Source: Candidatus Acidiferrales bacterium
GTDB taxonomy: Bacteria > Acidobacteriota > Terriglobia > Acidiferrales > UBA7541
DNA length: 64,000 bases
NCBI GenBank assembly: GCA_035934015.1
Contig: DASYYH010000003.1
Span: 62,001 to 126,000, forward strand
Direction: 5' to 3'
Positions 1 to 64,000 of the stretch are shown here, one piece after another. The translations under genes were made by a program, and so were the position numbers. Under the pieces are notes generated by a model. The model was not told where the DNA came from and did not search any database. It worked only from the letters and a program-made list of their open reading frames with translations. Position 1 is the stretch's first letter; every line of letters begins with the position of its first letter.

Positions 1-255
1 CAACGGATATGTGAAATTGGCATAAGCCCCATTGAAACTCCCCGAACCCCAGTGATTCATATTCAAGTGGACGATGGTGAGTGTATCGGGGTCTTTCACC
101 GGCAGAGTGCGCAGCCGCACGGCGTCGATAAGTTGGAATATGGCAGCGTTCGCGCCGACGCCCAGCGCCAGCGTAAAAATTGCCACCGCCGCAAACGCCG
201 GCGACTTCGCCAGCATGCGCAAGCCGTAGCGGAGATCCTGCAGCAGGTTCCCCAT
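1..255 (-). CDS. ADOP-family permease, N-terminal part (cut by window edge)
   Basis: The reverse strand from the ATG at 255 reads [20 protein letters not shown] and continues through the hydrophobic first membrane helix and the [11 protein letters not shown] motif that open every ADOP permease. Only 85 codons are visible; the C-terminus lies beyond position 1. After the helix it has [10 protein letters not shown], closest to the copy at 11732-14191 (LPVKDPAQIT), so it may belong to that subgroup. Upstream on the mRNA is GAAGGGGGAACC, a plausible ribosome-binding site. Family membership is certain; substrate unknown. Confidence 0.9.
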
Positions 256-527
256 CGGTTCCCCCTTCTTCAGCTAATCTGCTACGCCGTAAACTACGGG
301 AGACTTTCTATTCCAGCTTGAACACACACGCCCCACAATATCCAGACGCGCGAATTGAATTTTGGATAGCAGCCCTGCCGCAAACAATTCAGGAATGCAA
401 AGCGCTTCCCCGCGCAGCGGTTCAGTTGGGCCAGCGACGAAGCTCATGATCAGTTACGAGAATCGCAGCGTTTTTTGTTCGCCGCTTTCCCGTCACTGGT
501 CACCGTCCACTTGCTTGCCGTGAGCCC

Positions 528-543
528 GTCCGCCGTGGCGGAC
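528..543. repeat. 16-bp perfect palindrome (REP-like)
   Basis: GTCCGCCGTGGCGGAC is fully self-complementary apart from its centre. The same core, with the last base changed, occurs at 47571-47586 in an unrelated intergenic region, so it is a dispersed repeat and not a local operator. Confidence 0.65.
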
Positions 544-592
544 GCAGGCGAAGGGATACCGTCTTTCGCTTTGCTTGCTCGTCGTTGTCCTC

Positions 593-615
593 TGTCCACT
601 GACCACTGATCTCTG
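593..615. repeat. Degenerate CCACTGA heptamer repeat
   Basis: The run TGTCCACTGACCACTGATC consists of imperfect 7-bp units and lies immediately 3' of the minus-strand gene ending at 618. Similar runs sit behind other genes at 1523, 5582, 6087, 8843 and 27335. Confidence 0.6.
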
Positions 616-617
616 TT

Positions 618-1484
618 TTATTCCGGCTTGGCCGTTCCATTAGCGACGGCCTGATCGAGCAAGGTTTTCAATTGTTGTGCCACTTGCTCAGAGGCTTGCC
701 CTTCGCGCTCGCCGAGTTCGGACTGCTGATTTCCCAGCTCCGATTGCTGATCGCCCAGTGCGGATTGCTGGTCGCCGATTTTGGATTGGGCATCGCCCGC
801 CTGCGATTGCAGGTCGCCGATGCGGCTCTGCAAATCGCCGAGTTCAGACTGCAAATCGCCCAGTTGATCTTGCGTGCCGCCCTGCGCGCTCAGCCGCTTC
901 GCATCCGCTTCGACCTTGGCGAAATCCGCGCTCATATCCGGAACCGGCACTTTCACGTCGCGCTGGTGCCGCCCAAGGTCCCGCTGTTTTTCGCCTAGCG
1001 CGCGTTGCTGGTCGCCGAGGGCCCGCTGCTTTGTCGCCAGATCCTCGACCGGCGCAAAGAGCGCCCGCGCCCGCTTCACCGTGGCCGGATCCCTGATCTC
1101 ATACGTTTTGCCGTTCTGCCGGAACGTGAGCTTCGTCGGCGAAATTTTCACATACATCGAAGACGGTGTGCTCTCCGACCCGTCCCAGGCTTCGCAGAGA
1201 TCGTCGCCGACGGCAATGCCGATGCCCATGCCATGTCCCGTTCCCGCGCCGGCGTCAGTGCTCACATTCCGGTCGTTGCTAGTCATCGCATAGCAGCTCT
1301 GGCCGCTTCCGGAGACCCTCAGCCGCATCCCGCCTTCGTTGTTCGTAAGGAGCGTGATGGTGTCGTTATCGTAATTTGCCTTCGACTGCGCGCGAACGAA
1401 TAGCGGTGCAACGTTCGCAACAAAAATCAGCGCGGCGCTCGCCGCAGTCCATCGCATTGCACTTCGCATCGAAATTTGATTCAT
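618..1484 (-). CDS. Secreted protein with heptad-repeat coiled-coil tail
   Basis: About 288 residues. The ATG at 1484 is preferred over an in-frame start 15 codons upstream because AAGGAG lies 7 bases before it. A signal peptide (about residues 12-33, ending VRAQ) is followed by a small globular region of about 120 residues. The remainder has seven-residue units of the form LGDQQSE repeated more than ten times, a likely coiled coil. The tail and final residues (NGTAKPE) closely resemble the end of the neighbouring M56 protein (KGIAKPE), so the two share a paralogous domain. It lies behind the BlaI/M56 pair in the same direction and may belong to the same regulon. Function unknown. Confidence 0.75.
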   Translation of the reverse strand: MNQISMRSAMRWTAASAALIFVANVAPLFVRAQSKANYDNDTITLLTNNEGGMRLRVSGSGQSCYAMTSNDRNVSTDAGAGTGHGMGIGIAVGDDLCEAWDGSESTPSSMYVKISPTKLTFRQNGKTYEIRDPATVKRARALFAPVEDLATKQRALGDQQRALGEKQRDLGRHQRDVKVPVPDMSADFAKVEADAKRLSAQGGTQDQLGDLQSELGDLQSRIGDLQSQAGDAQSKIGDQQSALGDQQSELGNQQSELGEREGQASEQVAQQLKTLLDQAVANGTAKPE

Positions 1485-1522
1485 CGTTTTGCTCCTTCGC
1501 TCACCCTGTTTTTTCTGTTCAC

Positions 1523-1546
1523 GGGCCACTCACCGCTGACCACTGT
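1523..1546. repeat. Degenerate CCACTGA heptamer repeat
   Basis: GGGCCACTCACCGCTGACCA, with CACTG following, lies directly behind the stop codon of the M56 gene. It is the same repeat type as at 593 and 8843. Confidence 0.5.
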
Positions 1547-1548
1547 AT

Positions 1549-4029
1549 TCATTCAGGCTTGGCAATTCCCTTCGCAATCGCGTCGCCGAACATGTCGCGC
1601 AATTGCCGCGACGCCTTGCGCGCTATTTCCCCTTGCTGCTGTCCAATTTCGCCCTGCTTCCGTCCGAGCTCGCCCTGCTGGCGTCCAAGCTCTCCCTGCT
1701 GCCGGCCAATCTCCGATTGCTGCACGCCGGCATCCGACTGGAAGCGGCCAACCTCGCTCTGCAAGCGGCCGAGTTCGGATTGAATGCGGCCCAGGTCGCT
1801 TTGCGTCCCGCCATTTGCGCGCAGAGCGTCCAATTCCGCCTTCACGCGCTGCAGCTCCGGCGAAATATCCGGCACTTTGACTTTCACGGCGTCCATTTTT
1901 TCGCCCAGCGCGTCTTGTTGCTTGCTCAATGCATCCTGCTGGCGGCTCAATTCGTCTTCCTGCTTCGAAAGCTCATCTTCCGGAGCAAAAAGCGCCTTGG
2001 CCTGCGCGATGAACGCCGGATCGGTGATGACATACGATTTCTCGTCGCGCTCGAACCAGATCAGATCCTTGCCGAGCTTTTGGCGCAGCGCGCGCGCATG
2101 CTGCAGATCCTCGTCGTCGCCGGACATCTCCACGGCGCTATCCTTGCCGCTCAGAATGACGTAGCGTCCGCCGCCAGAGTTATAATCGCCTCGAATCTTA
2201 TAATTGCCGCCGTAGCTCTGCTGCCGCTCGGCTTCCGCGATTTCGCGATCCGCCTCGGCCAGCGCTTCTCTGGCCTCCCGCATTTGGGAAGACATCCGCG
2301 CGTCAATAATTTTCGCGGCTTTTTCAGCGGCACGCTGCGCCGCGCGGATCTGCGCCGAATTGGAACCGAGCTGCGCTTGCGCCGCTTTCAGCGCTTCTTC
2401 TGTGGCGCGCATTTGCTCGGCGATATCCTGATCGCTCGCCTGCGGTGCAAGCGCCGCGAAGGGATCTGCGCTGGGCGCCGGAGGCATAGGCGCGAGAGCA
2501 GGGCTTGGCATCGCGCTCATCGCTGGTGGCGCGAGCGGGAACGATGGCTGCGCCATTGGCGCAGGCGCTGCAACTCCCGCAGATGGCGCGGGCGGCATCG
2601 GTCCTGGATTTTCAACGCCCTCCTCTGGACCTGGCGTCGCTGGAGCAGGCGCAAGCGCCGGCGCTGCCACTCCGCCATTGGGAGCCTTCGCCAATACCGG
2701 CGCAACCGGTGGCGCAACGCTCTTCGGCGGAACGGGCGTTTTGTCCTGCGCATGCGTGATGAACGGATGCGCCGCACCCGCGACAAAAATCAACGGCGCA
2801 GCCACCGCCGCGACGAAAACCAGCAGCCATTTTTTCATGGAGTTCGCTCCGTTCCAGGAAAGAATCCGGTCCACGCGCCGGGCCGCACCCAGCCCATTGG
2901 CCATGGACACGCCTTGCCAGTAAATGCGCCCGCTTTCGGCTTCCCGTTGCGCGAAAAATTCCAGCAGCGTTTCGGCGTAACTCGCGCGATCCGCGCCGCC
3001 CGCCAGCGCCGCTTCGTCGCTCGCTTCTTCGGCCAGTTCCGCGATTTGCCGGTTGATCCACCAGCTCAGCGGGCTGAACCAGAAAATCACGCGATGGACG
3101 AGCGCCAGTCGCAGCGTCAGCGCATCGCGCCGCGCCACGTGCGAAACTTCATGCGCCAGCACGGCGTCGAGCTTCGCGTCGTCCCATTCGCGCCAGTCCA
3201 CGGGCAATAAAATCACCGGGCGCAGCACGCCAATCGTCGCCGGCACGGCCAGAGCTTCCGACTCCGTGAGCCGAGGCGTCTTTTCCAGTCCGCCGAAGCA
3301 CGCGCGATACCGCAAAATCCGCAGCGCGCGCGAATCGGCAATCGCCGCCGCGCCTCGCGCCAGCCGCCCGCTGAAATAGAGGCCCAGCAGCAATTGCAAA
3401 AGCAGAACGAACGCGCCGGTACCGTACGCCGCCAGAAGAATCGTCATCCATGGAATCGTCCTGGGCGGTGCAGGCCCTTTCGCCGCGTGCGCAGATACTG
3501 GATGTGAAATGATCGCCACTGCTAAAAATGCCGGCGCGGATTTTTGTGCCGCATTGTTTCCAAATCGCTGCGTCGGCGCAGGCTTGGAAGAGGTCGCCGC
3601 GGCATTTTTGAACCAATCCTCGCCGCTTGGCTGCAAGGCATTCGCGCTGCCGCGAATCGCAATTGCCGTGCTGTTCGTCAGCGCGATCAGAGTCGTCGAA
3701 GAAGCCGCCGTCACATGCTGCGCCGTTCGCGCAGGTCCGCGGTCGAAGCTCGTCTCGAAGCTCCGCGCGAATTTCTGCGCCGCTTGTTCGGCCCGCGCTG
3801 CACCCGGCAGCGTGAACGGCAATCGCGGCAACAGCGCGCCAAGGAACGGCATCGCCAGCGCCACATAGAGCACCAACGTCCACACAAACAGCCGCAGCGA
3901 AACGCGCTTCACGCGAAACGCCGCCAGCGCCGCCGCAGCCAGGCATCCAATCCCCAGCGAACGCACCGCCGGCTCCGCGAGGTTCACCAGGAAGCCCGAA
4001 GACGCCCCAACCAGCGAATTTGCCATCAT
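1549..4029 (-). CDS. BlaR1/M56-family membrane metallopeptidase with coiled-coil C-terminus
   Basis: 826 residues. Membrane segments occur near the N-terminus (about residues 20-70) and again around 195-220. The peptidase motif HEVSH (about residue 290) is followed by WWINRQIAELAEEASDEAAL, which supplies the third zinc ligand, so the M56 active site looks intact. A further helix (about 396-416) leads into a long Pro/Ala-rich extracytoplasmic segment and then a heptad-repeat coiled coil (LGRLQSE, LGRQQGE units). No penicillin-binding sensor domain is seen, so the signal is probably not a beta-lactam. Its start overlaps the BlaI stop by ATGA, giving translational coupling. In this family the peptidase inactivates the BlaI repressor after a cell-envelope signal. 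Confidence 0.88.
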   Translation of the reverse strand: MMANSLVGASSGFLVNLAEPAVRSLGIGCLAAAALAAFRVKRVSLRLFVWTLVLYVALAMPFLGALLPRLPFTLPGAARAEQAAQKFARSFETSFDRGPARTAQHVTAASSTTLIALTNSTAIAIRGSANALQPSGEDWFKNAAATSSKPAPTQRFGNNAAQKSAPAFLAVAIISHPVSAHAAKGPAPPRTIPWMTILLAAYGTGAFVLLLQLLLGLYFSGRLARGAAAIADSRALRILRYRACFGGLEKTPRLTESEALAVPATIGVLRPVILLPVDWREWDDAKLDAVLAHEVSHVARRDALTLRLALVHRVIFWFSPLSWWINRQIAELAEEASDEAALAGGADRASYAETLLEFFAQREAESGRIYWQGVSMANGLGAARRVDRILSWNGANSMKKWLLVFVAAVAAPLIFVAGAAHPFITHAQDKTPVPPKSVAPPVAPVLAKAPNGGVAAPALAPAPATPGPEEGVENPGPMPPAPSAGVAAPAPMAQPSFPLAPPAMSAMPSPALAPMPPAPSADPFAALAPQASDQDIAEQMRATEEALKAAQAQLGSNSAQIRAAQRAAEKAAKIIDARMSSQMREAREALAEADREIAEAERQQSYGGNYKIRGDYNSGGGRYVILSGKDSAVEMSGDDEDLQHARALRQKLGKDLIWFERDEKSYVITDPAFIAQAKALFAPEDELSKQEDELSRQQDALSKQQDALGEKMDAVKVKVPDISPELQRVKAELDALRANGGTQSDLGRIQSELGRLQSEVGRFQSDAGVQQSEIGRQQGELGRQQGELGRKQGEIGQQQGEIARKASRQLRDMFGDAIAKGIAKPE

Positions 4030-4427
4030 GGCTTCCCTTCCTTTCGCGTGGCGATCTTGCGCGCCAGTTGCTCGAGTTGATTGCGGTCGAGCACTTCGTT
4101 GTCAACCATTCCGATCACCAGTTGCTCCGCCGAGCCGCCGCAGAATCGGTCAATGATGTTTTTCACCGCGCGCACCGCGACGTTCTGCCGCCCTTCCGCC
4201 GCGCGATAAACGAACGTCCGCCCACTGACTTCGTGCTGCACGTAGCCCTTCTGCTCCAGCCGCCGCAGCACCGTGCGAATGGTGGATTCTTTCATCGGCC
4301 GCGTCGCCGCCAGCGCTTCGCGGCATTGCTCGGAAGTGCACGGGCCGCTCGTCCAGACGTAATCCATCACTGCTTGTTCGACGTCGCCGAGGTTCTTTGG
4401 TTTGGCGAGTTTTTTCGGGGTCGTCAC
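4026..4427 (-). CDS. BlaI/MecI/CopY-family transcriptional repressor
   Basis: 133 residues, the usual family length. The sequence has the winged-helix pattern of the family: LGDVEQAVMDYVW, then STIRTVLRRLEQKGYVQHE, and a C-terminal dimerisation region with FCGGSAEQLVIGMV. It is the first gene of the pair with the M56 peptidase (4-bp overlap). The palindrome GTTACAACGTGTAAC lies 20 bp before the start codon and matches the TACA/TGTA pattern of BlaI/MecI operators, so autorepression is likely. Confidence 0.93.
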   Translation of the reverse strand: MTTPKKLAKPKNLGDVEQAVMDYVWTSGPCTSEQCREALAATRPMKESTIRTVLRRLEQKGYVQHEVSGRTFVYRAAEGRQNVAVRAVKNIIDRFCGGSAEQLVIGMVDNEVLDRNQLEQLARKIATRKEGKP

Positions 4428-4447
4428 GTTGTGTTAATCCATGTAGC

Positions 4448-4462
4448 GTTACAACGTGTAAC
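4448..4462. promoter_or_regulatory. Probable BlaI-type operator
   Basis: GTTACA-ACG-TGTAAC is a perfect inverted repeat in front of the BlaI gene. Known BlaI/MecI/CopY operators contain TACA and TGTA half-sites. Assignment rests on this motif and its position. Confidence 0.75.
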
Positions 4463-4486
4463 AGACACCCAGTTTTGTGTCAAGCC

Positions 4487-5503
4487 CTATTTTTTGAGGT
4501 TTCGGCTGGCGCTCGCCTGCGCGAATTTGTCCGCGTAGTGCGAGTCGCGCAGCAGCGCGGAAAAATCGCTGACGGTCAGGATGTCGCGCAGGGCTTGGCG
4601 CTTGTCCGTGGCGCGATCGTAATACGCCTCGCAGATGCGATAGCCCATGAAATAGCCGAGGTCTGCGGGACGGTCCTTGCTCTTATCGCCCTGATAGAGC
4701 CAGTGCGAAAAGTCCGTGCCGTTCATTTCCCCTCTGAATTCCTGCCACAGCTCCCCCTCATGTGCGTTGCCATAGGCGTAGATATTCTGGTTGATGCTCT
4801 GCCCCGAAATCATCTTGCCGACAAAATCCGCGCTGCCTTCGATGATGCTGGCAGCGATCAGCGTCTTAGGGTTGTTCGTTGTCTGCTGGTAATGAATCAG
4901 TTCGTGCGCGACGATTCCCGGCAACTGGTCCGGCGGGCCAAGCACAGCCTTCAGCCAGTTATCCATCTCACCCATATCCGTAGTCGCCGTCTTGGCGTGC
5001 ATTTCAAGGCCGATCAGCAAGCCGCTCGCGCCCGTGGTGCCGCCGGAATTCATCCTCCCAACAAGGAAGTACACATCCGGAAAAACCGCGTCGCCGTAAA
5101 GTTCCTTAAGCTTGCGGAAGCTCGCGCGCATCGCCGGCTCCATCGGCGCAATCTGCGGAGTCACGTCCTGCAGCCCAGCGTAATACTTCGGATGCATGTC
5201 GATGGCACGCACAAGATTGGCCGCCGATTTGATGCGCGCGTCTATAAAGTCCTTCAGCCCCGGGCTGCCCTTGTCGAGATATTCGCGCTGATAAATCGCG
5301 GCCTTCTCCTCGTCGGTCGTCGCGTGCGAAGCGAGCGCATAAGCGTGCAAAAAGTTGCCGAGGTCCGACGTGACAAATTTCGCCGCGTCCGGATTCTGGT
5401 TCAGCTTCGCGCCTGCACCCGCATCCTGCGCACGGCCCGTCGGGGACACGGCGAAAATTGCCATCGCGAGCGCCGCCACGGCATATTCTCTTAGGGCTTT
5501 CAT
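4487..5503 (-). CDS. Secreted DUF2268-like putative zinc metallopeptidase
   Basis: About 338 residues from the ATG at 5503, which has GGAGAGAAG just before it; the longer ORF lacks this. A signal peptide ends near VSPTGRAQ. The motif IVAHELIHYQQ (HExxH, about residue 215) with a later ASIIEGSADFVG segment gives the zinc site pattern HExxH...E of DUF2268-type predicted proteases. The closing region MGYRICEAYYDRATDKRQAL also fits that family. Probably periplasmic or secreted. Substrate unknown. Confidence 0.8.
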   Translation of the reverse strand: MKALREYAVAALAMAIFAVSPTGRAQDAGAGAKLNQNPDAAKFVTSDLGNFLHAYALASHATTDEEKAAIYQREYLDKGSPGLKDFIDARIKSAANLVRAIDMHPKYYAGLQDVTPQIAPMEPAMRASFRKLKELYGDAVFPDVYFLVGRMNSGGTTGASGLLIGLEMHAKTATTDMGEMDNWLKAVLGPPDQLPGIVAHELIHYQQTTNNPKTLIAASIIEGSADFVGKMISGQSINQNIYAYGNAHEGELWQEFRGEMNGTDFSHWLYQGDKSKDRPADLGYFMGYRICEAYYDRATDKRQALRDILTVSDFSALLRDSHYADKFAQASASRNLKK

Positions 5504-5581
5504 CTTCTCTCCGCGGCGCGCCACAGATTGCATGACGTGGCTCCGAATCCCCTCGTTCCCGGGCGGCTGCCGCTCGCGCTC

Positions 5582-5604
5582 GTCACTTTTCACTTGTCAC
5601 TGCC
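5582..5604. repeat. TCACTT/TCACTG short repeat
   Basis: Imperfect units GTCACTTTTCACTTGTCACT lie directly behind the stop of the gene at 5606. Confidence 0.45.
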
Positions 5605-5605
5605 T

Positions 5606-6064
5606 TCAAGAATTCCATGCCACGCGCCCGAGTTCCCGTCGGCGCTCCAGCCACGCCTCGCCGTTGAAAATCTGCGGCGTCTCTTCGATCAAGCGCGGGA
5701 ACACATTGAAGATCGTGAGCGGCGTCCACGGCTTCCCTTCCCGTGTCAGCGAGCCCGAGCGATTCAGCTCTTCGGCCATGCGCTGCAAAGAAATATCCTG
5801 GACGATCAGCTCCATCATCGTGTTCAGCGCGCGCATCTCGACGGGATCTTCTTCGAGGTGCGCGCAGTCCGGCGCAACGCGAAATCCGAAAGGCACTTCG
5901 CGCAGCCCGCGCGGTGCCACGCGCTCGCTCACGGGCTCTTCTTGCGCAGACTCGCGTTCCCATTCGAGCGCCGTCAGCCGCCATCCCGTCGCATACTTCC
6001 GCTGCATATCTTCGAGGTCGAGTTTCCCTTGAATCAGTTCCCGCACGCGTTCAATCCTGGCCAT
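5606..6064 (-). CDS. Small protein resembling a recombinase DNA-binding domain
   Basis: 152 residues; the start is supported by AAAGGAGAAGACG before the ATG. The middle reads VPFGFRVAPD, then LQRMAEELNRSGSLTREGKP and WTPLTIFNVFPRL. This parallels the 'PFGYR...LNxxGxxTRxGxxWT' layout of the recombinase domain that follows the catalytic part of large serine recombinases. No resolvase catalytic domain is present, so it is not an active recombinase. It could be a DNA-binding protein domesticated from one. It lies directly downstream of an ADOP gene on the opposite side from its regulator-like neighbours; role unknown. Confidence 0.55.
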   Translation of the reverse strand: MARIERVRELIQGKLDLEDMQRKYATGWRLTALEWERESAQEEPVSERVAPRGLREVPFGFRVAPDCAHLEEDPVEMRALNTMMELIVQDISLQRMAEELNRSGSLTREGKPWTPLTIFNVFPRLIEETPQIFNGEAWLERRRELGRVAWNS

Positions 6065-6086
6065 CGTCTTCTCCTTTCGTTTCTCT

Positions 6087-6116
6087 CATCACTTGTCACT
6101 CGTCACTTGTCACTGC
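6087..6116. repeat. TCACTTG/TCACTCG short tandem repeat
   Basis: CATCACTTGTCACTCGTCAC and the following TTGTCACTGC form four imperfect 7-bp units, directly behind the stop codon of the ADOP gene at 6118. Confidence 0.6.
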
Positions 6117-6117
6117 T

Positions 6118-8562
6118 TCACTCGTATCTCAGCGCCACCATCGGATCCACTTTCATCGCCCGCCGCGCCGGGATGTAGCACGCCGCGAGCGCCACGCCGC
6201 ACAGCAGAATCGCCACGCCCGCGAACGTCAGCGGATCCGTCGCGCTCACGCCAAAAAGCATCCGCGACATCAGCCGCGTCAGTGCCAGCGCACCAACGAG
6301 GCCGATTCCGACGCCCGCCAGCGCCATGCGCGCGCCGTGGCCCAGAATCAGCCGCAGCACATCGCCGCTTTGCGCACCCAGCGCGACGCGAACGCCGATT
6401 TCGTGCGTGCGCTGCCCGACGAGATACGAAATCACGCCATAAATCCCCACGCACGAAAGCGCCAGCGCCAGTGCCGCAAAAATTCCCAGCAGAATCATCG
6501 AAAATCGCTGCGCGGCATACGACCGAGCCACAACAGCGTCCATCGTCGAGACGTTGTAAATCACTTCGCGCGGATCCATCTCCTCGACCGCGCTCCGCAC
6601 CGGCCCCATCGCCTGCCCCGGATCGCCATTCGTGCGCAGCACCACGACCACGCCGGTCGCAACCAGCCGCATGATCTTGTCGGGAAGCTGCATGAAGGGA
6701 TAGAAAAACTCCGCTTCGAGCGCCGACTTCGGGTCCGCGCCGAGCCCCCACTGCTTCACGTGCCTCACGACGCCGACGATTTCCGCCTGTACGCCAAACG
6801 TCGCCATGTTGATGTGCTTGCCGATCGGATTTTCGCCGGGAAAAAATTCACGCGCGAAGACATCGTCAACGACGATGGCAATCGGCGCATGTTCGTCGTC
6901 CTGCGCCGTGATGAACCGCCCGCGTTCGAGCGTGATGCCCATGGCTTTCTGGAAGCCGGGCCCAGCCAGAGTGAAGAGCGACTGATGCATGTCGTTGAGT
7001 TCTGCTGGCTTCGGCTGGCCCTCGATCCAGAAAAATTCCGAGGAGTCGTGCTGCATCGGCCGCGAACCCAGCGTCGCGGACACAGCTTCCACGCCTGGAA
7101 TCGCCATCATTTTGTCGTCGAATTGGCGCAATCGCGCGCGCGTTTCGGCGGTTGTCGTCGTGGGCGAAGCAGGCAGCGACAGGCTGAACGTAATCGCGTG
7201 GCTCGGATCGAATCCCGGATTGACGTGCCACAGCGCCGCAAGGCTGCGAATCATCAGTCCTGCGCCCACAAGAAGAATCAGCGCCATGGCCAGTTCGCCG
7301 ACCACAAAAACTCCCTGCAGCCGGTGGCGTGCGCCGCTCGAACCGCGCCCGCTTTCTTTCAAAACTTCCTGCAAATCCGCGCGCGCAGCTTTCAGCGCCG
7401 GCGCGAGTCCGAAAAAGATTCCAGCGAAAAGCGACAGCAGCAGCGTGAAGAAGAGCACGCGTGCATCGAGAGAAATCTCGTTCGCGCGCGGCAGCGTTCC
7501 CGGCAGCGCGCCCAGCACCGCTCTCGTTCCCCAGTAAGCGATCAAAAGCCCCAGCGCGCCGCCCAGTCCGGCCACCAAGCTGCTCTCTGTCAGGAGCTGG
7601 CGAACAATTCGCCCATTGCTCGCGCCCAGCGCCGCGCGAATGGCAAACTCGCGCGACCGTCCCGTCGCCCGCGCCAGCAGCAGATTGGCCACGTTGACGC
7701 ACGCAATCAGCAGCACGAAGCCCACCGCACCGAGCAGCACCAGCAGAAACGGCCGCACATTCCCGACCATGTCCTGCTTCATCGAAACGACTACCGCGCC
7801 GACTCCTTTGTCCGCATCCGGATAAGCCACTTCGAGATTGTGCGCCACGGTCGAGAGGTCGGCTTGCCCTTCGGAAACGGTCACGCCGGCCTTCAATCGG
7901 CCAATCATCCCGGAGCTGAAAACGATGCGGCGGTCGCGCAGCATCGGATCGCTCCACTGCCCGACGGGTATGTAGACGTCGCGGTCAGTTCCGTAGAAAG
8001 TGAAGCTCGGAGGAATCACGCCGATAATCGTGTACGAAGCGCCGTTCAGCACGATCGATTTGCCGATAATATCTGGCGAAGAGGCGAATCGCCGCTGCCA
8101 CAGCCCGCCGCCGAGAATCACCACTGGCGCTGCGCCAAGCTGATCATCCTCGGGGCGAAACGCGCGGCCCAGAATCGGATTCACGCCGAGCGTCGAAAAA
8201 AAACCGGCAGAAATCTGATAGCCGCTCAGGCGTTCCGCCATCCCTGCGCCGGTGTAGTTGTAATCTTCGTTGTGATAAAACGCGATGGATGAGAACGAAT
8301 GATTCTCGCGCTGCCAATCCAGAAAATTTGGATAAGCAATGGAAACATGGTCATATCCCGGAGCTTTTCCATAGAGCGTCGCAAGCTCCTCCGAATGCGG
8401 ATACGGCAGCGGATTGAGGAGCACGCCATTGACCACGGAAAATAGAGCGGTATTCGAGCCGATGCCCAGCGCCAGCGTCAGCACCGCAATCGCCGTGAAC
8501 CCCGGCGACTTCCCCAGCATGCGCATCGCGTACCGAATATCCTGCAACAGCGTGTTCATCAT
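6118..8562 (-). CDS. ADOP-family permease (MacB/FtsX type), copy 1
   Basis: 814 residues. This copy illustrates the family layout: N-terminal helix about 18-45; extracytoplasmic MacB-like domain about 50-265; three FtsX helices about 271-297, 328-350 and 367-392; a fifth helix about 417-440; a second extracytoplasmic domain to about 690; three final helices; and the tail [18 protein letters not shown]. There is no ATPase domain and no ATPase gene nearby, hence 'orphan'. The subgroup marker YPNFLDWQRENHSF is shared with the copy at 30527 and, more loosely, 16775. A second ATG lies 3 bases in and matches the MNTLLQD start of its paralogues. Transport substrate unknown. Confidence 0.95.
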   Translation of the reverse strand: MMNTLLQDIRYAMRMLGKSPGFTAIAVLTLALGIGSNTALFSVVNGVLLNPLPYPHSEELATLYGKAPGYDHVSIAYPNFLDWQRENHSFSSIAFYHNEDYNYTGAGMAERLSGYQISAGFFSTLGVNPILGRAFRPEDDQLGAAPVVILGGGLWQRRFASSPDIIGKSIVLNGASYTIIGVIPPSFTFYGTDRDVYIPVGQWSDPMLRDRRIVFSSGMIGRLKAGVTVSEGQADLSTVAHNLEVAYPDADKGVGAVVVSMKQDMVGNVRPFLLVLLGAVGFVLLIACVNVANLLLARATGRSREFAIRAALGASNGRIVRQLLTESSLVAGLGGALGLLIAYWGTRAVLGALPGTLPRANEISLDARVLFFTLLLSLFAGIFFGLAPALKAARADLQEVLKESGRGSSGARHRLQGVFVVGELAMALILLVGAGLMIRSLAALWHVNPGFDPSHAITFSLSLPASPTTTTAETRARLRQFDDKMMAIPGVEAVSATLGSRPMQHDSSEFFWIEGQPKPAELNDMHQSLFTLAGPGFQKAMGITLERGRFITAQDDEHAPIAIVVDDVFAREFFPGENPIGKHINMATFGVQAEIVGVVRHVKQWGLGADPKSALEAEFFYPFMQLPDKIMRLVATGVVVVLRTNGDPGQAMGPVRSAVEEMDPREVIYNVSTMDAVVARSYAAQRFSMILLGIFAALALALSCVGIYGVISYLVGQRTHEIGVRVALGAQSGDVLRLILGHGARMALAGVGIGLVGALALTRLMSRMLFGVSATDPLTFAGVAILLCGVALAACYIPARRAMKVDPMVALRYE

Positions 8563-8686
8563 TCGACCCCAACCAGTTTTGTATTCATCATCGCATTTCG
8601 GTATCGCGCATCGCTTGCTCGCCTTGCTTTCGGCGCCTTGGCGAAGCTAGCGAGCGGCCGCTGCCTCCGCCACTCGCAAGGTTTTT

Positions 8687-8736
8687 GTAGGGGCGAGGCT
8701 TGCCTCGCCCGGGCGGGTCTAAAGACCCGCCCCTAC
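8687..8736. repeat. REP-like multi-arm palindrome, family A
   Basis: The element starts GTAGGGGCGAGGCTTGCCTC and ends GACCCGCCCCTAC. The outer arms pair (TTTTGTAGGGGCG with CGCCCCTACAAAA), and inside are the smaller palindromes AGGCTTGCCT and GGGTCTAAAGACCC. Copies occur at 14208 and 19319, both also between ADOP genes, and a degraded one near 27181. Confidence 0.8.
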
Positions 8737-8842
8737 AAAATCACTCGCCACGCAAGCATTGGAGCTATTTTCATCCTTCACCGCACCGAACCCGTGATTT
8801 TAGCGCAGACAGTTCACCACCATCGCTCTTGCAGTCGCTTGC

Positions 8843-8872
8843 TGACCACTGGCCACTAACCACTGACCACTT
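8843..8872. repeat. Degenerate CCACTGA heptamer repeat
   Basis: TGACCACTGGCCACTAACCA followed by CTGACCACTT gives four imperfect 7-bp units ending just before the stop codon of the ADOP gene at 8876. Confidence 0.65.
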
Positions 8873-8875
8873 TTT

Positions 8876-11542
8876 TCACTCGTATCTCAGCGCCACCATC
8901 GGATCCACTTTCATCGCCCGTCGCGCCGGAATGTAGCACGCTGCCAGCGCCACAGCCGTCAGCAGCACGGCAACACCAATCATCGTCGCCGGATCGTCGG
9001 CGTGAATGTCGTAGAGCATCGTTTGCAAATAGCGCGTCACGCCCAGCGCCACGCCAACTCCCACCGCCGCTCCCACAATCGCCAGCGCGATTCCCTGCCC
9101 CACCACGAGTCGCAGCACATCACCCTGCTGCGCGCCCAGCGCCATGCGAATCCCGATTTCGCGCGTGCGCCGCGAAACTTCATACGACAGCAGCCCGTAC
9201 AATCCGATGCACGCCAACACCAGCGCCAGCACGCCGAAAAACCCCGAGAGCTGCGCAATCATCCGCTCGCTCAGGAGCAGTTGGTCGATCAGTTCCGTCT
9301 GTGTGTGCACCTCGAACACCGGCAGGTTGCTGTCCATCTGGCTCACAGCGCCGCGAATCGCCGCAGTCATCGCCGTGGGATTCGTCCGCGTGCGCACCTC
9401 GAAACTCACTCCCGATCCGCTCGCCGGAGAATAGACCATTGGCGCGACCGGTGTCCGCAGACTGTCATACTTCGCGCTGTTCACCACGCCGACAATCACG
9501 TATCCGGCGCTGGCCCAATCTCCCGTCGCGGGATTGGCTTCGCGCTCGCCGAAGTGCAGTCCTAGCGGATTCGTCTTCGCCAAATATTTTGTGACGAACA
9601 TCTTGTTCACAATCACCGGCACCGGTGCCTCATGTCCTGCCGCCGCGTTGTTTGCTGCGCCCGGCGAACTCGGGGCTGCTAGTCCCGCTTCCGCCGCCCC
9701 TGCCGCTGCAACTCGTACGTCTTCCAGTTCCCGCGCCACTTCCGCCTGAGCGAAATCGGCCGAATTGAAATTACGTCCCGAAAGTAGCCGCATCTGCATC
9801 GTCGCGAAAAAATTCAACCCCACCGCGAAGCGATCGACGTCCACTGTCTGTCCCTTGGGCGTTCCGGGAAGATTGACATCCTGACTCCAAGAGTCGCCGC
9901 TCAAAAGCGTGCTGCTCGAATAGCTGACTCCTTCGACTCCCGGCAGCGCCGCAATGCGCTCCTGCAAATTGGCGTAGAACGAATCGATTTGCGGCGTTTT
10001 GTATCCGATGAGCGTCGGGTTCAGGGCGAACGTCAGCAAATTCTGCGTGTCGAATCCCGGATCCACGCTCTTCAGATTTCGCAGCGTGCGCACCAAAAGT
10101 CCTGCGCCAACGAGCACCACCACTGCCAGTGCGACTTGCGTCACGACGAGTCCGTTTCCGAGGCTAAGCCAACGCCCGCCCGCGCGTCCTTCCGCCGCCG
10201 AACTTCGCGCGCCTTCTTTCAGCGCCGGCGTCAAATCCACGCGCGTCCCGCGAAATGCAGGCGCAAGCCCAAAGACAATTCCCGTCAGCACTGACGCCGC
10301 AATTGTGAACGCCAGCACGCGTCCGTCAATTCCCACGTTGAATCCAAACGCGCGATCCGAACCGCTGGTGAAAAATGAAATCACCGCCTGCGTGCCCCAC
10401 AGCGCAAATAAAATTCCCAATCCGCCGCCAACCACGGAAAGAAGAATGCTCTCGGTCAGCAACTGGCGAATGATTCTCCCGCGTCCCGCGCCCAGCGCCA
10501 GACGCACGGCCATCTCTTTTTGCCGCGCCGTGGCGCGCGAAAGCAGCAATCCTGCCACGTTCGCGCAAGCAATCAGCAGCACGATGCCCACGGCCATCAT
10601 CAGCACGTACAGGAGCAAAGCAAGATCCGTCGTTCCGCCCGTCAGCGCCTCTTGCGCTGGCAGTGCCGCGACCGTGGGATCATCCGCTGGCTTCGAGAGC
10701 GGCTTCGCACCGTGCAGCATTTCATTGCGGAAAAGCGTCGAGACCTGAGCCTGCGCTTGCATGCGCGTGACGCCCGGCTTCAGGCGCCCGATAATCACCA
10801 GCCACCAACTGTAAATATCCGTCGGCCGATCCTTTACATACGGCGCCGGACTTAATTGCGGCAGCGTGGAAAACGGAATCCACGCGTCCTTAACATTCCC
10901 CGGACTCAGGCTGTCGAATCGCGGGTCGGCCACACCGATAACCGTAAACGGGACGTTGTTCAGCCGAATGGTTTTACCGATCGCCGAAAGCGAGCCGCCG
11001 AATTCCGTCTGCCAGTAGCCGTAATTCAGCACCACGACTGGTGGTGCCGAGACCGAATCATCGCCCGGCGCAATCAGCCGACCCGCTGCCGCGCGCACGC
11101 CCAGCAACGAAAAATATTCGCCGGAGACAGCTTCCGACCTGAGCACGCTCGCCGTCCCGTTGCCACTGACGTCCAATTGGCCGCCAGCTGCGAAAGCGGC
11201 GACGCTCGAAAAGCCGTCCACATGCGCGGCGACGTCGTGAAAAAATGGCTCGGAGAACGAGCAGCTCGACGACGGGCCATTGCTCTCGCGGTGCTGCGTG
11301 CAATCGCCGTAACTGCTGCTGCTGTGCATCCCCGGCGAGTTCCGCGCGCTCCATTTCAACACCACGACGTGCTGCGCGTCCTGAATCGGCAGCGACCGCA
11401 TCAGGATGCCGCTGATCATGCTGAAAATCGCCGTGTTCGCGCCGATGCCCAGCGCCAGCGTGAGCACGGCAATCACCGTAAACGCCGGCGACTTCGCCAG
11501 CACGCGTATCCCGTAGCGCAAATCCTGAATCAGCGTGTTCAT
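8876..11542 (-). CDS. ADOP-family permease, copy 2 (large, with Ala-rich insertion)
   Basis: 888 residues from the ATG at 11542, chosen because AGGAG lies 8 bases upstream and the protein then begins MNTLIQDLRYG like its paralogues. It is longer than the usual 814-829. The first extracytoplasmic domain has extra Ser/Cys-rich sequence (SSSSYGDCTQHRESNGPSSS) with two cysteines. The second domain contains an Ala-rich insertion (AAAGAAEAGLAAPSSPGAAN). Both are probably surface loops. The last 70 bases of the gene are nearly identical to the end of the copy at 6118, suggesting gene conversion. A 189-bp gap separates it from the next copy upstream, so it may have its own promoter. Confidence 0.94.
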   Translation of the reverse strand: MNTLIQDLRYGIRVLAKSPAFTVIAVLTLALGIGANTAIFSMISGILMRSLPIQDAQHVVVLKWSARNSPGMHSSSSYGDCTQHRESNGPSSSCSFSEPFFHDVAAHVDGFSSVAAFAAGGQLDVSGNGTASVLRSEAVSGEYFSLLGVRAAAGRLIAPGDDSVSAPPVVVLNYGYWQTEFGGSLSAIGKTIRLNNVPFTVIGVADPRFDSLSPGNVKDAWIPFSTLPQLSPAPYVKDRPTDIYSWWLVIIGRLKPGVTRMQAQAQVSTLFRNEMLHGAKPLSKPADDPTVAALPAQEALTGGTTDLALLLYVLMMAVGIVLLIACANVAGLLLSRATARQKEMAVRLALGAGRGRIIRQLLTESILLSVVGGGLGILFALWGTQAVISFFTSGSDRAFGFNVGIDGRVLAFTIAASVLTGIVFGLAPAFRGTRVDLTPALKEGARSSAAEGRAGGRWLSLGNGLVVTQVALAVVVLVGAGLLVRTLRNLKSVDPGFDTQNLLTFALNPTLIGYKTPQIDSFYANLQERIAALPGVEGVSYSSSTLLSGDSWSQDVNLPGTPKGQTVDVDRFAVGLNFFATMQMRLLSGRNFNSADFAQAEVARELEDVRVAAAGAAEAGLAAPSSPGAANNAAAGHEAPVPVIVNKMFVTKYLAKTNPLGLHFGEREANPATGDWASAGYVIVGVVNSAKYDSLRTPVAPMVYSPASGSGVSFEVRTRTNPTAMTAAIRGAVSQMDSNLPVFEVHTQTELIDQLLLSERMIAQLSGFFGVLALVLACIGLYGLLSYEVSRRTREIGIRMALGAQQGDVLRLVVGQGIALAIVGAAVGVGVALGVTRYLQTMLYDIHADDPATMIGVAVLLTAVALAACYIPARRAMKVDPMVALRYE

Positions 11543-11731
11543 GTGTCCATCTCCTGTGAAGCTCAATCGAAATAACACGCAAAATGTTGCGATTAGAAAT
11601 TGGCCCAAGCTTTATTTACAAGCACTTACGAGCAATTCTAATTTCGACCCTGTGGCGATTAGAGATTAGAGATTTCGTTTTTTGTTCGCTCCATCGTGCT
11701 CTGACTTACCCTAAGGAGACCGAAACGCGAT

Positions 11732-14191
11732 CTACTCGTGCCGCAGCGCCACCATCGGATCCACCCTCATCGCCCTCCGCGCCGGCAAGTAGCACGCCGT
11801 GAGGGTCACCGCTGCCAGCAATGCGGCTACGCCTCCCCAAATCGCGGGATCCACTGCGCTCACTCCCACCAGAAAATTCCCTACCACGCGCGACGCAGCC
11901 AGCGAGCCAAGCAGGCCCACTCCCAGGCCGCAAATGACCAAAATAATTCCCTGCCGGAAAATCAGTTTGCGAATTGCTGCCGGCTGCGCTCCCAGCGCCA
12001 TGCGGATTCCGATCTCATGCGTGCGCTGGCTCGCTGCGTACGACACCACGCCGTAGACTCCCACAAGCACCAGCGCGAGGCCGAGCAGCCCAAGTGCCGC
12101 GGCCAGCGCCGCTCCCAAACGGAAAATCAGAAATCCCTGCCCGGACCCCAGCGCATCGTCCATGGTTTGCACGTCGAAGACCGGCAGCGCGGGCGCAAGG
12201 CTTTGAATTTCCTTCTGCGCTTCCGCGGCCATGCTCCCCATTCCACTGGCCGTGCGGATTTGCAGCGTTTGAAAGGAATCGTAATTCTGAGCCAGCGGAA
12301 CGTATATGTAGGGCTCATCGTGTTCAAAGAGCGATGCATAGCGTGCGTCTTTGACGAGTCCAACGATGTGGTATGTCTTCGGCGGCTTATCGGTCGTGGA
12401 GAACGTCATGCCGATGGCGTCCTCATGCGGCCAGAAACGCTTGGCCATGGCCTCGTTCACAATGGCCACGCGCTCCGCCTTTTCATCATCCGAGTCTGCA
12501 AACGCTCGCCCGCGCACCAAAGGCATGCGCATGGTGGCGAAGTATTCCGGCGAAACGATGTTGTTGCTCACCGCCGGCGCTGGCTGGCCCGCAGGCGGCG
12601 TGTAACCGGGCACGTTGATCGTCATTGATGTGTACGTCGCGCCCATCGGCACGGAAAACGCCAGGCTCGCCGATTCGACTCCCGGCAGCGCGCGCGTGCG
12701 GTCGAGAAGCTGCTTATAGAACTGCTTCCCTTGCGCTTCGCTGTATCCGACTTCATTCGGGTCCATGGTCAGGTTCAGGACGCCGTGCGGCTCGAATCCC
12801 AGGTTCATCTTTTGCTCTTCCTGCAAGCTGCGCGTGAAAAGCCCGGCGACAATCAGCAGCATCAGCGAGCCCGCAATCTCCGCCACCACGAGCACGCTGC
12901 GCAATTTCTGGTGCGCGCCCGCGACGCTGCGCCCGCCTTCATGCAGCACTTCATTCAAATCGCTGCGCGCCGCGCGCACCGCCGGCACGATGCCGACGAT
13001 GACGCCCGTCAACGCCGCCGCGGCAAAGGCAAACGTGAAGACGCGCCAGTCGAATCCGAAATTCAGCAGAATTGGCAGGTCCATGTGAAAATTGATCGAG
13101 CTGATCATCGCGCTGCCCCACATGCCCATCACGATTCCCGCGCCGCCGCCGAGAAGCGCCAAGATCAGGCTTTCCGTCAGCAGTTGGCGGATCAACCGCC
13201 AGCGCGTCCCGCCGAGCGCCGCGCGAATGGCCATTTCGCGGTGCCGCACCGTGGCGCGCACGAGCAGCAGATTCGCCACGTTGAAGCACGCCAGCAGCAG
13301 CACCATCGCCGCCAGCGCCAGAAAGAGCGCCGAAACAGCAATGATGGGATTGTTCGGCAGCGGCGCGGGCCTCGCGAGCAATTCCGGGAACACGCTCAGC
13401 TTCAAATCCTTCTCGTCCTGCGGATGTTCCTCCGCAAGCCGCCGCGCAATGACGTTTATCGCTGTTTGCGCCTGCGCCACGCTCACGCCCGCCTTCAGCC
13501 GCCCATCTACGAGGAACTCCTTCGCGTTTCGATCCGTCATGAAATCGGTTTTGAGATCGCCCTCAATCGTGGACATGCTGATGGGCAAATATGCCTGCAT
13601 GTCCGCGATGGAATTCAGTCCATGAAACGATTCCGGCGCGACTCCCACCACCGTGAACGCATGGCCATCCACCGACACGCTTTCTCCCACTACATTCCGG
13701 TCGCTCCCGAAGCGGGTTCTCCAGTAGTCGTACCCAAGAACAATCACCGCGTCGGCGCCAACCGTTTGTCCCTCCGAAGGCAAAATGAGCCGGCCGAGAA
13801 AGGGCTTTACGCCGAGCACGGTGAAAAAATTCCCGGTCACAAAACTCGTCAGCACATGGTCCGCATGGCCGTTGACGCTCAATCCATCAAGCCCGACTCG
13901 ATACACCAGCATGTCCGAAAATGTGCTGGCGCCCTGCTGGCGCAGGTCCTGGTATTCCGGATAGGAGAGAAACTGCGACATGATTTCATTCTTCTGCTGG
14001 CGCGCGAGAACTGTGATTTGCGCGGGGTCTTTCACCGGCAGCGGCCGGAGCAAAAAGCTATTCACAACGCTGAAAATCGCCGTGTTTGCGCCGATGCCCA
14101 GGGACAGCGTGAAAATGGCGATGACCGCAAACGCCGGCGATTTCTTCATCACGCGCAGCGCGTATTTGATGTCCTGAATCAGAGTCGTCAT
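11732..14191 (-). CDS. ADOP-family permease, copy 3
   Basis: 819 residues, starting MTTLIQDIKYALRVMKKSPA; GAGAGGGAACAA precedes the ATG. It has the complete two-half FtsX layout, but a distinct first domain (SYPEYQDLRQQGASTFSDML) and tail ([12 protein letters not shown], with H where other copies have Y). The N-terminal features after helix 1 resemble the truncated copy at the window start. A family A palindrome lies between it and the copy upstream, so the two may not be cotranscribed at full level. Confidence 0.95.
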   Translation of the reverse strand: MTTLIQDIKYALRVMKKSPAFAVIAIFTLSLGIGANTAIFSVVNSFLLRPLPVKDPAQITVLARQQKNEIMSQFLSYPEYQDLRQQGASTFSDMLVYRVGLDGLSVNGHADHVLTSFVTGNFFTVLGVKPFLGRLILPSEGQTVGADAVIVLGYDYWRTRFGSDRNVVGESVSVDGHAFTVVGVAPESFHGLNSIADMQAYLPISMSTIEGDLKTDFMTDRNAKEFLVDGRLKAGVSVAQAQTAINVIARRLAEEHPQDEKDLKLSVFPELLARPAPLPNNPIIAVSALFLALAAMVLLLACFNVANLLLVRATVRHREMAIRAALGGTRWRLIRQLLTESLILALLGGGAGIVMGMWGSAMISSINFHMDLPILLNFGFDWRVFTFAFAAAALTGVIVGIVPAVRAARSDLNEVLHEGGRSVAGAHQKLRSVLVVAEIAGSLMLLIVAGLFTRSLQEEQKMNLGFEPHGVLNLTMDPNEVGYSEAQGKQFYKQLLDRTRALPGVESASLAFSVPMGATYTSMTINVPGYTPPAGQPAPAVSNNIVSPEYFATMRMPLVRGRAFADSDDEKAERVAIVNEAMAKRFWPHEDAIGMTFSTTDKPPKTYHIVGLVKDARYASLFEHDEPYIYVPLAQNYDSFQTLQIRTASGMGSMAAEAQKEIQSLAPALPVFDVQTMDDALGSGQGFLIFRLGAALAAALGLLGLALVLVGVYGVVSYAASQRTHEIGIRMALGAQPAAIRKLIFRQGIILVICGLGVGLLGSLAASRVVGNFLVGVSAVDPAIWGGVAALLAAVTLTACYLPARRAMRVDPMVALRHE

Positions 14192-14207
14192 TTGTTCCCT
14201 CTCAATC

Positions 14208-14257
14208 GTAGGGGCGCGGCCTGCCTCGCCCGGGCGGGTCTAAAGAGTCGCCCCTGC
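14208..14257. repeat. REP-like palindrome, family A (diverged copy)
   Basis: GTAGGGGCGCGGCCTGCCTC to GAGTCGCCCCTGC; same layout as 8687-8736, with mismatches in the inner arm. It fills most of the 72-bp gap between two ADOP genes. Confidence 0.75.
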
Positions 14258-14263
14258 AAAAGC

Positions 14264-16753
14264 TCACTCATAACGCAGCGCCACCATGGGATCGACCCGC
14301 ATCGCGCGCCGCGCCGGTATATAGCACGCCAGCATCGCCACAAACGTCAGCAGAACAGCCACCGCCGCGTACGTCGCTGGATCCGCAGCCGACACGCCAA
14401 AAAGCGTCGCGGCAATCAATTGCGTCAGCCCGAGCGCCGCGATTGCGCCCAGCGCGACGCCCGCCGCAATCAGCTTCGCGCCGTGCCCCATCACCATCCT
14501 CAACACGTCGCGCTGCTGCGCGCCCAGCGCCATGCGAATGCCGATTTCATGCGCCCGCTGAGTCACCAGATAAGACATCACGCCGTACAATCCCACCGCC
14601 GCGAGCAGCAGCGCCAGCGCCGCAAAACAACCCAGCAAAAACGTTTGCAGCGTATTACTCTGCATATTTTCCGCGATGAGTTCATTCATGGTGCGAATGT
14701 GAAAGATCGCTAGCGAGCCGTCCAGTTCATTCACTTGCCGCCGCACCGAACCGAGCACGCTCGCCGGCGCAACCGCTGTCTTCAGCGACACGAAGCCGCC
14801 AAAATGCGGAAATTGGAGATCTTCCGCGAGAGGGCTGTATGCCTCTGGCGAAGCCTTCTCGCTGATTGCCCCCTGCTTTTCATCGCCCACGACGCCAATC
14901 ACGATGGATGGCACTCCGCCCTCAGGATCCGTATACCATTTCCCGATGGGATCCTGTCCTGGCCAGAATGTTTGGGCCATCGTTTCGTTGATTACCACGC
15001 GGAAGCTTAAATCCGGCGGGACTTGCACCTTGGTCGTGTCTTTTACGTTTTTGTAAAGCGCATCAACCTTCGCCGCAACCTCGGCTCCGTTCTGTTCGTC
15101 CTGCTCCGTGAAGGTGCGGCCTTCGCGGAGCGGAATCCGGAACACACTGAAATAATCCGGCGTGACCCAGTTGTGTTCGACCAACGTCTGCGCCAGCGCC
15201 GGATTCGTATTTCCAGCGGCCTTAATGTATCCGTTATCCTGGCCTTGCAGCGCGATTTCATTGGAGATCGCCGCTTCCTTCACGCCGGGAATCTGCTGAA
15301 CGCGCGTCATCAGCTCCTTGCAAAATGTCGCGCGCGCATCGGGCGTGCTGTATTTGGCGTCCGGCAAATTCAGGCGGAAGGTCAGCACATTTTTGGGATT
15401 CACGCCGATATTTGCCGAGCGCATCTTCGCGAAGCTGCGCAGCAGGAGTCCCGCGCCAACCAGCAGCGCCAGCGACACGGCAATCTCCGCGACGATCAGC
15501 GTATTGCGCAACGCTCGCCCGCTGCTCGTGGCGCTGACCACGGCGTTGGCGCTGGATTTCAGCTCCTCGCTCAAATTCAAGCCGGAATTCTGCAGCGCCG
15601 GCGCCAGGCCGAACAAAATCCCCACGAGCAGGCTCACGCCAATCGTGAAGAGCAGCACAGTCACGTCCAACTGTACTGGATTGACGCGCGGGATCGGCAG
15701 CGTCTCCGCCGATTGCAAAAACGCGACGCCCCACGACGCGCCAAGAAGACCGACCACGGCTCCAAACAGAGAGAGCAGCACACTCTCGGTCAGCATTTGT
15801 TGCGCCAGACGCCAGCGGCTCGCGCCCATCGCCGCACGCACAGCCATTTCTCGCTGCCGGCTCGTCGAACGCGCCAGTAAAAGATTTGCCACGTTTGCGC
15901 ACGCCACAAGCAGCACCAGGGCCACGGCGCCAAGCAGGATCAGCAATTCGCTGCGCGAGTTGCCGACCAGCCGCTCCTTCAGCGGCAAGACGATCGAATG
16001 CTCGATGTCGTCGGCAGTTCTGTATTGCTTGCTGATGCGCGTGGAAACGGCCAGCAATTCGGCGCGAGCCTGCTCAATGCTTACGTCCGGTTTGATTCGT
16101 GCAATGGCGCTGGCCCAGTGTGAGCCGCGTCTGTGCATCAGTTGTGAGTTCATGTCCGTCGGCGTCCAAATGTCCGTCGCCGCGGGATAATTGAACCACT
16201 GTGGCATCACGCCAATCACCGTATAGGGCTGATCGTTCAGATTGATCGTCTTGCCTACCGCCGCGAGCTGCCCGCCGAAGTGCCGCTGCCAGAAGCCATA
16301 GCTCAAAATGGCGACATTGTTTTTACCCGCCGCATCTTCGCCCGCGGCAAAAGTTCGTCCCATCAGCGGCGAAACGCCGAGAGTCGCAAAGAAATTAGCC
16401 TGCGTCGCACACACTGTCGCCGATTCCGGCGTGCCTTCCCCGCTGGCGCTCAAACCCTGCGGATAACCGAAGAGACTCATCGAAGCGAAGCTCTTGCTCT
16501 GCGCCTGCCAGTCGAGATAATCCGGCCCGTCGAGCGGAAAGTTGCCGGGTGCGTTTTCCGTTTCGCGCAGCGCTACGAGCTGCGCCGGATTCTTGAATGG
16601 CAGCGGCTCGAGCAGCACGGAATTGATCACCGAAAAAATCGCCGTGTTCGCGCCGATGCCCAGCGCCAGCGTCAGCACGGCAATCGTCGTGAATCCCGGC
16701 GATTTCGCCAGCATGCGCATCGCGTAACGAATATCTTGCAGTAGCATGTTCAT
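14264..16753 (-). CDS. ADOP-family permease, copy 4
   Basis: 829 residues, starting [20 protein letters not shown]. The gap to the upstream copy (16775) is only 21 bp, so these two are very likely cotranscribed. The first extracytoplasmic domain carries [20 protein letters not shown], and the second has an extra charged segment ([20 protein letters not shown]) before the [18 protein letters not shown] motif. C-terminal tail [12 protein letters not shown]. Complete FtsX halves; no sign of damage. Confidence 0.95.
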
Positions 16754-16774
16754 CTCTCGGCTCCCTTCACTGCC

Positions 16775-19237
16775 TTACTCGTACCGCAGCGCAATCATGG
16801 GATCCACATTCATGGCCCGACGCGCCGGGATGTAACACGCCGCGAGGGCCACGAACGTCAGCACGACGGCGACGGCCGCAAACGTGAGCGGGTCCGTCGC
16901 GCTAACGCCATAAAGGATTCTGGCCATCAGCCGCGTCAGCGCCGCAGACGCCGCAAGGCCAAAGGCCACGCCGATCACCGCCAGTAACGCCGCCTGCCCC
17001 ATCACGATCTTCAGCACGTCGCCTCGCTGCGCGCCGAGCGCCACGCGAATTCCGATTTCATGCGTTCGCTGGCCGACGATGTAGGAAATCACGCCGTAAA
17101 TTCCAATGCTCGAGAGCACCAGCGCCAGCGCGGCAAACACGGCGAGCAGAATCATCGCGAACCGCCGCGAGGCCAGCGACCGCGAAATGATGTTGTCCAT
17201 CGTGTCAGGCTGGTAAAAAACAGCTTTGCTGTTGAAGTCATGCACCGCACTGCGCACCGCGCCAGTGAAACCCTCGGGCGCGCCGGCGGTGCGCACCAGG
17301 AATCCACTCGAGGTGAAGAATGCCTGCATCAACTGGTCGGGAAGCTGCAGCGTCGAGGTGTACATCTGCGCTTGAACGGGCGCGCCTGCGTTTTCGTCGA
17401 GGCCGAATTGCTTGGCGTGCGCGACGACGCCGACGATTTCCAGTTGCTTGTAAACCAGGTCGAAGTCCAGCCGCTTGCCGATGGGGTCCTGATTGCCGAA
17501 ATACTTGCGCGCGAGATTCTCGTCGATGACGCAAACGCCGGGGGAATTCCCCGTGTCCTGAGGGCCGATGAAGCGGCCCCGCAGCAGCGGGATTTTCATC
17601 ACTTTCAAATAGTCCGGGCCGACGCTGTACCACAGCGCATCCGGCATGCTGTTTTCGTTGACGGGCTTGGGTGTGCCGTCAACCCAAAACGGCAAATCGT
17701 TTTCCGCGGACATGGGAACCGCGCCGTTCATCAGAGAAACCGCCTCGACGCCGGGGATCGCGGCAATTTTGTCCGTGACCTGAAGGAGACCGGCGCGAAG
17801 CTCGGCGGCGCTGGCTCCGGCGAGCGTAGAAGGAAAGCCGACGTCGAAGCTCAGCACGTTGTGCGGATCAAATCCGGGATTGACGCTCCAGAGGCCCTCC
17901 AGCGTGCGAATCGTCAGTCCCGCGCCAACCAGCAGCACAACCGCCAGCGCCATTTCCACCACAACAAAAATTCCCTGCGTGCGGTAGCGCGCACCGCTTC
18001 CGCCGCGGCCACCTTCCTTCAGCGTTTCGTGCAAATCGGGACGCGAAGTCTTCAGCGCGGGCGCAAGTCCAAAGAGGATCCCTGCGAGCAGCGACACGGC
18101 GAGCGTAAACAGAAGCACGCGCGGATCGATGCGCACATCATTCGCACGCGGCAGCGTGCTCGGCAGAATCGAAAGGCCGGCGCTGGTTCCCCACGCAGCC
18201 AGCAGCAGGCCGAGCGCGCCGCCGCAGAGCGCGATGAGCATGCTCTCCGTGAGCAGTTGCCGGACGATGCGTCCTTGGTTCGCTCCCAGCGCCGCGCGAA
18301 TCGCAAACTCCCGCGCGCGCCCCGTCGAGCGCGCCAGCAGCAGATTCGCCACGTTCACGCACGCAATCAGCAGCACAAATCCCACCGCCGCCAGCAGCAC
18401 CAGCAGAAACGGCTGTATGTCCTGAACCATTTTCTGCTTCACGGGCGTGACGCCGATGCCGCGATCTTTGTCCGCATCCGGATACGTTGCCGCCAGACTG
18501 CTGGCCACTCCGGCCATGTCCGAGCGCGCTTGCGTGAGAGTGACTCCGTCCTTAATCCGGCCCACGGCGTAAATTCCGGGATGGATTTTGCGGTTGGCGA
18601 AGAGCGGATTCTTGACCGCGCTGAGCGGCACGTATACGTCGCCAGGGCTGAAATTTATATTCCGGCAGCAGAAATAGAAATTCGAGGGGAGGACGCCGAC
18701 GATGGTGTAGTCAGTGCTGTCGAGATTCATGGTTTTGCCGATGACGTCGCGCGAAGAAGCGAACTTGGATTTCCAGAATGGCGCGCTGAGAATCACGACG
18801 GGCGCGGCGCCAGCCTGGTCTTCCGCTGGAGTGAAATCGCGGCCGAGGGCCGGAGCAACGCCGAGGGTTGAAAAAAAGTTGTAAGCCACTTGCGTGGCCG
18901 AGACGCGCTCCGCGTCGCTCTGCCGCGTCCAGTTCAAGCTCTGAAAAGACTTGTAGCCGGCGAGCGAAGAGAAAGAGTGATTGTCGTGGATCCAGTCGGA
19001 CAAGTCAGGATAGGAAATGGAGCCCTCGCCAAAGTCGGGAGCGGTGCTATCGACCGTGACAATCTGGTCGGGATGCGGATACGGCAGCGGATTCAGCAGC
19101 ACGCCATTCACCACGCTGAAGAGCGCGGTGTTCGCGCCAATCCCCAGCGCCAGCGTCAGAATCGCAATCGCCGCGAATCCGCGCGATTTCGTCAAAATCC
19201 GCACCGCGTAACGAATGTCTTGAAGCAAAGTGTTCAT
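16775..19237 (-). CDS. ADOP-family permease, copy 5
   Basis: 820 residues, starting [20 protein letters not shown]. It belongs to the subgroup with copy 1 and the copy at 30527 (GVLLNPLPYPHPDQI; SYPDLSDWIHDNHSF). The first extracytoplasmic domain has an unusual Cys pair in NFYFCCRNINFSPGDVYVPL, absent from its relatives. It is probably the first gene of a two-gene unit with the copy at 14264. Upstream, 135 bp with a family A palindrome separates it from the next copy. Confidence 0.95.
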   Translation of the reverse strand: MNTLLQDIRYAVRILTKSRGFAAIAILTLALGIGANTALFSVVNGVLLNPLPYPHPDQIVTVDSTAPDFGEGSISYPDLSDWIHDNHSFSSLAGYKSFQSLNWTRQSDAERVSATQVAYNFFSTLGVAPALGRDFTPAEDQAGAAPVVILSAPFWKSKFASSRDVIGKTMNLDSTDYTIVGVLPSNFYFCCRNINFSPGDVYVPLSAVKNPLFANRKIHPGIYAVGRIKDGVTLTQARSDMAGVASSLAATYPDADKDRGIGVTPVKQKMVQDIQPFLLVLLAAVGFVLLIACVNVANLLLARSTGRAREFAIRAALGANQGRIVRQLLTESMLIALCGGALGLLLAAWGTSAGLSILPSTLPRANDVRIDPRVLLFTLAVSLLAGILFGLAPALKTSRPDLHETLKEGGRGGSGARYRTQGIFVVVEMALAVVLLVGAGLTIRTLEGLWSVNPGFDPHNVLSFDVGFPSTLAGASAAELRAGLLQVTDKIAAIPGVEAVSLMNGAVPMSAENDLPFWVDGTPKPVNENSMPDALWYSVGPDYLKVMKIPLLRGRFIGPQDTGNSPGVCVIDENLARKYFGNQDPIGKRLDFDLVYKQLEIVGVVAHAKQFGLDENAGAPVQAQMYTSTLQLPDQLMQAFFTSSGFLVRTAGAPEGFTGAVRSAVHDFNSKAVFYQPDTMDNIISRSLASRRFAMILLAVFAALALVLSSIGIYGVISYIVGQRTHEIGIRVALGAQRGDVLKIVMGQAALLAVIGVAFGLAASAALTRLMARILYGVSATDPLTFAAVAVVLTFVALAACYIPARRAMNVDPMIALRYE

Positions 19238-19318
19238 CGTTTATCTCCAGTGATTGCTCAATTCATCCGCGTCTTTTCCCGCCACTCGCCACTTTTTTTC
19301 CTCACTGCCGACGCAGTC

Positions 19319-19366
19319 GTAGGGGCGAGGCTTGCCTCGCCCGGGCGACCCAAGGGTCGCCCCTAC
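19319..19366. repeat. REP-like palindrome, family A
   Basis: GTAGGGGCGAGGCTTGCCTC at one end and GGTCGCCCCTAC at the other; same outer arms as 8687-8736, with the inner arm GCGACCCAAGGGTCGC. Confidence 0.8.
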
Positions 19367-19372
19367 AGAAAC

Positions 19373-21835
19373 TCACTCATAGCGCAACGCCACCATCGGA
19401 TCCACGCGCATCGCCCGCCGCGCCGGAATGTAACACGCCAAAAGCGCGACGACCACGAGCAGAAGCGCGACGCCGATGAACGTCACAGCATCCGTTGCGC
19501 TGACGCCAAAGAGCAAGCTCGACATCAGCCGCGTCAAAAACAGCGACGCGACGATGCCGACCGCGACGCCGATCGCCGCGAGGCGCAATCCCTGCGCGAG
19601 CACCAGCCGCAGCACCTGACGCGGCTCGGCGCCGAGCGCCATACGAATGCCGATTTCATGCGTCCGCTGCGTGACGGAATACGAAATCACGCCGTAAATT
19701 CCCACCATAGCGAGCAGCAATCCGAGCGCGCCGAATGCAGCCAGAAGGAAACTTTGGAAGCGCGGCGACGCGACAGAAGTCGCCACGCGGTGCTGCATCG
19801 TCTCCACACTCGAGATCGGCTGGTCTTTGTCGAACGACCAGATTTCCCTTTGCGCGGCGGAAATGACGGCGGCGGGATTGGCCTTCGTCCGCAGAAACAA
19901 GTCGATTTGAAAACCAGACTTGAGCGCGTCAGAAAAATCGGATTGAAAGAAAGAGGCGTAGATTTCAGGCCTGGGCGCGGCGCGCGGATTCCAGTCGCGC
20001 GCGTTGCCCGCCACGCCGACAATCTCATTCCAGATTCTATTGTGCTTCGCGTCCTCGTCGCCCATCCAGATGCGTTTGCCGATGGGACTCTGCGCGCCGA
20101 AAAACTTCTGCGCCAACGACTCGTTCACAATCACCGCACGCGCGGAATTGAGCTGATCGGCTTCCGTGAATTCGCGCCCTTGCAACAGTGGAATCCCCAT
20201 CGTGTGGAAGTAGCCGGGCGCGGCGCTCGCCCAATCCGCGGTCAGTTTCGCGCTCGGATTTTCCGCAGCTCCTTCGATGGCGAATTCAGCTTCGCCGTGG
20301 CTGCCGGAAAGCGGGCCGCCGTTGGTTGTTGCGCAAGCCGATTCGACTGCGGAATTGCTTCGGAATCGGTCCGTGAGCGTGCGCACATAGGAAAACAGGT
20401 CTTGCTCTGTCTTGAATTTCGCCGCGGGCATATCCAGTTCGATGGCGAGAACGTTTCGCGTGTCGAAACCAAGATTCACGCGCAACAGACGAGAGAGGCT
20501 GCGCAGAGCGAGCGTGGCGCCGATAACCAGCACGAGCGCGAGGGCGATTTCCGTGACGACGAGAATCTGGCGCAGCGGATTGTGGCCGGAGCTTGATGCG
20601 CCGGTTTGCGCGCCGGCGGCGCTCTCTTTCATCGCGATGGTCAGATTGTTGCGCGAGGAAAGAAATGCAGGCGCAAGGCCGAAGAGCAGCCCGGCGAGAA
20701 TCGAGACGCCGAGCGTGAAGAGCAGAACGCGCGTGTCAATAGTGACTCTGTCTCCGCCGAACATCATCACGCCGACGAGCGGCTTGAGCGCGACGACACT
20801 CCACTCCGCGAGCAGCAATCCGCACGCACCGCCAGCAAGCGCCAGCATCAGGCTTTCGACAATCAACTGGCGCACGAGCCGCGCGCGCGTCGCGCCAAGC
20901 GTCGAGCGAATGGCCAGCTCGCGCCGCCGCGCCCAGCCGCGCGACAAAAACAAGTTGCCGACATTGGCGCAGGCGATCAGCAGGACGAAGCCGACCGCGC
21001 CGAGCAAAATGAAAAGCGGCGTGCGCGAATCGCGCGTCATATCCTGGCGCAGAGAATCGGCGCGGAAGCTCCATTCCTTGTCTTCTTTGGGATACGCCTT
21101 GGCAAGACGCGCGGCGATGCCGTCCAGTTCTGCTTGCGCCTGCGCAATCGAGACGCCCGGCTTCAAGCGCGCCATCACCGGAATCCCGTGATTCCCGCGC
21201 TGCGACAGTTCCTCCTGCGATGGTGCGAAAGGCGTCCAGATATCGACCATAGCGGGAGAAAACATGATTTTCGGAAGCGGCGGCATGACACCGACGACTT
21301 GATACGGTTTGCCGTCGAGCATGATGCTTGTCCCGACGATATGCGGATCGGAGCCGAATTGCGTGCGCCAGAGCGCGCCGCTCAGAATCGCTTCGCGATC
21401 CGCGCCGGGCTGCATTTCGGCCGGCAAAAACGCGCGGCCATAGAGCGGCTTGATTCCCAGCATGGAGAAAAAGTCGGAGGTGACTGTCGCGCCGTCGAGC
21501 TGCCGCGGCGTGCCGCGGCCGGTGAGATCCACGTTCGAATATTGGAACGGGACGACGGCGGAAAAGGATTTGCTTTGCGAACGGACGTCGATGATGTCCG
21601 GAAGCGAAAGACCGAGATTCCAGAAATCGAAAAATGTGGCGTGCGCGTGGATATTCACGAGTGTCGAGGGATCGTTGAACGGCAGCGGCGCGAGCATGGT
21701 GGTATTCACGACGGAGAAAATCGCGGTATTGGCGCCGATGCCGAGGGCGAGCGTGAGCACGGCGACGGCAGCAAAGCCGCGCGATTTCGCGAGAGTGCGG
21801 ATGGCGTAGCGAATATCCTGCAGCAATGAACTCAC
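19373..21835 (-). CDS. ADOP-family permease, copy 6
   Basis: 820 residues, starting [20 protein letters not shown]. Both FtsX halves and the tail [12 protein letters not shown] are intact. The first extracytoplasmic domain is distinctive ([20 protein letters not shown]). The start codon is only 15 bp from the stop of the copy at 21851, so the two are almost certainly in one transcript, which may also include the peptidase chimera further upstream. Confidence 0.95.
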
Positions 21836-21850
21836 GTTCTCCTCCCTGCG

Positions 21851-24307
21851 TTACTCATAGCGCAGCGCGATCATGGGATCCACCCTTGTCGCCCGGCGCG
21901 CGGGAATGTAGCAAGCGAGCAGCGCGACGAAAACCAGGACGATTGCAGCGCCGCCGAAAGAAACCGGATCCGCGGCGCTGACGCCATAGAGCACGCTTTG
22001 CATCGCGCGCATGAGCAGCAGGCCCGCGACGATGCCGGCGGCGGCCCCTGCAAAAGCGAGCTTCGAGCCCTGCCGCAGCACCAGACGCAGCACATCCCCG
22101 CGCTGCGCGCCGAGAGCCATGCGAATGCCAAATTCATTGGTGCGTTCGGTGACGCTATAGCTGATCAACCCATAAAGGCCGACGGCTGCGAGGACGATCG
22201 CCAGCACGGCGAAGACCGCGAGCAAATTCGTGGCGAAACGCTGCGGGCCAAGCGAATCGGCGATGCGCGCGTCCATGGTTTCCATGTTGGAGACGGGCAG
22301 TTTCGCATCCACATCATGGACCGCCTGACGGATGGCTGCGTCGCCCGCTGCCGTGCTGCCGCTGGTTTTTGCGATCAAATATCCAAAGGACGCCTGGCTT
22401 TGATAGACCGGGTAATAATACGAGCCTTTTCCCGCAGACATCGAGATGCCCACGGATTGCTCTTCTCCAGCAAGCGTGGTGAAGCGAATGTTACCGACGA
22501 TGCCGACGATCGTGGCCCAGGGCGAGTTATTGCCGTTCCTGATTTGTTTGCCGATGGGATCTTCGTTGGGCCAGTAAGTTTTCGCGAGATTTTCGTCAAT
22601 GATGGCGACGGCCTGCGAGCCTTTGCGGTCATCATCGGTGAAATAGCGGCCCTTGAAAAGAGGAATGCCAAGGGCTTTGAAATAGCCCGCCGTCACGATG
22701 CGAATCGCGCCATGCGGGCCGGGATCACCGGGAGATGTGGGCCGGCCCTGAATATTGAAAGATGATGTGCCGTCGTTTCCCGTGAAAGGAAGCGGAAATC
22801 CCCCGCCGGCAGCGACAACGCCTGGGGATTGAGAGAGACGGTCGAGTACCGTCTGGAAAAATGCTTCTTGCTTGTCCTGTGTGTTGTACTGCGCGTTGGG
22901 CAAAGAGACGCCGGCCGCGGTCACATTCTGCGGGCTGAAGCCGGGATTCACGTCGCTGATGCGCGAGAGGCTCTTGAGCAGGAGCGCGGTTCCGGCGAGA
23001 AGCACGAGGCCGAGAGCAAGTTCTCCGGCGACAAGCACGGCGCGAAAACGCTGGCGACCACGGCTGCCGGTCGAGGAGCGGCCGGATTCGCGCAGGGCGT
23101 TATAAGGATCGGCGTGCGACATGTGCCAGGCCGGGACCGTGCCGAAAATCAGGACGGCGACGAGACCGGCAATGACGGTGAAGGCCAGCACGTAGCCATC
23201 GAGCGAAAACGTCAGGCCGCTGGACATTTCCTTGGGCGCGGCGAAAAGAAGCGCTTGGAGGCCGAATTGCGCGACAAAAAGCCCGGCGAGAATTCCCAGT
23301 ACGCCGAGGCCAAGATTTTCGCAGAGGGCTTGCGTCATCAGGCGCGCACGCGATGCGCCCAGCGCGGCGCGGACGGCAAGTTCCTTCGAGCGCCCGGCGG
23401 CCTTGGAAAGCAGAAGTCCGGCGATATTGGCGCAGGCGATGAGCAGAACGAAGGCGACGGCGGCGGTGAGAATTACGATGGGCGTGGTCAGGTTGCCGAA
23501 GACGTAACTTGTGAGCGGCATGAGGAACATGCCCCACTCCGCGGTTTTTGCGAAATTTGTCGCGGGATTATCGAAGACGCGCTGCATGAGCACACGCATG
23601 TAGGCATTGGCTTGCGAAAAGGAAACGCCGGGCTGCAGGCGCGCGACGGAGAGAAAGTTTTCGTTGAAGGTGTTGTCAACGGCGAACGCTTTGGGATCGA
23701 GGCCCATCGGCGCCCACAGATCGGTCTGCGGATTCGGCCAATGAAAATTGGCGGGCATAACGCCGATGATGCGATAGGGCTGCTGATCGAGCTGAATCGC
23801 GCGGCCAACGGCGCCGCGATCGCCGCCGAACCAGCGTTGCCACGCGCCATACGAGAGAATAATTTCGCGATTGGCGTTCGGCTGATCTTCCTCTTTGGTG
23901 AACGTGCGTCCGGCAATGGGCCTGGCGCCGAAGACGTCGAACCATTGCCAGGTGACCAGCGCGCCGCGCAGCCGCTCGGGATAATCGCCGCCGGTGTAGT
24001 TGAAGCTCGCGCCTGTTTCCAGAGCGGCGACGGCGAAGATGTTCTTGCTGTCGCGCACTTGCGCGTAGTCGGGAACGGAGACGACGATATTCTTCAGGCC
24101 GAGCTTGTTGTAATACGCGCGCTGCACGACGACGCGATCCGGCTGCACGACGCCCGGCGGATGCAGGAAAAGCGTGTTGACGACGGAGAAAATCGCCGTG
24201 TTCGCGCCGATGCCGAGTGCCAGCGTGAGGATGGCGACGGCGGCGAAGGCGGGAGATTTGACCAGCGCGCGAAGCCCGTAGCGAATGTCTTGCAGCAGCG
24301 TATTCAT
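21851..24307 (-). CDS. ADOP-family permease, copy 7
   Basis: 818 residues, starting [20 protein letters not shown]. The first extracytoplasmic domain (AYYNKLGLKNIVVSVPDYAQ) is unlike the other copies. C-terminal tail [12 protein letters not shown]. Its first 109 bp, including the upstream AGGTGAACG, are about 98% identical to the start of the M28 chimera located 104 bp upstream (26709-26817). One of the two was copied from the other by duplication or gene conversion. Confidence 0.95.
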   Translation of the reverse strand: MNTLLQDIRYGLRALVKSPAFAAVAILTLALGIGANTAIFSVVNTLFLHPPGVVQPDRVVVQRAYYNKLGLKNIVVSVPDYAQVRDSKNIFAVAALETGASFNYTGGDYPERLRGALVTWQWFDVFGARPIAGRTFTKEEDQPNANREIILSYGAWQRWFGGDRGAVGRAIQLDQQPYRIIGVMPANFHWPNPQTDLWAPMGLDPKAFAVDNTFNENFLSVARLQPGVSFSQANAYMRVLMQRVFDNPATNFAKTAEWGMFLMPLTSYVFGNLTTPIVILTAAVAFVLLIACANIAGLLLSKAAGRSKELAVRAALGASRARLMTQALCENLGLGVLGILAGLFVAQFGLQALLFAAPKEMSSGLTFSLDGYVLAFTVIAGLVAVLIFGTVPAWHMSHADPYNALRESGRSSTGSRGRQRFRAVLVAGELALGLVLLAGTALLLKSLSRISDVNPGFSPQNVTAAGVSLPNAQYNTQDKQEAFFQTVLDRLSQSPGVVAAGGGFPLPFTGNDGTSSFNIQGRPTSPGDPGPHGAIRIVTAGYFKALGIPLFKGRYFTDDDRKGSQAVAIIDENLAKTYWPNEDPIGKQIRNGNNSPWATIVGIVGNIRFTTLAGEEQSVGISMSAGKGSYYYPVYQSQASFGYLIAKTSGSTAAGDAAIRQAVHDVDAKLPVSNMETMDARIADSLGPQRFATNLLAVFAVLAIVLAAVGLYGLISYSVTERTNEFGIRMALGAQRGDVLRLVLRQGSKLAFAGAAAGIVAGLLLMRAMQSVLYGVSAADPVSFGGAAIVLVFVALLACYIPARRATRVDPMIALRYE

Positions 24308-24316
24308 CGTTCACCT
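24208..24316. repeat. 109-bp tract shared with 26709-26817
   Basis: Direct repeat covering the first codons and ribosome-binding region of the ADOP at 21851-24307. Reading both tracts side by side I count two mismatches. The two tracts are in the same orientation, about 2.5 kb apart. Confidence 0.85.
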
Positions 24317-24411
24317 CCGCAGGCCATTTCAAGCTGGGCTCGACTTCTTCGCTCAGTCGCCATGCCGGTATCAGTAGCAACCCTCTGCACGCTCCACTCT
24401 GCGCCGACCTC

Positions 24412-26808
24412 TTATCGCATCAGAGCAGCCGCGCGTTGAACCAATTGCGCTTCAGTCTGCAACACACCAGCAACCTTGACAATGTTTTGCTGTGCCTCGA
24501 GCCATTGTTTTTGCTCAATGGCCTCGCGCACAGCCGGCATCGTCTTTGCCACGTATCCGGTATAAAAACCAGGCGCGTAAAGCTGGTGTTTGTACCAGGG
24601 ACGATTGGGCAAGCCGGAATCAAGCAGGAGCTTGCGCTCGCTCTGGATCAATAGCGCGTTCACCTGCTCGAGAACGTTCGCGTTTACGGTGTTTCCGCGC
24701 ACAGCGACGGCCAGATCGTAATGCTGCGCGGCCCGCGTCAGTTGCTCGACGGCATTATCGAGCGCGGAAAAATCCAACGCCTGACCTGGCGGCAAAATCT
24801 GCAGTTTGGGCGCAATGGTCGGATGCAGTGGATCGTTGACATTCCGATAGACGCCTTCCTGCAGTTCCCTGTTCGTCTCTTCCATCTGCTCACGCGTGCT
24901 GCGGTCGAGTTCTTTGAGTTGCGTGACGTAGAGCTTCACCGTATCGGCCAAGCTCGTGAAGTTGAAGGGCAAAAGGTCGGCATCGGCCATGCGCATTACC
25001 GCTGTTCCGACGGTCTGCGCCAGGGTGCGTTCATACTTAAAACCGGGATCTCCGAAATGTGAGAAATGGTAGAAATCATCGTAAATCGAGTGATACACCC
25101 CATACTCATCCTCTCCTGCGTAACCCATGTTCAGTGAAGCAATGCCAAGATGGTCCAGAAAAGGAGTGAAATCAGACCCTGAACCGGACGCGCCAATTCG
25201 CAAATCAGGCCGTGTGCGCGCTTCGCGGCGATACTCAGCGAGCGGTTGATTGACATCCTCGTCATCACCGTCATACGCAAAACCTTTGCCCGTCACAATC
25301 TGAGACGCCTGCGCGCGTTGCCACACACTCACATTGACCTCTGGGTCTTGAACGTCGCGCGCGACGCCATTGATGAATGGCTCGAGCGTGTGCGAACCAT
25401 CGACAACCAGGAATCCGCGTCCGTTCCCATCGGTGTTAACATACATGACGGCTTTTTGTTGCAACTCCGCGGCATGCGTCTCGGCATATTCGGTTGAACC
25501 GAACAAACCCCACTCTTCGCCGTCCCATGAGCCATAAATGATCGTGCGTTTCGGTCTCCAGCCTTGCTTCAGGAGTTCGCTATATGCGCGCAGCTCCTCC
25601 ATTTCCGCAACTTGCCCGGCGAGTGGATCGTCGGCGCCGTTGACCCAGCCGTCGTAATGATTGCCACGGAGAATCCACTCATCCGGATACTGCGAACCCG
25701 GAATGCGCGTGATGACATCGCGCACGGGTCTCAGTTTCCAGTCAAAAGTCACCTTCAGATGAACCTTCGCAGGCCCTGGGCCGAGGTGATAGGTTATCGC
25801 CAAACCGCCACGCATGTGTTCTGGCGCCAGCGGCCCGCCCAGAGCGCGCAAGAGCGGTTCAGCATCGGCATAACTGATGGGCAGCGTTGGGATTTTTGTG
25901 ATTACCGAGATCGTCTTAAGATCAGGAATCGGGCGGTTCGGATCGGTAGCGCCGACGCCTGGAGTAAGCGGATCACCGGAGTAAAGCGTTAAATCCATCA
26001 AAGACCCGCGTTGCACGGCATCTGGCGGCCGATACCCGCCCTTGGGAAAAACGTCCCCTTGGAAATAGCCATCATCGCGTGGGTCCGAATAGATGATGCA
26101 GCCTACCGCGCCATGCTCCGCCGCAACTTTCGGCTTCATACCGCGCATTGAGTCACCGTAACGTGCAATCACAATTGCACCTTTCACAGAGACTCCGAGC
26201 CGCTCCAATTCCTCATAATCAGCGGGGACGCCGTAGTTCACATAAACGAGCGGCGCGGTCACGTCGCCATCAATGGAGAAGGCGTTAAATGTAGGCAACT
26301 GCTCGTCCTGCTGACTTGACGTCGGATCCTGCGCCACAGCGGGTTCACGCAGCTTCGCGGTGAACCGCATCGGCTCTTCAAGTTCGAGCACGCGCTCCTT
26401 CGGCCAGGGTGCCAGAGCGTAATAGGTCTCTATGTGTGAATCCAGTCCCCAAGATTTGAACTGATTCATCAGCCACTTGGCATTACTTTCGTCCCAGGGC
26501 TGTCCAACGGCGTTTGGGTGCGCTGAGAGCCGCTCTAGGTAACCGCCCGCCTTTTCGGCGCTCGGAATGCTCTGAAACTTTGCTTCCCATTGGCGCTCAC
26601 TGTCCGCATTTTTGAAATTGTAGCCGGCTATTGACGGCTGCTGGCTGGAGTCTCTATGCGGCGCAAGGAGGCTCGAATTGACTGCCGAGAAAAGGGCAGT
26701 ATTCGGGTCGATGCCGAGTGCCAGCGTGAGGATGGCGACGGCGGCGAAGGCCGGAGATTTGACCAGCGCGCGAAGCCCGTAGCGAATGTCCTGCAGCAGC
26801 GTATTCAT
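24412..26808 (-). CDS. Chimera: ADOP N-terminal anchor fused to M28 (GCPII-like) peptidase
   Basis: 798 residues. Residues 1-50 are the ADOP leader ([20 protein letters not shown] plus the first helix); there is no FtsX or MacB domain. From about residue 60 it is a glutamate carboxypeptidase II-like M28 protein: a PA-type insert about 185-345, then the zinc/catalytic residues in NHYDGW (His), ADDPL (Asp), DGEEWG (catalytic Glu and Glu ligand), NTDGNG (Asp) and VYHSIYD (His), then a C-terminal dimerisation-like domain. All expected ligands are present, so activity is plausible. The ADOP helix would act as an uncleaved signal anchor, placing the peptidase outside the membrane. The start and ribosome-binding site come with the ADOP segment. 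Automatic annotation might miscall it as a permease. Confidence 0.9.
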
Positions 26809-26817
26809 CGTTCACCT
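26709..26817. repeat. 109-bp tract shared with 24208-24316
   Basis: Contains the N-terminal codons and upstream region of the M28 chimera. Identity to the start of the next ADOP drops sharply at 26708, within the codons for [15 protein letters not shown], where the sequence also departs from the usual [13 protein letters not shown]. Confidence 0.85.
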
Positions 26818-27180
26818 CTCAAGTACAGTGACGAGTGACCCGCCTACGCCAAACAGTCTAACCGCACATGCCGCAAAAGCCTCGTGTCAGCCCGCAAATT
26901 GCGCGGCCTGGACGTGAGCTACAAATTCGCACAGCTCGCAGGCGAGTTTACATCGCGAACGAACATGACCGAGCACCCCATCAAAGAATAGAGATGCTCC
27001 GCAGGACGTATGCCGAAGACATTTTGCGTATTACGCTGATAAAACAGATGTTAGAGGGACAAGACGGCGAGCTTGCGCGTTCGGTATGTCCATTTGCGGG
27101 AGAGCGTGTCGCGAAAACGAACAATGGTTCCGGAGGCTGGAAGCTTGAAGCTAGAGGTTGGAAAAAGCGGATTTCGAGGG

Positions 27181-27292
27181 TATAGCCTCGCCCGCCACAA
27201 CGGGCAAGCCTGGGCGGGTCTCCCACCCAAACGCTTAAAGACCCGCGTTTCCCGGCCCCCGCCCAAAAACCTCGCTCCTAGGAAGGCACGTT
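27181..27292. repeat. Degraded REP-like palindrome, family A
   Basis: Fragments TAGCCTCGCCCG, CCTGGGCGGGTCTCC, TTAAAGACCCGCG and CCTCGCTCCTA occur in the order of family A but with insertions. It looks like an old or rearranged copy. Confidence 0.5.
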
Positions 27293-27334
27293 CGCCTCTT
27301 CGCGCCAGTCGCCACTACTTTTACGGTTGCTTGC

Positions 27335-27363
27335 TAACCACTGGCCGCTGATCACTGACCACT
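27335..27363. repeat. Degenerate CCACTGA heptamer repeat
   Basis: TAACCACTGGCCGCTGATCA followed by CTGACCACT lies immediately behind the ADOP stop codon at 27368; closely similar to 8843-8872. Confidence 0.65.
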
Positions 27364-27367
27364 CTCT

Positions 27368-30001
27368 TCATTCATAGCGCAGGGCGACCATCGGATCGAT
27401 GCGCATGGCGCGGCGCGCGGGAATGTAGCAGGCGGCGAGGGCCACGAGCATGAGCAGCACGACGACGGCGATGAACGTGAGCGGGTCTTTGTCCCGCACG
27501 CCGTATAGAAATTGGGCGAGCAGGCGTGACACGGCGAGCGCGGCGGCTATTCCAATGGCTGTGCCGATGAGGACGGCGCGCATGCCTTGGCCGATGACGA
27601 GACGAAGAACGTCGCGCGGTTGCGCGCCGAGGGCCATGCGGATGCCGATTTCGTGAGTGCGCTGTGCAACCACGTAGGCGAGCACGCTGTAAATGCCAAC
27701 GGATGCGAGCACCAGCGCGAGAATACCGAAGAGTCCGAGGAGGATGGAGCGGAAGCGTGCGTCACCTTCGGAGTCGGAGACGAAAGACGTCATCGGGCGA
27801 ACGTCCTGCACGGGAAGAGACGAATCCATATCGTGGATTTGCGCTTGTAGAGCGCTGGCAAGCGAAGAGGGGTTGCCGCGAGTACGCAGCACGAACACCA
27901 TGACCCACCACTTCTCTTGCGTGTAGGGGAAGTACATCATCGGAGTAGGCGCGTCGGCCATGGTCTGGTCCTTTACGTCGCCGACGACACCCACGATTCG
28001 CGCGTTGTAAGGCATACGGAGGCCACTGATTTGAAGGCTCTGCCCAATCGGATCCTGGTGCGCAAAATAGCGGCGCGCGAGCTCCTGGTCGATGATGACG
28101 ATCGCTGGGGCGTTCGGCGCGGTGTCGGCTTCTTCGAATTCGCGCCCGCGAAGAAGCGCCATGTGCATCACGCGAAAATAATCCGGCGTGATGTCGTGTG
28201 CTTGCGCAATCGGCGACTGGCCGGGCGGAAGAGGCGGAGCGCCAACGACGCTGAAACCGTAGCCGAACGCCGATCCGGTGAAAGGGACGGGCAGTGCGGC
28301 CGCAGCATCTTCAACGCCGGGAAGATTTTTCATACGGCCGACGGCCTGGCGGAAAAATGCGTTCCACTGTTCGGGCATGCTGTATTGCGCTTTCGGAAGC
28401 TCGACGGTGGCGACGAGGACATTCAGCGGATCGAAACCCGGACTCGAATGTGTGAGCAGATAAAAACTTTTGAGCAGCAAACCGGAGCCGATCAGCAAAA
28501 TCATGGCAAGAGCGACTTCCACGACGACGAGCGCGTTGCGCGTCCAGCGGCGCCTCGCGGAGCCCGTTGAGCCGCGGCCGTTTTCGCGGAGAACTTCGTT
28601 GAGGTCGATTTCGGAGGATTGCCAAGCGGGCGCAAGGCCGAAGAGAACTCCAGCAAAAATGGAAAGTGCAAAAGTGAACGCCAGCACCCAGCCATCGACA
28701 CTAATGTCGCGCAGGTGCGGGAGATCGGCGGCGGCGAATGACTTAATCGACGCTACTCCGCCATAGGCGAGAAGCAAGCCGGCAATGCCGGCGCAAATTC
28801 CGAGGAGCACGCTTTCGGTGAGAAGCTGGCGAAAGATGCGCGCGCGTCCAGCGCCGAGAGCAACACGCACAGCGATTTCCTTGGCGCGGCCCGTGGCGCG
28901 CGCGAGAAGAAGATTGGCGATATTCGCGCAGGCGATGAGCACGACGAGGCCCACGGCGCCGAGCAGGATAAGCAGGACGGGCTGAGCGTCGCCGACAACC
29001 AGACGCTTGAGGTTCGAAACATGGAGGACTTCGGTGGGATCGAGCAAATTGCCGTATTGCTTGAGCATACCCTTATATAGGGAGTTCAGCTCGGCTTCGG
29101 CCTGCGCGTCCGTGACGCCGGATTTCAGGCGTCCGATGAAAGAAAGAAAACGCCCCTTGCGGATTCCGATGATGGATGCATAGTCGGGACTCTGCATGGC
29201 GGGAATCCAGAATTCGCTGGGCGGGCTCTGGTCGGGATAACGAAAATCCGCCGGCATGACGCCGACGACGGTGAAGGGTTCGGAATCGAGCTGGATGGAT
29301 TTGCCGATGATGTTGGGGTCTGCGCCGAGCTGATCGCGCCAAAATCCTTCGCCGATGACCACGACAAGACCCGCGCCTTTGACGTCGTCCTGAGATTCGA
29401 GCGTGCGGCCAAGGAGGGGCGGGGTACCCAGCGTCGTGAAGAGTCCTGAACTGGTGATTGCGCCGTAAACGATCGTGGGAGCGCCGTGGCCGGTGAGCGT
29501 CATCTGGTTGGAGGCATAACCGGCCACAGCGGAGAAGGATTTCGCGTCACGCTGGTAATCAAGGATATTCACGTAGGATTCGCTGCTTTGAATCGAAGAG
29601 CTAAGCGGGACGCGCGAAGAGGTTTGGCTGACGACCACGAGCTGATTCGCGTTGGAGTAGGGCAGCGGCTGCAAGACGACGGAGTTCACGATGGAAAAAA
29701 TCGCAGTGTTCGCGCCGATGCCAAGAGCGAGAGTAAGAATTGCGACGGCAGCGAAGCCGGGAGATTTGCGCAGCATGCGCAGACCATTGCGAATGTCCTG
29801 CACAAGCTGTTCGAGCCAGAGCGTAGTCCACACGCCACGCGTGTCTTCCTTCACTTGTGTGACGTTGCCGAACTTGCGCACCGCGGCGAAGCGCGCCTCT
29901 TCCGGAGACATTCCACGATCGATGTTGTCTTGCGTCTCGCGGGCAATGTGCTCGCGAATGTCGTCATCGAAGTCCTGCATCATTTCCTTGCGGCGATTCA
30001 T
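27368..30001 (-). CDS. ADOP-family permease with PadR-linked N-terminal prefix, copy 8
   Basis: 877 residues from the ATG at 30001, which overlaps the padR stop by ATGA; the longer ORF would run through padR. The first 60 residues are a soluble prefix ([37 protein letters not shown]) found on ADOPs encoded beside PadR regulators. The usual [18 protein letters not shown] start follows. Both FtsX halves are intact and the tail is [12 protein letters not shown]. It is the only copy here with the prefix and with a dedicated regulator, so its expression is probably controlled separately. Confidence 0.95.
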
Positions 30002-30360
30002 GGTTCGCCCTCCTGTCGCGCGGGCCGGAGAATCTGCGCAATCGCGCCGCTGAGTTTCTGCCACTTGCCGGTTTCGACCGCCAGTTGGCGGCGGCCCAGT
30101 GGAGTCAGCTTGTAGAATTTTGCGCGCCGGTTGTTTTCCGAAGTTCCCTTCTCGACGGAGATCCATCCTCGCCTGATCAGCCGGTGCAGCGCGGGATAGA
30201 GCGAGCCTTGCTCGACCTGCAGCACTTCATCGGAGTTGAATTCGATGGCTTTGGCGATGGCGTGGCCGTGAGCCGGGCCGAGAAGCAAGGTCCGCAGGAT
30301 GAGCATATCCAGCGTGCCCTGCAGGAGTTCGACGCGGTCGTTCTGTTCTTTAGTAGACAT
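29998..30360 (-). CDS. PadR-family transcriptional regulator
   Basis: 120 residues from the ATG at 30360. Winged-helix PadR features are clear: [30 protein letters not shown], then [20 protein letters not shown] and the wing [21 protein letters not shown]. The gene overlaps the ADOP it presumably controls by 4 bp. A TTGACA/TATTGT promoter places the transcript start within a few bases of this ATG, and I see no Shine-Dalgarno sequence, so the mRNA may be leaderless. An 8-bp inverted repeat flanks the promoter and could be the autoregulatory operator. Confidence 0.93.
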
Positions 30361-30396
30361 TCTAGGTGACAATACGCGCTTCCGGTAGAATGTCAA
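30356..30396 (-). promoter_or_regulatory. Promoter and possible PadR operator
   Basis: On the minus strand TTGACA (30391-30396), a 16-bp spacer and TATTGT (30369-30374) form a sigma-70-type promoter. GACATTCT (30356-30363) and AGAATGTC (30387-30394) form a perfect inverted repeat enclosing the -10 element and touching the -35. PadR proteins are known to bind ATGT/ACAT-type repeats; binding here is inferred. Confidence 0.6.
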
Positions 30397-30442
30397 GGGG
30401 AAGATCATTGCCGCTCCGGTTCTCGCTAGGAAGCCTGTCGCG

Positions 30443-30507
30443 TCATTCGTAGCGCAGGGCGATCATGGGATCTACCTGCCTGCGGCAGGCAGGCGCGCAT
30501 GGCGCGG
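30443..30507 (-). pseudogene. Relic of an ADOP 3' end with 19-bp palindrome inserted
   Basis: The minus strand encodes RRAMR, then a 19-bp insertion, then [10 protein letters not shown] and a stop: the exact ADOP C-terminus split by the palindrome. It lies 20 bp behind the real stop of the ADOP at 30527 and is too short to be a gene. It is probably what remains of a deleted or recombined ADOP copy. Confidence 0.8.
30476..30494. repeat. 19-bp palindrome inserted in ADOP relic
   Basis: CTGCCTGCGGCAGGCAGGC (the ends can be shifted by one base) interrupts the ADOP tail between the codons for MR and VDPM. A copy differing by one base is found at 33186-33204 at another point of another relic. Confidence 0.8.
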
Positions 30508-30526
30508 TGATCAGTTCCCGTGTGGT

Positions 30527-32980
30527 CTATTCATAGCGAAGAGCAACCATCGGGTCCACTTTTGTGGCGCGGCGCGCGGGAATGTAGCACGCGAACATGG
30601 CCACGAGAATCAGCAGGAGTGCCACGCCGATGAACGTGAGCGGATCGTGCGCTGTGACGCCGAAAAGCATTTGCGCCATCAAGCGCGTTAGCGCCAGCGC
30701 GGCAACGAGCCCGATGCCCACCCCAGCCAGCGCCAGTTTCCCGCCCTGATTCAACACCATTTGGAGCACGTCTCCGCGCTGCGCTCCCAGCGCCATGCGG
30801 ATGCCGATTTCGTGTGTGCGCTGTCCGACAAGATAGGAAATCACGCCGTAGATTCCGATGCAGGAAAGCACCAGCGCCAAAACCGCAAAAACGCCGAGCA
30901 GAATCATTGAAAAACGCCGATCGGCCAGAGAATTCGCGATGGTTTCGTCCATGGATTCAGCGCCAAAAAATACGAGCTGGCTATTGAAGCGTTGCGCGGC
31001 GCGGCGAATCGGATCGGCAAAACTATCCGGCGGGCCGAGAGTTCGCGCGACCATGTCCACGCCTTTGGACATCAGCGGCATGAATTGATCGGGAACCTGC
31101 AGCACCGGAAAATAAAATTGCGCCTGGATTTTCGCGGTGGCATCGCTGTCGAGTCCCCAGTGCTTCACGTGGCCGACGACGCCCACGACTTGCGCCTGCA
31201 CATTCAGAATCGAGAGGTTGACGAGCTTTCCAATCGGATCCACGCCGGGGAAGAATTTCCTGGCGAACTGTTCGTCAATGACGATCACCGTCGGAGAATG
31301 AATCGTGTCCTGCGCGGTGATGAAGCGGCCGCGCACGAGCGGAATCTGCATGGCATTTAAATAGTTCGGGCCGACCAGATAGAAAAGCGCCCAGTTCATT
31401 TCGTTGTCGCTCTGCGGCTTGGGATGGCCTTCGAGCCAGAACGGCAATTCGGAATCGCCCTGCATAGGCAATGAGCCGCCGACCGCGTCTACATCTTTGA
31501 CACCCGGAATTGAACTCAGCGACGACACAAGCTGCAGCGCTTCATTGCGCATCTGATCGGGCGGCAGATTGCCCATGTCCGGAGGGTACGAGAGGCTGAA
31601 CGTGAGCACATTGTGCGGATTGAATCCCGGATTGACGGCCCAGAGGCTCACGAGGCTGCGAATCATTAGTCCCGCGCCAACCAGCAGCACCAGCGCCAGC
31701 GCCATTTCGACGACAACAAAAATTCCCTGCATCTTGTGACGCGCGCCGCTCGACCCGCGTCCGCCTTCCTTCAGCGTGTCATGCAAATTCGTTCGACCGA
31801 CTTTCAGCGCCGGTGCAAGGCCGAAAAGAATTCCGGCGAGGAGAGAAATGCCCAGCGTATAGACGAGAACACTGGCATCGAGGCCAATCGTCGCTGCGCG
31901 CGGCAAGGCGCTCGGCAAAACGCGAATCGCTGCTTTGGTTCCCCACGCAGCAATCGCCAGTCCCAGCGCGCCGCCAGCAACCGCGAGCATCACGCTTTCG
32001 GTGAGCAACTGCCGCACGATGCGATTGCGTCCCGCGCCGAGCGCCGCACGAATGGCAAATTCGCGCGTCCGGCCCGTGGAGCGCGCCAGAAGCAGGTTGG
32101 CGATATTCACGCAGGCGATCAGCAGCACAAACGCCACGGCGCCAAGCAAAATGTAAAGCAACGGCGCGACGTTGCCGACGATATCCTGCTTGAGCGGAAC
32201 AATCGTGATGCCGTTGTTTTTGTCCGCGTCGGGATAGACGCGCGCAAGGCTATTCGCGACGCCGTCCATATCCGCGCGGGCCTGTTCGAACGTGACGCCC
32301 GGTTTCAGGCGAGCGACGGCGTCCATGCCCATGCTGACGCGCCGGTCCAGAAAAGTTTTGTCCGTCCACTGGCCGATGGGTACGTACACATCGCTCAGGC
32401 GAAAATTGTTTCCGCGGAAATAAAACCCTGCGGGAATGATGCCGACGACGGTGTATGGCGTGCCGTTAAGGTTGAGCGCCTGGCCAATCATGTTCGGCGA
32501 GCTGCCGAATCTGCGCCGCCAGAAGCCTTCGCTGAGCAGGACGACAGGCGAGCCGCCCGGGTGGTCATCTTGTGCGGTGAACAGGCGGCCTGCGACAGGC
32601 TTGACGCCGAGTATGCTGAAGAAATCCGCGGAGATCATTTCGCCGCGCAGGCGCTCCGGCTCGTCTGAACCAGTCATGTTGTAATTTTCGCTGCGGTAGG
32701 CGGCCATCGTTTCAAACGAGCGATTATCGCGCTGCCAGTCGAGAAAATTCGGATAGGAGATGGAAGACTGCTCGAAATTTGCGACGCGCGAATAGAGTGC
32801 GTAGAGGCGATCCGCTTGCGGATACGGCAGCGGGCTCAGCACTACGCCATTGACGACGGAAAAAAGCGCCGTGTTTGCTCCGATGCCCAGCGCTAGCGTA
32901 AGAATGGCAATCGCCGTGAACCCCGGCGACTTCACCAGCATGCGCAGTCCGTAACGCAAGTCCTGAAGAAACGTTTCCAT
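30527..32980 (-). CDS. ADOP-family permease, copy 9
   Basis: 817 residues from the ATG at 32980 ([20 protein letters not shown]), supported by GGAGGCGAC before it; the 59 extra codons of the longer ORF lack homology. It is in the subgroup of copies 1 and 5 (YPNFLDWQRDNRSFETMAAY). C-terminal tail [12 protein letters not shown]. Both FtsX halves intact. Located 167 bp upstream of the padR gene with an ADOP relic between. Confidence 0.95.
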   Translation of the reverse strand: METFLQDLRYGLRMLVKSPGFTAIAILTLALGIGANTALFSVVNGVVLSPLPYPQADRLYALYSRVANFEQSSISYPNFLDWQRDNRSFETMAAYRSENYNMTGSDEPERLRGEMISADFFSILGVKPVAGRLFTAQDDHPGGSPVVLLSEGFWRRRFGSSPNMIGQALNLNGTPYTVVGIIPAGFYFRGNNFRLSDVYVPIGQWTDKTFLDRRVSMGMDAVARLKPGVTFEQARADMDGVANSLARVYPDADKNNGITIVPLKQDIVGNVAPLLYILLGAVAFVLLIACVNIANLLLARSTGRTREFAIRAALGAGRNRIVRQLLTESVMLAVAGGALGLAIAAWGTKAAIRVLPSALPRAATIGLDASVLVYTLGISLLAGILFGLAPALKVGRTNLHDTLKEGGRGSSGARHKMQGIFVVVEMALALVLLVGAGLMIRSLVSLWAVNPGFNPHNVLTFSLSYPPDMGNLPPDQMRNEALQLVSSLSSIPGVKDVDAVGGSLPMQGDSELPFWLEGHPKPQSDNEMNWALFYLVGPNYLNAMQIPLVRGRFITAQDTIHSPTVIVIDEQFARKFFPGVDPIGKLVNLSILNVQAQVVGVVGHVKHWGLDSDATAKIQAQFYFPVLQVPDQFMPLMSKGVDMVARTLGPPDSFADPIRRAAQRFNSQLVFFGAESMDETIANSLADRRFSMILLGVFAVLALVLSCIGIYGVISYLVGQRTHEIGIRMALGAQRGDVLQMVLNQGGKLALAGVGIGLVAALALTRLMAQMLFGVTAHDPLTFIGVALLLILVAMFACYIPARRATKVDPMVALRYE

Positions 32981-33164
32981 GTCGCCTCCGCATTCGATCT
33001 GTTCGACGACGGCCGGGCCGCGACGTAAGCGCGCAATCTGCCCCGCTCGCACAATGATACGCAGCGGCGCGTGGAAAAGTTCGACGGGAAACGCGAAAAA
33101 TGCGCGATGCGCTAAACCCGTTGCAGTAGCGAAGCATGCTCGCCTGAAGACCGCCACTGTAAAA

Positions 33165-33213
33165 TCATTCGTAGCGCAGGGCGATCCTGCCTGCGGCAGG
33201 CTGGCATGGGATC
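33165..33213 (-). pseudogene. Second relic of an ADOP 3' end with 19-bp palindrome
   Basis: The minus strand reads DPM, a 19-bp insertion, then IALRYE and a stop. The insertion sits between the codons for M and I, three codons from the position used in the relic at 30443. It lies 18 bp behind the stop codon of the ADOP at 33232. Confidence 0.78.
33186..33204. repeat. 19-bp palindrome inserted in ADOP relic (second copy)
   Basis: CCTGCCTGCGGCAGGCTGG; differs at one base from the copy near 30475-30494 and splits the ADOP tail at a different codon, so the two insertions are independent. Confidence 0.78.
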
Positions 33214-33231
33214 AGCGCGGCCGGAGCAAAC

Positions 33232-35673
33232 TTACTCGTAGCGCAGAGCAATCATCGGGTCCACTCTCGCGGCGCGGCGCGCGGGAACGTAGCTGGCGAA
33301 AAACGCGGCGGCGAGAAACAGGATCGCGCTCGCGGCGATGGTCACGGGATCGGCGGGGCTGACTTTGTAGAGCAGGCTCGACATCAAGCGCGTGAGCGTG
33401 AAGGGCGCGACGAGGCCAATCAGAATGCCCACGCCCGCAAGCTTCAATCCGTGGCCAACGACGAGGCGGAAAATGTCTTTTCGATCCGCGCCGAGTGCCA
33501 TGCGAATGCCGATCTCCTGCGTGCGCTGCGTCGCCGCGTAGGAAATCACGCCGTAAATTCCGACAATCGCCAGCGCCAGCGCAACGGCAGAAAAAATTCC
33601 GAAAAGCACCACTGTGAAACGCGACTGCGCGCGCGCATCCGCGACCATTTCGCCGAAAGTTTGCGCGTGTGTGATGGGCTGGTCGCTGTCAATATTTTGC
33701 AGGCCTTTTTGTACTTCGGGAATGAGCGCCATCGGATCGCCGCCCGCGCTGCGCACGCTCAAATGCAAATCGGTCCACGGCAGGCTCGGGAATGGGAGCA
33801 TCACTTCCGGAGCGGCTTCGGCGGCGATGCCGTTGTTTCGAATGTCGCCGAAAACGCCGACGACTTCCGTTTGCGCCGTGTTTCGGCCAATCAAAATGTG
33901 CCTGCCAATGGGATTTCCGCTGGGCCAGAAGCGCCGCACGAACGCCTGATTCACAATCGCGACGATCGGCGTGGCTTCATTGTCCTCGGGCGTGAATTCC
34001 CTGCCGCTCACAAGCGGCACGCGCATCACTTTTGCGTAATCGGGACTAATCGTTTCGATGATTACCAAAGGCCGCTGCGGCATGGGGACGGCGGTCTGGC
34101 CCTCCGGCAGCATCGGCGTCAGCCGCGACGGAGTCAGCGGCAGCGCAGACGAAATCGATACGGCGGCGACTCCCGGAAGCGTCTGCGCCTCGCGCAGCAG
34201 ATTGTTGTAGAACGTTACAATCTGCTCCGGCGTCGCGTACTTCGATGATGGCAAATTGATCCCCATGGTCACCGCATGATTTGGATCGAATCCCGGAGAC
34301 ACGGTCATTAACCGGAGGAAGCTGCGAATCAGCAATCCTGAGCCAATCAGCAGAATCATCGACAGCGCAACTTGCACGACGACGAGCGCATTCTGCGAAC
34401 TTACCATGTTGCGTCCGCCGGTTGCGCTGCGGCCTTCATCGCGGAGGACCATATTTAAATCCGTCTTCGAAAACTGCAATGCCGGCGCGAGTCCAAACAG
34501 CACGCCGCTCGCGAGCGAAATCGCCAGCGTGAAGACCAGCACGGACCAGTTCATCGCCACGCCACCGCTCAATTGCGCAACGGTATTCTGGCTCATCGCC
34601 AGCAGCGCGCGCGTGCCCGCGTATCCGGCAAACGCGCCTAAAACGCCGCCAATCATAGCCAGCAGAACGCTCTCCGTTAATAATTGGCGCACAATCGTCC
34701 AGCGACTCGCTCCCAGCGCTGTGCGCACGGCGATTTCTTTTCTGCGCTTCAGCGCGCGCGAAAGCATCAGGCTGGCCACATTCGCGCACGCGATCAGCAA
34801 CACAACTCCCACCGCGCTCATCAGAACCAAGAGCAGCGCGCGAACATCGGCCACAATTTGCGATTGCAGCGGCGCAACCATCATCGCGCGCCGCGGGTCG
34901 GCGTCCGGCATTGTAGGATTGTCGCGGCGATACTGCGCGTCAATCACATTCATTTCCGCCTGCGCCTGCGCGAGGCTGAGTCCGGGTGAGAGCCGTGCCA
35001 CGGAAGACAGATATCCCGTGCCGCGTTGAATGTGCTCTTGCGTCGTGATGTTCAATTCGAATTCGCGCGGAATCCAGATGGAAGTATCCGCGGCGAGCAG
35101 CGGAAAACGAAACTCCGCGGGAAGCACACCCACGATGGTGTACGGCACCGAATTCAGCTCCAGCGTCTGGCCGATGACGTCTTTCGCGCCGCCCAATTTG
35201 CTCTGCCAGAATTTATGTGTGACCATCACCACATGATTGCCGCCGATCTGGCCTTCAACGGCGAGGAATCTCCGGCCAAGCTCCGGCCGCACGCCGAGCA
35301 CATCGAAGAAATTCCACGTCACGCGCGCGGCGGTGAGCTGGCGCGGGTCGCCGCGGCCGGTCAGATTGAAATTGTCGAATGTGTAGGCGGCGAGGCCGGA
35401 AAAAGAATGCTGTTGGGCGCGCAGCATCGTAAATCGCGGATAGGAAAAAACGCCGCCGACGCTGCGACTCTGCTCAATGCTCTGATAAACAAGGACGAGC
35501 TGCGAAGAATCGGCAAATGGCAAAGGCTTCAGCAGCAGCGCATCGACGACGGTAAAGATTGCCGTGTTCGCGCCGATGCCCAGCGCAAGCGTCAGCACGG
35601 CGACGGCGGTGAAACCGGGCGACTTGCGCAGGCCGCGCAGCCCGTGGCGAATGTCGTGCAGCAACGCGATCAT
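33232..35673 (-). CDS. ADOP-family permease, copy 10
   Basis: 813 residues from the ATG at 35673 (MIALLHDIRHGLRGLRKSPG), with CGGAGTGAGC in front; the upstream 104 codons of the longer ORF overlap the promoter region of the divergent hydrolase gene and are discarded. The first domain has FSYPRFTMLRAQQHSFSGLA, and the second a Pro-rich loop (TPSRLTPMLPEGQTAVPMPQ). C-terminal tail [12 protein letters not shown]. It is the first gene of the minus-strand array from this side. Confidence 0.95.
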   Translation of the reverse strand: MIALLHDIRHGLRGLRKSPGFTAVAVLTLALGIGANTAIFTVVDALLLKPLPFADSSQLVLVYQSIEQSRSVGGVFSYPRFTMLRAQQHSFSGLAAYTFDNFNLTGRGDPRQLTAARVTWNFFDVLGVRPELGRRFLAVEGQIGGNHVVMVTHKFWQSKLGGAKDVIGQTLELNSVPYTIVGVLPAEFRFPLLAADTSIWIPREFELNITTQEHIQRGTGYLSSVARLSPGLSLAQAQAEMNVIDAQYRRDNPTMPDADPRRAMMVAPLQSQIVADVRALLLVLMSAVGVVLLIACANVASLMLSRALKRRKEIAVRTALGASRWTIVRQLLTESVLLAMIGGVLGAFAGYAGTRALLAMSQNTVAQLSGGVAMNWSVLVFTLAISLASGVLFGLAPALQFSKTDLNMVLRDEGRSATGGRNMVSSQNALVVVQVALSMILLIGSGLLIRSFLRLMTVSPGFDPNHAVTMGINLPSSKYATPEQIVTFYNNLLREAQTLPGVAAVSISSALPLTPSRLTPMLPEGQTAVPMPQRPLVIIETISPDYAKVMRVPLVSGREFTPEDNEATPIVAIVNQAFVRRFWPSGNPIGRHILIGRNTAQTEVVGVFGDIRNNGIAAEAAPEVMLPFPSLPWTDLHLSVRSAGGDPMALIPEVQKGLQNIDSDQPITHAQTFGEMVADARAQSRFTVVLFGIFSAVALALAIVGIYGVISYAATQRTQEIGIRMALGADRKDIFRLVVGHGLKLAGVGILIGLVAPFTLTRLMSSLLYKVSPADPVTIAASAILFLAAAFFASYVPARRAARVDPMIALRYE

Positions 35674-35772
35674 GCTCACTCCGAGCGTCAGCTTACACCA
35701 AAAGCGTGTCCTTCGCCGCGTTCGCTCGCGCCGAGTTTTCTGAAACTTAAGGATAGCTGGCAATTCTTCTGG

Positions 35773-35800
35773 TTGACGCCGCACACCGCGCGTGTATAGA
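35773..35800 (+). promoter_or_regulatory. Sigma-70-type promoter for the serine hydrolase gene
   Basis: TTGACG (35773-35778), a 16-bp spacer and TATAGA (35795-35800) lie about 48 bp before the start codon, in the divergent region between the ADOP array and the hydrolase gene. Confidence 0.55.
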
Positions 35801-35847
35801 GTCGCGCCAATTGTGGTGGAGCGAAAAGGCTTTAAGGAGGAGCGCAG

Positions 35848-37893
35848 ATGCACAATCCTTTGCCGGTCGAACGGGATTTCGAAGTGAAAAAACGGCGCGC
35901 GCGTTTTTTCTTTCTGTTCGTTGCGCTGGCGATGATTCCGATCCTCGTCCACGGCGCGGCGCAGAAATCCGCAGCGAAAAAACAAGCTGCCGCCAAATCA
36001 GGCGCAGCGGCAACCGGCGCCGTAACGCTTCCGCCCGCGCTTCCTCCCCCGCAATTGACGCAGGAAGACCTGACCGCTTTTTTCGACGGCCTTGTCCCGC
36101 TGCAAATCGCGCGCGACGACATCGCCGGCATGGTCGTCGCCGTAGTAAAAGACGGGAAAGTGATTTTTGCCAAGGGCTATGGCTACGCGGATCTGAAAAA
36201 TAAAAAGCCCGTGTCCGCCGAAGACACGCTTTTCCGCGTCGGCTCGATTTCCAAGCTTTTCACATGGACCGCTGTGATGCAGCTCGTGCAGCAAGGAAAA
36301 ATCAATCTCGATGCGGACGTCAATCGCTATCTCGACTTCACTGTTCTCGAGCCTTTCGGCAAGCCCATCACCATGCGCGATCTGATGACGCACACGCCGG
36401 GCTTCGAAGAAACGATTCAGGACCTGATTCAGCTCGACGGACCCAATGCGAATCTCCTGACCACGCGCCAATTCCTCGTGATGCATCCGCCGAAGGAGAT
36501 TTTTCCGCCCGGAACGACAGGCGCGTATTCGAACTATGGCGCGAATCTCGCGGGTTACATCGTGCAGCGCGTCTCCGGGGAGAATTTCGACGACTACGTC
36601 GAGCAGCACATCTTCGCGCCGCTGGGGATGACGCACGCATCGTTTCGCCAGCCGCTGCCCGCAAATCTCGCGCCGCTGATGTCCGATGGCTATCAGCTCG
36701 CTTCCGGCGGCAAGAAGCCTTTTGAACTGGTCAACACGCCGCCCGCCGGCGCTCTCTCCGTTTCCGCGATGGATATCACGCATTTCATGATCGCGCATTT
36801 GCAAGACGGCACGTACAACGGCGCTTCCATTCTCAGCCCCGAAACCGTAAAGCTTATGCACACGCGCCAGTATGCGCCCGACCCGCAGGTCAACGGCTTC
36901 TGCCTCGGCTTCTACGAGGATTCGCGCAACGGCCACCGCGTCATCGGCCATGGCGGCGATACGCTTTATTTCCACAGCGATTTGAAGCTGATTCTCGACG
37001 CCGATACGGGAATCTTCGTCTCCTACAACAGCGCCGGGCGCGGCGACGTCGAGCCGCGCGGCCCGCTCTATGAAGAATTCATGGACCGCTATTTCCCGTA
37101 TACGCCGCCCGCGGTGAAGGCCCTTCCAACCGCTGCAGCGGACGCGCGCGCGGTCAGCGGCGCATACATTGCCAGCCGCCGCAGCCAGACCAATATTTTT
37201 TATCTTTTCTCTTTGCTCGGCGAATCCAACGTCGGTCCGGGCAAAGACGGCGCGCTTATTCTCGGCGGCTCAAAGGGCATCGACGGCCAGCCGGTTCAGT
37301 ACATCGAGACTGCGCCGATGGTTTGGGAAGATCGCTCCGACCCGCAGAACAAGATCGTTTTCAAACACGCCGACGACGGCCGCTATGAAATCGCCATGGA
37401 GTTTCCCGCGGAAATATTGCAGCAAGTTCCCGGCTACGAGTCCAAAAATTTCATCACGCTCTGCCTCGTGTTTTTCTTTGTTGTTTTTTCGCTGACGCTG
37501 CTTCTGTGGCCCATCGCTGCCCTGGTGCGCTGCCATTACGGACGCAAGGTACAGGACGGCGATCGCCAGCGCCGCGCGCGTGCCTGGGCGCGCGTCGTTT
37601 GCGCTTTGAATTTGCTTTTCTGGTGCGCATTCCTCGGCACCATTGTTTACGGCAGTTCGCACCTCGAGGTGCTCAGCCATCGCGCCAATCCGTGGTTTCG
37701 CACAATTCAGATCTTCGGCTGGCTGGGCGTCTTTGGGACGCTGCTGGCGATTTGGAATTTCTTTGTATCCGTTGGCACGGCGGGCCGCTGGTGGTGGGCA
37801 AGGCTGCACGACACGCTCATCCTGCTGGCGTGCTTCGTGAGTGTGTGGCTGATCTGGTTCGCGCATTTGCTGCGCTTCAACCTGAATTACTAG
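35848..37893 (+). CDS. Serine beta-lactamase-like hydrolase with C-terminal membrane domain
   Basis: 681 residues; start supported by AAGGAGGAGCGCAG. An N-terminal signal anchor (about 17-36) is followed by a beta-lactamase/D-Ala-D-Ala carboxypeptidase-type domain (PF00144 class): catalytic SISK (about residue 134), YSNYGAN (about 229-235, YxN motif) and IGHGGD (about 370, HxG motif). After about residue 530 come four membrane helices (LVFFFVVFSLTLLLWPIAAL and three more). All three active-site motifs are present. The family includes esterases, peptidases and penicillin-binding relatives, so substrate is open; a beta-lactam resistance role is not implied. The active site would face the periplasm. 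Confidence 0.88.
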   Translation: MHNPLPVERDFEVKKRRARFFFLFVALAMIPILVHGAAQKSAAKKQAAAKSGAAATGAVTLPPALPPPQLTQEDLTAFFDGLVPLQIARDDIAGMVVAVVKDGKVIFAKGYGYADLKNKKPVSAEDTLFRVGSISKLFTWTAVMQLVQQGKINLDADVNRYLDFTVLEPFGKPITMRDLMTHTPGFEETIQDLIQLDGPNANLLTTRQFLVMHPPKEIFPPGTTGAYSNYGANLAGYIVQRVSGENFDDYVEQHIFAPLGMTHASFRQPLPANLAPLMSDGYQLASGGKKPFELVNTPPAGALSVSAMDITHFMIAHLQDGTYNGASILSPETVKLMHTRQYAPDPQVNGFCLGFYEDSRNGHRVIGHGGDTLYFHSDLKLILDADTGIFVSYNSAGRGDVEPRGPLYEEFMDRYFPYTPPAVKALPTAAADARAVSGAYIASRRSQTNIFYLFSLLGESNVGPGKDGALILGGSKGIDGQPVQYIETAPMVWEDRSDPQNKIVFKHADDGRYEIAMEFPAEILQQVPGYESKNFITLCLVFFFVVFSLTLLLWPIAALVRCHYGRKVQDGDRQRRARAWARVVCALNLLFWCAFLGTIVYGSSHLEVLSHRANPWFRTIQIFGWLGVFGTLLAIWNFFVSVGTAGRWWWARLHDTLILLACFVSVWLIWFAHLLRFNLNY

Positions 37894-38078
37894 CGCGCAA
37901 AGAGCGGAATCGCGCTGGCTAGGCCGGCGTTGCAGACACCGTAGTGTGGCTACAAGCCGGATAAAGTATGTAGTTTCAGTTCGTTACAGCGCCTTCCACG
38001 TCAAAAACGACACTTTCCGCCCTCCTTCCTTTCTCGCACAAAATAGTACCTTTGCGCCATTCCCACGCTCCATTCCAA

Positions 38079-40481
38079 ATGGCAAATTCATTTGCGGACA
38101 TTCTCGTGCCCGAAGACATGCCTCCGGCTCATACTGCGAAAAAGCCCCGGCCCCGCGCCGCGTCGTTTCTGCGTGGCGGCGCTTCAGGGGCGCATTGGGA
38201 TACGCGCTGGCTCGCTTCCGCGCGCGACCAAATTTATAATTTCGCTTCCGGCTTTCGCCTGCGCACCAAATTCCTTCTGTCGCTCATTCTCGTCACTTCG
38301 GGGCTGACCTGCGCAACACTTTTGGTCGTCGGCCACGAAGCCGGAGTTCAGATCAATCGCCAAATCCGTGAGGAATCGGCGAACGCGATTCTCACGTTCC
38401 AGGTGATGGAGCATCAGAACGAAATCGCGCTCGAGCACAAGGCCGATCTGCTCGCCACGCTGGCGCTGATGCGCGACGACGATCCCACAACCATTCAGGA
38501 TGCGAGCGAGGACCCCTGGCAATCCGAGGATTGCAATCTTTTTCTGCTCGCCGATCCGCAGGGCAAAGTGATCGCTCTGCACACCACGCTCGGCAACTTC
38601 ACCGCCGGCGCGGCCGAACCACTGTTGCGCCGCTCGCTTGCGCGCCATAAAACCTCCGCGTGGTGGTTCAGCGGCACGTCGCTCTATCAAGTAGTTCTGC
38701 GGCCCGTGGACGGCGCGAACGGAAGCTCCAACCGGCACATCGGCACGGTCGTCGTTGGGCGGGAAATCGATTTTGTGGCGGCCAATGAACTGCATCGCAT
38801 TTCTTCGAGCCAAGTCGTATTCCTTCGCGGCTCGGACCCCATTGTCAGCACGCTTTCGCCCTTCGATGAGCGCGACCTCGCGCAGCATCTCGGCGATGCG
38901 GCCTTGCCGCAGCAAGTGCTCGTCGGCAATCATCGCTACGTCGCCGCGTCGCTCGATTTGTCGCCGGCCGGCGCGGGCTCCGGCCCGGCAATTCGACTCA
39001 TGGTGCTGAAGTCATACGACGAGGGCGTGGCCTTTCTTGGCCGGCTGAATCGTCTTCTTCTCGGATTGCTGGTCATCGCTGTGCTGGCGGGCGCGGCGCT
39101 CGTCTTCCTTATTTCCGATATGTTCATGCGCCCGCTTGCGTCGCTGGTAGGCGGTGTTCACGCGCTGGAAGAGGGCAATTTCGACTATCCACTTGGCGCG
39201 CAGGGCAATGACGAAGTCGCCCAAGTGACGCGCGCGTTCGACCGCATGCGCCGCACGCTGCTGAAAAATCAAACGCAGCGCGAAGAGCTCGAGCAGCGCT
39301 TGCGCCAATCGCAGCGCATGGAAGCGATGGGACGCCTCGCCGGAGGCGTGGCGCACGATTTCAATAATTTGCTCACCGTGATCAAGGGCCACAGCGACAT
39401 TCTGCTCGAAAAAATCAGTCCCAATGATCCTCTGCACTCCAGCAGCCAGCAAATCGCACGCACCGCCGACCGCGCCGCTTCGCTCACGCGCCAATTGCTG
39501 ATTTTTTCGCGCAAACAGGTGCTGCGTCCCAATGTTCTCGACCTCAACGCTGTGATTGCGGACATGGATAAGCTGCTCCGCCGCCTGATTCGCGAAGATA
39601 TCGAAATGACTTTCCGCCCCGGCGGCGCTCTCGCGTCCATCAAGGCCGATCCTTCGCAGATCGAGCAGATGATCATGAATCTCGTCGTCAACGCGCGGGA
39701 CGCCATGCCCCGCGGCGGCAAGCTCCTGCTCGAAACCTGCAACATCACCGTAGGCGAAGAACTCGCGCGCTGCCGTGCGCCGCTCGAGCCCGGCTCCTAC
39801 GTCCTTTTCACCGTCAGCGACACCGGCTGCGGCATCAGCGCGGAAACGCAGGCGCACATCTTCGAGCCATTTTTCACCACGAAAGATGAAGGGCAAGGAA
39901 CGGGCCTCGGCCTCGCAACCGTTTATGGCGTTGTCAAGCAAAGCGGTGGTTTTATATGGCTCGATTCCGAACCGGGCAGAGGCGCGCACTTCGAAATTTA
40001 CTTGCCCGCAAGCGCCGCGCCCGCCGACGTGGTTTATACCAAGCCCCAAACCACGCCCGCGTGCGTGCGATCCGAATGCATTTTGATCGCCGAAGATGAA
40101 GACACCGTCCGCGATATGACTGCGGAATTCCTCGCCGCTGCGGGCTATCGCGTCTTTGCCGCGCGGGATGGAAAGCAAGCACTCGAAATCGCCGCGAAAC
40201 TCGGCAAAGAACTAAATGTGCTGCTCACGGATATGGTCCTGCCGCAGATTCGTGGGCTTGATCTGGCGCAACAGGTTCTGGCGCTGCATCCGTGCGTAAA
40301 AATTATTTATGCCTCCGGCTACATCGAATGTCAGAAGGACGCTGCGGAACTCGTCAATTCTGGCGCGTTCCTCTCCAAACCATTCACGCGTACGGAGCTA
40401 CTGAAGATTGTCGAGACCGTCCTGCAAGGCGCTCCCGCGAAAAATCGCGAAAGCGATCGCGTCGCCGTAACGGTTCTCTAA
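38079..40481 (+). CDS. Hybrid sensor histidine kinase/response regulator
   Basis: 800 residues from the ATG at 38079; an in-frame TTG 27 bases upstream is an alternative, and neither has a clear ribosome-binding site. Membrane helix 1 is about 65-86, then an extracytoplasmic sensor region of about 230 residues, then helix 2 (LLVIAVLAGAALVFLISDMF), HAMP (about 345-395), and HisKA with GGVAHDFNNLLT (phospho-acceptor His). HATPase follows with NLVVNARDAMPRGG, DTGCGIS and GQGTGLGLATVYG. The receiver domain at the C-terminus has LIAEDED and LLTDMVLP (phospho-acceptor Asp) and KPF. No partner regulator gene is adjacent. The signal is unknown. Confidence 0.95.
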   Translation: MANSFADILVPEDMPPAHTAKKPRPRAASFLRGGASGAHWDTRWLASARDQIYNFASGFRLRTKFLLSLILVTSGLTCATLLVVGHEAGVQINRQIREESANAILTFQVMEHQNEIALEHKADLLATLALMRDDDPTTIQDASEDPWQSEDCNLFLLADPQGKVIALHTTLGNFTAGAAEPLLRRSLARHKTSAWWFSGTSLYQVVLRPVDGANGSSNRHIGTVVVGREIDFVAANELHRISSSQVVFLRGSDPIVSTLSPFDERDLAQHLGDAALPQQVLVGNHRYVAASLDLSPAGAGSGPAIRLMVLKSYDEGVAFLGRLNRLLLGLLVIAVLAGAALVFLISDMFMRPLASLVGGVHALEEGNFDYPLGAQGNDEVAQVTRAFDRMRRTLLKNQTQREELEQRLRQSQRMEAMGRLAGGVAHDFNNLLTVIKGHSDILLEKISPNDPLHSSSQQIARTADRAASLTRQLLIFSRKQVLRPNVLDLNAVIADMDKLLRRLIREDIEMTFRPGGALASIKADPSQIEQMIMNLVVNARDAMPRGGKLLLETCNITVGEELARCRAPLEPGSYVLFTVSDTGCGISAETQAHIFEPFFTTKDEGQGTGLGLATVYGVVKQSGGFIWLDSEPGRGAHFEIYLPASAAPADVVYTKPQTTPACVRSECILIAEDEDTVRDMTAEFLAAAGYRVFAARDGKQALEIAAKLGKELNVLLTDMVLPQIRGLDLAQQVLALHPCVKIIYASGYIECQKDAAELVNSGAFLSKPFTRTELLKIVETVLQGAPAKNRESDRVAVTVL

Positions 40482-40587
40482 ACCGTTTGCAGGAATTCCC
40501 TTCCCGAATGGCTCGCGAATAAAAGCACCCGCGTCTGCCGGGCGCTTGACTCTCCTGCCCGCTTCGACGAGAATTTCCGGGACTTCC

Positions 40588-41283
40588 ATGTTTCGGGGCT
40601 CCCCGCTTTTCGTTACTGCGCCATCGCTGGCCGCCGCGCCGGCATCTTCTTCTGGCGATTACATCACGCCAATGCTAAACCACGGCCTGCGCATCTGGTG
40701 GGCGTATTACTGGCCGACGATGCTCGCGTCCAACATCCTCGTCTTCTGCACCGCATACTGGCTGCGCGTTTTCGCCGCCAGTCGGATCATATCGGCCGCC
40801 GCGTATCTCTGGACGGCGCGCCTGCAAGGATATGTGCTCACCGCGCTCCTCGGCATTTTTGCCATCTACTACGTTCTCCGCCGAAGCTTCCTGCATTTCC
40901 GCATCGAGCTGCGCCCGCGCAACGCGCCCGATTCCTCCGCTAAGCTGCCCGTCACGATGGCTCGCAGCCTGCGCGTTTGGTGGACATTTACTTGGCGAAC
41001 GCTGGGGTACCTCGCGGTCGCGTTCGTCATTGTTCTGATGCCCGTTTCGTGGTTTGTGAATTTGTTCGCGCCCGGACCGGTTTTTTCTTCGTATTTCGGA
41101 TTGCTTTTGGGATTGATCGTCAACGGAGCCATTTCGCTTTTCGTGATTTATTCCAATGTGCTCGATGAGGAGTTCGGCGATTTCACTGTACGCCTCGTTC
41201 CGCGCGAACCCGCCGCCGCGATTCCTTCCGCCACTCCTGCGTCGCCTGCCGCGCCCGGTCCTGCGGCCCCAGCAGCTTCGTAG
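40588..41283 (+). CDS. Small integral membrane protein, unknown function
   Basis: About 231 residues from the ATG at 40588. Four hydrophobic segments are visible: around YYWPTMLASNILVFCTAYWL, YVLTALLGIFAIYYVL, LGYLAVAFVIVLMPVSWFV and FGLLLGLIVNGAISLFVIYS. Two similar halves begin LRIWWAYYWPT and LRVWWTFTWRT, suggesting an internal duplication of a two-helix unit. The C-terminus is Ala/Pro-rich. It follows the histidine kinase after about 100 bp, but no functional link is evident. No family recognised. Confidence 0.65.
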   Translation: MFRGSPLFVTAPSLAAAPASSSGDYITPMLNHGLRIWWAYYWPTMLASNILVFCTAYWLRVFAASRIISAAAYLWTARLQGYVLTALLGIFAIYYVLRRSFLHFRIELRPRNAPDSSAKLPVTMARSLRVWWTFTWRTLGYLAVAFVIVLMPVSWFVNLFAPGPVFSSYFGLLLGLIVNGAISLFVIYSNVLDEEFGDFTVRLVPREPAAAIPSATPASPAAPGPAAPAAS

Positions 41284-41381
41284 CTCGCACGGGCGGGGGC
41301 GCATACGCATTCGGCCGCACCCCGTAGGAGCGATCCCGCGGACGTACTTGGGGCCGCAGGTCCTCGGATTTCTCTGAAACA

Positions 41382-42137
41382 TTATCGACTGCGGTGAGCC
41401 AGCGCTCTGAATGGTAACCTTGAACGACTTCCAAGTATCTGGATTTGTGCGCTCTGTCCTTCCATGAAGCTGCGGAATTCATCCCACTCCTGATTGTGGT
41501 GAATTTCACAAATTACCGGGATAAACTTCTCTCGGAAGCTCGCTGCAGAACCCCGCAAAACATTCCCAGCGAACCCCTCCACATCAATAAGCATAAAATC
41601 GGGAATGGGGTTCGTTTCGCAAAACTTATCCATCGTCGTGGTTTCAACTTCAATCGCACCAGAGCTTAGTTTGCACATACTGCCGTCGTCCGAAATCGTC
41701 GCTATTCCCTGCGTATCCGAAACTGCTAAAGGAATAATATACACATTCGATATAGAATTGATTTGCAGATTTTCTAGAAGCCAATTTCGATTCTCCGGAG
41801 ACGGCTCAAACGCGAAAACCATTCCACTTGAACCGCATATTCGGGCAAGCCCAAGGGCCCAGTATCCGAAATGTGCACCTACGTCGGCTACGACTGACCC
41901 GGGGCTCACAAATCTCTTCAAGGGAGAAATCAGGTCGCTTTCGTATTCTTCCCTAACAAAGAAATACCTATGCGACGAGAGGCACGAAAAAAGCATACCG
42001 TCAGCAAGCCCTCCTCGCATGCGAAATGAGACTTTACGCGGACCACGAAGGATCTTTTGTGCAACCTTTTGGAGCGGATTGGCTAGGGGTGATTGGCCGA
42101 ACAGAGCCGCGTCGGCAAATAATCTCAGGAATCGCAT
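41382..42137 (-). CDS. FkbM-family methyltransferase
   Basis: 251 residues. SAM-binding motif VVADVGAHFGYW, acidic motif FAFEPSPENRNWLLENL and the FkbM signature MLIDVEGFAGNVLRG are all present. Such enzymes O-methylate sugars or secondary metabolites; the substrate cannot be inferred. Codon use is less GC-rich than its neighbours (ATA, AAT and TCT are common) and the flank at 42140-42260 is AT-rich, so this gene was probably acquired separately. It stands alone between unrelated genes. Confidence 0.85.
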   Translation of the reverse strand: MRFLRLFADAALFGQSPLANPLQKVAQKILRGPRKVSFRMRGGLADGMLFSCLSSHRYFFVREEYESDLISPLKRFVSPGSVVADVGAHFGYWALGLARICGSSGMVFAFEPSPENRNWLLENLQINSISNVYIIPLAVSDTQGIATISDDGSMCKLSSGAIEVETTTMDKFCETNPIPDFMLIDVEGFAGNVLRGSAASFREKFIPVICEIHHNQEWDEFRSFMEGQSAQIQILGSRSRLPFRALAHRSR

Positions 42138-42359
42138 CTTAGCGAATCCTATTACCCGCCTGTGTATGTAGTCAAGCCAGCATCTATCTAGCTTCTTTAT
42201 TACGGGGGGAGTATAAGCGCAGGATATATCCTACCTTTTTCGAATGCTTTGCGCCTTAATTATTCCCTCGAGTTAACCCCAGTCGACACTTTCATCCCCG
42301 CCGCTTTGTAACTCGCACTAGCAAGGCGTGCGCGTGCTTTCTTGTAGTAGAATCTCCCC

Positions 42360-42881
42360 ATGAACACCGCGATAGGACGTCCTGAAGCCGGCGAAGCTGC
42401 TGCTTATTATTTCGGCTACATCAACCAGGTTGAAGGCGATGACGCTCTCGCCGAAATCGAAGCGCAGCTCGACCCGGCGCTGAAATTCTTCTCCGGCATT
42501 TCCGCGGAAAAATCGCTGCATCGCTACGCGCCCGAAAAATGGAGCATTCGCGAGACGCTCAATCATATCTCCGACGTCGAGCGCGTTTTCACCATGCGCG
42601 CTTTGTGGTTTGCGCGCGGCCTCACGACGCCCATGCCCAGCTTCGACCAGAACGTCGGCGTCACAGGAGCAATGGCGGATTCCTTCGCCTGGCCCGCGCA
42701 CATCGAGGAGTTCCATCGCGTGCGCATGGCGACGACTTCGTTTTACCGCAATCTTCCTGTGGAGGCGTGGTCGCGCCGCGGCATCGCCAGCGGCAATCCC
42801 TTCTCTGTGCGCGCCACGGCGTACGTCATCGCCGGACATCTCACGCACCACATCAAAATCGTCCGCGAGCGTTATTTGTAG
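42360..42881 (+). CDS. DinB-family protein
   Basis: 173 residues, the usual length. DinB-like four-helix pattern with the putative metal-ligand histidines in LNHISDVERV (about residue 67) and AGHLTHHIKIVRE at the C-terminus, plus YAPEKWSIRETL typical of the family. Members include thiol-dependent metalloenzymes and damage-inducible proteins; role here unknown. TAGAAT lies 6 bases before the ATG and could be a -10 element of a leaderless message. Confidence 0.85.
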   Translation: MNTAIGRPEAGEAAAYYFGYINQVEGDDALAEIEAQLDPALKFFSGISAEKSLHRYAPEKWSIRETLNHISDVERVFTMRALWFARGLTTPMPSFDQNVGVTGAMADSFAWPAHIEEFHRVRMATTSFYRNLPVEAWSRRGIASGNPFSVRATAYVIAGHLTHHIKIVRERYL

Positions 42882-42912
42882 GATTGTTTCTCGCCGTTTT
42901 TTTCTTGCGCCG

Positions 42913-44241
42913 CTACTGCTGCGGATTGTCCTGTGGCTCTTCCTGCGATTGCGGCGGCTGCGGGGTCAGCGTAAACGTCACTCCGCGCTTGTAATTCATA
43001 TCCACCGTCTTTTGCAGATCGAGATCGCTCAGCGGAATGCTGGTTTTGATGTTGTACGTAGTGATGTAGTAGAGCTTGTTGTCCTGCAGCCAGTAGCTCT
43101 TCACCGGGAAAACGGTCTGATCCGTCAGCACAAGTTCCACAAGCGGCCCATTCAGCGCTTGCGCTTCGGCGTTCTCCGGCGCGGGCGGCAAGAATGGCGG
43201 AAGCAAATCGTAGTATTCCGCCGTGAAATCCGGCACGCTCGGATAAGTCTCCTCCACGCCCGGCTGGGTCGCTTCCTCTTGGTTGTACTCCGGGTAGAAC
43301 CAGCCATTTCCGTAGCCGCCGAACATTCCATAGCCGTAACCCAATCCATAACCAAAGCCGTCGTCAAAATCGAAGTCGTTGTCAAAACCGAAGCCGCAAG
43401 GATTAATTATGAAGCACGGCCGCAGCCCGAATCCAAATCCAACGCCGAATCCGAAGGCATGATGAAAATGTCCGAACGGAGGGAACGGCGGCAAAATCAT
43501 TCCGCCATAGGGTCCATGCGGACCCATCGTCACCACGCCCGGCGCTTGCGGCGCAAACTGCACAGGACGCGGACTTACCGGATGCGCAATCACCGGCATC
43601 GGCCTCACTGCGCCCATAACAGGATGAAACACCGGCTGCGCTCCAACGCGAATTCCGCCAGTCAGCGGCGCGCGAAAAATCGGGCTCGGCATCGCCACCG
43701 GATGCGCGATCGGCATGGCAACGGGCCGCGCGACAGGCGTCGCCACAGGACGCGCCGCTTGCTGCGGCATCCCCACATGCGTTTCCTGATCTGGCTCCGC
43801 CCAGAGCCTGTTATCCGCCGCATACGCGCGCGAGCCTACGACCGTATAATTGCGCCCATCGATTCGCGTCTGGCCGACGAATGTGTTGCTCCCGTAGCGT
43901 TCTTCCGCGCTCGGATATTCCGGCGCAGCAAACCGGCTCCCTGAAAATCCCGCTCCGCCGCGCGCGCTACGAGCAGACGAACCTCCAGAGTAACCGCGCC
44001 CCACCGAAACTTGCCTCCCTGCTCCGCCGCTCGCATGCGTGGAAACAGCTCCGCCGCCATGGAACGATCCGCCTCCGCGCGAGCCAACATGCCCGCCTCC
44101 GCCGCGCGCTCCACCGCCGCCGTGAGCTCCGCCCCCTCCGCGCTGCGCCAGCGCTGCCGGCGCGAACACAGCCAGGCACACGGACGCGCAAAAAATCAAA
44201 ATCGTTCTCGCTGTGCTTCCTGGGACGGCGTGGATCTGCAT
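42913..44241 (-). CDS. Secreted Gly/Pro-rich protein of unknown function
   Basis: 442 residues from the ATG at 44241, which places the start directly at the signal peptide (cleavage near APAALAQ). The mature N-terminus is Gly/His/Ser-rich (GGGGAHGGGGARGGGG), followed by Pro/Val/Ala repeats of the form RPVATPVARPVAMP, then Gly/Phe/Tyr-rich sequence (FGFGVGFGFGLRPC). The last 75 residues are a small ordered domain (VFPVKSYWLQDNKLYYITTY) ending in a Gln/Pro tail. Low-complexity content suggests a surface or cell-envelope protein. Convergent with the DinB gene. Confidence 0.7.
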   Translation of the reverse strand: MQIHAVPGSTARTILIFCASVCLAVFAPAALAQRGGGGAHGGGGARGGGGHVGSRGGGSFHGGGAVSTHASGGAGRQVSVGRGYSGGSSARSARGGAGFSGSRFAAPEYPSAEERYGSNTFVGQTRIDGRNYTVVGSRAYAADNRLWAEPDQETHVGMPQQAARPVATPVARPVAMPIAHPVAMPSPIFRAPLTGGIRVGAQPVFHPVMGAVRPMPVIAHPVSPRPVQFAPQAPGVVTMGPHGPYGGMILPPFPPFGHFHHAFGFGVGFGFGLRPCFIINPCGFGFDNDFDFDDGFGYGLGYGYGMFGGYGNGWFYPEYNQEEATQPGVEETYPSVPDFTAEYYDLLPPFLPPAPENAEAQALNGPLVELVLTDQTVFPVKSYWLQDNKLYYITTYNIKTSIPLSDLDLQKTVDMNYKRGVTFTLTPQPPQSQEEPQDNPQQ

Positions 44242-44494
44242 TGCCGTTACCCCTTTCGTCCTGCGCCTTGCTTGCATCGCGCGTCGGCGGCAGCAGGTGC
44301 CGCTTCCGCGCCCTCAGGACTGAAAACTTCTCCGGCTCATGGGCAGCCGGTCCGCATCACGCAGCTACATACATTAGAACACTTTTTCGCCCAAAAGGTT
44401 TCACTAATTTTGCCCGCTCCCTGCCTCTCAAAAGCCGTTCGCGCGCCGCGCTCTTCGCCCCTGGGTTCTCTCATTTTGATGTGCTTCGCAGAAC

Positions 44495-44524
44495 TTTTGG
44501 GCATCGCAGAAACGCGTGTATACT
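44495..44524 (+). promoter_or_regulatory. Possible sigma-70 promoter
   Basis: TATACT (44519-44524) is a strong -10 element; TTTTGG at 44495-44500 is a weak -35 with 18-bp spacing. It lies about 50 bp before the gene at 44576. Confidence 0.45.
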
Positions 44525-44575
44525 TTGCGCGCGGGATCGCGCAAGAAAGCATACGCCGACTGACAGGAGAATGCG

Positions 44576-44917
44576 ATGAAAGAGATCTGTCTCGATGGGC
44601 GGGTGATGTTCGTAAGTGCGACGGATGATCGCGGTGTCGTGGGCGCGGACACACGTTTGTATTTCAGGCAAAAAGGATTGCGCGTGTTCGCACGTTATCA
44701 TGGAGGATATGTGCGCCGCGGCAGCCTCGTGGGAGGGATTTCCGGCTCCGAGCTTGCGTTCCGCTACACGCAGGTAGAGACCTCAGGACAGGTTCATGGA
44801 GGAAGTTCCGTCTGCGAACTTCAGCAAGGAGAGGATGGACGCGTCCGTGTGCTGGAGCACTTCACGTGGCGCACGCGGAACGGTTCCGGCACCAACGTTT
44901 TCGATGAACTTCGATGA
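44576..44917 (+). CDS. Small protein of the family often labelled 'n-acetylglutamate synthase'
   Basis: 113 residues, start supported by ACAGGAGAATGCG. The pattern DTRLYFRQKGLRVFARYHGG, VRRGSLVGG and LAFRYTQVETSGQVHGG, ending in RVLEHFTWRTRNGSGTNVFDE, matches short beta-rich proteins that databases often name n-acetylglutamate synthase. They lack an acetyltransferase fold, so that name should not be trusted. A terminator follows at 45001. Confidence 0.75.
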   Translation: MKEICLDGRVMFVSATDDRGVVGADTRLYFRQKGLRVFARYHGGYVRRGSLVGGISGSELAFRYTQVETSGQVHGGSSVCELQQGEDGRVRVLEHFTWRTRNGSGTNVFDELR

Positions 44918-45000
44918 GCAAGGTGGTCCATTCTTGCCGCCGTTCACGACGGCTGTGTGCGGTTCGTCGCTTACTCTAACTTCGCGCCTTTAGGCTCTGT

Positions 45001-45023
45001 AAGCGCAGGGCTGTGCGCTTTTT
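45001..45023 (+). terminator. Rho-independent terminator
   Basis: AAGCGCA pairs with TGCGCTT around a 6-base loop and is followed by a run of T. It lies 84 bp behind the stop codon of the gene at 44576-44917. Confidence 0.7.
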
Positions 45024-45186
45024 CCCCTGCCACTCATCCTCACGACACTAGGAAGTTTGGTACCAGCGCGAGTAAAAAATCTCCGGAGCGATTGCCCTAC
45101 TTCTGCCGCGCCGCAAATGCGCCCATCCCGCGTAAGTTGCCGATATATTTGAGTTTCGCGGATTTTTTCCAAATCCGTTCTCGCTC

Positions 45187-45202
45187 TGGCACGCTTCCTG
45201 CA
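45187..45202 (+). promoter_or_regulatory. Sigma-54 (RpoN) promoter
   Basis: TGGCACGCTTCCTGCA has GG and GC separated by exactly 10 bases, as in the -24/-12 consensus TGGCACG-N4-TTGCA (one mismatch). The predicted transcript starts about 37 bp before the ATG at 45250. An enhancer-binding regulator would be required; none is in the window. Confidence 0.8.
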
Positions 45203-45249
45203 CACAAATCTTACGAATCTCGCCCAAGCCCACCAAGGAGACCTGACCA

Positions 45250-45630
45250 ATGAAATTTGCCCCCAAAATGTTTTTGTGTGCGGCGAGCAGTCTGATCCTG
45301 ACGGCGGCGCTGTGGGCCGTCCCGGGAAGCGTCAATCACAAGACCTCGCTTTCCTCCGCATCGCTGATCCAGAATCCGCCGCAAACGCAGTCCGCATCCG
45401 GCACCATCGCTTCTTTTGACAAATCCTCGCTCACGCTCAATGTCGCCAGCGCCTCCGCGAAACAGCAAGTCGAAGCTCTGCGAGCGCAGAGCGCGAAGAC
45501 CATGACGTTTGCCATAGATCAAAACACAGCCGTGGATGGCGCTCTGAAGGTCGGCGCCAACGCCGATGTCAGCTATCGCACGGACACGAGCGGGAACAAC
45601 GTGGCCGTCAGCGTTCGCGTTTCGCAATAA
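45250..45630 (+). CDS. Small secreted protein under sigma-54 control
   Basis: 126 residues, start supported by AAGGAGACCTGACC. A signal peptide ends near LWAVPG. The mature part SGTIASFDKSSLTLNV and MTFAIDQNTAVDGALKVGAN resembles the small beta-barrel of DUF5666-type proteins. Function unknown. The clear sigma-54 promoter sets it apart from the other small secreted genes here. Confidence 0.7.
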   Translation: MKFAPKMFLCAASSLILTAALWAVPGSVNHKTSLSSASLIQNPPQTQSASGTIASFDKSSLTLNVASASAKQQVEALRAQSAKTMTFAIDQNTAVDGALKVGANADVSYRTDTSGNNVAVSVRVSQ

Positions 45631-45862
45631 ACGTCAACAGGCTTCTGTATTTTATCCCGCCACCTCCACCCTCCTCGCGCTTCGCTTCACCCGGCGAAGC
45701 GCGCCCGGTCACGCCTCGCGCGGAAAAACAATTCGCTTTGCCTCGCGCACGAAACATTTTAGAGTCTCTTTTCGTTCCTTAATTCAGGCTGCCGCGATTC
45801 ACTCGAAGTTCCGCGGCGGCGCTTGCATTTCATTTTTGCTTTGCGCATTTGCGAGGAGCGCC

Positions 45863-46609
45863 ATGAGATTACGCAACTTCATCCTGTTTTTTCCCGCGGC
45901 CGTCGCGCTGGCCGGGCTTTCCGGCTGCTTCATTGACAGTGGCTCGTTCGCGCATACCGGCGAATTGCAGACCCAAAACATCAGCGTGCCGCCCGGCGCT
46001 GCCAAATCCGTCCGCGCGCATCTGCAAATGGGCGCCGGCGAACTGGCCATCTCCGGCGGCTCATCGCGATTGCTCGACGGCACCATCGAATACAACGTGC
46101 CCGAATGGAAGCCGGATATGACTTACAGCGTCAGCGACGGCGAAGGCTCGCTCCGATTAGCGCAGCCCGAATCCAGCCATTCCGCCATGGGCGGCGTGAA
46201 ATACAATTGGAATCTGCATTTCAATAACGCCATTCCCCTCGACCTCACCATCGAAATGGGCGCGGGCGATTCCAATCTGAATTTCAGCGGAATGATCTTG
46301 CGCAGTCTCGACGTGAAAATGGGCGCGGGCGAATCGCGAATTGATTTCACCGGCAACTGGAAGCAGAATCTCAACGCCACGCTGCAAGCCGGCGTCGGCG
46401 AAGCGCATCTCAAGCTGCCGCGCGAAGTCGGCGTGCGCGTCTCCGTGCAGGGCGGACTCGGCGAAGTTGACGCGCCCGATTTCAAGCGCGACGGCAGCGA
46501 CTACGTTAACGACGCCTACGGCAAATCGCCCGTCACGCTCGACATTCGCATCGCCGGCGGTATCGGCGAAGTTCATCTTGAACTCGCCGGCTCCCGCGGC
46601 ATCGTTTAG
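45863..46609 (+). CDS. Lipoprotein with repeated beta-strand (toast-rack-like) domain
   Basis: 248 residues from the ATG at 45863, with GCGAGGAGCGCC in front; the longer ORF upstream is ignored. The signal sequence ends in a lipobox (LAGLSGC), so the protein is membrane-anchored by lipid. The mature part repeats the units MGAGELAISGG, MGAGDSNLNFSG, MGAGESRIDFTG and AGVGEAHLKLP, a one-strand-per-unit pattern like the DUF4097/LiaF-type toast-rack fold. Role in envelope sensing is a guess. Confidence 0.75.
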   Translation: MRLRNFILFFPAAVALAGLSGCFIDSGSFAHTGELQTQNISVPPGAAKSVRAHLQMGAGELAISGGSSRLLDGTIEYNVPEWKPDMTYSVSDGEGSLRLAQPESSHSAMGGVKYNWNLHFNNAIPLDLTIEMGAGDSNLNFSGMILRSLDVKMGAGESRIDFTGNWKQNLNATLQAGVGEAHLKLPREVGVRVSVQGGLGEVDAPDFKRDGSDYVNDAYGKSPVTLDIRIAGGIGEVHLELAGSRGIV

Positions 46610-46882
46610 CAAAATCCGCCGCGCCGAATCTCGATTCTGGCGCGCGCGAGTCTTGGCGAATCGTAACCGGCCGGCGCAAATTCATCTGCGCTTTCCGGTT
46701 TCGCTTGGTTCGTTGGCCAAATCTGCTCACAGCCGTCCGGACTTGCTCGACAACCAGTCCATTTTGGCTTTATCTTCGCCGCCGCTATGATTGCCCCGCT
46801 CTATGCTCGGTTGACAGCGGGAAATACACTGGCATCAAACTAGGCGCAGTCTTTACACCGCCAAAGAGAGACGAGGCATCTG

Positions 46883-47410
46883 ATGAGATCACTGAGGAAT
46901 ACAAAACCGGTTCTTTTATCGCTTTTCGTGCTCGCGTTCGCCGCAGCCATTTTGGTTCCGGCACACGCCGGCGCTGCGCCCAGCAAAGCCGCAGCCGCGT
47001 TTCAAAAATTGAAAACTTTGACCGGCCATTGGGAAGGCAAGGACGCTGACGGCAACGCCGTGAAATCCAGCTTCCAACTCATCGCCGGCAACACGGCCGT
47101 GATGGAGACGCTCGATATGCCCGGCATGGACGAAATGGTCACGCTCTATAGCATCGATGGCGACTCGATTTCGCTCATGCATTACTGCCCCACGGGGAAT
47201 CAGCCGCACATGCGCGCGCATCCGGCGCCGGGCGAAGTGAAATCGCTCGTCTTCGCTTTCGAAGGCGCGGGCAATTTGCCGAATCTCGCCGTGGGACATG
47301 AGCAGCGCCTCGTCATGCAATTCCTCGGCGCGAATCACATCATCGAGCGCTGGACTTGGCGCAAAAACGGCAAAGATACGCTGATGGTCTACGATTTGAC
47401 GCGCAAGTGA
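46883..47410 (+). CDS. Secreted protein of unknown function (DUF1579-like)
   Basis: 175 residues with a signal peptide ending near VPAHAG. The mature sequence KLKTLTGHWEGKDADGN, LIAGNTAVMETLDMPGMDEM and the closing IIERWTWRKNGKDTLMVYDL follow the strand pattern of small beta-barrel proteins that open with 'L.G.W.G', comparable to DUF1579. A single gene with no operon partners. Confidence 0.65.
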   Translation: MRSLRNTKPVLLSLFVLAFAAAILVPAHAGAAPSKAAAAFQKLKTLTGHWEGKDADGNAVKSSFQLIAGNTAVMETLDMPGMDEMVTLYSIDGDSISLMHYCPTGNQPHMRAHPAPGEVKSLVFAFEGAGNLPNLAVGHEQRLVMQFLGANHIIERWTWRKNGKDTLMVYDLTRK

Positions 47411-47511
47411 TGCATTGAATTCGCCTCTCGCGCGAAGGCAGCGCCCGCGCTCCCCTGTCCTTCCGAAGCGCTGAGCGTCACTGCCCGTGGGATCGGGTCT
47501 TGTTCCGGGGT

Positions 47512-47540
47512 CCCCAAACGCAGATTTTCTGCGGTTGGGG
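47512..47540. repeat. 12-bp-stem hairpin in intergenic region
   Basis: CCCCAAACGCAG and CTGCGGTTGGGG pair with one mismatch around a 5-base loop. It lies 100 bp behind the gene ending at 47410 and is followed by further palindromic sequence, so it is probably part of a dispersed repeat rather than a terminator (no T run). Confidence 0.55.
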
Positions 47541-47570
47541 TGAAGCCCAGACCGGGCTTGCCCGCCGCCT

Positions 47571-47586
47571 GTCCGCCGTGGCGGAT
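47571..47586. repeat. Copy of the 16-bp palindrome at 528-543
   Basis: GTCCGCCGTGGCGGAT matches 15 of 16 bases of the first copy and is embedded in further GC-rich inverted sequence (GGGCTTGCCCG). Confidence 0.6.
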
Positions 47587-47676
47587 GCCGGGCGAGCCGG
47601 AAGTCTCCACCCTGCGCACTAACGCTGAGAACGGCGCCCCGCCTGCGCCTTCATGTATACTTCCAAATTCGATTCG

Positions 47677-48588
47677 ATGATGCCGTTCCTCCATATCGGC
47701 CCGTTCACGCTGGCGAGCTTCGGCCTCCTCGTCGGCATCGCCATGTTTGTTTCGTATTATGTCCTCGCGCGCGACGTTGTCCGCCGCGGCATCCGCGCTC
47801 CCGCCGATTTGCTCGTCGCCGTGCCCTGCATCGCCGGACTTATCGGCGCGAAGCTCTATCACGTCTTCGAAGATCCGCGCCTTCTCTTCGCCAATCCTCG
47901 CGAACTCATCAGCCAGTATGGCTTCGCCTGGTTCGGCGGACTCATTGGCGGACTCGCCGCATTTATATGGCTCGCGCATCACTATCGCGTCCCGCTGCTC
48001 GAGATTTTCGATGCCGCTTCGCCCGCCGCCGCGCTCGGCTACGGCATCGGACGCATCGGCTGCCTCGTTTCCGGCGACGGCGATTACGGCAAGCCGACTT
48101 CTCTCCCTTGGGGCATGAGCTTTCCCCACGGCCTCGTCCCCACGACGCAGCGCGTTCATCCCACGCCGATCTACGAACTCATCGTCGCCATTTTTATTTT
48201 TTGGTATTTGTGGAAGCTCGGCGGAAGGCAGATTCGCGCCTTTGCCGAACGCAGCGCGGCGAACGCGAAAAAATCCGCCGCGAAAATGAACGCGAAGCTG
48301 AGCGAAAAGAATGCTGCGGCAAAAAATATCAGCGCGTCAGAACCGTCCGGCAGCGGAGGCGTTTTGAAATTCCTTCCTCATGGCGAAATTTTCGCGCACT
48401 ATCTGATCCTCACCGGCCTCGCGCGTTTTCTCGTCGAATTCATCCGCATCAATCCGCGCCACTTCTTCGGACTCAATTCGGCTTGGTTTCCGGGCCTCAG
48501 CAATGCGCAAGCCGCCAGCCTCGCCTCCATCGTTCTCGGCGCCGCCCTCCTCTGGCGTCTCCCTCGGTCCTCCGCGAGCGCGAAATAG
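47677..48588 (+). CDS. lgt: Prolipoprotein diacylglyceryl transferase
   Basis: About 303 residues; the ATG at 47677 is preferred because Lgt proteins begin close to the IGPFTLASFGLLVG helix. An ATG at 47653 would add 8 residues; neither has a clear ribosome-binding site. The enzyme moves diacylglycerol from phosphatidylglycerol to the lipobox Cys of prolipoproteins at the inner membrane. Signature region GYGIGRIGCLVSGDGDYG corresponds to the GRxGNFINxE motif in a diverged form, followed by HPTPIYE and RFLVEFIR. A charged Lys/Ala-rich insertion (about 190-235) lies between the last helices. Confidence 0.92.
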   Translation: MMPFLHIGPFTLASFGLLVGIAMFVSYYVLARDVVRRGIRAPADLLVAVPCIAGLIGAKLYHVFEDPRLLFANPRELISQYGFAWFGGLIGGLAAFIWLAHHYRVPLLEIFDAASPAAALGYGIGRIGCLVSGDGDYGKPTSLPWGMSFPHGLVPTTQRVHPTPIYELIVAIFIFWYLWKLGGRQIRAFAERSAANAKKSAAKMNAKLSEKNAAAKNISASEPSGSGGVLKFLPHGEIFAHYLILTGLARFLVEFIRINPRHFFGLNSAWFPGLSNAQAASLASIVLGAALLWRLPRSSASAK

Positions 48589-48624
48589 CGTTAGCTTCCT
48601 TCTTTGAATTTTCTAGGTTGGATT

Positions 48625-50442
48625 CTACTGAACTTGGACGTTCCGACTCATGGCGCTCATCTCGCCGCGCAGCGCTTCCTCGACCACCACGCGCAGACGA
48701 TACGCTCCCGGCGGCGCTTCCAATGACATCCCGCCGTCAATTCCGCTCTTCGAGAAGCGCTCGAAGGTCTCCGGCTTCAGCGCCAACTCCATCTGCGCTT
48801 CCTTGCCCGTGACCATCCTTCCCTGCGCATCGAATAAAGCCGCGACAAACGTCAGCATGTCCACGCGCCGGTTCTGCTGCCGCGCAAACGGCATCGCGTG
48901 AATGTCCACGCGCGTCTGCACACTCAGTTCATGCACACCGTTGTTCGCGATTCGAGCCTGTTCTGCAATGCTCAGCGGAAAATCGCTCTTCTCACCCGAA
49001 CCACGCACCTCGGCGTCAATCTTCTCCTCGGCGCTTGGCTGGTTCGCCTCCTCCGTTTCCTTCGTCGGCGCGAAATACCCCGGCCGCGCCTGCACATCGA
49101 ACTTCCCCGGCAGATTCACTTCCACCTTCAATTTGTGGTACGCGCCGTTCGATTTTTCGCTTTCCGGCGCGAAGCCCAGCAAATATTCCGTCTCTGGCGC
49201 GGCCGCCAGGGAATAAAACCCTGCATCCAGGTCATTCCGGTCGTGAAAAAACCTGCCTCCCGTTCCGACGGCAAAATCCGCCATCGCCGCCGTCATGCTC
49301 ATCAAGTCCGGTCGGAAACTCTCCGCTTCGTGCACGGCTTCCTGATTTGCCGCGCCCCCGTGGAGCTCATTCTGTATCCTTCCATGGCTCGGGTCCTCCA
49401 TGTAGAGGCCCTTGGCGTCGAGCGCATTGACGACAATTCCCGAGCGCAGCGCGTTATCCATCACTTCGTCCACTTTCACCTCTAGAGTGCCGGTCAGGAA
49501 CCCCGACGACGCCAGCACGAGCACGCGCTCGCCCGGTTTCTTCGCCAGATAATCCACCACTCCCTGTATGGTTTCGAGCGTGTTCTCCGAAAGCTCTTTC
49601 ATCGGCTCCCAGATCTGCTTTGCCTGTATGAGGACAAGCCGCTCCTGTTGTTCATAACAAGTGGGCCCATCGTTTGCCTGGTCCTCGCAATTGCATTGAT
49701 CGGCGGCTGCCAGCGCAACCCTGTAGGCGTCGGAGTTCGGGAAATTTGCAATCATGTACGCGTCATGCGGAGTGATTCGCGGGCACGTGCCGCTGTCGAA
49801 AACCCGCGCGCGGGATCGCAAGTTGGCGAGCGCGTCGAGCACCTGGGAAGCATCCGCAGTGAAATCCACCGTCACCGAGGACGCCGCCGTAAATAGCGCA
49901 ATCTGATCGCCCGCGCTGAGTCCCGTGCGTATGAAATTCTCCGCCGCGAGTTGCACATGCCTCATATCGCCTGATTTCGTGTGCAGGTCGTCGAAATAGA
50001 GCGCCACGTACCTCGGCCGCGGATGGGGCGTGCCATTCGCTGTGGGCTGTGTCGCTGGCCTCTGTCCACCGGCGGCCGGCAAGGGCGTGGCCGCATTTGC
50101 TTGGAGAACTGCCAGCGGCGTATGCGTTTGCACCTCGAACGTCGCGACTGTCTGCTTCTTGCCGTCGTCGAAAATCGTGAAATTTTCCGGCTTCAATCCC
50201 GAAACGATGCGTCCCTTGTTGTCCCGCACCACCGCGTCAATTCTCACCAGTCGAGCCTCGGCGTGAAGAATCTGCGATTGCGGTAGATACGGCCGGCTGC
50301 TGACGCGCACCTCATCCGGACCAATGCTCTGAGCCACAATTGGGAGAGTCAGCAGCAACAACCCCGCCCACGCCGCGCCTACGCCGAGGCAGGGTCTCCC
50401 TCTGCGCAATAAATCACGAACATTGTGCTGCCTGAAACACAC
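48625..50442 (-). CDS. VWFA-related domain protein of acidobacterial type
   Basis: 605 residues. A signal peptide (LLLLTLPIVAQS) is followed by VRIDAVVRDNKGRIVSGLKPENFTIFDDGK (opening of the acidobacterial VWFA-related family), then a von Willebrand A-like domain from RYVALYFDDLHTKSGD to GERVLVLASSGFLTGTLEVK, with modified MIDAS residues (YFDDLHT in place of DxSxS). The family is expanded in Acidobacteriota; function unknown, probably extracytoplasmic. GGAAGGCTAC precedes the ATG. The gene begins inside the upstream ORF (64-bp overlap, different frame). Confidence 0.85.
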   Translation of the reverse strand: MCFRQHNVRDLLRRGRPCLGVGAAWAGLLLLTLPIVAQSIGPDEVRVSSRPYLPQSQILHAEARLVRIDAVVRDNKGRIVSGLKPENFTIFDDGKKQTVATFEVQTHTPLAVLQANAATPLPAAGGQRPATQPTANGTPHPRPRYVALYFDDLHTKSGDMRHVQLAAENFIRTGLSAGDQIALFTAASSVTVDFTADASQVLDALANLRSRARVFDSGTCPRITPHDAYMIANFPNSDAYRVALAAADQCNCEDQANDGPTCYEQQERLVLIQAKQIWEPMKELSENTLETIQGVVDYLAKKPGERVLVLASSGFLTGTLEVKVDEVMDNALRSGIVVNALDAKGLYMEDPSHGRIQNELHGGAANQEAVHEAESFRPDLMSMTAAMADFAVGTGGRFFHDRNDLDAGFYSLAAAPETEYLLGFAPESEKSNGAYHKLKVEVNLPGKFDVQARPGYFAPTKETEEANQPSAEEKIDAEVRGSGEKSDFPLSIAEQARIANNGVHELSVQTRVDIHAMPFARQQNRRVDMLTFVAALFDAQGRMVTGKEAQMELALKPETFERFSKSGIDGGMSLEAPPGAYRLRVVVEEALRGEMSAMSRNVQVQ

Positions 50443-50687
50443 ATGTAGCCTTCCTTGCCTTGTCCTGTAAATGACCGCCGGATTTTCGATCCGTTGAGTG
50501 CAATGCCCTCCAACGCATCAATCCTGGTGCCTACTCTGGGTACCAACTCTGGAGGGGCAACCAATTCCTGCTTTAGTTTCCGATTCTGAAGAATTAATGC
50601 AATATTGAGGCAGATCAAAGCAAGAACGCTCACCCACAGGAAAAGCGCAACTGATTTTCTGAGCGCGAATGCTGACGCGCTTGTCAT
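50379..50687 (-). CDS. Small membrane-anchored protein, possibly a truncated thioredoxin-like N-terminus
   Basis: 102 residues. One helix (about 12-32, FLWVSVLALICLNIALIL) is followed by QNRKLKQELVAPPELVPRVG and TRIDALEGIALNGSKIRRSF, which looks like the anchor and first strands of membrane-bound TlpA/MauD-type oxidoreductases. The sequence ends about where the CxxC active site should begin and runs out of frame into the start of the VWFA gene. It is probably a gene truncated by a deletion. A TTGACA promoter lies upstream. Confidence 0.5.
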   Translation of the reverse strand: MTSASAFALRKSVALFLWVSVLALICLNIALILQNRKLKQELVAPPELVPRVGTRIDALEGIALNGSKIRRSFTGQGKEGYMCVSGSTMFVIYCAEGDPASA

Positions 50688-51000
50688 CTCAGCTGTCGCC
50701 GTGCTGCCGCCCTAGCCTCCCCGCAACCTACCCCTCCATTATTCTGATGTCAAGTACTATGGCAATATATAAGAAATCTAACCCCGCAAATATAGACTTC
50801 GGTCGCCGGTTCTATGCCATCGTCTCCACGCGACGACACCACCGCACAGCCACATAATTCCCTCTCCTGCGGCGCCCCTCTTGCGCTCTTTTCGCGCCCA
50901 TCGCACAACGCGCCCGACGCCTTGCGCATCAGAGCACACGACGTGTATCGTGCCCGGACGAAAACCCACGTCACAAATCCACATTCGAAAGGAACCGCGC
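50688..51000. other. Divergent intergenic region
   Basis: No gene supported. It contains a promoter for the minus-strand genes (50725-50753). The remainder, toward the plus-strand gene at 51001, shows nothing I can name. Confidence 0.5.
50725..50753 (-). promoter_or_regulatory. Probable sigma-70 promoter
   Basis: On the minus strand TTGACA (50748-50753), a 17-bp spacer and TAGGTT (50725-50730) lie about 38 bp before the start at 50687 and would drive the truncated gene and the VWFA gene. Confidence 0.5.
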
Positions 51001-51531
51001 ATGCGACGCCTCATCATCTTCCTGTTGTTTATATTGGCCATTCCCGCCGTGGCGCAGCCGCAAAAGCCTCCGACGCTGCGCAGCATCTTGCTCGCGCAAT
51101 TGCACAGCACGCACGACAAAAGCGAATGGTTCGTGTGCGCGGACGTCGCCGTCGCCAATATGACGCCCGAACAGGCCAGCTGGACCGATGGCAAAGGCAA
51201 TCACTCCGTCGGGCAGCTTACGAATCATCTCGTCTTCTGGAACGAGCGCACGCTCGCGAGCCTGACCGGCGAGAAACTCGCAGCCTATAACGGCAACAAC
51301 GACGAAACCTTCAACAGCTTCGACGCCAAGTCCTGGACCGCGACCGTCGCGCGCCTCGACGCCGTTCTCACGAAGCTCGAGAATCTTGTCGCCACCGCCG
51401 ACGAGGCCAAGCTCGAAGCCATCGCTCCCACCATCGCGCACATCAATGCGCACAACGCCTATCACATCGGCCAAATCGTCTTCGTGCGCAAAGAGCAAGG
51501 CTCCTGGGACGCCAGCAAAGGCGTAAAGTAA
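51001..51531 (+). CDS. Secreted DinB-like protein
   Basis: 176 residues from the ATG at 51001, which has AAAGGAACCGCGC in front and opens a signal peptide (LIIFLLFILAIPAVAQPQ). The mature part has the DinB pattern with NHSVGQLTNHLVFWNERTL and INAHNAYHIGQIVFVRKEQG supplying the conserved histidines. Unlike the DinB gene at 42360 it is exported. Function unknown. Confidence 0.82.
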   Translation: MRRLIIFLLFILAIPAVAQPQKPPTLRSILLAQLHSTHDKSEWFVCADVAVANMTPEQASWTDGKGNHSVGQLTNHLVFWNERTLASLTGEKLAAYNGNNDETFNSFDAKSWTATVARLDAVLTKLENLVATADEAKLEAIAPTIAHINAHNAYHIGQIVFVRKEQGSWDASKGVK

Positions 51532-51587
51532 CCGCCTCGGGCGTCAGAAACTTTGTCGCCACCTTTTCGCGAGCATGCACGCTTAAC

Positions 51588-51635
51588 GTTGTCATTCCGA
51601 GCGAGGATGCGGTTAGCATCCGACGAGGAATCTGC
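51588..51635. repeat. Dispersed palindromic repeat (CATTCCGAGCGAGG type)
   Basis: GTCATTCCGAGCGAGGATGC, then GGTTAGCATCCGACGAGGAA and TCTGC; the hairpin GGATGC/GCATCC is at its centre. It has the look of a repeat common in acidobacterial intergenic regions (from memory). Confidence 0.55.
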
Positions 51636-51769
51636 CTTTTCGCTTTTCGGCTCGGTGGGCCATGCTTTGCGCCTTCCGCAAAGGCTGGGTTGAACCTCAT
51701 CATAAGCAGCCATTGTTGACTTGCCGCGCGGCTCGGCGTACTCTCCGCAAATCTGCCGAGGTGCTAGCC

Positions 51770-54034
51770 ATGAAAACGAAACATTTTCCGGGGCCCGTGC
51801 TTGCTCTATTGTCTCTGCTTGCCATCGTCGGCCTGGCGCGCGTCTGGTCGCAATCGGCAAATTCCAGTCTCCAATCGGCCTCCATGAAGCCCGCCTCCTC
51901 CGCGCTGCCCGCGCCGCCTGTTGCGCCCGTTCGTCCTGTCACAGATGATTACTACGGCACAAAAATCGTGGACCCCTATCGCTACATGGAAAACCTGAAA
52001 GACCCGGAAGTGCAGTCGTGGATGAAAGCGCAGGACGACTACACGCGCGCCGCGCTGGCGGGAATTCCGGGCCGCGAGAAACTTCTCTCGCGGATCCGAA
52101 AACTCGACCAGACAGTCCCGCAGGTTTTACCCCTCCGACTGCCCGGCAACCTCTACCTTATCCAGAAGCGCCTGCCTACCGAGAACGTTTCCAAACTCTA
52201 CCTGCGCCACGGTATGAGCGGTGAGGACAAGCTCCTCGTCAATCCCGAGCAGATCAAACTCGCCGCAGCGGCAAATCAAAAGAAGGGCACCAACGCGATA
52301 ATGGGCACATTGCCCTCGAATAACGATCAATATGTTGGTGTCGGCATCGCCCCGGGCGGCTCGGAACGCGACACGGAGATACACGTGTTCGAGACGGCTT
52401 CGGGGAAGGAAACCGGAGACGTGATCTTCCGTGCCGAGGGTGGTATAGAGGGCTGGCTTCCCGATGATCGGTCGTTTGTGTACGCGCGGCTGCAGACGCT
52501 GCCTGCCGGCGCGCCGGTGACGGAAGTGGAGCAGAAGGTTCGCACGTATCTGCACGTCCTGGGAACAGATTCCGCAAAGGACCCGGCGGTATTTGGCTAT
52601 GGCGCCGTACCGACGATTCACGTTGATCCGACGTACTTCGCCAGTGTGGAGACGCCACCGGATTCCGATTACGCGATCGGAGGAATCAACAGCGGCGTTT
52701 CGCCGAACAGCGCTTTTTATATCGAGCCCGACGAGGACATCGGTAAAACGAACGCGGCATGGCGTAAGGTCGCGGATTTTTCCGACGAGGTAAGCGACGT
52801 CGAAGTGCATGGCGATGATCTCTACGTACTCACGTTCAAGAATGCGCTGCGCTACAAAGTGCTCCGCACCAGCGCCCTCCATCCTGACCTGGCCACGGCG
52901 GAAGTCATCGTTCCGCCAAGCCAAGCCGTGGTCACGAGCATCAGCACCGCCGAGGACGCCCTCTATGTGCGATTGCGCGATGGCGGCATCGGTCGCTTAC
53001 TGCGCGTGCCTTACGGCCCGAAGCCTCAAGCGCAAGAAGTTGCCCTTCCTTTCAAGGGCACGATTGGCGTCGAGACCGATCCGCGCCTTCGCGGCGCTTT
53101 AGTGTTTATGACTTCCTGGACGAAGGCGTTCACGATTTACTCTTATGATCCGCGTACGAACAGCCTGACCGACACTAAACTCCAGCCCGCCGGCCCTTAC
53201 GACGCACCGACGAACATCGAGTCCGTCGAGGTCAAAGTCCGCAGCTACGACGGCACGATGGTGCCGCTCTCCATCGTTTATCCCAAGGACACAAAGCGCG
53301 ACGGCTCGAATCCTACTTTGCTTGATGGCTACGGCTCATATGGGACCTCCTCGGCTCCTTTCTTTGTGCAGTATTTCCAGGCTTGGTATGAACAAGGCGG
53401 AATTTACGCCGAGTGCCATGTCCGCGGCGGCGGAGAGTACGGTGAGGAATGGCATCTGGCGGGCAAGGGTCCAACCAAGCCGAATACCTGGCGCGACTTC
53501 ATCGCCTGCGCACAGTACTTGATCGAAAACAAATACACTTCGCCAGCTCGCCTCGCAGGATCAGGCACCAGTGCGGGCGGCATCCTGATCGGCCGTGCAA
53601 TCACCTCTCGTCCCGATCTTTTCGCCGCGGCCATAGACTGGGTTGGGGTTTCGGACATGCTGCGTTTTGAGACCACCGCGAACGGCGTGCCCAATATTCC
53701 GGAGTTTGGAAGCGTGAAGACCAAAGCAGGATTCGACGCGCTTTACGCCATGAGCGCCTACGCGCACATCAAGGCCGGGACGAAGTATCCGGCAGTTCTG
53801 TTGATGACCGGCGCCAACGATCCGCGCGTGGACCCCTGGCAAATGGACAAGATGGCGGCTCGCCTGCAGGCCGCGACTTCCAGCGGCAAACCGGTGCTTC
53901 TGCGCGTCAACTACGCTGGCGGCCACCAGATCATCGGCGGCACGGAGGCGCAGACTCAGCGAGTCTTCGCCGACCAATGGAGCTTCTTGCTATGGCAGTT
54001 CGGCATGCCGGGCTTCCAGCAGCAGAAACCGTAG
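51770..54034 (+). CDS. Prolyl oligopeptidase (S9A family), exported
   Basis: 754 residues from the ATG at 51770; the longer ORF includes a repeat. A signal peptide (PGPVLALLSLLAIVGLARVW) is followed by PVTDDYYGTKIVDPYRYMEN, typical of the family start, then a beta-propeller (about 110-440), then the alpha/beta hydrolase domain. The catalytic Ser is in GSGTSAGGILIG (GTSAGG, where many relatives have GGSNGG), Asp in TGANDPRVDPWQ and His in YAGGHQI. Length is normal and all catalytic residues are present. It cleaves short proline-containing peptides in known members. Stands alone. Confidence 0.93.
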   Translation: MKTKHFPGPVLALLSLLAIVGLARVWSQSANSSLQSASMKPASSALPAPPVAPVRPVTDDYYGTKIVDPYRYMENLKDPEVQSWMKAQDDYTRAALAGIPGREKLLSRIRKLDQTVPQVLPLRLPGNLYLIQKRLPTENVSKLYLRHGMSGEDKLLVNPEQIKLAAAANQKKGTNAIMGTLPSNNDQYVGVGIAPGGSERDTEIHVFETASGKETGDVIFRAEGGIEGWLPDDRSFVYARLQTLPAGAPVTEVEQKVRTYLHVLGTDSAKDPAVFGYGAVPTIHVDPTYFASVETPPDSDYAIGGINSGVSPNSAFYIEPDEDIGKTNAAWRKVADFSDEVSDVEVHGDDLYVLTFKNALRYKVLRTSALHPDLATAEVIVPPSQAVVTSISTAEDALYVRLRDGGIGRLLRVPYGPKPQAQEVALPFKGTIGVETDPRLRGALVFMTSWTKAFTIYSYDPRTNSLTDTKLQPAGPYDAPTNIESVEVKVRSYDGTMVPLSIVYPKDTKRDGSNPTLLDGYGSYGTSSAPFFVQYFQAWYEQGGIYAECHVRGGGEYGEEWHLAGKGPTKPNTWRDFIACAQYLIENKYTSPARLAGSGTSAGGILIGRAITSRPDLFAAAIDWVGVSDMLRFETTANGVPNIPEFGSVKTKAGFDALYAMSAYAHIKAGTKYPAVLLMTGANDPRVDPWQMDKMAARLQAATSSGKPVLLRVNYAGGHQIIGGTEAQTQRVFADQWSFLLWQFGMPGFQQQKP

Positions 54035-54115
54035 CCGAGCGTTAAGCCAGCCTCGTTCACGCGCATTTCGCTCGCGGTCGTGACGCAACCGAAACTCGAC
54101 GCCGCTTTGCTGCAT

Positions 54116-54190
54116 GCGTTTTACTCGTAGGGGCGCCGCTTGCCTGTCCTGAAGAATGAAGGGCTGCGCCCGCGCGACTCCCCGAGTCGC
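54116..54190. repeat. 75-bp dispersed repeat, family B
   Basis: Starts GCGTTTTACTCGTAGGGGCG and includes TTGCCTGTCCTGAAGAATGA and GGGCTGCGCCCGCGCGA. The copy at 59330-59404 is nearly identical, apart from one base near the start and the small terminal palindrome (CTCCCCGAG here, TGCCCCGCA there). It shares the GTAGGGGCG opening with family A. Confidence 0.8.
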
Positions 54191-54233
54191 GTTTCCTTTG
54201 CCGCGCCCGCCCGGCCATCCGATGATTCTGTAG

Positions 54234-54279
54234 CTCAGGTCCCGCCCCGATGTTTTTTCGCGTCGGGGCCCGACCTGAG
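54234..54279. repeat. Long interrupted hairpin
   Basis: CTCAGGTC (54234-54241) pairs with GACCTGAG (54272-54279); the inner GCCCCGA (54244-54250) pairs with TCGGGGC (54263-54269); the loop contains TGTTTTTTCGCG. There is only weak T-richness after it, so I call it a structural repeat or weak terminator of the S9 gene. Confidence 0.5.
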
Positions 54280-54548
54280 GCTTTTGCTTCTCGCCCATCC
54301 AGCGCCGCCACTGCGCAAACTTCCCTTTTCCGCTCTCCGCACCGCCGCCTAAATCGCGCTCCGTCGAGCCGACGTGAACTCCCCTCCTCTGGCGCGCGTC
54401 CAGAGCGCGAAGGCTCCGCCTTCGTATCTCTGCGCGCCACTCTCGCCGTGTAACAAATCACCCTCCTCGCGTATCTCGAATCTTTTCCCCCCAAGCAATT
54501 GAGTAACAATCCTTGCTGTGCTAACGTACGCGGCGTCGGGCGGTTCCC

Positions 54549-56531
54549 ATGGCGGCTTTGACCTTGCTCGTTGTTTTGCTCGTGCTCGCTTTGGTCGGCG
54601 GGCCGGTACTCGCCATCGTCGCGTTCGCGCGCGTACGCCGGCTTGAACAAAAATCCCACGCTTCCTCGCTCGGCTTTGATAGCAACGCAACCTCCAGCCA
54701 GCTTCGCGCGCTTGAACAGCGCGTCTCCGGAATCGAAAAGGCTCTCGGCCTGCTCATCGCGCGCGTTGACGTCTTTTCTCAATCGCCCGCCGCCAACCGC
54801 GCAGCCATTCCGCCACCGATTCCTGCCGCTCCGCTCGTTTCACGGCCAGAACCTCCGCAAGTTTCGCCACCAGCGCAGCCTCCTCCGCGCGCGCCTCAGC
54901 CCGCAGCTCAACCTGCGCCGCTCGCTGCTCCCATTTCGCAGCCCGCCGCGCAAACTCGCCCCTTGCGAGAAACGCTCCCGCCCGACTTTGAGAATGTCGT
55001 CGCCGGCAAATGGCTCAACTATGTCGGCATCCTCGCCATTCTTTTCGCGGCGACGTTCTTCCTGAAGTACGCCTTCGACAACAACTGGGTCGGCCCAGCC
55101 GCGCGCGTGGGCATCGGTCTCGCCAGCGGTGCCCTACTCATCCTCTGGAGCGAGTGGCTGCTGCGCCGCGGCTATCGCTACTTTTCCGAAGGCATCGTCG
55201 CGCTCGGCGGCGCGGTTCTGTATTTGTCGCTCTGGGCTGCATCGCATTACTACGATCTTTTTTCTCCCGGCGGTTCCTTCGTTGGAATGGTCGCCGTCAC
55301 GGCGGCGCTTGTCGCCATTTCGCTGCGCCGTGATTCCCAGCGTCTCGCGCTGCTCGCGCTGATCGGCGGCTTCCTCACGCCGGCATTGCTCAGCACCGGC
55401 GGCAACCACGAAATCGTTCTTTTCTCCTATATTGCGCTTCTCTCCGCCGCCATGCTCGTCCTCGAACGCGTCCGCAGTTGGTCGTGGCTTCCGCCGCTCG
55501 CCTTTTTCGCTACGCAACTCTATTTCTGGGGCTGGTACAGCAGTTTTTTTGTCTCCGGCGTCCTCTATCTCACGCTCGCCTTCGCGCTCTTGTTCTTCCT
55601 GATTTTTTCCGCGCTTCCGCTGCTGAGCGCGCATCGGGAAGGCCGCATCACTGCTCCGGAATGTTTCATCGCCGTGGCCAACACCGCATACTTCCTTGTG
55701 GCTCTCGAGCAGATGCTCTGGCCGGAAAGTCGCTGGGCGCTCACTCTCTGGCTCCTGGTGCTCGCCGCCGCGCATCTTCTTGCCGCGCACATTCCCACTC
55801 CCGAGCAACGAGTGCGCACGCCGCTCGCTTCCCTTTCCTGGCTCTATACTGGTCTTTCGCTGCTGTGCCTTTCGCTGGCGATTCCCGCGCGGCTGGAAAA
55901 TCAATGGCTTACCATCACCTGGGCTGTCGAAGGGGTCGTTCTCGTTTGGCTCGGAGTCCGCTTTGCCTCCGTGTGGCTCCGCGCTGCGGGCCTTGCCTTT
56001 CTGGCCATCACCGCCCTTCGCCTGATCATTTTCCGGCTGCCCGGCGGCGCGTTTCTCTGGAATCAGCGCTTCCTCACGTTTGCCGCCGGCGTAGCCAGCT
56101 TCGCGCTCGCCTGCTTTTTCGTGCGCAAAATAGCCGACAGCATGGCCGTGGAAGAGCGCGCCGCTTTTGCTTTCGCCGCCGTCGCCATCAACGTCTATGC
56201 GCTCATCGCGCTCTCCATGGAGCTCTGGGATTTTCTGGGGAACTTACACTCCTACACGAATCAGGGCTGGTCCGCTCAAGAGCTGGGTCTTTCCATCCTC
56301 TGGACCATCTACGCCACGGGACTCATTCTCTTCGGCATGATGCGGCGCTCGCCGTTGCTGCGCTGGCAGGCGCTGGCGCTATTTGCCATCGTCGTCGTAA
56401 GAGTTTTCTTCTTCGATCTTGCTTCGCTCAGCCGTTTCTATCGCATCATCTCGTTCTTCGTTCTCGGAATCCTGCTCCTCGCCGTTTCTTTCCTCTATCA
56501 ACGTCGCGCGCAGCGCAACAAATCCTCCTGA
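54549..56531 (+). CDS. DUF2339 multi-pass membrane protein
   Basis: 660 residues. An N-terminal helix (about 3-25), a short coiled coil (SSQLRALEQRVSGIEKALGL), a Pro/Ala-rich linker (about 80-140), then the DUF2339 membrane domain starting DFENVVAGKWLNYVGILAIL with roughly 17 or more hydrophobic segments to the C-terminus. The order of helix, coiled coil, Pro-rich linker and polytopic domain is normal for this family. Function unknown. The start codon has only a weak ribosome-binding site (GGGCGG). Confidence 0.85.
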   Translation: MAALTLLVVLLVLALVGGPVLAIVAFARVRRLEQKSHASSLGFDSNATSSQLRALEQRVSGIEKALGLLIARVDVFSQSPAANRAAIPPPIPAAPLVSRPEPPQVSPPAQPPPRAPQPAAQPAPLAAPISQPAAQTRPLRETLPPDFENVVAGKWLNYVGILAILFAATFFLKYAFDNNWVGPAARVGIGLASGALLILWSEWLLRRGYRYFSEGIVALGGAVLYLSLWAASHYYDLFSPGGSFVGMVAVTAALVAISLRRDSQRLALLALIGGFLTPALLSTGGNHEIVLFSYIALLSAAMLVLERVRSWSWLPPLAFFATQLYFWGWYSSFFVSGVLYLTLAFALLFFLIFSALPLLSAHREGRITAPECFIAVANTAYFLVALEQMLWPESRWALTLWLLVLAAAHLLAAHIPTPEQRVRTPLASLSWLYTGLSLLCLSLAIPARLENQWLTITWAVEGVVLVWLGVRFASVWLRAAGLAFLAITALRLIIFRLPGGAFLWNQRFLTFAAGVASFALACFFVRKIADSMAVEERAAFAFAAVAINVYALIALSMELWDFLGNLHSYTNQGWSAQELGLSILWTIYATGLILFGMMRRSPLLRWQALALFAIVVVRVFFFDLASLSRFYRIISFFVLGILLLAVSFLYQRRAQRNKSS

Positions 56532-56553
56532 CGCCGCATGCCCTACGCGCGGC

Positions 56554-57081
56554 TCACAGAAGTGCTTTCAGCTTCAGTTCGATTGCATCCGTGTATTCGA
56601 ACCCGACGATCTTGTCGCGAAGGATTCCTTGTCGGTCGTAGAGCATCGTTGTTGGTAATCCCTCGATGCCTCCGAATTCCCGAACCAGGTCACCCGTTGC
56701 CACGGCCAGCGGATAACGGGCTCCGATTCGGCTCGCAAACTTCAGCGGGTCTTCCGTGTCTTTCATCATGGCGGATTTGAATCCGATGACCACAAATCCG
56801 CGAGCGCCATACAGATCAACCAGCTTCTGATAACCCGGCATCTCTTTCTCGCACGGTTGGCACCACGTCGCCCAAAAGTCGATGAGCACGACTTTCCCGC
56901 GCAGCTCAGACGAGGAAATCTTGTGCCCGTGCAAGTCTGCCACCGTAAAATCGGGGAGCCGTGAGCCAATCTCCCCCGCCGCGATGACGGTTTTTTTCGA
57001 CTGAGGCGGACTCGCAGGACTCCTACTGTATCCCGCGAGTCCTCCGGCAAGAATCAGCAGCACTGCAACTTTGCTTGTCAT
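56554..57081 (-). CDS. TlpA-type thioredoxin-like protein
   Basis: 175 residues with an N-terminal helix (VAVLLILAGGLAGY) and the thioredoxin fold: DFTVADLHGHKISSSELRGK, active site FWATWCQPCEKEM, and the cis-Pro region GIEGLPTTMLYDRQG. Here both active-site cysteines are ordinary TGC. It would reduce or isomerise disulfides outside the membrane. Its ATG immediately follows the stop of the HMA-protein gene (TAG ATG), so the two are translationally coupled. A reductase for that protein's UxxU/CxxC site is an obvious candidate role. Confidence 0.9.
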   Translation of the reverse strand: MTSKVAVLLILAGGLAGYSRSPASPPQSKKTVIAAGEIGSRLPDFTVADLHGHKISSSELRGKVVLIDFWATWCQPCEKEMPGYQKLVDLYGARGFVVIGFKSAMMKDTEDPLKFASRIGARYPLAVATGDLVREFGGIEGLPTTMLYDRQGILRDKIVGFEYTDAIELKLKALL

Positions 57082-57609
57082 CTATTCCTTCTTCTGCACT
57101 TCGAGAATCAGAACCTTGAACGGAACCGACGTATCCAATTTTTTCTTCTTGCCCGCGGGTTTTTTGTACAACTGCCCGCGAACGGTCACGGTCGTCCCAG
57201 TGCCCGCGAGGCCCTGAAGCCCATTGGACAGTTCATTCGGTGCAAGCTCAAACATCCGGTTCGGCTCGACTTGCAACGCAAAATTGCCCGCCGCATCCTT
57301 CACGATTTTTCCCTGTGCGGTCATATCCATTTCCGCGACAGTCACGCCGCTGTCATACGTCACCTTCAGAAGCTGAGCCGGATCAATCTGCCCATCCTCT
57401 TTCGGCGTCACATCGGCCGTTCCGTTCAACAAGCTGACCTCCACGCTTTGAACGCCAGACTGGCGTCCGAGGGATTGTTTCACCCCGTAGGCTCAAAAGT
57501 TTCAGGTCATGCCTTCCACGCGCATCTCGATATGCTTGATTTGCGCCTGTGACACCGGCGCAAGCGCGCAGCCGAGAAGCAGCAGTAGCGCGATTCGTTT
57601 GAAATTCAT
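57082..57609 (-). CDS. Exported HMA-domain protein with two in-frame TGA at the metal-binding CxxC: probable double selenoprotein
   Basis: 175 residues if both TGA are read through. The ATG at 57609 has the strong site AAGGAGGAGCC. A signal peptide (residues 4-22, ending VSQA) is followed by an HMA domain: IKHIEMRVEGMT, then TGA (residue 36, 57502-57504), AAC TTT, then TGA (residue 39, 57493-57495), AYGVKQSLGRQSGVQSVEV. HMA domains read GMTCxxCA at this point, so both TGA stand exactly where the metal-binding Cys belong. The frame continues with normal HMA strands, then a second small beta domain (about 95-175; VTVRGQLYKKPAGKKKK). Cys 14 uses TGC, and TGA stops other genes, so codon reassignment is excluded. 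Selenocysteine (UxxU) is the simplest explanation; a pseudogene or base errors are less likely. Confidence 0.8.
57452..57466 (-). promoter_or_regulatory. Candidate bacterial SECIS hairpin
   Basis: The mRNA sequence ACGCCA-GUC-UGGCGU forms a perfect 6-bp stem with a loop starting with G. Its loop begins 32 nt after the second UGA and 41 nt after the first. Bacterial SECIS elements, as I recall the rule, sit inside the coding region with the apical loop about 16-37 nt after the UGA and a G in the first loop positions. The fit is good for the second UGA only. An outer pairing of CUUU-GAGC (around the second UGA) with GUUCAAAG is also possible. Not proven. Confidence 0.5.
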
Positions 57610-57628
57610 GGCTCCTCCTTTCACTCTT

Positions 57629-58600
57629 TCATTTGAAGAAATGCAGTCGAAACTGTCGCGTGACGCCAAAACTGATGTGGCGCCGCACCGGCATAAACGA
57701 CGCTCCCATTGAGTGCGCCGCGTCCCAGTCCATGCCGAACCACACATGCAGTCCGGGCCGCACTCCGACGTAGGTCGTGATTCCAGTCAAAAGCGCGTCG
57801 CCTCCGCTGCCGTTTTGCGTCACGCCCGCGATGCGGTCGTCCTGCGAATGCAGCCACGTCACGACGGAGCCGATGAACCACTCACGCGCGCCATCCTTCG
57901 ATTCATACGGCCGGTACGACAGCCAAAATCGTGATTCAACATCATCGCCAATGCGCGTCGCTTGCGTTCCCTGCGAGCGCACAAAGGCATGAAAATCCTC
58001 ATCGGCAACGAGGCGCTTGTAATGGAATAGTCCGGTATACGTCCAATTTGCCGCCACAAACAAATCCGTCGAGCCTGATCCCGGCTGCAAAGTTGCCGGC
58101 AACAAGCTTCCATTCGCGCTCGAAATATCTGTGCGTCCGGTGGGAAGCTTGGGACCTACCGTCACCGATGCTTGTGTCGTCCCGCGCTCTGAATCCCGGC
58201 GGTAGAAGCGGTACTTGACGAGCACCATCGCATCGCCAAGCCCGGTTCCGCCGACTGTTGGCGTGCCAGCCGTTTGAAAATCGTTCGTGACAATCGGCAC
58301 GACGACAGTCACATCCAAATCTCGATAGAAGCCCCATGTAAAGTTGAAGTCACCTTCGTGCGAGAACGTCGGGCGCGCAGTCGCCGGCACGCTCGCGGTG
58401 TCCGGCATCCCGCGCGTGGTGAAGATCGAGTTGTAGGAAACAAGTCCGCCGCCCGGAAACAGCGGTGGGGCCGTCTCAGGCGCGGGGCCTTGACCGTAAA
58501 CTGGCCCACAAAGCAGCAGGCCCAGCCCGCAGATTCCGCTTACAAAACACAGAAATCGCACACTTTTCCTCCAGCGATGAAAATTTGCTCCCGAAGACAC
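57629..58600 (-). CDS. Outer-membrane beta-barrel-like protein (MetA-pathway/transporter-like)
   Basis: 323 residues, signal peptide ending near GPVYGQ. The mature part consists of alternating hydrophobic strands (FNFTWGFYRDLDVTVVVPIV, GDAMVLVKYRFYRR, TTYVGVRPGLHVWFGMDW) and ends in FRLHFFK with aromatic residues, as in outer-membrane barrels of the 'MetA-pathway of phenol degradation' type (PF13557). That name is historical; members are often found beside metal-handling genes. Its stop is 19 bp before the start of the HMA gene, so the two are cotranscribed. Confidence 0.75.
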   Translation of the reverse strand: MSSGANFHRWRKSVRFLCFVSGICGLGLLLCGPVYGQGPAPETAPPLFPGGGLVSYNSIFTTRGMPDTASVPATARPTFSHEGDFNFTWGFYRDLDVTVVVPIVTNDFQTAGTPTVGGTGLGDAMVLVKYRFYRRDSERGTTQASVTVGPKLPTGRTDISSANGSLLPATLQPGSGSTDLFVAANWTYTGLFHYKRLVADEDFHAFVRSQGTQATRIGDDVESRFWLSYRPYESKDGAREWFIGSVVTWLHSQDDRIAGVTQNGSGGDALLTGITTYVGVRPGLHVWFGMDWDAAHSMGASFMPVRRHISFGVTRQFRLHFFK

Positions 58601-58632
58601 AAATCCACGAGTCGGGAGAACTGGAGGTTTGC

Positions 58633-58983
58633 CTAGATTCTCAGCGGGCTAAGCGAGAGCGATTGCGCTAAAGGCGGGGAATGATATCGCGCGGCGATGC
58701 CGCCGATCACCGGCTGCCGAACAATAGATGCCGTTGACGCCGGGAATGAGACAGCAGCCACGGACGGTCCCGCGGCGGGCAATGACGACGACAGCACGAA
58801 AGGCGCGTGCATCGCCTCCATGGTCTTGCAGCAATTCTTGCCCTGATGTCCATGCGACGAGCAAGGCATTGATTTGCAGCACTGCATCGCCTGCTCCGGC
58901 GTTGTCATGCCATTGCAGTCAACGGAATACACGGCGAGAGCCGCCGCCATTGCTGTCAGAAGAATTGCCCTGCTAAATCGCAT
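58633..58983 (-). CDS. Small secreted Cys/Met/His-rich protein
   Basis: 116 residues from the ATG at 58983. An in-frame TTG 36 bases upstream is possible; neither start has a strong ribosome-binding site. A signal peptide (AILLTAMAAALAVYSVDC) is followed by CNGMTTPEQAMQCCKSMPCS and SHGHQGKNCCKTMEAMH, with seven Cys and several Met/His in about 40 residues, suggesting thiol/thioether metal binding (copper or mercury). It is the first gene of the operon with the barrel protein, the UxxU protein and the thioredoxin. Confidence 0.7.
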   Translation of the reverse strand: MRFSRAILLTAMAAALAVYSVDCNGMTTPEQAMQCCKSMPCSSHGHQGKNCCKTMEAMHAPFVLSSSLPAAGPSVAAVSFPASTASIVRQPVIGGIAARYHSPPLAQSLSLSPLRI

Positions 58984-59113
58984 CTCTAGCAGCCTAGACC
59001 TGCTCACAAAGAGAGTCAAGCAGGCTTCTCGATGCGTGGGGATCAGTTTGAATTTTCTCGATCGTCACACAAGAAAGGGGCCTCCCAGGTCGACGGTTAG
59101 TCGAGCCTGGGGG

Positions 59114-59329
59114 ATGGATGCCAAAATTCGCACTGACCCATTACTTCTTATATGCTTCGCGCTGTTCGCTTCCGCTCAATGGTTCGCACTGTTCGCTTCC
59201 GCGAACTTCCAGGTCACTTGTCAGCCGCCGTGCGCAATAGCTGTGATTTCAAATGGCTCAGGAGGAGTGCTCCGCGGAGGTAATGGAATCTGCTTTTGCC
59301 GTTTTCCCTTGAGACGAAATCAGGGGTGA
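59114..59329 (+). CDS. Possible small exported protein
   Basis: 71 residues: MDAKIRTDPLLLICFALFAS with a hydrophobic stretch containing an internal duplication (CFALFASA, WFALFASA; DNA unit CTGTTCGCTTCCGC repeated), then Cys-rich sequence (TCQPPCAIAV, GICFCR). Weak ribosome-binding site (CTGGGGG). No family. It could equally be non-coding. Confidence 0.25.
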   Translation: MDAKIRTDPLLLICFALFASAQWFALFASANFQVTCQPPCAIAVISNGSGGVLRGGNGICFCRFPLRRNQG

Positions 59330-59404
59330 GCGTTTTACTCGTAGGGGCGCTGCTTGCCTGTCCTGAAGAATGAAGGGCTGCGCCCGCGCGATGCCCCGCA
59401 TCGC
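59330..59404. repeat. 75-bp dispersed repeat, family B (second copy)
   Basis: Nearly identical to 54116-54190; see there for the layout. Confidence 0.8.
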
Positions 59405-59428
59405 CTTGCCTTCACGATTTAACGTTAG

Positions 59429-59658
59429 TCATCCCGAAGTCTGACCGCCGCTGGAATTCGTCACCATCCGATTCGACAACTGATCCTGATGATAGTAGAA
59501 CGTCCCCGAGGAGTTGACCTTCGCCACCAGCGCTCCTCCCGCGTAGACGTACTCCGTCGTCGGTGCGCTCGGCGCGGCTCCGTTCTGATACTCGGCAATC
59601 ACCTTCGATCCCGAGAAAATGTACACCGTCGTCGTGCTCCCCGCCAACTCCAAATCTT
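59429..59658 (-). pseudogene. RHS/YD-repeat protein fragment
   Basis: The minus strand encodes STTTVYIFSGSKVIAEYQNG, TEYVYAGGALVAKVNSSGTF and YYHQDQLSNRMVTNSSGG, the core of an RHS repeat with its 'YYHQD.L.....T...G' motif. Both ends are lost: the frame stops soon after GGQTSG and there is no start. The 5' side is interrupted at 59658 by the 610-bp element. RHS proteins are large toxins or surface proteins; this is a remnant. Confidence 0.8.
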
Positions 59659-60268
59659 GGGAATTATGTATTTAACTCCCTTAGACAAAATTTGAGGGCT
59701 GACGTAATCCCCGCCAGCCCCTTAACGCCGGGGTTCGATTCAGCGGGCCACCTCGTCAGATGAGCCGCGCACCGTCCCGACGACAACGAATGCCAGAGGG
59801 TCGCAGCATTCAACAACAGTCCGTTGCCGAATGCTGAGATGCGTATTCTTCGAAGTAAAAGCTACCTACGGCAGAACAACAGTTGTCCTAACGTTGTCAG
59901 GATTAAAAATCCCGTCGTTGTCCGCACAACTGGCTCCGGGACTCTATCAAGAGTGCCTTCACGGCAACACCTCCTAACCGGAGTTCCGGTTTCGCCAGTT
60001 GTTATACACCTTAGATTTCCTGTGCGATAGGGTCTAGGCCGCTCGATGCAGTCAAAGTTTCGTAACTGATTCGCCGCCCTGAAATTTCAATCGGGCGCGG
60101 GCCTGCGCCAACAGTTTCAAGGACTGCTATGCTGCCTATTGCACCATATCCCCGTGCGGGATACTACTCTCGCTCGTATCACTGGTGCAATAGGTGCATA
60201 ATCATCAGTTTCTAGCAAGCCTTGCTGTTTCAATGCGATAAAGTAAGGGAGTTAAATATATAATTCCC
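59659..60268. mobile_element. 610-bp non-autonomous transposon-like element (MITE-like)
   Basis: Terminal inverted repeats of 25 bp (59659-59683 and 60244-60268) match at 24 of 25 positions; each starts GGGAATTAT and ends AACTCCCTTA. The element is flanked by an 8-bp direct repeat, CAAATCTT (59651-59658 and 60269-60276), the expected target duplication. No transposase ORF is present; the interior is rich in inverted repeats (for example 60135-60146 with 60183-60194). It sits in the RHS fragment. An 8-bp duplication occurs in several IS families, so I do not assign one. Confidence 0.85.
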
Positions 60269-60279
60269 CAAATCTTCTC

Positions 60280-60396
60280 TTGACAATTACTGTACTACAT
60301 GATAAGTATGTACCCGCAAGCCGCATTGGCGGCTTGCGGAGAACTCGGGAGTAAGGAGACAAGGCGGGCCGCGGCGACGCGGCCTTTCGCTTTTTA
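60280..60396 (+). ncRNA. Possible small RNA
   Basis: TTGACA (60280-60285) with a weak -10 about 15-17 bp on, then a 10-bp perfect hairpin (CGCAAGCCGC-ATTG-GCGGCTTGCG, 60315-60338). A single-stranded stretch with several GGA motifs (CGGAGAA, GGGAGTAAGGAGAC) follows, then an intrinsic terminator (60367-60395). No ORF. The layout fits a short structured transcript of about 85 nt; the GGA motifs are reminiscent of CsrA-binding RNAs but this is only suggestive. Confidence 0.4.
60367..60395 (+). terminator. Rho-independent terminator
   Basis: GGCCGCG-GCGA-CGCGGCC is followed by TTTCGCTTTTT. Strong stem and T run on the plus strand. Confidence 0.8.
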
Positions 60397-60601
60397 TACG
60401 CTTTTTGTGATTCTAATCGCTAGAGATATGAAGAATTAGAACTCGATGCAACTGATAGAAAACAAACAACGGGAAGTCGTTCTAATCGCTGATTCTTTCG
60501 GTTTTTTGAAAAACTTTGCGATTTCGGACACTCGCCTCCGCGCTTCCACTTGCAGCTTCCAGATCCAAAGCGCGAGCCTTCCCAGCCGCGCCTGGATGGC
60601 C

Positions 60602-61237
60602 TTAGAGAAGCTTCCGCCGCACGAACGCGCCCAGCCCGATCAGCCCCGTCGCCATCGTCAGCAGCGATGCTGGCTCCGGCGTCGTACCCTGCGCCGGCCC
60701 GAGTGGAAATGGCCCTTGGTTGTTGATGTAATAGCCGCTCAGCATGCTATCAATCGCCGCGCTCCCGGAAGTGAACGCGAGCGAAGAAGGATTCGAAACC
60801 GTGCCGTTGAAAAGCTGCGATCCGCCGATGATCCATTCATTGGCGCAGGAGTTATCGGTGCAAAACGCAAGCCCGCCATCATTGCCATTCAGCGTGTCGT
60901 AGAACGCCATTTGCACGCCGAGGAACGCCACGCTCGGCAGGCCTGTCACGGAAATGGCAAGGTCCGTGTTCACGGCGAAAGCATCGCTTCCGCCAGCCAC
61001 GAACGAGCCGAGCGAGCCGGGGTCGGTCTGAATCGTGAACGAGATCGTGTAGTTCTGGCCCGGCGAGCTGATGGATGTCGAGGGGACACCCGAAGCGTAC
61101 GTTCCCGACAGCACAAATGTGGTCGTCGAAGGGGTCGTGTTCTGCACAGTGAGCGTCAGGCTGTCGGCCAGCGCGGCTGGCGCGGCAGCAATTCCGGCGC
61201 AAAACAAAGCGGCAATGAGAATCGCATTTTTGCGCAT
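60602..61237 (-). CDS. PEP-CTERM sorting-domain protein
   Basis: 211 residues from the ATG at 61237, with GGGGGATTCGACG before it. A signal peptide (LIAALFCAGIAAAPAALADS) is followed by a beta-rich extracellular region (LTLTVQNTTPSTTTFVLSG) and the C-terminal tripartite signal TPEPASLLTMATGLIGLGAF-VRRKLL. This targets the protein to an exosortase (EpsH/XrtA type) for processing and surface attachment; none is encoded in this window. Confidence 0.9.
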   Translation of the reverse strand: MRKNAILIAALFCAGIAAAPAALADSLTLTVQNTTPSTTTFVLSGTYASGVPSTSISSPGQNYTISFTIQTDPGSLGSFVAGGSDAFAVNTDLAISVTGLPSVAFLGVQMAFYDTLNGNDGGLAFCTDNSCANEWIIGGSQLFNGTVSNPSSLAFTSGSAAIDSMLSGYYINNQGPFPLGPAQGTTPEPASLLTMATGLIGLGAFVRRKLL

Positions 61238-61559
61238 CGTCGAATCCCCCGTGCGGATCACTTCTCAAAACCCGTTCTGGCAGCGAAAGTTGCGCTGGCC
61301 CAGATGGAATGCCCCACCTTGAACCGCAGCAATCTGGAGTCCGCTATCATCGCTGAAAACAAAGGACTTACATTAACCAGGCCTCCGCTAAATGCAATGG
61401 ATTGCACATCTTACGCGGCATTCGCGCAGCTCGTCCGGCGCATTCCAGAGGAGCTTCCAGCAGCCTGCGAGAGTGTTCCGAACCCGCCCACGATGCGCCG
61501 TCCCTTTTGGATTGGAACCCACTTTCTCCGCAAATTTTATGTGGCATAGGCCAAAGATA

Positions 61560-61568
61560 TGATATACT
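61560..61568 (+). promoter_or_regulatory. Extended -10 promoter of the cold-shock gene
   Basis: TGATATACT fits the extended -10 pattern TGnTATAAT-like; no good -35 is visible. The transcript would begin near 61575, giving a leader of about 135 nt before the coding region, as is usual for cold-shock genes. Confidence 0.5.
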
Positions 61569-61615
61569 GCAATTGCGTTTGTTGCTCTTGTGACTGCTTT
61601 TTGAGATATCGGCGA

Positions 61616-61653
61616 GGCTGCTGGGGTCTATGCCCTTAGCGGCCTTTTTTTTT
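61616..61653 (+). terminator. Intrinsic terminator or attenuator in the cold-shock leader
   Basis: GGCTGCTGGGG pairs with CCCTTAGCGGCC through the leader loop TCTATG, with G-U wobbles, and is followed by nine T. It lies about 40 nt after the predicted transcript start and 55 bp before the coding region, so it would stop most transcripts unless melted or bypassed. Confidence 0.7.
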
Positions 61654-61708
61654 CGACTCGGGAGGCGACGACGAGCGCAAATAGCTTTACCTTACGAGGA
61701 GTAAGAAG

Positions 61709-61915
61709 TTGAGTAGAGAACAAGGAACGGTCAAGTGGTTTAACGCAAGCAAGGGCTATGGGTTCATTCAACGGCAAAGTGGCGAAGATGTTTTCGTTCA
61801 CTACAGCGCCATTCAGTCTGAGGGCTACAAAACTCTCAATGAAGGCCAGGCTGTGGAATTCGAAGTCAAGAAGGGACCCAAGGGCCTGCAGGCGGAAGCC
61901 GTCGTCGGCCTCTAG
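61709..61915 (+). CDS. Cold-shock protein (CspA family)
   Basis: 68 residues, the usual size. Start codon is TTG, with GAGGAG 9 bases before it. RNP1 motif KGYGFIQ and RNP2 motif DVFVHYSAI are both present, in the OB-fold context [14 protein letters not shown]. It binds single-stranded nucleic acid and acts as an RNA chaperone. The long leader with a terminator and the TTG start suggest tight post-initiation control. Confidence 0.95.
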
Positions 61916-62145
61916 TTCGTCATTGGGCGGAGCGGTTGCTTTTTGGCAGGCGTTCCGCCCTTCTCCACCGCGGTTTTAGCGAGCATTGATACCGGGGAGG
62001 ATGCACCCCGCAGCGTTATTCTGGCATCTAATTGATTGGTACTTTTGGACTTCACACATTTATTCTTTGCGTTTGCAACCGCCGGCTGAATTTGTCGCCC
62101 CAGCAGGATTGTGGCTTCGAGCCAGCAACCCAATGAGGAGGGTTC

Positions 62146-62388
62146 ATGCAAGTACTTGACGCGGGACAGACCGTCCGCCATTCGCAATACGGCGTGGGAA
62201 CCGTGACGGAATCGGATGTGGAACGCACCACGGTGGAATTCGACGATCACGGAATGAAAAAGTTCGTTACGAGCATTTGGTCCGCGGAAGTTGTCGGTGA
62301 AATCGCCGGACGCCCGACGCGGCCGAAGCGCCGTCGCCGCAGCACGAAAGCGACAAAAGCCGCCGCTGCAAAAGCAGCGAAAAACTAA
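62146..62388 (+). CDS. Small basic protein with SH3/Tudor-like N-terminus
   Basis: 80 residues, start supported by GAGGAGGGTTC. The N-terminal half VRHSQYGVGTVTESDVERTT and VEFDDHGMKKFV resembles the short beta-barrel seen in the UvrD/PcrA C-terminal Tudor and CarD-like domains (H..YG.G.V). The C-terminus is Lys/Arg/Ala-rich (RPKRRRRSTKATKAAAAKAA), typical of nucleic-acid binding. Possibly DNA- or RNA-polymerase-associated; not assigned. Confidence 0.65.
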   Translation: MQVLDAGQTVRHSQYGVGTVTESDVERTTVEFDDHGMKKFVTSIWSAEVVGEIAGRPTRPKRRRRSTKATKAAAAKAAKN

Positions 62389-62480
62389 GTCCGCAGAAAA
62401 TCAGCATTCGCAAGACGGAAGTTTCGCTGCGGTGCAAGCAAAGCGCGCCGTGGTTTTCGTACATCAGCGCGAAGCAAATT

Positions 62481-62542
62481 AAAAAAAACGCCTCGCTTTG
62501 GCACCTCTCGATGAAGAGAAGGCCGCCGCGAGGCGTTTTTTT
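62481..62542. terminator. Bidirectional intrinsic terminator
   Basis: A run of A followed by AACGCCTCGC (62487-62496) pairs with GCGAGGCGTT (62528-62537), followed by a run of T. A second small hairpin (TCTC-GATGA-AGAG) lies in the loop. It stands between convergent genes and can serve both. Confidence 0.85.
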
Positions 62543-62603
62543 CGCGCGAGCCACAGTCAGTCCCCGCTGACGCCAGGCCTGCGCGCAAAGGCCGCGTTAT
62601 CGT

Positions 62604-63353
62604 TCAGGATTGAGCAAAGCGCCGACGAACGAACGGCGCGAGACCCAGCAAGCCGGTGCCAAGAAGCAGCAACGAAGACGGCTCAGGCGTGGCGCCATTC
62701 GGCGGGATGGTTGCACCGAACGAGCCCGAGCCCACAGAGCTGAACGCGCCCGGCGGATCGCCAGGCTCGCCGGAAATGTTGGCGAGCGTGCACGGGCCAG
62801 TGACGGATGAATTGCATGACAGCGGCGCGAGCAAAATGCTAAAGCCCGCCGTTCCCGAGCCTATGTAAGAAGAGAGGGCGCCGGAACTGGTATACGCCGC
62901 GTTCCCGACCAGCGAAACCCCTGAAGCGCCTTCAACGACGTCGAGCCAACTAATCGTGCCGGAGACGCTGCCAGTGAACCCGGTTATGCCCCCACTGAAG
63001 CCATCGGCGGCTCCAGAGAGGCTCCAGGTATCCACCATGCTCGGAGACTCGCTCAAAAAAGACGCGGTCAATGAATCGGCGCTGAGAGAATAGCTGCCAC
63101 CAAAACCCAAAGCGCTCACTGAGCCGGTAACGGCACCCGGGGCTGTGCAAGTCACGCTGGTGCTAAACGGGCATCCGCCGATGTCCACGGAAAGACCGCC
63201 CGTGCCACCGGTGCTGGTGAAGACAATGCCATTCGGGCTGGTGCTTGCACCCAAGCTTACCGATGTGATCAGGCCCTGCGCGTTTGCCGAAAGAGCGAAC
63301 AAAGCCACCGCTGCAATAAGTGTCGCAAAAAATGTGCCTGTTTTGTGTGCCAT
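62604..63353 (-). CDS. PEP-CTERM sorting-domain protein
   Basis: 249 residues; AAAGGGGCTCGAG precedes the ATG. Signal peptide LIAAVALFALSANAQG, a Ser/Gly/Thr-rich beta region (FTGSVSGTISWLDVVEGASG) with two pairs of Cys, and the C-terminal signal TPEPSSLLLLGTGLLGLAPF-VRRRFAQS. It differs from the PEP-CTERM protein at 60602 outside the signal; both would need the same exosortase. Confidence 0.9.
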   Translation of the reverse strand: MAHKTGTFFATLIAAVALFALSANAQGLITSVSLGASTSPNGIVFTSTGGTGGLSVDIGGCPFSTSVTCTAPGAVTGSVSALGFGGSYSLSADSLTASFLSESPSMVDTWSLSGAADGFSGGITGFTGSVSGTISWLDVVEGASGVSLVGNAAYTSSGALSSYIGSGTAGFSILLAPLSCNSSVTGPCTLANISGEPGDPPGAFSSVGSGSFGATIPPNGATPEPSSLLLLGTGLLGLAPFVRRRFAQS

Positions 63354-64000
63354 CTCGAGCCCCTTTGCCTTTTTTGGCTACGTCTTTTTTCTTCCGCGGA
63401 AACTTAGGCACACCGCAATGCGCCTGTTTCCGAGCGGAGAGCGGAACTTGCCTCTCCTCAAAATCCCGTGTTTTGAGCTTCAGGCAGGAGGAATCCCCAC
63501 CGCTGCCCCTAGTCCAGCAAACCCAAGGAAGATCGCACAATGCATGTCAGCAATAGGGCGATCTCAAAAACTTAAGCAATATTCGGGAAGAAGTGTCTCG
63601 AAAGAAGCGTCCCACACACCCCCAACTGCACGACGCGCGCAACGCCTCTTTCGGCACAACTCTCAATATGCCGACGCCGGAAGTACACGGCGATGCACCT
63701 TTTTTGAGCATGCGCCGTGCCGGGAATGGCCTAATTGACGAGCATAAAGCCGAACTATTGCTCAATTATCACCGGACTGCCGCTGAACAATTAAATGGTT
63801 ATGCGTTAGTACAATACGGAGATATATGGACGTGCTGGATGCATTGCTGGAGATGGTAAACATTGCAAATGCACGACAATCTCGCGTGGCGCACTAGCAC
63901 AAACCAGACTGCCTCATGACATATGCAAATACATTCACATCCAGACAATAGAGTTGCGCATTGGCCTCGCAGACGCCCTCTACGCGCTTTGCGCGTAGGC
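63354..64000. other. Terminal region without a convincing gene
   Basis: GC content falls toward the end. There is a 7-bp hairpin CTCAAAA/TTTTGAG at 63457-63477, a GTG-start frame at 63593-63859 (88 codons, no family, ending WTCWMHCWRW), and a hairpin at 63980-63998. The 88-codon frame may be a remnant. I cannot assign any function here. Confidence 0.45.
63980..63998. repeat. Perfect 8-bp-stem hairpin at window edge
   Basis: CTACGCGC-TTT-GCGCGTAG; may be the start of a larger repeat that continues past 64000. Confidence 0.5.

Follow-up and report, generated by a model that had tools for sequence, protein, structure and literature searches.

A gene from Acidobacteriota for an exported HMA-domain protein, very probably a selenoprotein with selenocysteine at both positions of its metal-binding pair

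The stretch of DNA analysed here (hereafter the window; 64,000 nt of contig DASYYH010000003.1 from Candidatus Acidiferrales bacterium, assembly GCA_035934015.1) carries on its reverse strand a gene which, to judge from sequence, very probably encodes an exported HMA double selenoprotein with selenocysteine (Sec) at both of its internal UGA codons. A double selenoprotein had been proposed in the preliminary description of this DNA, and the proposal is now supported by the Sec machinery of the host genome, by the alternation of TGA and TGC among homologues, by a hairpin after the second UGA and by purifying selection downstream of the two codons.

The coding sequence (57609-57082, minus strand) translates as MNFKRIALLLLLGCALAPVSQAQIKHIEMRVEGMT-U-NF-U-AYGVKQ..., ends in TAG and comprises 175 aa when both TGA are taken as Sec, an assignment that draws on the translation, a Pfam HMA match, the relatives and the signature of selection. 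Its only internal stops are UGA 1 (TGA at 57504-57502) and UGA 2 (TGA at 57495-57493), which, from the frame and the relatives, would supply the first and the second Sec of a UxxU motif in the context EGMT-TGA-NF-TGA-AYGVKQ. Both codons fall exactly on the CxxC positions of the HMA domain, just as had been described: with C in place of U the protein matches Pfam HMA (PF00403) with 42 bits (cut-off 24.8; E 1.2e-10), the CxxC metal pair of this family being replaced by UxxU in the window protein and present in other members of the wider family. A Shine-Dalgarno sequence (AAGGAGGA, 57620-57613, minus strand) with the ATG 3 nt downstream accounts for the strong ribosome-binding site reported earlier. 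Residues 1-23 (57609-57541, minus strand) form a predicted signal peptide, recognised by eye from its charged N-terminus, hydrophobic core and AQA-like end as well as from the alignment, in which no lipobox Cys is conserved among the relatives. TGC serves as Cys codon at other sites of the gene and in the adjoining thioredoxin gene, and since the flanking genes on both sides end in TGA (57631-57629 and 56556-56554), TGA is an ordinary stop in the window; the earlier statements on codon usage thus hold. Mechanical ORF calling breaks the gene into an ORF at 57502-57747 and a GTG-start fragment from 57483, as had been foreseen, and standard gene callers are likely to split such UxxU genes in the same manner.

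The C-terminal domain (residues ~88-175; 57348-57085, minus strand) matched no Pfam family. Structure prediction of the full protein reached a pLDDT of 50 with a shallow alignment and of 31 from the single sequence; in the resulting low-confidence model the strand order of the domain is beta-beta-beta-alpha-beta-beta, and Foldseek searches with this weak model returned mostly OB-fold proteins (top match 1nnx, YgiW, E 0.04), which hints at a resemblance to the OB-fold.

The gene is embedded in an operon with three conserved partners. Its TAG abuts, at 57081, the ATG of an intact TlpA/ResA-like thioredoxin gene (56554..57081, minus strand; active-site motif WCQPC), which was assigned by profile match and relatives and agrees with the coupling claimed in the preliminary description. 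On its other side lies the gene for a beta-barrel-type outer-membrane protein (57629..58600, minus strand; start codon uncertain), for which no Pfam match was obtained in the window and which was recognised by context and distant homologues, two of the barrel homologues in distant members matching Phenol_MetA_deg. Next to it stands the gene for a small exported Cys/His-rich protein (MQCC..MPCSSHGHQGKNCCKTM; 58633..59019, minus strand; start codon uncertain), taken from the ORF list and the relatives. Within the close group the gene order is nearly constant (Cys/His-rich small exported protein, beta-barrel, HMA-UxxU, TlpA), and TlpA and barrel neighbours are present in nearly all close relatives. 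In distant members the barrel is often kept, irrespective of whether they have UxxU, UxxC or CxxC, and genes for NHL-repeat proteins and of MerT and MerR type lie close by in several of them.

A single scan of named genomes yielded 20 full-length relatives with 66-78% identity, all of them from Acidobacteriota and all with TGA at both positions and with no other internal stop; because 20 out of 20 relatives in one collection carry both, the double TGA is not due to chance. Profiles were searched against 396 genomes from the phylum and 399 from the class, a custom profile scan was added and duplicates were removed, which left 39 UxxU, 7 UxxC, 2 CxxU and 28 CxxC distinct acidobacterial loci at the same two alignment columns, the CxxC set containing some plain HMA proteins. 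The match extends into the C-terminal domain in 38 UxxU, 6 UxxC, 2 CxxU and 13 CxxC members. This alternation of Sec and Cys at exactly the two HMA positions, for which an alignment of homologues had been recommended, is, as read from the codons, the classic selenocysteine signature. A tree of 58 proteins requires 7 changes of the Sec/Cys label, compared with a mean of 18.6 after shuffling, and some of the starred sister pairs carry different labels. Four genomes from the same genus as the window (G439, G573, G586, G607) gave no family match at E 1e-6, which indicates a recent gain or loss of the gene within the genus.

The host assembly (3.37 Mb, 98.6% complete) encodes the complete set of components for which a search had been recommended, i.e. 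tRNA-Sec (selC; 65.9 bits, anticodon tca), SelA (566.9 bits), SelB (381.8 bits) and SelD (357.7 bits). The selD gene (L073, G000:C8:23885-24829) itself has one in-frame TGA (AAG-U-AAKLSPG), followed by a hairpin with a GUCU loop that conforms to the published bSECIS model; it is a selenoprotein gene too and constitutes an internal positive control. FdhA gave no match over the cut-off in the genome of the window, and the UxxU gene may therefore help to explain why soil acidobacteria retain the costly Sec machinery. SelB scored over the cut-off in 19 of the 20 genomes with close relatives, the exception being one close MAG (G396), and was likewise not found over the cut-off in G110, a 95% complete genome with a UxxU gene; assembly gaps or mis-binning could be responsible for both absences. 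In the phylum panel, SelB, strictly counted, is present in 10 of 13 genomes with a Sec gene vs 10 of 21 others (p 0.09), so that the association within this panel alone is weak on the strict count, and in 12 of 13 (p 0.009) once two partial SelB fragments, which stem from fragmented MAGs, are included. In the class panel, SelB occurs in G210 (UxxC), whereas none over the cut-off was found in G049, a CxxC genome of the same family (f2).

Two hairpins lie downstream of UGA 2; the preliminary description had advised the use of a bacterial SECIS predictor. Hairpin 2 (GGACGCC-AGUCU-GGCGUUC; 57468-57450, minus strand) has its loop at 57461-57457, 31 nt after UGA 2, and is of bSECIS type by its pairing, its synonymous constraint and the bSECIS model, which specifies an early G in the loop, a stem of at least 4 bp, a distance of 16-37 nt from the UGA and an MFE of -7.5 or lower (PMC13188914). 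With respect to UGA 2, a hairpin of this form is present in 37 of the 39 UxxU members, the window included, vs only 1 of the 28 CxxC members. Hairpin 2 alone folds with -10.3 kcal/mol (z -3.7 vs shuffles), while for the 63-nt mRNA segment as a unit the advantage over shuffles is not significant (z -1.2). Across the 39 UxxU members 264 of 273 possible pairs are formed, compared with 178 +/- 6.7 when codons are synonymously redrawn, a test that ignores sequence kinship, by which shuffle-type statistics are inflated. All seven pairs are intact in 32 of these 39 and in none of the CxxC members. One pair shows compensation from G-C to C-G in six rows and another varies between G-U, A-U and G-C, the four inner pairs being invariant and hence silent on covariation. 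Among the 21 closest sequences there is no synonymous variation at codons +13, +14 and +16 to +18 after UGA 1, and codon +15, which is located in the loop, displays only a TCT/GCT (Ser/Ala) change; dS amounts to 0.077 over the hairpin vs 1.35 downstream, an approximately 17-fold reduction of synonymous change.

Hairpin 1 (GGGGU...UCCC; 57486-57469, minus strand) is situated directly 5' of hairpin 2; its pairing is kept among the UxxU members, with a register that varies between subgroups. For UGA 1 the bSECIS model finds no hairpin in the window, where the loop of hairpin 2 is 40 nt away, and 8 of the 39 members pass. Hairpin 1 was also considered as a SECIS of its own for UGA 1 and rejected, given that its loop in the group of the window, AAACAA, lacks the early G. 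In three of the seven UxxC members another hairpin, which lies 17 nt from UGA 1 and has the loop CGUGC, passes the model. The CxxU branch (GYLCGNUVFN; L060:1765-1839, L077:1212-1286) has no hairpin conforming to the bSECIS model, so that its SECIS may be of another type or a different explanation may apply. No Rfam match was found here. We suggest that SelB and tRNA-Sec would insert Sec at both UGA codons, directed by the hairpin 31 nt after UGA 2. Since this single SECIS loop lies 40 nt from UGA 1 and thus outside the range of 16-37 nt, it is tentatively proposed that the folding of hairpin 1 shortens the spacer, which would bring the loop effectively to ~22 nt from UGA 1, and that this hairpin melts once the ribosome reaches UGA 2. 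It is equally speculative that both hairpins together constitute an element dedicated to the decoding of a double UGA, by which one SECIS would serve two Sec at a distance of three codons; the proteins would then be a new subfamily of exported metallochaperones with a diselenolate site.

Other explanations of the two TGA codons fare poorly. Were only one genome known, two stops inside 12 nt would suggest decay, and nonsense mutations or miscalls might be suspected; yet both TGA recur across many assemblies, at 39 distinct loci, the operon is intact, dN/dS downstream of the TGAs is about 0.09 among the close sequences (n=21) and none of these 21 shows any other damage to the frame, the kind of breakage in related genes that the preliminary description had singled out as adverse. 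On these comparative data a pseudogene or sequencing error is ruled out for practical purposes, its probability being negligible. A changed genetic code or a suppressor tRNA that reads TGA as Trp or Cys is hardly more credible. It would fit a frame that stays open once TGA is taken as a sense codon, but both neighbouring genes end in TGA, the codon alternates with Cys codons at the metal site, tRNA-Sec(tca), SelA, SelB and SelD are present, and the form of hairpin 2 with all pairs is confined to TGA members and seen in no CxxC member; general recoding is likewise, for practical purposes, ruled out by comparison. Alternatively, UGA 1 could be a regulatory stop that terminates a leader peptide, the GTG-start fragment being the product and the hairpins controlling re-initiation, as an in-frame GTG and the hairpins after the second TGA might suggest. 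Such a fragment, however, would be devoid of the metal motif and the first HMA strand (it reaches only 20.3 bits against Pfam HMA, under the cut-off of 24.8), the residues preceding the TGAs hardly vary (dN 0.007) and the CxxC homologues are continuous proteins. The comparative data therefore lead us to reject the leader-peptide reading as very improbable.

For the double selenoprotein, some handling of soft metals is the main role that we favour, albeit with reserve. After export, the two selenols would act as metal ligands of the HMA domain in place of CxxC, the UxxU pair would be the site for a soft, thiophilic metal, for example Hg(II) or Cu(I), and the TlpA-type thioredoxin would keep this pair reduced in the oxidising periplasm; these roles are proposed because the protein appears to be an exported HMA with a pair of selenols, is accompanied by a dedicated TlpA and has relatives with mer-type neighbours. 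Selenolates have a very high affinity for Hg(II), and in rhizobia TlpA-type proteins reduce periplasmic copper chaperones. The barrel and the Cys/His-rich protein may, considering the constant gene order, participate in the same metal-handling pathway, and the OB-like C-terminal domain would, more loosely, probably dock partners. Both the identity of the metal and the role of TlpA are suggested by gene neighbours, and the mer-type genes next to distant relatives hint at mercury. The UxxU pair could instead be a redox catalyst (a diselenide/selenol oxidoreductase) that works with TlpA and carries no metal, in which case the protein would still be a double selenoprotein. The TlpA gene abuts the HMA-UxxU gene, an arrangement from which few close relatives lack the TlpA, and most known selenoproteins are regarded as redox proteins (PMC13188914). 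The fold, however, is that of HMA and not of thioredoxin, and distant members adjoin MerT and MerR genes rather than thioredoxins alone; we consider a redox catalyst possible but rather unlikely.

Sec-containing forms of MerP, MerT and MerT/CopZ have been documented (PMC2398784, PMC9312934, PMC13188914, NCBIfam), so that the MerP and MerT precedents mentioned in the preliminary description are in print; Sec MerP, for example, was reported from marine metagenomes, its motif not being stated (PMC2398784). No report of an acidobacterial HMA selenoprotein was found in the open-access literature. NF041115 (UxxU_metal_bind) likewise represents an HMA-type domain with CxxC replaced by UxxU, and its 'metal-binding (seleno)protein' corresponds to the 'putative mercuric reductase' with 2 Sec of PMC13188914 and PMC9312934; this model, however, is a 74-position domain on which the window protein scores 37.9 (cut-off 95), whereas the latter has 175 aa, a signal peptide, the C-terminal OB-like domain and a barrel/TlpA operon. 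With NF045683 (MerT_CopZ_Se, the MerT/CopZ fusion-like heavy metal transport selenoprotein) it shares the trait of a heavy-metal selenoprotein with a CopZ-like HMA part, but the name of this family denotes a fusion to a MerT-like part, and the window protein has no MerT-like membrane domain and scores 30.3 (cut-off 375). MerP (TIGR02052), the periplasmic mercury-binding protein, is also an exported single HMA domain, and mer-type genes are neighbours of distant relatives of the window protein; MerP, however, has CxxC and no C-terminal domain, and the window protein scores 33.1 vs 92.55. CopZ-type copper chaperones possess the same HMA fold and GMTCxxC context (47.1 bits for NF047957, 40.7 for NF033795; cut-offs 85 and 91), but are cytosolic, about 65 aa long and Cys-based, unlike the exported UxxU protein of 175 aa. 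The window protein thus differs from all four, with scores far under their cut-offs and another architecture, localisation and operon. G099 has a short HMA gene resembling CopZ (L079:1052-1126, minus strand), with one Sec (GMTUGACA) and a hairpin conforming to the bSECIS model; it adjoins MerT- and MerR-type genes.

The prokaryotic catalogue comprises 119 selenoprotein families or subfamilies, a small subset of which has two or three Sec (PMC13188914); to this catalogue the present gene would add a subfamily of exported two-domain HMA selenoproteins with an invariant double Sec. It also raises the question, with regard to decoding, of how one hairpin could serve two UGA codons. Moreover, UxxU, UxxC, CxxU and CxxC form a natural series at one metal site, spread over related genomes and even found within a single genome, which allows one to ask what selenium gains in metal binding. 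Indeed, in G377 a UxxC copy and a CxxC copy adjoin each other in one cluster (L076, G377:C87:44000-60000), a natural pair of Sec/Cys paralogues. This cluster resembles a metal-resistance locus and contains, in addition to the two copies, MerR and MerT/P-type genes and a reductase similar to MerA/glutathione reductase.

In the window, the whole selenoprotein operon lies within 5.2 kb flanked by an 83-nt direct repeat (54116-54198 and 59330-59412, 92% identical), which may be a dispersed repeat or the mark of an insertion. An RHS-repeat-like fragment at 59429-59653 (minus strand) is probably a remnant.
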